The notes beneath the pieces are model-generated. The model saw nothing but the letters and a program-made list of their open reading frames with translations. It made no database searches and had not been told where the DNA came from. Shown here piece by piece: positions 1 to 27,428 of a stretch of 27,428 bases of DNA. The position numbers and the translations under genes are program-made. How positions within the stretch are numbered: position 1 is the first letter of the stretch; each line of letters starts with the position of its first letter. Origin of the DNA: a virus; the IMG/VR virus record IMGVR_UViG_3300028920_000226, positions 1 to 27,428 of that record; one strand, written 5' to 3'.

Positions 1-74
1 AGCCTCTATAATCCTTTGACCATAGCAAATCGTTCAGAACATTAAAAACAGCCTGAAAACGGCTAATTTAATTC

Positions 75-102
75 TTGATTTTCTTGTGTAAAAATCTATA
101 TT
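75..102 (+). promoter_or_regulatory. Putative sigma70-type promoter for the small-gene cluster
   Basis: TTGATT (75-80) and TATATT (97-102) are separated by 16 bp. A transcript would begin near 109, within a few bases of the ATG at 112, leaving no room for a ribosome binding site. The TATATT box recurs in three other promoter candidates of this window (before 1010, 1394 and 6754). Called by eye only. Confidence 0.45.
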
Positions 103-111
103 AGATATACT

Positions 112-426
112 ATGCCGCCAGCAGAAATTTTAGAGAAAATCAAGGATCTTAATCCTTATGCTTTGAAGCTTGAAGGCTTTGAAGATTGTCTGATTGGTGT
201 TGCCCACCTCCGTTTTAGTTTTCCGGTCCTTGCCTACGACATTCAAAAAGTAAAAACCAGAGTTTCTGAAATTGATAAAGTTCCAGCAGAGGACCTTGAC
301 CGTCATTTTGAATTTAAACGTCTTAACGAATTTCTTGGTAAATCAGGAAGTCCTGTTTTTATAGATTTTTCAAATGGCAATAATAACAAAAGAGATTCAG
401 GAAATAAAAAGAATCCTGAGTCTTAA
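112..426 (+). CDS. Small conserved phage protein of unknown function (104 aa)
   Basis: The pattern LEGFEDCLIGVA (residues about 20-31), then VLAYDI, then HFEFKRLNEFLG and SPVFID, recalls a common small phage/prophage protein family that reads roughly DGFD-x-IG(V/I)A ... YD ... EFN ... G-x-TPVF. No function is known to me for that family. The C-terminal tail is polar (Asn/Lys/Ser). The frame is closed by a TGA at 76-78 and offers no ATG, GTG or TTG before 112, so ATG 112 is the only normal start. It has no Shine-Dalgarno and directly follows a -10-like box, suggesting leaderless translation. It overlaps the next frame by 53 nt. The family resemblance is from memory of the motif order, not from a search. 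Confidence 0.7.
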   Translation: MPPAEILEKIKDLNPYALKLEGFEDCLIGVAHLRFSFPVLAYDIQKVKTRVSEIDKVPAEDLDRHFEFKRLNEFLGKSGSPVFIDFSNGNNNKRDSGNKKNPES

Positions 427-589
427 TGAATCCAATGAGCAGAAAATATGGCTGCTTGAAAGAGTGACTTTATCCACTACGTCAAAATGTTTATCATGCC
501 AAGGAAGGAGGAATAGAACACAGGTAATTCTGGATAAGATGATTCGGTTTGAAATAGCAAAGTTGAAAGCAGAAGAAAAGGAGTCGTGA
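374..589 (+). CDS. Hypothetical small protein with one CxxC pair (71 aa)
   Basis: Unrecognised. The sequence is mainly helical and charged (residues 1-30 and 50-71) with a single CLSC pair near residue 39-42 followed by basic residues. One CxxC alone does not make a zinc finger. ATG 374 lies inside the preceding gene and lacks a visible SD; the next in-frame ATG would leave only a very short product. The stop abuts the ATG of the next gene, which has a good SD inside this frame, so translational coupling is plausible. Coding status rests on the tight packing of frames rather than on recognised homology. Confidence 0.5.
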   Translation: MAIITKEIQEIKRILSLNESNEQKIWLLERVTLSTTSKCLSCQGRRNRTQVILDKMIRFEIAKLKAEEKES

Positions 590-802
590 ATGTGTGAATG
601 GTATGAACAATGCAAGAGCAGTGTATCCGGACTTCCAAAAGAAAAGATAAATAAATTTTGTAATATGATTATGAGTGGCAAAGGGTTAAAGCAGGCAGAG
701 CATGAATTGGATATATCGAATGAACAGAGTCTTGGAATAATTGCTTTATCTATAGATAGCCTCTCAAATGGAAAGAACGAAAAAGAATTCTGTTATAATT
801 AA
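590..802 (+). CDS. Hypothetical small protein, possible helix-turn-helix (70 aa)
   Basis: Starts one base after the TGA of the preceding gene, with AAGGAG about 6 bases upstream of ATG 590, which makes this the best-supported start of the small cluster. Residues about 26-50 (SGKGLKQAEHELDISNEQS) have the spacing of a helix-turn-helix, so DNA binding is possible but unproven. Three Cys residues (C2, C8, C24) are scattered. No family recognised. The last 35 nt overlap the next gene. Confidence 0.6.
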   Translation: MCEWYEQCKSSVSGLPKEKINKFCNMIMSGKGLKQAEHELDISNEQSLGIIALSIDSLSNGKNEKEFCYN

Positions 803-980
803 GTTGATCGGTGGCCCACTCGATGGCGATTTTCGATCAATGGATAAGCCATATAATGATCTGATCGGTATTCCAAGTGAGCACCGGTCAGATGTTATTT
901 ATATTTATGTTTTTGATTCAAACCCTGCAAACCATACTGCCCCGTTTGCCTACAAATTTTCTCATTATAAAAAGTTGTAA
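768..980 (+). CDS. GGPxDG-motif small phage protein (70 aa)
   Basis: Carries IKLIGGPLDGDF at residues 11-22, followed by a Tyr-rich C-terminal half (IYIYVFD, YKFSHYKKL). Short proteins that begin with a GGPxDG motif and end in a Tyr/Phe-rich strand are frequent in phage genomes and remain without assigned function. ATG 768 lies within the previous gene and has no clear SD; a later TTG at 804 is too close to the motif to be a good start. The stop codon overlaps a candidate -35 box (TTGTAA) for the next gene. Confidence 0.65.
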   Translation: MERTKKNSVIIKLIGGPLDGDFRSMDKPYNDLIGIPSEHRSDVIYIYVFDSNPANHTAPFAYKFSHYKKL

Positions 981-1003
981 TTGCTGTCAAATATATTTAT
1001 ATT
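975..1003 (+). promoter_or_regulatory. Putative sigma70-type promoter, leaderless start
   Basis: TTGTAA (975-980) and TATATT (998-1003) with a 17-bp spacer. The expected start point, about 7 bases after the -10 box, coincides with the A of ATG 1010. Only a weak AGG lies 1 base before the ATG, too close to act as an SD. Confidence 0.45.
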
Positions 1004-1009
1004 GTAGGT

Positions 1010-1291
1010 ATGCCTGATAAAGATGATTTGAAATTTAAAGAAAAAATAAACCAGATTTATCTTCAAGGGAAGTCCTTACGTTGGATTGGTAGGCACCTTA
1101 AAATAAGCCATGAGTCAGTAAGACACTATCTTAATCCTGAAATTATAAGGAAAAATACCCTTGATGAAGAATATGTAGAAAAGGTTATCGGGATTTATAA
1201 AAAGACGAAATCTTTTCAAAAAACTGCTGATGAATTAAATGTTAAGAATAGGCAGAAGATTTTTCGCATTGTAAAATCTTATTACAAATAG
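1010..1291 (+). CDS. Double helix-turn-helix DNA-binding protein (93 aa)
   Basis: Residues 10-41 (KEKINQIYLQGKSLRWIGRH and following) match the resolvase/transposase-like HTH pattern: helix, GKSLRWIGRHL as second helix, KISHESVRHYL as recognition helix. Residues 55-91 look like a second degenerate HTH (AD(E/A)L turn followed by RQKIFRIVKSY). There is no catalytic domain. It sits directly upstream of the terminase genes and of a 30-bp near-palindrome at 1321-1350, so it could be a late regulator binding that site or an accessory packaging protein. The upstream frame is closed at 968 with no alternative start, so ATG 1010 stands, apparently leaderless. The HTH reading is fairly safe; the role is inference. 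Confidence 0.75.
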   Translation: MPDKDDLKFKEKINQIYLQGKSLRWIGRHLKISHESVRHYLNPEIIRKNTLDEEYVEKVIGIYKKTKSFQKTADELNVKNRQKIFRIVKSYYK

Positions 1292-1320
1292 CCCACCTTC
1301 TTTTTTTTATCATTTTATTT

Positions 1321-1350
1321 ATTTTAAATTTTTCTGCAAAAAATTTTAAA
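1321..1350 (+). repeat. 30-bp AT-rich near-palindrome, copy 1 (operator candidate)
   Basis: Two ATTTTAAA boxes (1321-1328, 1343-1350) lie 22 bp apart around a CTGC centre. The 30 bases match 6683-6712 at all positions except the central four. The right-hand box supplies the TTTAAA used as -35 of the terminase promoter, so a bound protein would compete with or contact RNA polymerase. Confidence 0.6.
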
Positions 1351-1373
1351 TTTTTTGTATTTTTATTTATATT
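1345..1373 (+). promoter_or_regulatory. Putative late promoter for the terminase operon
   Basis: TTTAAA (1345-1350), 17-bp spacer, TATATT (1368-1373), continuing as TATTAG. The -35 is poor compared with TTGACA, which suggests an activator or a phage-specific factor. The gene downstream has AAGGAG at 1383-1388 and ATG at 1394, so its transcript, unlike those from the two promoters above, has a normal leader. Confidence 0.5.
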
Positions 1374-1393
1374 ATTAGTTATAAGGAGATTAT

Positions 1394-1993
1394 ATGTATA
1401 GACAACGCCAAACAGAAAAAGTTGTTGATGTAAAAGAAGTCTGTGAAGTTGGTGATTTTCAGTTTACAAGTAAAGAAGAAGAGACTTTAACAAAGCTGTT
1501 TGATGTTCTGACTGCTCAACAGATTGAGGCTGCTCGTCTTGAATCAACAGGAGCTACTTTTCAGAATATCGGTGCGGCTATTGGAATTACACCAAAAACA
1601 ATTACTGCTTGGCACCAGAACAAAAATTATATAGAAGCACGTAATCTATTCCTTTTTATCATCAATAAGACCGGCCTTCAATTTCGATTAAATCTCCAAA
1701 AAATGATTCTTGCTCCTGTTTATGTTGAACTTACCCGTAGACTACATGATCCTGAAAATCCGATTAAAAACTATGATATAAAACAGCTTCTTGAGATTAT
1801 CCGGATTATCGGTAAGGAAATCAGGCTTGATACTGCCAGTGGTGGGTTCAATGAAGATGATGATGAATTGAAAGACCTTCAGGAGCGAAAAGAACGTAGA
1901 CAGAAATTCTCTCATGCAAAACAGGCCGAAGCAATAGATGATTTAAAATCAGATAAAAATATTATCAACTTTCCAAGCGGAACAGATGGTTAA
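1394..1993 (+). CDS. Terminase small subunit (TerS), 199 aa
   Basis: Recognises phage DNA and recruits TerL for packaging. Residues about 40-75 form an N-terminal HTH (LTAQQIEAARLE, then ATFQNIGAAIGITPKTITAWH), the usual fold of small terminase subunits; residues 85-150 are helical and suit the oligomerisation core; the C-terminal 45 residues are charged and probably contact TerL. The start has AAGGAG spaced 5 bases from ATG. The end overlaps TerL by 8 nt, the standard terS-terL arrangement and the main support for the call. Length is typical. It could be mistaken for a generic HTH protein, but position makes TerS by far the likeliest. Confidence 0.85.
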   Translation: MYRQRQTEKVVDVKEVCEVGDFQFTSKEEETLTKLFDVLTAQQIEAARLESTGATFQNIGAAIGITPKTITAWHQNKNYIEARNLFLFIINKTGLQFRLNLQKMILAPVYVELTRRLHDPENPIKNYDIKQLLEIIRIIGKEIRLDTASGGFNEDDDELKDLQERKERRQKFSHAKQAEAIDDLKSDKNIINFPSGTDG

Positions 1994-3947
1994 AAGATCA
2001 AGATGTCCTTTATCTGTGGAAGATTATTTAGATCTTCAGGGTAAAATTATAAGCCGTAGTCTGGGCAACAGACGTAAATTCGTAAAGGAACATTTTGTCC
2101 TTCATGATAATAAGTTTGTTGAAAAAAATCGTCTTGATGATATGATGGAGTCCAATAAGGCACCTCTTGGAATTGTTTCAAAAGAACCGTCTGAAGATAC
2201 AGAAGCTTATAAAAATTTCCTTGCAACAAATTTAGGTTTTATTCAGGAAACAACCAAAACGTTGGATTTGGAAGGAAATATATCTCCTACCAGATTCAGC
2301 GATATTGCTTCTTATTTAATTGATTCAGAAGATCCTTTTATATGGGCCAACAAAAGCCGACAATTTGGATTTTCTTTTAATATTGCTGCTCAGTCGTTAG
2401 CCAAGGCAATGTTAAAGAAAAAACACACATCCATATTTGTTTCATACAATGAAGAAGAATCAAAAGAAAAAATTGTTTTTGCTCGTGAACTTTATGAATC
2501 GATGCCAAGAAAATGGAAGTTGCAAAGAAAATTAAAATATGATAATAAAACGAGTCTGGTATTTGAAAAATCAGGAATGGATTCTTTTGAGACTCGTATT
2601 CTTTCATATCCGCAGCGCATCATTCGTGGAAAAGGCGGTGAACTGGATATACGCCTTGATGAAGCTGCTCACTGTATTCATATTCGTAAAATATATACCT
2701 CTGCTTTGCCTGCTCTTATCAGATCAAAAAGTTCAACAATATGGGTAGGAAGCACTCCTGCAGGAAAGGGAGGTCTTTTCTATGAGATTGGCGTAAATCA
2801 GGATAATGACTATGCTCCTTTCTTAAGGATGAAAATTCCTTGGTGGGTGATTCCTGAATTTTGTAGAAATGTTATACAAGCAAGAAAACAAGCATGGGGA
2901 ATGCATACTGATGAACGCATTCATCTATTTGCCAATGACCGTTTGAAACTGATTAGAAAATCAATGACTCTTGATGATTTCAGACAGGAGTATGAAATTG
3001 AATTTCTTGATGAAGCTTATTCTTATTTCCCTTGGGACTTGATAAATAGCTGTACTCCTATTTTTGATGTCGATGCAAAGGAAGTTCCTGAATACGATTC
3101 TCCTTCTGAAGAATTAACCCAAAACGATTCGTCAAAATCAGGTGTTGGTGTTGATCACTATACTGATTTTGACGAATTCATGTTTGCGATTGATTCCGGA
3201 ATAATTCAAGGTAAAATACTTGGTGGGTTTGACGTAGGCAGAACAACAGATGCTTCTGAGATTTATTATGTCGAAGAAGACGAAAATACACACCATCAAA
3301 TATGCCGTTGTAACATTACGTTTAAGAATGTAAAATTTCCAGAACAAAGACGACAGGTGTTAAGTCAGATAAATCGTCTTGGAAATAAACTTGTAAAATT
3401 CGGAATTGACGCAAACGGAATAGGAATGAATATATATGAAGATCTTAAAGAAGTTTCTTATGATGTTGTGGAACGCCTTGACTTTAATAGTAATTCCTGG
3501 AAAGAAGAAGCATGTAGACGATTTAAAATAAGGATGGAGAAAAAAGGAATTAGCTTTTCTACCAACAGGAATGTTTCATCTCAGATTCATTCAATTAAAA
3601 GAACACTGCTGCCTACAGGGATCTGGCGTTTTGATGTTGAAGCAAATCAGAAAAAACATCATGGCGATAAATTCTGGGCATTATTAGCGGCATCGGAAGT
3701 AGGGCATCCTCCCGTTGGAGAAACGAATACATATAGCTCCTTTAACGAACAACTGGTGAACGGCAGCAATAATAAAACAAATATGAATAAAAAGATTTCT
3801 GTTTATATTCCCCAAGTAGCATCGATTATGAAATTTAATCCTTATGGAGATTTTTCTCATGACATGCCGATGCTGTCTTTTAACAGAGTTAGCGAAATAA
3901 CTTCATTGATCCCAAATATGAAGAAAAAAGTAAGAAGAGAAATTTAA
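1986..3947 (+). CDS. Terminase large subunit (TerL), Mu gp28-like, 653 aa
   Basis: ATPase-nuclease motor that pumps DNA into the prohead and cuts it. The ATPase domain shows the divergent Walker A ANKSRQFGFS at 121-130 (KSRQxGxS type), Walker B IRLDEA with D225 and E226, and the coupling motif WVGSTPAG near 253-260. The RNase H-like nuclease domain shows GGFDVGRTTDASE with D416, a second acidic strand FGIDANGIG near 473, and HHGDKFW with D561. All key residues are present. The KSRQxG Walker A and the GFDxGR nuclease motif are those of the Mu-type large subunits. The ATG overlaps TerS by 8 nt. A polar insert near residues 365-400, between the two catalytic domains, is longer than usual. Confidence 0.95.
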   Translation: MVKRSRCPLSVEDYLDLQGKIISRSLGNRRKFVKEHFVLHDNKFVEKNRLDDMMESNKAPLGIVSKEPSEDTEAYKNFLATNLGFIQETTKTLDLEGNISPTRFSDIASYLIDSEDPFIWANKSRQFGFSFNIAAQSLAKAMLKKKHTSIFVSYNEEESKEKIVFARELYESMPRKWKLQRKLKYDNKTSLVFEKSGMDSFETRILSYPQRIIRGKGGELDIRLDEAAHCIHIRKIYTSALPALIRSKSSTIWVGSTPAGKGGLFYEIGVNQDNDYAPFLRMKIPWWVIPEFCRNVIQARKQAWGMHTDERIHLFANDRLKLIRKSMTLDDFRQEYEIEFLDEAYSYFPWDLINSCTPIFDVDAKEVPEYDSPSEELTQNDSSKSGVGVDHYTDFDEFMFAIDSGIIQGKILGGFDVGRTTDASEIYYVEEDENTHHQICRCNITFKNVKFPEQRRQVLSQINRLGNKLVKFGIDANGIGMNIYEDLKEVSYDVVERLDFNSNSWKEEACRRFKIRMEKKGISFSTNRNVSSQIHSIKRTLLPTGIWRFDVEANQKKHHGDKFWALLAASEVGHPPVGETNTYSSFNEQLVNGSNNKTNMNKKISVYIPQVASIMKFNPYGDFSHDMPMLSFNRVSEITSLIPNMKKKVRREI

Positions 3948-3965
3948 AATAATAAGGAGTACGCT

Positions 3966-4280
3966 ATGGCAGAAGATCGTGGTGTTGAACATATGGATTT
4001 TTCTGGATCCGGTACAAAAACGATTACTGTTGATTCTGACGAGTATATCAATTTTTATCAGTTGGATATTTCAATTGATAACGATACCACCATTGAAGTA
4101 ACGATTGGATCACAAATTGTTTTTCACGGAAATATGATTGCTACTGCAGCACCTGTTCAATTGTTTTTTATTGATTTTGGAAATGGACGAGGAACGGGAG
4201 TTAAAGGCGATAATTTAAATGTAGCTCTTGGAGATTCTGGACATGTCTTTGTCGTTTATAAAAAAATCAATGAAGAATAG
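3966..4280 (+). CDS. Small beta-rich protein, possible virion accessory protein (104 aa)
   Basis: Not recognised. The sequence alternates short hydrophobic strands and polar turns (TKTITVDS, YINFYQLDISID, TTIEVTIGSQIVF, VQLFFIDFGNG, HVFVVYKK), as expected of an all-beta sandwich; there is no signal peptide or membrane helix. AAGGAG lies 7 bases before ATG 3966. It sits 18 nt after TerL and 9 nt before the holin-like gene, in the same operon. Small beta-sandwich proteins in this position are often decoration, neck or fibre-anchoring parts, but that is context, not homology. Confidence 0.75.
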   Translation: MAEDRGVEHMDFSGSGTKTITVDSDEYINFYQLDISIDNDTTIEVTIGSQIVFHGNMIATAAPVQLFFIDFGNGRGTGVKGDNLNVALGDSGHVFVVYKKINEE

Positions 4281-4289
4281 GAGTCTAAT

Positions 4290-4658
4290 GTGTTTACTTT
4301 GACAAACGGAAGTCCTGAGATAGCTTCGCTATTTATTCAGTTGATGAAGGCTTTATTTGTCTATTTAATTCTTCCTACTTTAGTTCTTATTATTGCAGGC
4401 ATTACTCTTAATTTTTTCGCAAATAGAAGGAGCATGAAAAAATTAATATCAGTTCTTGAAAAAGAAATAGACAGCAAAGTTGATATTAAGAAATTTGATG
4501 CTTCTGTGGCCAGAATACATGAACAACGGGAAGAAGGGGATTCGAAGCTCCATCAGAGAGTGGACAAAGTAAAAGATTTTTTCAGTGAATCAATAAGCGA
4601 AGTAAAAGCGAATGTTTCATGGATTAAAGGATTCCTTGAAAAAAATGGAGCGATATGA
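4290..4658 (+). CDS. Holin candidate: N-terminal membrane helix plus coiled coil (122 aa)
   Basis: One strong hydrophobic segment at residues about 21-43 (ALFVYLILPTLVLIIAGITL) is followed by NRR and a long charged helix (50-120) with coiled-coil spacing. This N-in single-pass layout with a cytoplasmic coiled coil occurs in holin or holin-associated proteins, including the Mu gp25/DUF2730 type. The neighbour downstream is a cell-wall peptidase overlapping by 4 nt (ATGA), which supports a lysis role. The start is GTG 4290 with AGGAG at 4279-4283; an out-of-frame ATG at 4288 overlaps it and reads MCLL then stop. Which protein actually makes the lethal membrane lesion is not proven. Confidence 0.65.
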   Translation: MFTLTNGSPEIASLFIQLMKALFVYLILPTLVLIIAGITLNFFANRRSMKKLISVLEKEIDSKVDIKKFDASVARIHEQREEGDSKLHQRVDKVKDFFSESISEVKANVSWIKGFLEKNGAI

Positions 4659-5086
4659 AAGAAAAATATATTACAAAGAATAATTATTTTGGATGGTATG
4701 AATTTATTGTATCGGATGAACATCCTGATCTATGCAAAAAGTTTTTTTTAACGAATTATGATAAAATGAATATTTCGCTTGGCGTTGAAATGATTTTTGA
4801 TCCGTGGCGTTTAAGTCATAAGGAGAATTCTATTTTTATTTTATCAGGCAAAAGATCTCCAGAACTTAATGAAGCCGTGGGCGGTTCTGCAAATTCAGAT
4901 CATTTAACGGCAAATGCAATAGACATCAGAACAAAGGGGATGAGTGCAGAAGAATTATTTTGCTCTCTGATGCCTTATTATAATTATGTCAGGCAGCTTA
5001 TTCTTTACCCAGAAAAACAATTTGTGCATGTAAGTTGGAATATTCCCGGCAAAGTTTATAAAAACGAATGCTTTATTAAATATTAG
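4655..5086 (+). CDS. M15-type peptidase, probable endolysin (143 aa)
   Basis: Cuts peptide cross-links of peptidoglycan. The zinc site of the M15 family is visible: SDHLTANAIDI with H83 and D90, and FVHVSW with H125; the upstream SGKRSPELNEAVGGS (64-78) is the characteristic substrate-side R-S-P-x-LN-x-x-VGG-S motif. The usual catalytic acid just before the last His may be E120, slightly shifted from the common position. There is no signal peptide, so export would depend on the holin in front of it (4-nt overlap, GGAG inside the holin gene). Length fits single-domain M15A proteins. An alternative is a virion-associated peptidase, less likely given the holin partner. Confidence 0.85.
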   Translation: MKEKYITKNNYFGWYEFIVSDEHPDLCKKFFLTNYDKMNISLGVEMIFDPWRLSHKENSIFILSGKRSPELNEAVGGSANSDHLTANAIDIRTKGMSAEELFCSLMPYYNYVRQLILYPEKQFVHVSWNIPGKVYKNECFIKY

Positions 5087-5089
5087 AAC

Positions 5090-5109
5090 ATTTTAAAATA
5101 ATTTTAAAA
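5090..5109 (+). repeat. Tandem ATTTTAAAA boxes before the portal gene
   Basis: ATTTTAAAA occurs twice, at 5090-5098 and 5101-5109, 11 bp apart. ATTTTAAA is the half-box of the palindromes at 1321 and 6683, where the two boxes are 22 bp apart. No TATATT box follows, so this is a possible binding site but not a recognisable promoter. In AT-rich DNA this could be chance; the octamer also occurs inside the portal gene near 5228. Confidence 0.25.
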
Positions 5110-5119
5110 GGCTTTATCT

Positions 5120-6679
5120 ATGGCTGTAAAAAAATTAAGACAAATTGAAGATTCTGTTTATGATTCCATTCCTGAATATGTCAAGGACAGCTTTGACAGC
5201 CAGACCATAAAAAGGTTTGCTTCGGATATTTTAAATTCAAAAGAATCAAAACCTCCTCTTCCTGGAGAATGGACTACGGCAGGGAACCAGAGAATAACTG
5301 GTCCGGTCAGTCCATTTAACGGCAATATTGGTCTTGGTTTTTATCGTTCTTCAGATATTCCACTGACTGTTCTGGATATGATGAGAAGGGACAGTCAGGT
5401 AGCCTTGGGAATGGCTATTGTAAAATTTCCGATTACTCAATTAAGTTATACAATTAATTGTGATTCTCCTGTTATTAAAACATTCATTATAAAGAATCTT
5501 GAAAATAAATGGGCTGATCTGGTAAGAAATAGTTTGAAGTCATTGGATTTTGGATTTATTGGTTTTGAAAAAGTTTGGGACCGTAAAAGGATGGATCTTG
5601 ATCCTGGAAAGAATTTAAGGAAAATAAAAGATCGTAATTTTATTGTCCTTGATAAAGTGAAACCAATTCATCCAATGACATTGACTGTACGGGTTGATGA
5701 TAAAGGAAATTTTGCTGGAATTAATCAGGACAGGACCGGAGTTAAAAAAGCCTTATTGCCAAGAAATAAATCAATGATTATTACCAACGATGAAGAGTTT
5801 GGTAATTTTTTTGGCCGGTCAAGAATGATTTCTTCTTATGAAGCATGGTATTGGAAACAGATTTCAACACAATTCTTTTTAAGATATACGGAACGTTTTT
5901 CGATTCCTCCATACAAAGTCTATTATCCTCATGGCATTGAACGGTTTCCGAATGGACAGCAGATAGATCGTTCTGAAATTGCAATGAAGATGGCTAATTC
6001 TGTTTCGTCATACGGAAACATAGTTATTCCTTCAATCAGGGATAAAGACACAGGCCATTTACTTTGGGATTTAGAATCAATTGATCAGGGAAAATTAAAT
6101 ATAAAACCACAGGATATTGTTGGCTTCTGGGATCTTTTAATATTGCGTGGTTTATTGATTCCCGATAAAGCAACGTTAAGTGCAATGGATGAAGAAACCG
6201 GCAGTCAGGTTTATTTATCTACTTTAGCTGCTATAGTAAAACAAATTGAAGTAAAGGTAAATACGGAGATAATTAAACCGCTTGTTGAATGGAATTTTAG
6301 TAAAGAAGAACGTGCAGATTGCAGACTTAATATTGATGATATTGATTTTAAGAAACGTTCTGAGATGAGAAAATTAATGAGTAAAATATTGGATCTGTCT
6401 TCAACTTATGTAAAAAATCTTCATGCTTTTCCATTTAAGAAATTTCCTGATATTTCTAAAATTTTGGATACATTGGATGTTCCGCAGCAGGAAGCCAATG
6501 TTTATGTTCCGAAAAAATTTGATATGGACGGAAAAGAATTAAAGGATGAAGAAGTTGAATTGCCAAAGAAAACAACAGGTCCGGATAAAGGAGAAAAAAC
6601 TTCTGGAAATAAAGCACGTGAAGGAAAAGATGGGGATCCAAAAGACGATGATAAAATAGATGCAAAGGTAACATCTTAA
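5120..6679 (+). CDS. Portal protein, DUF935/Mu gp29-like (519 aa)
   Basis: Forms the dodecameric vertex through which DNA passes. Features of the DUF935 portal family: an early aromatic/proline segment, the phrase LTVLDMMRRDSQVALGM (80-97 region), SLKSLDFGFIGFEKVWD corresponding to the conserved (Y)GFsv(f)EkvW motif, RNFIVLDKVKPIHP, FFGRSRMISSYEAWYWK and the long helix after DEETGSQVYLSTLAA that is typical of the clip/stem part. Length is normal for the family. The C-terminal 50 residues are Lys/Asp/Gly-rich and probably disordered. Position between TerL and the protease supports the call. Only a weak AAGG lies upstream of ATG 5120. Confidence 0.88.
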   Translation: MAVKKLRQIEDSVYDSIPEYVKDSFDSQTIKRFASDILNSKESKPPLPGEWTTAGNQRITGPVSPFNGNIGLGFYRSSDIPLTVLDMMRRDSQVALGMAIVKFPITQLSYTINCDSPVIKTFIIKNLENKWADLVRNSLKSLDFGFIGFEKVWDRKRMDLDPGKNLRKIKDRNFIVLDKVKPIHPMTLTVRVDDKGNFAGINQDRTGVKKALLPRNKSMIITNDEEFGNFFGRSRMISSYEAWYWKQISTQFFLRYTERFSIPPYKVYYPHGIERFPNGQQIDRSEIAMKMANSVSSYGNIVIPSIRDKDTGHLLWDLESIDQGKLNIKPQDIVGFWDLLILRGLLIPDKATLSAMDEETGSQVYLSTLAAIVKQIEVKVNTEIIKPLVEWNFSKEERADCRLNIDDIDFKKRSEMRKLMSKILDLSSTYVKNLHAFPFKKFPDISKILDTLDVPQQEANVYVPKKFDMDGKELKDEEVELPKKTTGPDKGEKTSGNKAREGKDGDPKDDDKIDAKVTS

Positions 6680-6682
6680 TTA

Positions 6683-6712
6683 ATTTTAAATTTTTTGGTA
6701 AAAAATTTTAAA
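6683..6712 (+). repeat. 30-bp AT-rich near-palindrome, copy 2 (operator candidate)
   Basis: Same element as 1321-1350: ATTTTAAA boxes at 6683-6690 and 6705-6712, centre TGGT instead of CTGC, the other 26 bases identical. The arms around GGT pair over about 15 bases with one mismatch. As RNA it would be a weak AU hairpin, so a protein site is more likely than a terminator, though it also lies 3 bases after the portal stop. Confidence 0.6.
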
Positions 6713-6735
6713 TTTCTTATAAAACAATTTATATT
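6707..6735 (+). promoter_or_regulatory. Putative late promoter for the head operon
   Basis: TTTAAA (6707-6712), 17-bp spacer, TATATT (6730-6735), continuing as AATAG. Spacing and flank are the same as in the terminase promoter, including the overlapping palindrome. AGGAG (6742-6746) then precedes ATG 6754. Confidence 0.5.
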
Positions 6736-6753
6736 AATAGATAGGAGTGCTTT

Positions 6754-8784
6754 ATGGAGAACGAAGAAAATAAAGAATTAGCCGATAAGAGATCAAAAGA
6801 TGAAAAAGTTGAAAGTTGTGTTCTACAATTAAAAAGTCAGGGGTTCTCTAAACAAAGTGCTTTTAAAATTTGTAACTCCGCAATTAAAGGCAAAAAGGCC
6901 AGCGAGGGAGATTTAATGGAATCAGTAAAATTGAATGAAATAGAAAAACAAACAGCTATTAATGATTTTTCGAACATTTTCAAAATGACTGGATTAGAAG
7001 ATTCCGATGCATTAAAATTTTCCTCAGTTCTTTTATCAAAAATTTCAAAACCACGATACGAAACTCTTTCCAAAACATTTAAAGACGATAAAAACCTGAA
7101 ATCATATATTGGTAAAACCGATGCATCTGGGAATAATGGCCATACCCATAATTATACAATCATGTTTGTTAATTTCGGTGAACAGCTTGTTGGTGTTACC
7201 ACTTCCACCAGCAAAGGTACTTCTCATGCCCATATGATCGACATTGAATTGGACAATAAAATTACAACTATGACAGCGGCAACAAATATAGAAGCGTCTG
7301 ATTCAGGTGCAGATGATGCAGATTATCATCGACATATGTTTTCTGCTAATCTGGAAGAAATAAGAAATACGCTTCCTTCTATATACGTAAGGAATAAATA
7401 TTATTCAGAAGATAAAGCTGAATCCGATAAAGCAGATAAAAAGAAAAAGAATTTTACTGAAAAACTTGTTTATGGAGAAAAGGAGATAGGTTTTTCAAAT
7501 CAGCGTCAGGCAGAAGCATTGATTTCAAAAGTGTTTCAGTATTCAGAGAAACCTGAATGGTTTGATGGTGAACTGGATGACCTGAAATTAGATGTTTATA
7601 ACTTGGTTTATGATTTTTATAGCGATTCTATGCTCTTTGATGATATGGAAATTGCTGAGTTCGCTTTAAATTCAGATAAAATTCCTGATGAGAGAAAGAC
7701 GAGAAGGTTTGGCGTTGTTCGTGGTGTTCCTGATGGAACTGGTCCTCACGGAAGAGGAGATGGGCCAGGAAAAGGAAGAGGTGATGGTACTGGTTTAGAA
7801 ACAAAAAATGCAGATAAAAAAGTTGATCCAAAAGCAAAAGTACGGAATCGTCCTACTGCTATTCTTCCTCACAATAGTTCTAAAGTAAAAGACAATAAAG
7901 ATCATTTTCCTCAACAAACCGCGAGTCAGGCAAGAAATGCGCTTGCAAGAGTAGCTCAATACAAAAAAGTTCCTTCATGGTTTAAAGGATCTTTGGAAGA
8001 ATTGAAAAAAATAGTCAGAAATGCAGTGAAGAAAAAATATCCTACTATTAAAGTTACAATGAGTGAAATGTATGCACTTCGTTTTAAAGACGAAGGGAAT
8101 GCTTTTTTCATTAATTGTTTTACTGACAGAGAAGAATGTGCGAAGGATGACGCTTTCATTTATAGAAAAGATTGTCCTGAATATGATATTGATCTGGTAA
8201 AGTTTACCGAAGAAGAAGGAAATACGAAATTCAGTGAATTGGGAAGTTTTGTTTTTTTTGACAGTAAATCAAAAGGCAAAATAAAATCATCTGGAGAAAT
8301 AAAACTTTCTGAAAAAGATTCTCAAGGCAATTTGAAAATTGAAATGCTACGCACTGGTCATTTTACTCATCCGGAATATGGCCAATTCAGAATTACTTCT
8401 GATATGTTAAATTCAATTATTAAGAATTTCAATGATCGTGTTCTGGATAGGGATGTTTCTTTTGATTTTAATCATGAACCGGATCTTCCTGCTGCAGCAT
8501 GGTGTAAGAAATTAAGTCTTGACCGGAGAGATTTTAAAGGCAACATGCAGGATGTATTGATTGGCTATGTAAAGCCAACTCCCAGAGGAGAAGAAGCCAT
8601 TAAGAATGGTGATTATAAATATTTTTCGTCTGAATACGATGATAATTTTGTAGATAAAGAAACGAATCATGATTATGGCATTACCTTAAAAGGAGGAGGC
8701 TTAACAAATAGACCTTGGATACCTGGATTAAAACCAATAACTCTATCTGAAAAAAGAAATCAGATGGGATTTATAAAATCATAA
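6754..8784 (+). CDS. Multidomain prohead protease, Mu I-type C-terminal domain (676 aa)
   Basis: The C-terminal domain (about 528-670) matches Mu gpI-like prohead proteases: RTGHFTHPEYGQFRIT (533-548), FDFNHE (570-575), then a YFSSEY strand and a GGGLTNRPWIP segment. It should cut scaffold and itself during head maturation. Ahead of it are 500 residues unusual for this family: VESCVLQLKSQGFSKQSAF (a CVxxLxxQG motif, about 20-38); a His-rich domain with GHTH (129-132), SHAH (157-160) and YHRH (191-194); two copies of a helical module at about 246-290 and 385-430; and between them a glycine linker, DGTGPHGRGDGPGKGRGDG (327-345). The start has AGGAG 7 bases upstream. Protease call is firm; roles of the N-terminal parts are unknown. 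Confidence 0.85.
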   Translation: MENEENKELADKRSKDEKVESCVLQLKSQGFSKQSAFKICNSAIKGKKASEGDLMESVKLNEIEKQTAINDFSNIFKMTGLEDSDALKFSSVLLSKISKPRYETLSKTFKDDKNLKSYIGKTDASGNNGHTHNYTIMFVNFGEQLVGVTTSTSKGTSHAHMIDIELDNKITTMTAATNIEASDSGADDADYHRHMFSANLEEIRNTLPSIYVRNKYYSEDKAESDKADKKKKNFTEKLVYGEKEIGFSNQRQAEALISKVFQYSEKPEWFDGELDDLKLDVYNLVYDFYSDSMLFDDMEIAEFALNSDKIPDERKTRRFGVVRGVPDGTGPHGRGDGPGKGRGDGTGLETKNADKKVDPKAKVRNRPTAILPHNSSKVKDNKDHFPQQTASQARNALARVAQYKKVPSWFKGSLEELKKIVRNAVKKKYPTIKVTMSEMYALRFKDEGNAFFINCFTDREECAKDDAFIYRKDCPEYDIDLVKFTEEEGNTKFSELGSFVFFDSKSKGKIKSSGEIKLSEKDSQGNLKIEMLRTGHFTHPEYGQFRITSDMLNSIIKNFNDRVLDRDVSFDFNHEPDLPAAAWCKKLSLDRRDFKGNMQDVLIGYVKPTPRGEEAIKNGDYKYFSSEYDDNFVDKETNHDYGITLKGGGLTNRPWIPGLKPITLSEKRNQMGFIKS

Positions 8785-8800
8785 TTAACAGGAGGTACGG

Positions 8801-9583
8801 ATGCAGTATAATGGCAAAGAAATTACCTCTCAGGAAGCTTTGGACCTTCTTGATCAGAAAGATCGTCTTTTGTCTGAAAAAGATGAGAAGATCAAGAAAT
8901 TCGAAGAGGCCGGAGAAGCTGCTGCAAGTGATGCTGCTAAAGATGGAGATGCTGGCGCAGGCGAAACCGCTAAAGAAGGTGATGCTGCTCCTGCGGCTGA
9001 TGCCGCAAAGAATGAGGAAGCTGGTGCAGGCAATGCTGCTCCCGAAGCTGGTGCCGCTAAAAGTGAAGAGGCTGCTGCAGACGAAGGCGCAGAAAAATCT
9101 GAAGGAGATCAATCAAGTGACGCAGGAGAAAAAACCATGAGCGAAAAGAAAAGTTCTGATAAGAAACTGAGTGACAGGCTTCAGGCTCTTGAGGAAGAGA
9201 ATCGTAATTTGAAAGTTACGAATCGTCTGAAAGAGTATGAGGATGAGGGAATTCCTCCTGTTATTCTTTCTGAAGCAAAGAAAGTGATTCTGGCAGATAC
9301 TGGTGCTCCGAAGATTTTTAAGTTTTCGGAAACCAAAGATGAAAAGACAGTTGAGACAACCAAATCGCTTTCTGAGTGTGTGTACAGTCTGCTTGACACC
9401 ATCAAGGGTATTGAGCTTGGTGAAGCCACAGTTCATGATTCCAATGGCAGTGCTGATCTTCAGGGTTCCGATGAAGACCGTGTTAAGATCAAAAAGTATT
9501 CTGATGAGAACAAGTGTGACCACATCACTGCTTACAAGGCACTTCGTGAAAAAGGTGAAGTTACGGAAATCAAAATTCTGTAA
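8801..9583 (+). CDS. Scaffold-like protein with Ala/Gly/Glu-rich linker (260 aa)
   Basis: Located between protease and decoration/capsid genes, the usual place of the scaffold. Residues 1-35 are a charged helix (QEALDLLDQKDRLLSEKDEK); residues 36-112 are low-complexity Ala/Gly/Glu/Asp; residues 113-260 contain a coiled coil (DRLQALEEENRNLKVTNRL) and a helical C-terminus ending in KCDHITAYKALREKG. Scaffolds of Mu-like phages are similarly helical and acidic. AGGAGG precedes ATG 8801. A second SD-ATG pair inside the gene (9124-9139) could produce only the last 148 residues. Codons are GC-richer than in the neighbouring large genes. It is not recognised by homology; the role comes from position and composition. 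Confidence 0.7.
   Translation: MQYNGKEITSQEALDLLDQKDRLLSEKDEKIKKFEEAGEAAASDAAKDGDAGAGETAKEGDAAPAADAAKNEEAGAGNAAPEAGAAKSEEAAADEGAEKSEGDQSSDAGEKTMSEKKSSDKKLSDRLQALEEENRNLKVTNRLKEYEDEGIPPVILSEAKKVILADTGAPKIFKFSETKDEKTVETTKSLSECVYSLLDTIKGIELGEATVHDSNGSADLQGSDEDRVKIKKYSDENKCDHITAYKALREKGEVTEIKIL
9137..9583 (+). CDS. Possible internally initiated short scaffold (148 aa)
   Basis: ATG 9137 is in frame with the 8801 gene (codon 113) and is preceded by AGGAG at 9124-9128 with 8 bases between, an optimal spacing. It falls exactly where the Ala/Gly/Glu-rich stretch ends and the coiled coil begins, so the product would be a clean core scaffold. Nested scaffold starts are well known in lambda (C/Nu3) and Mu (I/Z), although there the parent is the protease itself. 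AGGAG can also arise by chance from the Ala-Gly-Glu codons of the linker. Confidence 0.4.
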   Translation: MSEKKSSDKKLSDRLQALEEENRNLKVTNRLKEYEDEGIPPVILSEAKKVILADTGAPKIFKFSETKDEKTVETTKSLSECVYSLLDTIKGIELGEATVHDSNGSADLQGSDEDRVKIKKYSDENKCDHITAYKALREKGEVTEIKIL

Positions 9584-9615
9584 TCAAAAATTATTAACTT
9601 TTAGGAGGAGCTAAC

Positions 9616-10044
9616 ATGGCTTTACAGACTACAATCCCCGATGCGTTCCGTAATCGTGGACCGATTCCTGGTAAAGTGATCATTTCGCTCATTGCAGAAG
9701 AAGATTCTGTAGAAGGAGTGGTGGTTGCTTGTGGTTCTACGGATCAATCCGTAAAACGTTGCGATGCTGCCGATCAGCCGATTGGCTGGTCACAAAGCAA
9801 GTTGTCGAGTGGCAACTTAGCCGACATTCATCTCTTCAATCCCATGTGGAAAGCGGATGTGGATTCCGGTTCTGCTGCAATCAGTTATGGTAACATTCTT
9901 GCTCCTGCTGCTGACGGTAAAGTGGCAAAAGCAAGTGCAGTTACTCCTGGTATTGTTCTCGGTATTGCTTTAAGTGAAGCGGCTGCAAGCGGTCAGGTTC
10001 TCTTTGTTCCTATCACTTCAGCACCGGATCCGATTACAACATAA
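9616..10044 (+). CDS. Head decoration / capsid-stabilising protein (142 aa)
   Basis: A short beta-rich protein directly before the major capsid gene. The layout (an N-terminal extended arm, then VEGVVVACGSTDQSVKRCDAADQPIGW, a central strand pair and GIVLGIALSEAAASGQVLFVPI at the end) is that of decoration proteins of the DUF2190-like class, in which the phrase G-x-AL(s)-A-(a)-x-G-xx-V-x-(V) is recurrent. Such proteins sit on the capsid surface and strengthen the expanded shell. AGGAGG is followed 7 bases later by ATG 9616. The GC-richer codon use matches the capsid gene, as expected for a protein made in similar amounts. Confidence 0.8.
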   Translation: MALQTTIPDAFRNRGPIPGKVIISLIAEEDSVEGVVVACGSTDQSVKRCDAADQPIGWSQSKLSSGNLADIHLFNPMWKADVDSGSAAISYGNILAPAADGKVAKASAVTPGIVLGIALSEAAASGQVLFVPITSAPDPITT

Positions 10045-10078
10045 TTAAATAATTATTAATAACCAGGAGGATTTAAGA

Positions 10079-11071
10079 ATGCCTAAAACAATTACCCGCA
10101 AATTTGCGGATCCTTCCATTGTCGATAGTCAGACCGTATTGACTCTTGACCAATTCTTAACGGATGTTGTGGTTGGATACCGTGATAACACTTATGTCAT
10201 GGATAATCTGCTTCCGGAAAAGCCGGTACGGAAAGATTCAGACAAGATTCGTGTTGTGAACCCAGAAGGCTGGTTTAAAGCTGCTGAAAGGCGTGCTGAA
10301 ACCGCACTGCCTGAACAGGCTGGAGTCCAGTATTCTGAAGACACCTATTCGACTGACGAGTTTGCCCTGGAAGGTTGGGTTTCGGACGATGCGCTCCGGA
10401 ATGCAATTGAGCAGATCGATCCTCTTTCTGACGAAGCGAAGTTTCTGTCGGAAAAGATTATGCTCACCCAGGAAATCGCAAACATTAATGAGATTTTTTC
10501 TGCATCGAAAACTGCAGGGGCAACTCATTATGATATTCTTGGTGCAGCCTACAAGTGGAATGGTGGTGCTTCTGCTGCTCCGCTTGATGATATTTCAAAG
10601 GCCATCAAGAAAATCGTCAGCCGTACAGGAAAACGTCCCAACATCGTTTCTCTTTCAACCGACTCTTACGAAGCATTTGTAAACAACACTCAGATCCGTG
10701 ATATTCTGAAGAATACCACGACTGCTGTTGTTGATTCCATGCAGCCTGTAAAGGCTATCCGTGGAATGCGTCTGCAGCTTGCCGATGCTATCGTGAACGC
10801 CGGGACTCTTGATACTGCCGATATGAAGAATATCCAGTACGATGTGGTCACAACGACTCAGTTTTTTGATACAGTGATTGTGTCCTATGTTGAGAAGGGC
10901 AACCCTCTCACTCTTGGTCATAATTTTGTATCGCTTCCTTTTGAGGTTTTCCGGATCCGTGGTTCGGAGGGTGCTCGCAGGAAGGCAACTTTGGTGTATG
11001 TATCCAAGAAGTTCGGCCCGAAAGTGACGAACATTGGTGCTTCCCATATTGTTGCGAAGGTACTTGGGTAG
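10079..11071 (+). CDS. Major capsid protein, HK97 fold (330 aa)
   Basis: The shell subunit. Length, place after scaffold and decoration genes, and the sequence layout fit: an N-terminal arm, an early helix/strand region (LDQFLTDVVVGYRDNTYVMD), the long spine-like helix SDEAKFLSEKIMLTQEIANI (137-156 region), the A-domain stretch RPNIVSLSTDSYEAFVNN and the strand-rich end with the late P-domain phrase VEKGNPLTLG. No N-terminal delta domain is obvious, agreeing with a separate scaffold. AGGAGG precedes ATG 10079. Codons are among the most GC-rich of the window, and the gene is followed immediately by a strong terminator hairpin, both in line with a very abundant product. Confidence 0.9.
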   Translation: MPKTITRKFADPSIVDSQTVLTLDQFLTDVVVGYRDNTYVMDNLLPEKPVRKDSDKIRVVNPEGWFKAAERRAETALPEQAGVQYSEDTYSTDEFALEGWVSDDALRNAIEQIDPLSDEAKFLSEKIMLTQEIANINEIFSASKTAGATHYDILGAAYKWNGGASAAPLDDISKAIKKIVSRTGKRPNIVSLSTDSYEAFVNNTQIRDILKNTTTAVVDSMQPVKAIRGMRLQLADAIVNAGTLDTADMKNIQYDVVTTTQFFDTVIVSYVEKGNPLTLGHNFVSLPFEVFRIRGSEGARRKATLVYVSKKFGPKVTNIGASHIVAKVLG

Positions 11072-11096
11072 TTTTGTTTCGCATTAGGATGATGAG

Positions 11097-11130
11097 AAAG
11101 GGAGGGAGAAATTTCTCTCTCCCTTTTTTT
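11097..11130 (+). terminator. Rho-independent terminator after the capsid gene
   Basis: AAAGGGAGGGAGAAA pairs with TTTCTCTCTCCCTTT (one G-U pair), followed by a run of T up to 11130. This is the clearest intrinsic terminator in the window. Because neck and tail genes follow with no convincing promoter between, it probably works as a partial terminator that makes capsid mRNA more abundant than tail mRNA. Confidence 0.85.
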
Positions 11131-11149
11131 AAAAAGGATTTTTAACTTT

Positions 11150-11875
11150 ATGTACACAGTCAAAGTAATGGAGCCAGGAATTGTTCTGGAAGTAATTGAG
11201 AATGGTGTAAAAACCAAAAAGAAATTGATGGGTGGGGAAATAGTTCAAATTGAAAAATACTATAAAGAAGATCTTGAATCTGGATACTATAAATTGATAA
11301 GACAGGAACTTGTGCATCCGAAATCAAAAAAGATTATTCGAAAAAGACAGACAGAAGAACCAAAAGAAAATAAGCTGGATGATGTTTTTAATAAAATAAA
11401 TAATACGTTTAATACGATTGTTGATACGATAGAAATAAAACCAAAGCCAAAACCTGAAAAAAAGGTTCCAATAGTTGATCAAAAGGGCGATTTGCCTGAA
11501 GAATATTACACGGAAGAAGATAGTGAAGATGATTATCAGATTATTTCAAAAAAACAATACAAGGAAATAAATAAAACGTATTCAGACGTTATTAAAAACA
11601 CAATGCGAAGAAGTTTGGGAGAAGGACGTTTTATTTCAGAATCTGGAGATTTATCGAAGAAAAATATTCCAAAGATATCGGAAGCGAATCTTGGAAGAAT
11701 GATTGATGATGAAGAAAAAATTATGAAAATGAATATTCCAGGTGTTGGTGGAGCATCGGTTAATATAGTAAAAGATCCAAATGGTGAAATAGACGTGGCA
11801 AAATCATTAGGGATTAATATTATCAATGCTCCTTCAAATAAAATAATAACCACTGCAGATGGGATTGAAATATAA
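11150..11875 (+). CDS. Unrecognised protein between capsid and adaptor genes (241 aa)
   Basis: Residues 1-65 look like a small beta domain (YTVKVMEPGIVLEVIENGVK); residues 66-130 are a Lys/Glu/Pro-rich, probably disordered stretch with a helical patch (LDDVFNKINNTFNTIVDTI) and KPKPKPEKK; the C-terminal 60 residues are again ordered, with IPGVGGASVNIVKDPNGEID and two repeats of I-I-x-A/T. The position behind the capsid gene is often taken by a head-tail connector-associated or capsid-associated protein, but I see no family signature. Only a poor SD (AAGGAT) lies 12-13 bases before ATG 11150. The stop overlaps the next start by one base (TAATG). Confidence 0.75.
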   Translation: MYTVKVMEPGIVLEVIENGVKTKKKLMGGEIVQIEKYYKEDLESGYYKLIRQELVHPKSKKIIRKRQTEEPKENKLDDVFNKINNTFNTIVDTIEIKPKPKPEKKVPIVDQKGDLPEEYYTEEDSEDDYQIISKKQYKEINKTYSDVIKNTMRRSLGEGRFISESGDLSKKNIPKISEANLGRMIDDEEKIMKMNIPGVGGASVNIVKDPNGEIDVAKSLGINIINAPSNKIITTADGIEI

Positions 11876-12417
11876 TGGCTTATGCACCAATAGCGTATAC
11901 GACAGATACTGCTGTTGAAAGAATTCTTAGAACTTCCAATAATAAAATTAAAATTGGAACAGATCCTGGTAATTTATCGCCTACTGATTTGGCTGCTTAT
12001 ATTTTGGATGCATCTATGTTTATTGATTCATTTTTAAGAGAAGTTACGCTGGTTGAAAATTTACCGGTTGCAACTTATTCTGAAAAACCAGAAATAACAT
12101 ATGTCGCTCCAAGGATTACAGCTTATTTGATTCACCGGGATATGTATCCTACTTATCGAACTGAGCAAATGGGAAAAGGCGAGATGTCCTGGAAAACAGA
12201 AACAGTTGAATTTCTTGAAATGTTGAAAAAGCATATCGACATGGGTGTATATCCTGATTTAAGTCCTGCTTCCGGTGGAATGCAGTTTGTTACAGCAGAA
12301 ACATTTTTCCAGAATAAAATTGGAATATATGGACTTCATGATCAGATACCTAATCGTGAAAATCAGGAACCTACGATAAGTGGAAACATCGGTCCTTATA
12401 TGGATGGCACTTTATAA
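11875..12417 (+). CDS. Head-tail adaptor, DUF1320/Mu gp36-like (180 aa)
   Basis: Probable ring protein that docks under the portal. The N-terminal half is a helical bundle: an opening short helix, DLAAYILDASMFIDSFLREV (39-58), which resembles the A-x-A-xx-ID-xxL/Y motif of gp6/gp36-type adaptors, and the helix ITAYLIHRDMY in the place of the conserved di/tyrosine helix. The C-terminal 50 residues are Gly/Pro/Asn-rich. Gene order capsid - (unknown) - adaptor - completion - terminator is canonical. It overlaps its neighbours by 1 nt on each side (TAATG). The specific family name is less certain than the role. Confidence 0.65.
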   Translation: MAYAPIAYTTDTAVERILRTSNNKIKIGTDPGNLSPTDLAAYILDASMFIDSFLREVTLVENLPVATYSEKPEITYVAPRITAYLIHRDMYPTYRTEQMGKGEMSWKTETVEFLEMLKKHIDMGVYPDLSPASGGMQFVTAETFFQNKIGIYGLHDQIPNRENQEPTISGNIGPYMDGTL

Positions 12418-13127
12418 TGGCACGCACAATAGAAATATTGGCTTTTAATTCAAATGGACGGAAAATTTCAATTGAAACATTGAGTAAGAATATAAAGAAT
12501 TTCGGGGAAAGGCTTGAATCACTGCCTGCAAAAATAAGAAAAAGGGTTCCGACTGCAACTCTTAAAACAGAAATTCCAAAACAGGTAAGACAGTATTGGA
12601 AAGAAAATTATATCAGTAAAGTTTTCTGGGGAACAAAAACGTTTAGAGATGTTGAGTGGGCAAGAATAAAAGAAAGGAACCTGCAGAGAGGGGATAAATT
12701 TAAACTCGCCCCCATGTTTAATGGTCCACAAAGATATGGAAGAGAAGTATTTGGCTTAAGGACTGGAAACATAAGGGATACGATTTCAAGTGGAGCAGGA
12801 TCTGTTGTTTCGTTGAGAACAAGTAAGGAATCATCGAGAAATACGAAAAAATTTAATTTGAATATTCAGGTTCGAATGAGAGTGGAAGCTTTTGGGGGCA
12901 GCAATAATATACAGAACACAGGAGATGGAAGAGAGTGGAAAGTTTCAAGACCAAGCGGTGGGATGAATTATATGCAGCATTTTGGAAGATATATCAACAA
13001 AGGCGAAGGTGAATCTGTTTTTGTAAAATTGACAAAGCCGCAATTGAATAAAATTGGAAAAGATATTGAGAAAAAGTGGGGAGTTGAAACTCGTCATGTC
13101 ATTGAAACTGAATTGAGGAAGATTTAA
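12417..13127 (+). CDS. Neck / virion morphogenesis-type protein (236 aa)
   Basis: A basic protein with features of Mu gpG-like and HK97 gp10-like neck/tail-completion proteins: an N-terminal helix pair (LSKNIKNFGERLESLPAKIR), a central segment with FGLRTGNIRDTISSG (the recurring R-TG-xLR-xSI phrase of this group), and near the end MNYMQHFGRYI, similar to the Y-xxxHxxG-xxI phrase. It is longer than most members, the extra part being the polar 70-100 and 165-185 stretches. It sits exactly where such genes occur, between adaptor and tail terminator, with 1-nt overlaps on both sides. Moderate confidence in role. Confidence 0.65.
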   Translation: MARTIEILAFNSNGRKISIETLSKNIKNFGERLESLPAKIRKRVPTATLKTEIPKQVRQYWKENYISKVFWGTKTFRDVEWARIKERNLQRGDKFKLAPMFNGPQRYGREVFGLRTGNIRDTISSGAGSVVSLRTSKESSRNTKKFNLNIQVRMRVEAFGGSNNIQNTGDGREWKVSRPSGGMNYMQHFGRYINKGEGESVFVKLTKPQLNKIGKDIEKKWGVETRHVIETELRKI

Positions 13128-13633
13128 TGCCAGCACCAGGAGCACTGACAGGAACTTTAATAGATACCGGAAATAAAATCCAGGATGCTGCTGATAATAT
13201 TCATCAATTGGTTGTTGAGCATAAAGATGATCTGAAATGGCAAAACGATGATCTGATTGAAGACATGATTGTGAAGTATGATGAATTTAAAGTTTATCAT
13301 ACTCCTTTTGTTTCGATTGTTTTTGATACAGCAAGAGTGGAGGATATAAGAATAAATAAATGTGCTCAGTTAAAAATGGATTTTATTCTTTATTACTATT
13401 ATGAAAGTTTACAATTTGGAAATGATACTTACCCCTATTATAAACCTCTTTATCGGCTCATGGAAATGTTTGTTGTGCATCCGTACTTGTATAATTTTTG
13501 TAATGGAACCGATACAGGAATAGTCATTAATTCTAATTCATTAATAGGGAGGAGATTAGATTCTGAAGCATTTTTAACAGGACAATTAAATATTACCGTA
13601 CCTACTCGCATTTGCAGGTGTGGACACGAATAA
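13127..13633 (+). CDS. Tail terminator / completion protein candidate (168 aa)
   Basis: Role assigned mostly from position, directly before the small basic gene and the tail tube gene. The sequence gives an alpha/beta pattern usual for tail terminators: an N-terminal helix, strands FVSIVFDTARVEDI and AQLKMDFILYYYYES, the helix YKPLYRLMEMFVVHPYLYNF, and a last strand pair (AFLTGQLNITVPTRI). The end, RICRCGHE, carries two Cys. It overlaps the preceding gene by one base. No sequence motif is diagnostic, so a general tail-completion call is as far as the sequence goes. Confidence 0.55.
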   Translation: MPAPGALTGTLIDTGNKIQDAADNIHQLVVEHKDDLKWQNDDLIEDMIVKYDEFKVYHTPFVSIVFDTARVEDIRINKCAQLKMDFILYYYYESLQFGNDTYPYYKPLYRLMEMFVVHPYLYNFCNGTDTGIVINSNSLIGRRLDSEAFLTGQLNITVPTRICRCGHE

Positions 13634-13642
13634 GGAGTTAAG

Positions 13643-13789
13643 GTGCATTCAAACTTTGTAGATAAAAGAATGTCCGATTATTATGCTGATTCTGAAAAAA
13701 ATTTAAAAGTAATGAATGAAGAAAATAAACAGGCTAAAAAATTGAAAAATAATTCAAGGAAAAAGCCTAAATTTCTAAAAATTAAATAG
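13643..13789 (+). CDS. Small basic protein with GTG start (48 aa)
   Basis: The frame reads MHSNFVDKRMSDYYADSEKN and continues as a Lys/Asn-rich helix ending KKPKFLKIK. AAGGAG (13632-13637) lies 5 bases before GTG 13643, and the TAG overlaps the AGGAGG of the tail tube gene, so it fits the operon exactly. An in-frame ATG at 13670 is a weaker alternative. The composition (about 12 Lys) suggests binding to nucleic acid or an acidic partner, but nothing is recognisable. Easily missed because of its size and GTG start. Confidence 0.6.
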   Translation: MHSNFVDKRMSDYYADSEKNLKVMNEENKQAKKLKNNSRKKPKFLKIK

Positions 13790-13800
13790 GAGGTTTACCG

Positions 13801-15000
13801 ATGTCATGTAGTTGCAAGAAAGTTGTTGCTACGGGTGCGCGTACTACCGTCATTATGCAGGAAGAGAGATGCTTCGGCATTTTGAATTCGGAAGTAGCAG
13901 ACCTAACAGCATACAAAGGACAGCCGAAGAAAATAGAAATTACTTCGGAATCCATAATCAATGAAATTTCTACGTTTAATTCCGCTGCGCTTAATCCGGA
14001 GCGTGCTCGAAGGCGCAGACAGCAGGGTACTTCTGCAATTGGTGGAGATATCAATGCAGAACTGACAAACAATGGTCAGGCATGGATGATTGTTCAGGCG
14101 ATTGGCCAGCTTAAGGGTGTTGGAACGTCTGGTGATCCTTACACCATTCTTCCTGTTGATTCTGGTGGTGTAGCTTCGGATAAGACTGCCGGTTATCTTC
14201 AGAATTCCGACTTGTATGTAAGTGAGGAAATTACTTACAATGCCTCTTGTTCGGACTGTCTTGGATATGAAGATGGCTTTTATGAAGTTGATCCGTATGC
14301 AATGGAGCCTGGATTTACTTTGTTTGTCAGCCGTGATGGTGGAACGATTGGCGGTCTTGACGGAAATCAGCCGACTAATGAAGTATGGTTCAAGTATCTT
14401 GGCGCAAAAGTCAATACTTGGTCCGTAACAGCTTCACCGACTGAAATTGCCACAACAACTTTCAGTGTTCTTGGCCGTGAAGAAGCAGTTGTTGATATTG
14501 CAGAGCCTACTTCTATTTCTCGCCCTGCAATCAATGATCCTTTCAGTGGTTTCAATGGAAATATTACCATTGACGGTCAGGAAGAATGCGTGCTTTCTTT
14601 CGATATGACTGTTAATAACAATCTGTCTGCAGATCAGTTCTGCATGGGTGACAAGAACAGGAATTCGCTTCCTGAAGGACAGAGAGAAGTCGAAGGAACC
14701 ATTACGATGGAACTTTCTGATCTTCTGTTTTATAACAAATATATCGAGGGAACATCGGCTCAGTTGATAGTTGATTTTGATCTTCTTGGTGACAACACTG
14801 AAACCATGAAAATCATTCTTCCGAAGATTGAGTTCAACGGAACAACTCCGACTGCTGGTGGACCGGAAGTAATTCCGATGGAACTTCCATATGCTGCGTT
14901 CTGGGATGACAGTGCTGGAAGTCTGTTGACGACTCCTTCGTATGCTCCTAATGGGTTTGATGTTGCTGTTGAGATTATTACTGCCGGTACGCTTGTGTAA
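13801..15000 (+). CDS. Major tail tube protein (399 aa)
   Basis: Polymerises around the tape measure as the tail tube. It has the beta-rich, Gly/Asn/Thr-rich make-up of siphovirus tube proteins, with the phrase LNPERARRRRQQGTSAIGGD followed by I-x-AEL-x-NN-GQAW, which is recurrent in large tail tube proteins, and a C-terminal Ig-like/beta addition (residues 250-399) with FDMTVNNNL and VAVEIITAG at the end. The size is larger than minimal tube proteins (about 200-250 aa). AGGAGG precedes ATG 13801; codons are GC-richer than in the tape measure; a terminator-like hairpin follows. No sheath gene accompanies it. Cys pairs at the N-terminus (CSCKK) and in SCSDCLG are unusual. Confidence 0.85.
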   Translation: MSCSCKKVVATGARTTVIMQEERCFGILNSEVADLTAYKGQPKKIEITSESIINEISTFNSAALNPERARRRRQQGTSAIGGDINAELTNNGQAWMIVQAIGQLKGVGTSGDPYTILPVDSGGVASDKTAGYLQNSDLYVSEEITYNASCSDCLGYEDGFYEVDPYAMEPGFTLFVSRDGGTIGGLDGNQPTNEVWFKYLGAKVNTWSVTASPTEIATTTFSVLGREEAVVDIAEPTSISRPAINDPFSGFNGNITIDGQEECVLSFDMTVNNNLSADQFCMGDKNRNSLPEGQREVEGTITMELSDLLFYNKYIEGTSAQLIVDFDLLGDNTETMKIILPKIEFNGTTPTAGGPEVIPMELPYAAFWDDSAGSLLTTPSYAPNGFDVAVEIITAGTLV

Positions 15001-15009
15001 ATAGGACAT

Positions 15010-15044
15010 GGGGATGGTCTGCTTCCCTACGGACCATCCCCTTT
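15010..15044 (+). terminator. Terminator-like hairpin after the tail tube gene
   Basis: GGGGATGGTC (15010-15019) pairs perfectly with GACCATCCCC (15032-15041) around a 12-base loop, followed only by TTT and then AATAATAAT. The 10-bp GC-rich stem is stable, but the T run is short, so termination is probably partial. It is placed directly after a highly expressed gene, like the hairpin after the capsid gene. Confidence 0.65.
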
Positions 15045-15087
15045 AATAATAATAGGGAGTTTAAAAATTTTTTTAGGAGGTTGTACA

Positions 15088-15507
15088 ATGTCAAATGTAA
15101 CTGCTATGGATCCTACAGTTGATTTATGGTGGGTTCCCGAATGTGATAAGGAATTGCCTGAAGATCAACAGCTTCGACTCAAATATCGTAATCTTCCAGC
15201 CAAAAAAGAAGCCTTGATTACGGATGAACAAATCCAGTCATCCACCAAGGGTAAGACTTCAAAATATCAGTATCGCGTAAGCATGGCAGATCTGAAACGC
15301 TGTGAGATAATGATTGTTGGATGGGAAAATTTTAATTACGGTTCGAATCATCCTACGAAAAAAGGACAGCCTGTTCCTTTTTCGGTTGACAATATTGGAA
15401 TGCTCCCAACCAAAATTCGTTCTGAATTCGTTACTTTTGTTACTGGACGTGACGAACCTGAAGAGGAGGAAGACAGTATTGATTTGGGGGAAGCGGAGAA
15501 GGTGTAG
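15088..15507 (+). CDS. Tail assembly chaperone, upstream frame (gpG-like, 139 aa)
   Basis: Located between tube and tape measure genes, the invariable place of tail assembly chaperones. The product begins with an extended segment (VDLWWVPE), has a core with RVSMADLKRCEIMIVGWENF, and ends in an acidic tail (DEPEEEEDSIDLGEAEKV), as upstream chaperones do. AGGAGG lies 7 bases before ATG 15088. Close to its end the frame runs through TTTGGGG (15483-15489), and the next frame (-1) is open from 15483, so a minority of ribosomes should continue into the downstream frame to give a protein of about 295 residues. The unshifted product ends at the TAG of 15505-15507. Confidence 0.85.
   Translation: MSNVTAMDPTVDLWWVPECDKELPEDQQLRLKYRNLPAKKEALITDEQIQSSTKGKTSKYQYRVSMADLKRCEIMIVGWENFNYGSNHPTKKGQPVPFSVDNIGMLPTKIRSEFVTFVTGRDEPEEEEDSIDLGEAEKV
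15483..15489 (+). promoter_or_regulatory. Probable -1 ribosomal frameshift site TTTGGGG
   Basis: In the upstream frame the codons are GAT TTG GGG GAA, so T TTG GGG is an X XXY YYZ slippery heptamer. After a -1 slip the frame reads TTT GGG GGA and stays open to 15974. The shift direction (-1) is the one used by tail chaperones of lambda and most siphoviruses. No strong downstream hairpin is evident, only short weak stems. Confidence 0.7.
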
Positions 15508-15974
15508 TCGATACAATTGACACGTTTGAAACGAAATTAAGGGCAGCGATCCGGTTTTCTGAATATAAATCTGCCGGAAAGCTGCCACTTAATGAAAAGT
15601 TTGATTGCACCACATGCATGGATACTGATCAACAGATTAAAAGAAATTGTTGTGGAGAATATGGAGTCAAATATCGCTACACAATAGGTACAACAGAGTT
15701 TTATCAGTGTCCGGTTTCAGTTTATGTTTTTGATCCGGATGTCATTGATGTTATTGACTTGGTGCTTACTTCCCTTGAATCCGGAATTCCTGTAACCGGA
15801 ACCTGCTTACTCGATCAAACAAAGAAATTTTTTGAATTTACCCGTATTATTCGGGACGAAAGAAAAGATTGTTTTGAGGAATTGGAAAAGGTCAGGGAGA
15901 GAGAAAGAAAATCAGCGAGTAACAGAGCACAGATGCAGAATAAACCACGTGCTCCACGAAGAAGGCAAAAATAA
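15489..15974 (+). CDS. Tail assembly chaperone, downstream frame (gpT-like extension)
   Basis: The frame is open from 15483 (after TGA 15480-15482) to the stop at 15972-15974, but its first ATG is only at 15618. The codons before that ATG still look coding: VVDTIDTFETKLRAAIRFSE, then KLPLNEKFDCTTC, and continue without a break into the Cys-containing region NCCGEYG. They hold no ATG, GTG or TTG, so this part is best reached by the -1 frameshift at 15483-15489. The C-terminal end is basic (RAPRRRQK). In lambda-like systems the fused G-T protein recruits the tube subunit to the tape measure. A separate 118-aa product from ATG 15618 is possible but lacks the CTTC pair and a convincing SD. Confidence 0.75.
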   Translation, partial: GSGEGVVDTIDTFETKLRAAIRFSEYKSAGKLPLNEKFDCTTCMDTDQQIKRNCCGEYGVKYRYTIGTTEFYQCPVSVYVFDPDVIDVIDLVLTSLESGIPVTGTCLLDQTKKFFEFTRIIRDERKDCFEELEKVRERERKSASNRAQMQNKPRAPRRRQK

Positions 15975-18900
15975 ATGGCTGATAATAGAGAAATAAGTGT
16001 TTTAATTAAGCTTGGTTTAATTAGCAAAGCACAGGGCGCAGAACTGGAAAAATTAGCCAATAAAATAAAAGGGCTTGAAGATAAAACACGGAATCTTAGA
16101 AAAGAACAAGAAAAAGTAGGTGAACAAAATTTAAAATCTGCTCATACTTTAGAAAAAAATGTTGAACGTGAAAAAAAAGCTATTGATAAAAGAACAAAAA
16201 CTTTAAAGGAATCACAGGCCGTAAGGGAAAAACTTCAGAAAACAATTGAAACTGAAACCAATAAAAGAAAAAAATTAGCGGATGAAATACGAACAGCAGA
16301 AAAAGATTTAAAAAAAAATATTGCAGGGCAAAAAGAAGCTGCCAGGATTGGTGGAAAGGCTTTAGAACAGAATAGAAAACAGAATGAAAAAATTGTAGGA
16401 GTAATTTCTAAAAAGAAAGATGCCATTGATGCTCTTGATAAATCAATTGAAAAAAATACGAATAAATCAAAAAAAGCACTTGAAGCCGAAACAGCGACAA
16501 GAATAAAAAATACGGCTGAAGTTAAAAAAGCGAGTGATGCACGAAGAAAAACAGAAATTAGAGTCAAGGGGCAAGAAAAAGAATTAGATAAATTAAATAA
16601 AGAGATACGCGAAAATACGAATGAATTAAAATTAAATCAAAAAGAATATGATAAATTAAATAGCCTTACCTCTGGTTCGAAAAAACAAATAAAAAATTTA
16701 GGCGTTACGCTGAAAGGAACTGAAAAGAATTTAACTGATGTTGCAAAAACAATAGACGATACCGGAAAAGAAAAGATGGCTACCTTCAGAAAAAATACTG
16801 AAGGATTAAGGGAAGGCTTTAAAAGGCTTGGAACTGTTGGAACAAATCAGTTTAGTGCAATTTCAAAAACAATAAGAAGAATTATTACCACATTAGTAAC
16901 TCTTTCTACTTTAGTTCTTTTTAAGAATTTAATAAAGCAAGGTGCTGAATTTGAAAATACAATGATTCGTGTTGCTGCTATTTCCAGGGCAACAACGGAT
17001 CAATTTAAAGAATTAGTTTTTGAAGTAAGACGAGTTGCAAAAGATACAATATTCACAGCATCACAGGTAGGGCAAGTTTCACAGGTACTGGCGCAAGCTG
17101 GTTTTACGACAGGAGAAATTCTTACTTCACTGCAGCCGATTCTTGAATTAACAGCTTCCACTATGGGAGAAATTGATCAGACAACAGAATTGGTTGTTGC
17201 TGCATTAAGGGCTTTTAATCTTGCCGTAGAAGAAACAACAAGAGTAACGAATGTATTAGCAGAAGCAACGATTTCTTCAAGGGCTAATATTGAAAGATTG
17301 GCAATTGCTTTTAGGTTTGGCGGTCCTGCCGGTGCTGCCTTTAATCAAACCATAGAAACTACTACTGCTATTCTTGCTCGATTAACTGATCTTGGCCTTT
17401 CGGCATCAATTGCTGGCACTACATTAAGAAGGGCATTGATTGAACTTTCAAAAGGTTCTGCTCGTCAGATTAAAGTTCTTCAGTCAATAAATGTTTCGCT
17501 GGAAGAAGTAAATCCTTCTTTTAATGACCTTGGTATTATTCTTGAAAGATTATCCAAGACTACATTAACTGCTCAACAAGCTATTCAATTATTTGGAGCA
17601 CGAGCTGGTTCGTCTATTTTTACTCTTATTGAAAGAATAAGAGAAGGCGGTGAAACAATAACTGAATTTGCTCATCAGCTTGGCACCGCAAAAGAATTGA
17701 ATACCGTTGGTGATTTATATGAAAAAATCACAAAAAGCATACGATCACAGACTTTATTAACAAAGTCTGCTTTTGAAGAATTGGGATTGACAATATTTAA
17801 TGTTTTTCGTCCTGCTTTAACGAAGATTATTAATAGCGCAAGAGAAGCATTTTTACAACTCAACGAAGAATTAAAAAAAGAAAGCGGAAAAGATTTTGCT
17901 CAGACACTTATTGATCTTGTTCCGCTTGTAACGGCTCTTACAAAAGCATTAACAAATGCTCTTGGATTAATTTTTTCGGTTTTAAGTACAGTAGCAAGAT
18001 TGGTCAGCCAATTTGATTGGCTTGTTAGGATTATTGAAGTTGTTGTTTTTGCATATACATTAATGATAGCTAAATCAATTGTTTTAAATAAAGCAACTAT
18101 TTATTTAGCGACTTCTTTTTATAGATTAGCAACTGTTATTGGAGCATTTTTATTAAAAAAGGTAACAATATTTTCTTCTGGAGTTGCTTCTTTAACTAAA
18201 GTTTTGAAGTTAAGCACTATTGCTATTGGTGGTCTTACAGTTGCTATAAGAGTTTTAATAGCGTCATTGGCAGCGGCTTCAATATTTTTCTTATTGCCTA
18301 TTGTAATAGAAAAAATTGCGAAACTTTTTGGATTTGCATCTGAAGAAACTGATAAATTAAGTGATTCAATAGATAATCTTGCTATTGATATTGATTTTGG
18401 CACAGAAAAAATGAAACAATTATCTGAACAAACATTGATTCAGGTAAGCAATCAGGAAAAATTAAATGAAGTAATAAAAGAAGGTAGAGTTGCTTTTGTT
18501 GACCTTGGTAAAAATATTGAAGCCATTAAAGCAGCAAGGATCACTCCGGAAGATTTATTTCCTGATAAAACAATTATACCTCCGGATGAATCAAAAAATA
18601 TATTAAAATTTATTGACCGGCTTAGACTATTAGGAAATCAAATAGAAAAAATAGCAGATAGAAAATATTTTGTAAATCCTGCTGCATTTCAGCGATTTGA
18701 TAAAGGAATAAAATCTCTTGAAGATAATACAAATAAAGCAGCAACAGCCATAAAGGAAGAATTAAATTTAACTGCAAAAGCTTTAGGTGGAAGGGTAAGA
18801 GGCGAAAAAGAAGCAATTTTATTTTCTGAAGGTTTATTAAGTGGATTTCTTAAAAACTTTGGCGACATTACTAAAGTATTCAAAAGGTTTACTGACTTTC

Positions 18901-21900
18901 TTCCTGGGCAACAATTAAAATTAATTGATTTTGATGCAGAAGAAACAGATAAAGCTTTATCTATTTTTGCAGATAAAGTTGGAATTACCTATGAAAGTTT
19001 AACAAAAGATCAAAGAAGACGACTTGGTAAGTTTTTTGAATTTATTGCCAATAAAGCTGATACGTTAAAACCAAAGTTTGATTCTATTGCAAAAGAAACT
19101 GCAACGGTAACAAGCAAACAGGCTTCTGAAATATTAACAAGACTCGGTAGTATAAGACAAGAAACAAAAGAATTATCCACTGAACTTGCGGATATATTGA
19201 GGACAGGCGGTCTTAAAGTTCAAAATAAGATTTTTACAATTCAAGGTTTTATAAATAAACAAATTGATGAGCAAATTAAAAAAATTAAAGAAGCAAACAA
19301 AGAAACAAAAAATCTTAATAAATTAAAAATTACTGCAAGAGGTGCAGATCTTCAAAGTATAGTTGACCGTATTGAATTTAATAGAAAAATAGTTGAAGCA
19401 AGAGAAAATTTACTAAAAGAACTTCAACTATTGCAGAAAATAAATGTCAATACTGAGGTTTCCAGAGCAAAACAAGCATTGTATAATGCAGAACAAGAAT
19501 TAAGTATTGCAAATGAAAAATTAATTTCTCAGGAAATTAAAAACAGGAATAAACAGCTTGTTATTGCCGAAGGAACATATTCAGATCTTCTTGAAAGGTC
19601 TACTGATTTTATTGGATCTACGAAAAGTCTTGGTGTTGAATTAAAAGCTGTTCAGAATCAATTGAAATTAAATGAAGCTCTTGATGAAATTGAAATTATT
19701 AATGAAAGAATAAGAGTTCGTAATGATCTTGAAAGAAAAGTTCTTGATTCAAAGAAAAAATTACAAGAAGCTGAAAAAAGACAATTGGAATTTACTTATA
19801 GGGCAGGGGAGCTTACAAAAGCAAGATTAAATGATGAAGAATTAGTGAATAGTTTAAATGAAAATGCTGTTAAAATCGCCAATGAAGAAAATGATATTGC
19901 AGAAACTTCAAAGAATATTGAAGAATTGAACAAATCAATTCTTGAAGATCAGGTAAAACTTTTTGAAATAATAAATAGTTTGAATCTTGAAAGATTGAGC
20001 ATTACACAACAGGTTGCTGATGAATTAAGAGATATTCAATACACTGATGAAGTAAATGCCGTTCTTAAAATAAAGGATGCAGAAAGAGAAAGAAGAAATG
20101 AATTGGAACAAATGAAAAGATTACAGGAAGATATTTTAAGAAATCTTAGCCAGCAAACAGGAATTGATATAGATGTTGATGTTAATAAAGATATTAAAGA
20201 TACTATCATGAGAATTAGAATGTTAGAGAATGTAATTGATTCAATTTCTGGCGATGATAAAGGAGCAGAATTAAGAAAAGGAATTCTTGGAAGATTACTT
20301 GGTGAAAAAGAAGAATTAAATAAAAATCTTAATATATTAAAAAGTACAAAAAATGAAATTGATTCAATAAATAAAACTGAAGAGGCATTAACTAAACTCG
20401 TAAAAGAACAATTGAGAATTGCCAATGAAAGATTGAAACTAAAAATTTATGAAGACGCTGAAGAATTTTTACCGCTTTCAAAAGGCATTACTGCTGAAAT
20501 TTTAGAACAGAAAAAAGCTGAACAAAACTTAAATGATCAGATTAAACAATTTAATAATTTGAATTCTTTAAGTCATAAAATATTAGGAATAACTCAGGAT
20601 GAATATAATAAGTTATTAGCAATACAAAAAAAGAACGTTGAAGAAGCTGGCCGATTAGCTTCTGCCGGAAAATTTGAAAAAGTAGCAATTGGAATTCAAG
20701 ATCAAATTGAAAAATGGGCATTTGCCAAATCATCGGTTAAGGCATATAATGATGTAATCGATGAAGCGTTTGGAATTATTAAAAGTTTTGCCTCAGAACA
20801 AATTGCAAAACAGATAGACAAAGCATTTGGATTGGATCCAAAAGAAGAAGATAAAACTGCTGAAGAAATCAGAAAAATAAATCGAAAACTTGTTGATGAT
20901 TTATTAAAGAATCAACAGGATTATCTTGACAAATTAATTCAGCTTGAATACGATCATCGTCAGAAACTGGCCGATATAAATTCTGATTTTGACCGTGAGC
21001 GCAGAGATGTTGAGCGAGATATTTTTAATGAGCGTGTCGAGCGTTTGACTGAGCTTGCAAGGCTGGAACAGGAATTAAGATTCCAGGGATTAACGGATGA
21101 ACAACAGCGTGCTCAGTTATTAACGACTATCGATCAGAATATAAATGCGGCAAGATTAGGTACTATTGAACAGCGTCAAATTAAATTAGCTGAACTGGAA
21201 GAACAGATTAAATCCTTGAATCAGCTTGAAAATAGACTTGGAATTTCACAATCTGAAATTGATCAAAGTTCTCTTGCTCGACTTGAACAGCTAAAGATTG
21301 AAACTTCTGCTTTCTTTAATGATAAACAGCGTGATGCGGTTGCTGCACTGGAAAATGAAAGAACGGCTGAAATAAATGCAGAGAATGCCCGTTATCAACA
21401 ACAGCTTGCCAGATTGCAAAGAGAAAAAGATTTGGCTGATGAAAGAGCGAGAACCGCAGCAGCAACAGCTATTCAAGAAGTTAAGATTGAAGCTGAAAAA
21501 GATGATTCAATTAAAAGGCTGCAGGCTGATTTAACAAACGCAATTCTTCAGGGGCTTGCAAAAATAGCTGTTGCGGAAACAATCAATGCATATAAATCTG
21601 TTGCCGCCAGCCAGTCGAAATCAACTGGAGATGCAATAGCAGCAGCATTTAAAACTTTTGGTCTTTTTGCTTTTATCGCCATTCCTGCAATCATCGGTGG
21701 AATAGCTGCTATCTTTGCAGGAGTAAGAGCCATAGCCGGTAAATTTGATGGTGGCCTTATTGAAGATCATAAACGAAGAGGCGGTGAATTAAGACGGATT
21801 CCTGGTGGAATTATTCAGGGTGGTCATGGGGGTATTGATGATATTCATACGGCCCTTCCTCCGAATTCTTATATAGTAAACCGTCAATCAACGGCTGCAC

Positions 21901-22295
21901 ATCGTGAAGAGTTATCGAGGATGGTTTCTCAGGCAAGGTCTACACGAAAACAAATGAATCAGGTTCCTGTTGCCGTGACAGCAAAAGAATTTTACGTTCC
22001 ACCTGAAATATATCGAAATAATGCAGACCGGATTGAACAAATAAATAGAGACAAGACAGGGAAAACTTCTCAATCTATTTATTATGGTGGGCCGGTAAAG
22101 GGTTTTCAGGGTGGTGGTTTACTTGGTGGCTCCGGATCGTCAGAACCGTCAAGATCCATTGTGGTCAATAATACAATTGAATTCAGTGGAGTAAATGTCT
22201 TAAGCGGTGATTCTGAAGAAGCTATTTCGATGATCTATGAGCAGGGTTTAAGGGATAAAATACAGGAATCAATGGATAACCGTGAGTTTGCATAG
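15975..22295 (+). CDS. Tail tape measure protein (2106 aa)
   Basis: Sets tail length and is ejected with DNA. Residues 1-300 are Lys/Glu coiled coil; about 310-590 match the TP901-type tape-measure core (FENTMIRVAAISRATTDQF at 326-344, then ASQVGQVSQVLAQAGFTTG and a GLSASIAGTTLRRAL stretch); 645-780 hold several hydrophobic helices; 800-1890 are long coiled coils; about 1893-1923 is another hydrophobic segment (FAFIAIPAIIGGIAAIFAG); the end has GGHGGIDDIHTALPPNSYIV, the Gly/His-rich segment usual near tape-measure C-termini. ATG 15975 follows the previous stop without a gap. At about 0.15 nm per residue the tail would be near 300 nm. No lysozyme or peptidase domain is visible inside it. Confidence 0.93.
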   Translation: MADNREISVLIKLGLISKAQGAELEKLANKIKGLEDKTRNLRKEQEKVGEQNLKSAHTLEKNVEREKKAIDKRTKTLKESQAVREKLQKTIETETNKRKKLADEIRTAEKDLKKNIAGQKEAARIGGKALEQNRKQNEKIVGVISKKKDAIDALDKSIEKNTNKSKKALEAETATRIKNTAEVKKASDARRKTEIRVKGQEKELDKLNKEIRENTNELKLNQKEYDKLNSLTSGSKKQIKNLGVTLKGTEKNLTDVAKTIDDTGKEKMATFRKNTEGLREGFKRLGTVGTNQFSAISKTIRRIITTLVTLSTLVLFKNLIKQGAEFENTMIRVAAISRATTDQFKELVFEVRRVAKDTIFTASQVGQVSQVLAQAGFTTGEILTSLQPILELTASTMGEIDQTTELVVAALRAFNLAVEETTRVTNVLAEATISSRANIERLAIAFRFGGPAGAAFNQTIETTTAILARLTDLGLSASIAGTTLRRALIELSKGSARQIKVLQSINVSLEEVNPSFNDLGIILERLSKTTLTAQQAIQLFGARAGSSIFTLIERIREGGETITEFAHQLGTAKELNTVGDLYEKITKSIRSQTLLTKSAFEELGLTIFNVFRPALTKIINSAREAFLQLNEELKKESGKDFAQTLIDLVPLVTALTKALTNALGLIFSVLSTVARLVSQFDWLVRIIEVVVFAYTLMIAKSIVLNKATIYLATSFYRLATVIGAFLLKKVTIFSSGVASLTKVLKLSTIAIGGLTVAIRVLIASLAAASIFFLLPIVIEKIAKLFGFASEETDKLSDSIDNLAIDIDFGTEKMKQLSEQTLIQVSNQEKLNEVIKEGRVAFVDLGKNIEAIKAARITPEDLFPDKTIIPPDESKNILKFIDRLRLLGNQIEKIADRKYFVNPAAFQRFDKGIKSLEDNTNKAATAIKEELNLTAKALGGRVRGEKEAILFSEGLLSGFLKNFGDITKVFKRFTDFLPGQQLKLIDFDAEETDKALSIFADKVGITYESLTKDQRRRLGKFFEFIANKADTLKPKFDSIAKETATVTSKQASEILTRLGSIRQETKELSTELADILRTGGLKVQNKIFTIQGFINKQIDEQIKKIKEANKETKNLNKLKITARGADLQSIVDRIEFNRKIVEARENLLKELQLLQKINVNTEVSRAKQALYNAEQELSIANEKLISQEIKNRNKQLVIAEGTYSDLLERSTDFIGSTKSLGVELKAVQNQLKLNEALDEIEIINERIRVRNDLERKVLDSKKKLQEAEKRQLEFTYRAGELTKARLNDEELVNSLNENAVKIANEENDIAETSKNIEELNKSILEDQVKLFEIINSLNLERLSITQQVADELRDIQYTDEVNAVLKIKDAERERRNELEQMKRLQEDILRNLSQQTGIDIDVDVNKDIKDTIMRIRMLENVIDSISGDDKGAELRKGILGRLLGEKEELNKNLNILKSTKNEIDSINKTEEALTKLVKEQLRIANERLKLKIYEDAEEFLPLSKGITAEILEQKKAEQNLNDQIKQFNNLNSLSHKILGITQDEYNKLLAIQKKNVEEAGRLASAGKFEKVAIGIQDQIEKWAFAKSSVKAYNDVIDEAFGIIKSFASEQIAKQIDKAFGLDPKEEDKTAEEIRKINRKLVDDLLKNQQDYLDKLIQLEYDHRQKLADINSDFDRERRDVERDIFNERVERLTELARLEQELRFQGLTDEQQRAQLLTTIDQNINAARLGTIEQRQIKLAELEEQIKSLNQLENRLGISQSEIDQSSLARLEQLKIETSAFFNDKQRDAVAALENERTAEINAENARYQQQLARLQREKDLADERARTAAATAIQEVKIEAEKDDSIKRLQADLTNAILQGLAKIAVAETINAYKSVAASQSKSTGDAIAAAFKTFGLFAFIAIPAIIGGIAAIFAGVRAIAGKFDGGLIEDHKRRGGELRRIPGGIIQGGHGGIDDIHTALPPNSYIVNRQSTAAHREELSRMVSQARSTRKQMNQVPVAVTAKEFYVPPEIYRNNADRIEQINRDKTGKTSQSIYYGGPVKGFQGGGLLGGSGSSEPSRSIVVNNTIEFSGVNVLSGDSEEAISMIYEQGLRDKIQESMDNREFA

Positions 22296-22340
22296 GATCG
22301 GGCCGTACAGAGCATCTATGGAGGTCTGAGAGGGTTTTAA

Positions 22341-23663
22341 ATGGCAATTTTAGAAGAGAATTTGGAAGTTAATGAGGGTGGCCTGTGGGAAATGGGTGTT
22401 GTCATTCCAATTAATAATATGGATATGGCTCGTTTTGAGCAGCAAACAGTTTTGTCAAGATCTGTAAATGCTGGAGTTTCAGTGTTTTACGTAAATGGAC
22501 ATAGTTCAAGAATTAAGCCAAATTCAAGGGTTTATATTGGTCCATCTTCTGATCCAACTCGTGATTTAAGCGGAAATTTGCTTTATTATGGCAAATCTGA
22601 GGTTTTTCGTATAGAAAGTATTACAGAAGTAGGCGATGAAGATGAAATCGATATTAAAAAATTAAAGAGTGGATATTCGGACTTATTTGTAAATTCATAT
22701 CTTCCAGGTGATCCAGTCGTAATTCGTCCATTGGCCGAATCATGGGAATTCATGGCTGATGATCAATTTCCTTCGGTATCAACTCCTGCAGATATGAGAA
22801 CTGATACCGATTTTATTTATTCTCGTGAAGATTCATTGGATGAATATAAAGGTTTCAGTCAGGGAATAAGTACATCGGTATTATTGACTGTTCCTGTTGA
22901 TGTTGGTATTTCTCAAGTGCTTTCGGGAAGGCGTGCGAATGTATTGAACTTTCTTCAGAATAAAACAGTTGCTTTTTCAGGATGGGTCAGGGTTCAGAAT
23001 GCTTATAAAATGACAGCAGGTGTACCAGGAAATGGTTTGGTTACTCCATATATTATTATTGGATTTTATGATGATCAGGATGCTTTGGCCACAGATATAG
23101 TTATTGTTTTTCGGGAATCAACTTCATTTGTTCCTGAACGATCTACAAATATTTTTATTTCTGAACGTGCCTTATGCCCTTCCAATGCGGTCAGCATGAG
23201 AGTCGGATCTTATGCTAATTTTACAGAAAATCCTGACGAAAGGGATTTACGATTTCATGTTGATAATGTTGTCGTAGAACACGTTGTTGAAACATCTCAG
23301 GAAGCAAATGGAAGATACACTGTCGATGTGAATCCAAGAATCGGAATATCTACTTCTAATTCATCAAGTCGATCAACCAATAAAGATCCGTCCGGAAAAA
23401 TACGTGCATTAAAAGTAGGCGATCCAAGACTGAAACTTTCCTTGAATGCAACATGGCAGAATCGGCCTGGATATTTTATTAATGATATGAGAAAATTGGA
23501 AAACTGGAATAAGATGGGATATCCGATTGCGTTAAGGACAAAAATGCCTGGAACATTACCGAATGTTATTTTTTGCAATATGGAAGTAAATGTGAGCTAT
23601 GAACAGACTGCAGGGAATGAACGTGGAGATGTACAGATTAAATTTGACGAGGTTTCCGTTTGA
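22341..23663 (+). CDS. Distal tail protein A with jelly-roll domain (440 aa)
   Basis: First gene after the tape measure, where distal tail/hub proteins are encoded. Residues about 212-325 have the strand pattern of a carbohydrate-binding beta-sandwich (VAFSGWVRVQNAY ... NIFISERALCPSNAVSMRVG ... LRFHVDNVVVEHV), as in CBM4/9-like modules. The C-terminal 85 residues (LENWNKMGYPIALRTKMPGT, then VIFCNMEVNVSYE) are paralogous to the end of the next gene. A GAGGG lies before ATG 22341. It would be a tail-tip component with possible glycan contact. It does not show clear Dit or Tal motifs, so the exact position in the tip is unknown. Confidence 0.65.
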   Translation: MAILEENLEVNEGGLWEMGVVIPINNMDMARFEQQTVLSRSVNAGVSVFYVNGHSSRIKPNSRVYIGPSSDPTRDLSGNLLYYGKSEVFRIESITEVGDEDEIDIKKLKSGYSDLFVNSYLPGDPVVIRPLAESWEFMADDQFPSVSTPADMRTDTDFIYSREDSLDEYKGFSQGISTSVLLTVPVDVGISQVLSGRRANVLNFLQNKTVAFSGWVRVQNAYKMTAGVPGNGLVTPYIIIGFYDDQDALATDIVIVFRESTSFVPERSTNIFISERALCPSNAVSMRVGSYANFTENPDERDLRFHVDNVVVEHVVETSQEANGRYTVDVNPRIGISTSNSSSRSTNKDPSGKIRALKVGDPRLKLSLNATWQNRPGYFINDMRKLENWNKMGYPIALRTKMPGTLPNVIFCNMEVNVSYEQTAGNERGDVQIKFDEVSV

Positions 23664-24970
23664 ACGCAGATACAATTAAAACAATAAAGCAAGGTTGTGA
23701 AACCCGTAACCGTGCTTTAACCAATTTACCGACAGCAACAGAAGTTGGAATTAAGGTTCCGTTGTTATTGGACCATAAATTTTTATCTGCCTATAAATTA
23801 ATGACAGTTGCTTCTCCTGGATCTCCAAAAAGCGCATCGAGTATTGTCGTTAATGAAATTATAGGAAATGAAATTACTAAAAAAAGAATATTTGATTTTG
23901 AAAATAAAAGAATATTGAATGGATATTTTGGAGTCAGTTCAAAAACAGGCTTTAAAGAAACTTATGATATTCGGCCTACGTATAATAATTTAAGTAATTC
24001 TTTGGATACGTCCCTTGATGTTGATGATATTTCAAATCCAATTTTAATAGGATTGGCAACAGGAGATAATATTATAGCTGCTCGTCAACCTCAAGATATG
24101 GTTGAAACGAGTTTTATTCCTACGACAAGATATTTGAATAGTGATTTGGTCAATCAAACAAGCAGTTTTTTTACGATTCGAAATCCAAGATTAATAAATG
24201 TTCATGATCACGCAAATACAATGTTCGGAAATTTTGATGCAGGAGAAGAACGATATTTAGTTATTGAAACAACTGGAGAGGGAACTATTAATCCTTTGCT
24301 TTTATATAGATTTTCATTTTATTACCGTATTAATGGAGAAATGAAAATAACTCCTGTTATTCAATATTTTACAAATACAGGATCTTTTTTAAAAATAAGA
24401 TTCAGGGATGAAAGAAGCTATAACGTCACAGCAACTGAAAGTACGGATTTAAGTTTTTTTGATTTATTGATTCCGGACGTTGCAAAGGGAGAGATAATAC
24501 CAGACAATACAAATAGAATTCGTATTTCTTTGAAGTTTGAAGCTGTTACGGATTGTAAAATTGAATTGGCTTATCCAATATTGGAGCATTCATATAATAC
24601 ATCTCCTGCGGTTGCTGTGGTTATTCCGGAACATCCTTCTTCCATAAAACCAAAGGATGTTCATTCTGGAGAATTAACTCAGGGGTGGACAGGGAAAAAT
24701 ATTACATTTGATAATTCAAGGTTATTTTTTGGCCATCCTGGAAGAAAGTTATTTGATGTGGCGTTGGGATATTCTTTAAAGGATTCGAATATAGTGAGCG
24801 AATTAAGAATGCTTGAAAATTTTAATGAGCGTGGAGATATTATTGTTTTAAGAGTAAAGCATCATGATTTACCTCCTGTTCTTTGTGGAGATATAAAAAT
24901 AACGAATTCAAATCCTACATTTGATTATCATTATAATGATATGGCGATAAATTTTACGGAAACAGATTAA
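23660..24970 (+). CDS. Distal tail protein B, paralogue of the preceding gene (436 aa)
   Basis: Nearly the same length as the preceding product and the same plan: an N-terminal part, a beta-sandwich at about 215-315 (RFSFYYRINGEMKITPVIQY ... RIRISLKFEAVTDCKIELAY) and a C-terminal domain whose LENFNERGDIIVLRVKHHDL, PPVLCGDIKIT and final INFTETD line up with LENWNKMGYPIALRTKMPGT, PNVIFCNMEVN and IKFDEVSV of the first. The start is TTG 23660, overlapping the previous TGA (TTGA), with GAGG 7-8 bases upstream; there is no closer ATG. A gene duplication followed by strong divergence is the simplest explanation. Probably part of the tail tip. Confidence 0.65.
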   Translation: MNADTIKTIKQGCETRNRALTNLPTATEVGIKVPLLLDHKFLSAYKLMTVASPGSPKSASSIVVNEIIGNEITKKRIFDFENKRILNGYFGVSSKTGFKETYDIRPTYNNLSNSLDTSLDVDDISNPILIGLATGDNIIAARQPQDMVETSFIPTTRYLNSDLVNQTSSFFTIRNPRLINVHDHANTMFGNFDAGEERYLVIETTGEGTINPLLLYRFSFYYRINGEMKITPVIQYFTNTGSFLKIRFRDERSYNVTATESTDLSFFDLLIPDVAKGEIIPDNTNRIRISLKFEAVTDCKIELAYPILEHSYNTSPAVAVVIPEHPSSIKPKDVHSGELTQGWTGKNITFDNSRLFFGHPGRKLFDVALGYSLKDSNIVSELRMLENFNERGDIIVLRVKHHDLPPVLCGDIKITNSNPTFDYHYNDMAINFTETD

Positions 24971-24983
24971 GGAATAATTAATT

Positions 24984-26447
24984 ATGGCAAAAATACTTGA
25001 AACATTGGTTGACAGAAGAGGAAATATAATTCCGAATACAAAAGTATTTGCTCGTCTTGCAGTAAGTCCTTTTGATGACGCTGTTGAAACAACATCAGAT
25101 GCTTTTGGTAATTATGAATTAACAGTTTCTAATTCTGCTGCGGAATATCATATATGGGTAATTGAAGAAACTGAAGTTGATTCTTCGAATTATATTGGAA
25201 AGCGAATTTCAAGCGGTAATTCTATTTCTTCTTTTTCTCTTTGTGCTGATCCTTCTTGGAATGCAGAACATTATGGTTTAACAGGAACATGTGGTTTACA
25301 TAAAGATACAACGCATGATTCTGTTTTATTAAACACAGGTGGATATTTAAAATCATTTGATTCTGCTTTTAGGCTTCGTGTTGGATCAGATACGGATGAA
25401 CTTGATATTCTTGATATTGGAAATACTTTTTGGTTTCAGGCAAAACCTAATGCAAGTGCTTCAAATGTAAATATAGGTTTGGCAAAAGGGTATGATAGTT
25501 CGGCATCGAGTTTTTATTTTGGAACTACGAATTTTTATATTGATACAGCAGGCGGTTTTAACTTAGGAGCAGGTAGCTTTGAAGGTGCTGTTATTTTTGA
25601 AAGCACAACATTGCATCAGGGAATTTCAACATTTGAAGTAAGCGAAGCAGGTTCTGGTGACTATCCGATAATTGATTTTATAGGAGCAGCTTCTCCTTAT
25701 GTCCCTCCTACGGCAGATGAACATCTTACTCCTAAAAAATATGTTTTTGATCTTTATCAGTCTATTCCGCAGGATAAAATATTTGAAGATATTTCTTCCG
25801 TTGAAGTAATAGATACAGGAACAGGACAAGTCGTTATAACACTTGATGGTGCTGTTGCTGGAGTCGCAACACAGGGACTTTTTGGGTTTGGTGGAAATTT
25901 TGTTCCTTCTGATTTAATTCATCTTAAAAGAGCAGTTTCTTCTGCTGTCAGAGTCGAAAATACAGCCAGTGCTGAAACATCCCGTTTGACTGAGAATTCT
26001 GTCGGGTCTTCTTCTTCTAATATTTTTTATTTCATGATGAATGGTGCTGAAGCAGGAAGAATTGATACTTCAGGCAATTGGGGATTTGGAGTTCCTGCAG
26101 CAATTAATGAAAAAATTCATGTAAACGGAAATATTCAGCTTGGTAACTATATTCATATCGATACAAAAGCAGTTCCTTCAGACCCTCCGTTAGAAGAAGC
26201 TCGTATTTATTTGAAGCAAAGGAATGCAAAGAATAATGAGTTGTGTTGTAAGCTTAAAAAGAAAGTTGGTGGAGTTGGAACAATGACAGAAGTTCTTTTA
26301 ACTTCGCCTGAAGCAAAATGTTGTGTATGCGGTGCAGAAGGAAGTGCAAGAGATCCTTATTTTGATACGGTATCTGGGAAAATGGTTATTGAATTTTTTT
26401 GTGGTCATATCTTTGAAATGGATGTAAATTATAAACTAAGGAAATAA
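24984..26447 (+). CDS. Tail fibre-type protein with TTR-like start and Cys cluster (487 aa)
   Basis: Residues 1-70 resemble a transthyretin/carboxypeptidase-regulatory-like beta-sandwich (LVDRRGNIIPNTKVFARL ... TTSDAFGNYELTVSN). The middle (100-330) is Gly/Ser/Asn-rich beta structure as in fibre shafts. Residues about 365-400 (GRIDTSGNWGFGVP, then INEKIHVNGNIQLGNYIHID) form the phrase commonly found before the C-terminal end of fibre and spike proteins. The last 70 residues hold C421, C422, C446, C447, C449, C473 and H475, a possible metal site. It follows the distal proteins by 13 nt; only a weak SD is visible. A receptor-binding role is likely but unproven. Confidence 0.7.
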   Translation: MAKILETLVDRRGNIIPNTKVFARLAVSPFDDAVETTSDAFGNYELTVSNSAAEYHIWVIEETEVDSSNYIGKRISSGNSISSFSLCADPSWNAEHYGLTGTCGLHKDTTHDSVLLNTGGYLKSFDSAFRLRVGSDTDELDILDIGNTFWFQAKPNASASNVNIGLAKGYDSSASSFYFGTTNFYIDTAGGFNLGAGSFEGAVIFESTTLHQGISTFEVSEAGSGDYPIIDFIGAASPYVPPTADEHLTPKKYVFDLYQSIPQDKIFEDISSVEVIDTGTGQVVITLDGAVAGVATQGLFGFGGNFVPSDLIHLKRAVSSAVRVENTASAETSRLTENSVGSSSSNIFYFMMNGAEAGRIDTSGNWGFGVPAAINEKIHVNGNIQLGNYIHIDTKAVPSDPPLEEARIYLKQRNAKNNELCCKLKKKVGGVGTMTEVLLTSPEAKCCVCGAEGSARDPYFDTVSGKMVIEFFCGHIFEMDVNYKLRK

Positions 26448-26448
26448 G

Positions 26449-27428
26449 ATGGCAATTATACAATATGCAAGCAATCGATATGGCGGCTTATCTTCAGACA
26501 TAAAACCATCTCCTGATTCTCCAGGTTATTTTTTTATTGAGCAGGACACAGGTGCTGTTTTTGTATGGAACGGTGCTGCTTGGCTGGCCATTCCTCTGGA
26601 CCATACAAATTTACTGCCGCCGGATATTCATGTTCCATATAATTTTGTTTTTGCAAATGCAGCAGCAAGAACAGGAGCTTCATACGTTGCTGGAGATATC
26701 GGTAAATTTATTCGCCAGACGGATACAGAAGATATATGGATGCTTACCAGCACAGCACCAACATTTGTAAAAGTATCTGGATCCGGAACAGGGGAACCAA
26801 ATACAGCCTCCAATGTTGGTACGGCAGGTGTTGGCGTATTTAAGCAGAAGACCGGTGTTGATCTTGAATTCAAAAAAATCAATGCAGGATCTGCTAAAAT
26901 AACCATTACGGATGATACTTTAAATGATGAAGTCGATATTGATCTGGACCAGGATGAAATCGATGGTGATATTCTTGAAATTGCTTATACTCCTGCCAAT
27001 TACACTCCTGCCACTCCTGATCCAGAGCATTTAGCTTCTCATCTTGAAGGAATTGATGATGCATTGTCTACTGTTGCGTCTACGTTGCCAGATACGGGAT
27101 GTAAACGGCCTGTTAGACTGGCAACTGTTTCTGCCCTTCCTGCATATGCGCCTTCAGGAAGCGGTGTTGGAAAAATTCTTCAGGCCAATGCAAATGGCGC
27201 ATTGTCTGTTGATGGAATTGGTGTTGTATATGGTGACAGGATTCTGGTAAAAAATGAAACAGGTGTATCACGTGTTCATAATGGAATATATACAGTAACA
27301 AATCCAGGTGATGTATCGAATAAATATGTTCTTACGAGAGCCACAGATTACGATCAGGATAATGAAGTTGTTGCCGGTCATTTGGTTCCATGTTCTGAAG
27401 GAAATACGAATGCAGACGAAACATTTAT
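26449..27428 (+). CDS. Tail fibre / receptor-binding protein, 5' part (cut by window end)
   Basis: The frame is open from ATG 26449 (AAGGA 7-8 bases upstream, one base after the previous TAA) to the last base, giving at least 326 residues. It starts MAIIQYASNRYGGL; about 120-165 contain VGTAGVGVFKQKTGVDLEFK and INAGSAKITITDD, a phrase frequent in phage tail proteins; 195-206 read LASHLEGIDDAL, usual at trimeric shaft starts. From about 219 a recognisable conserved module begins (PVRLATVSALPAYAP, NGALSVDGIGVVYGDRILVK, NGIYTVT, LTRATDYDQ, VVAGHLVPCSEGNTNAD), which in other phages occurs in long fibre or tip proteins. The C-terminus is beyond the window. Confidence 0.8.
   Translation, partial: MAIIQYASNRYGGLSSDIKPSPDSPGYFFIEQDTGAVFVWNGAAWLAIPLDHTNLLPPDIHVPYNFVFANAAARTGASYVAGDIGKFIRQTDTEDIWMLTSTAPTFVKVSGSGTGEPNTASNVGTAGVGVFKQKTGVDLEFKKINAGSAKITITDDTLNDEVDIDLDQDEIDGDILEIAYTPANYTPATPDPEHLASHLEGIDDALSTVASTLPDTGCKRPVRLATVSALPAYAPSGSGVGKILQANANGALSVDGIGVVYGDRILVKNETGVSRVHNGIYTVTNPGDVSNKYVLTRATDYDQDNEVVAGHLVPCSEGNTNADETF

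Follow-up and report, generated by a model that had tools for sequence, protein, structure and literature searches.

The window analysed here spans the full 27,428 bases of a virus record, which is possibly a fragment. Small genes at its left end are followed, in order, by terS, terL, a lysis gene and the portal, protease, capsid and tail genes. The closest relative found is a contig of 13,562 bases (L037/L038), whose proteins are 47% (portal), 44% (protease), 49% (capsid) and 61% (tube) identical to those of the window. Scans of genome contigs with portal and tube alignments returned no relatives and no cellular homologue; because no cellular genome yielded one, no host is assigned to the phage. 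In both phages lysis genes lie directly 5' of the portal gene (window 4290-5086, L038 199-771), although the enzymes differ, being of the M15 endolysin type in the window and of the amidase type in L038.

Two stem-loops were seen further along the late region of these phages. One, which a T run follows, lies just 3' of the major capsid gene in the window (11094-11129), in L038 (~6637-6668) and in a second close relative, L173 (~3787-3821); its folding energy is -21.5 to -23.6 kcal/mol and its stem sequences differ among the three, and it is probably a conserved terminator or attenuator. The other lies 3' of the tail-tube-like gene (window 15010-15041, L038 ~10563-10597, L173 ~7514-7557), with energies of -22.9 to -25.0 kcal/mol at an equivalent position, again with differing sequences and, in the window and L038, without a clear T run.

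Two intergenic regions of the window share a short, almost pure A+T element (Table 1). The arrangement ATTTTAAA-N14-ATTTTAAA occurs at exactly two places in the window, 1321-1350 and 6683-6712. The first-pass annotation had reported the duplicated 30-mers, correctly, but counted 26 of 30 bases in agreement with all four central ones different; the copies are identical at 27 of 30, since CTGC and TGGT share a G. It had also called the element a 30-bp palindrome. The whole 30 bp does form an inverted repeat, but a T-T mismatch makes it imperfect; each site is better described as two copies of a 13-bp dyad, AAATTTNAAATTT. The spacing of 22 bp claimed for the boxes is borne out, and within each copy the dyad centres are also 22 bp apart. 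AAATTTNAAATTT is exact in the downstream dyad of each copy and carries one mismatch at 6681 and two, both outer, at 1319 (TTATTTTAAATTT). Its central base varies between T, C and G, as expected for a dyad of odd length. The gaps that harbour the copies are 85-86% A+T.

The downstream dyad of each copy overlaps a TTTAAA hexamer that is followed, after 17 bp, by TATATT, just as had been described earlier. The distance from the dyads to the -10 hexamer is fixed, and the same site stands at two putative promoters that are late according to the annotation of the genes behind them. With transcription assumed to start seven bases past TATATT, both copies have their dyad centres at about -55 and -33. 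As sigma70 hexamers TATATT and TTTAAA/TTGAAA are passable, and both promoters could function without an activator.

Table 1 Features of the two copies of the element and their surroundings
Feature	Position	Strand	Remarks
Candidate regulator	1010..1291	+	basic 93-aa protein, pI 9.8; two predicted helix-turn-helix domains; gene directly upstream of copy 1
Copy 1, dyad 1	1319..1331	+	TTATTTTAAATTT, core ATTTTAAATTT; centre ~-55
Copy 1, dyad 2	1341..1353	+	AAATTTTAAATTT, exact; centre ~-33; overlaps putative -35 TTTAAA (1345-1350); gap shuffles
Putative sigma70-type promoter, terS-terL operon	1345..1373	+	TTTAAA, 17 bp, TATATT (1368-1373); start expected ~1380; consensus match only
Small terminase subunit (terS)	1394..1993	+	phrog_7344, E 9e-7, match over residues 33-84; first gene after copy 1
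Copy 2, dyad 1	6681..6693	+	TAATTTTAAATTT, one mismatch; centre ~-55
Copy 2, dyad 2	6703..6715	+	AAATTTTAAATTT, exact; centre ~-33; overlaps putative -35 TTTAAA (6707-6712); orthologous L038 dyads at 2428 and 2449
Putative head-operon promoter	6707..6735	+	TTTAAA, 17 bp, TATATT (6730-6735); start expected ~6742; L038 distance agrees within one base
Mu I-like head maturation protease	6754..8784	+	PF10123, phrog_328; first gene after copy 2; 44% identical to L037/L038 2500-4308

What distinguishes the element is the spaced doublet at a constant distance from the -10 hexamer, not the hexamers or the octamer singly. Promoter hexamers alone are at background (46 promoter-like sites in the window against 48.3 expected) and the octamer ATTTTAAA alone is not significant (15 observed, 10.3 expected), whereas ATTTTAAA-N14-ATTTTAAA is found twice with an expectation of 0.00 from 100 dinucleotide shuffles of the window. 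When the gaps themselves were shuffled 20,000 times with dinucleotides preserved, the best doublet of gap 1292-1393 was equalled 0 times and that of gap 6680-6753 in a fraction of 0.00005. A between-gap match of this quality, whether over 30 or 55 bp, was obtained in 0 of 800-1500 simulations.

The same architecture is found at the orthologous place in L038. The portal-protease gap of that contig (2377-2499), the counterpart of the gap holding copy 2, contains three exact dyads, AAATTTTAAATTT at 2386, AAATTTCAAATTT at 2428 and AAATTTGAAATTT at 2449, and these are the only exact dyads on the 13.6-kb contig, where 0.05-0.1 would be expected. Those at 2428 and 2449 lie 21 bp apart, with TTTATATT downstream at a distance that matches the window, and the third lies another 42 bp upstream; the three centres are at -34, -55 and -97, and the distance to TATATT is that of the window within 1 bp. 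The steps between dyads (22 bp in the window, 21 and 42 bp in L038) are all near whole helical turns. Shuffles of the L038 gap never produced three dyads or a perfect doublet. Conservation in relatives, which the first-pass annotation had proposed as a check, is thus seen in one relative, and it does not reflect mere recent ancestry, because identity between the flanking proteins is only 44-61%. The L038 contig does not include the counterpart of copy 1. L173 begins within the protease gene; with up to two mismatches allowed it gave 22 dyad matches, against 20 for a control pattern, so that none is informative. Of 30 loci whose terminases are more distant relatives, none had a duplicated intergenic element at the 25/30 level.

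No viral contig outside the record matched in an exact 33-bp scan. A scan for the doublet returned 13 stretches of viral contigs, with the site common only to the contig of L038; most of the remaining stretches consist of (AAATTTG/C)n heptamer repeats from other phages. Such AAATTTG/AAATTTC arrays, several of them intergenic, were seen in unrelated and often G+C-rich phage contigs (L041-L045, L047, L050 and L052). When 1.64 Mb of loci were searched for a pair of dyads with TATATT, the three true sites ranked within the top five, the remaining two being low-complexity or heptamer repeats, while a loose scan for a single dyad with TTTATATT was uninformative, matching at least 120 stretches. As to further copies, which the first-pass annotation had proposed looking for, the 27-kb record holds none, though it may be only part of a genome. 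The earlier proposal had also named a related pair at 5090-5109, ahead of the portal gene. That pair has no exact dyad, its octamer is at background and, on reading the sequence, no -10 hexamer lies at the right distance; in L038 the pre-portal gap is only 6 bases long, AATTTT. The broader idea of a shared late operator, as opposed to random AT-rich sequence, is supported by the within-gap shuffles and by conservation at the orthologous position in L038, with the pair of dyads as its unit and the portal pair excluded.

We propose, with a probability of about 0.68, that the element is the operator of one dimeric DNA-binding regulator at two late promoters of the phage, those of the packaging genes and of the head operon. 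Odd-length dyads with a free central base, in phase with one another and tied to a -10 hexamer, are the trace to be expected where two dimers bind at a promoter. The two AAATTTNAAATTT dyads, two helical turns apart at about -55 and -33, would present one face of the DNA to two dimers bound side by side, the downstream one replacing or overlying the weak -35 box, and the dimers would jointly set the activity of the host RNA polymerase at the packaging promoter (terS-terL onward) and the head promoter. Because the site recurs before the packaging and the head genes, and the relative retains it at the matching head-gene position, a single regulator probably controls the late genes as a group from it. 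Activation is usual at the late promoters of known phages, and for that reason we consider the regulator probably to be a phage-encoded activator; a repressor, which could equally occupy the downstream dyad over the -35 box, is the less probable choice, if still a sizeable one. Contact of the alpha C-terminal domain with the UP-like inner part of the site may contribute.

The leading candidate for the regulator is the product of the gene that ends ~30 bp before copy 1, a candidacy that comes from position only. The protein gives a weak match to HTH_38 and another to Cbp1 over residues 9-90, and a single-sequence structure model (pLDDT 78) predicts two three-helix units. The match to Cbp1, a CRISPR-repeat-binding protein, scores 37.2 bits, below the curated cut-off of 140 for that family, and speaks of a general tandem-HTH likeness only. 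Three PDB sequence matches to FeoB (E 0.028-0.036, residues 7-49) lie above the default limit and were not counted as homology. A fold search in the PDB gave nothing at E 0.001, the best hit being the bipartite DNA-binding domain of Tc3 transposase (E 0.083); no relative was detected among annotated phages, and tblastn with the candidate and terS gave no hits in the loci of the comparison. The region of L038 expected to encode a homologue is absent from the contig. The candidate has a putative promoter of its own, TTGTAA-17-TATATT at 975-1003, which is free of dyads. That promoter (975-1009 region) lies very close to the ATG at 1010, and a leaderless transcript might be possible.

Four other explanations were weighed against an operator. 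The element might be an UP element, whose T-tract and A-tract are bound in the minor groove by the C-terminal domains of the RNA polymerase alpha subunits, giving two strong constitutive promoters without any phage regulator. The UP consensus of E. coli, AAAWWTWTTTTNNNAAA (PMC2412878), lies between about -59 and -38. In each of the three sites the inner part, AAATTTTT-NNN-AAAAAA at about -57 to -38, is in the correct register and agrees with this consensus at 12 of 14 positions. Matches of this quality are, however, unremarkable for the composition (P 0.12-0.21 each), and an UP element accounts neither for the outer half of dyad 1 nor for the invariant AAATTT, which extends beyond the -35 box to about -27, nor for the exact third dyad of L038 at -97, 42 bp upstream. 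We regard it as unlikely. Chance similarity between A/T-rich intergenic sequences, in favour of which stands the 85-86% A+T of the window gaps, is far harder to credit, as dinucleotide-keeping shuffles within any of the three gaps almost never yield the doublet.

Since the entire element is an inverted repeat, and its L038 form could fold into an RNA stem of -10.6 kcal/mol, it might instead act, in read-through transcripts of the upstream genes, as an RNA hairpin that serves for termination, attenuation or processing. The T-T mismatch, at the same place in both window copies, weakens that stem to -2.2 and -3.6 kcal/mol yet spares the symmetry of the dyad core, the downstream dyad staying exact, which argues against a hairpin. 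So does the third L038 dyad, which stands singly. The stem lacks the G+C of an intrinsic terminator and a terminator scan made no call, whereas genuine stem-loops rich in G+C, with energies of about -21 to -25 kcal/mol, are present elsewhere in these phages; a hairpin is accordingly improbable. The small terminase subunit might also bind the element as a pac/cos site for packaging, a role that would suit copy 1, ~40 bp before a gene whose product matches such subunits over residues 33-84. Copy 2, on the other hand, sits 5 kb away before the head operon, its counterpart is the one found in L038, and packaging has no requirement for a fixed distance to a -10 hexamer such as both copies keep, all of which makes this reading as hard to accept as chance.

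With an operator as the preferred reading, this lineage of uncultivated phages gains a testable switch for late transcription, in which the operator is defined, the target promoters number two and a single regulator is the candidate. A short intergenic element of almost pure A+T became recognisable as regulatory through a relative with roughly half-identical proteins. The general picture of late control in phages is unchanged. Shared late operators as such are known from other phages; neither the present site nor its regulator is described, and a text search of the literature for AAATTTNAAATTT returned no paper. It is possible, though we hold it rather doubtful, that the system has a late activator of a novel kind: a tandem-HTH protein of 93 aa, with no known relatives, would bind two AAATTTNAAATTT dyads 21-22 bp apart, its downstream dimer substituting for the -35 contact, and so coordinate the packaging and head operons.

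Several known systems invite comparison. At the late promoters of P2, P4 and 186 the zinc-binding activator Ogr/Delta has its site near -55, and a dyad centred at about -55 and common to several late promoters is what those phages share with the window; the sequence is a different one, the activator is zinc-binding and there is no second site over the -35 box. The UP element of RNA polymerase is alike in the sequence and register of the inner part, whereas the outer half-sites and the third dyad are foreign to it. By analogy, the system in the window resembles in its way of working those of Mu and of Ltr/RinA/Alt, with homology undetected and with differences in site, spacing and candidate protein.

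Among phages of Gram-positive hosts, Alt of TP901-1 has repeated sites from -76 to -32 and Ltr of phi13 from -107 to -42 (PMC13123087), a zone that also holds the dyads at -97, -55 and -33 in the window and L038. RinA, ArpU and Ltr are small basic proteins encoded directly upstream of a late promoter, an arrangement matched by the candidate, although Ltr proteins are ~130 aa long (PMC13123087) and the candidate has no sequence match to the RinA/ArpU/Ltr family in Pfam, NCBIfam or PHROGs. Their sites are direct repeats, whereas the window has dyads and a second copy of the operator before the head operon.

No Mor/C-type protein was found among the early-side proteins scanned in the window, which is possibly a fragment, so that one could lie outside it. 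The C site of Mu is unlike the site described here in sequence, and the window has two spaced dyads per promoter. C activates the Mu late promoters Plys, PI, PP and Pmom (PMC4461284), and Mor binds at -43.5 to one inverted repeat element of 16 bp, an activator site that replaces the -35 box (PMC4390567). The likeness to Mu lies in one regulator site repeated ahead of separate late operons, at or beside the -35 box: lys and I are late promoters in Mu, and here one of the two putative promoters stands between a portal gene of Mu type and a protease gene that is I-like.
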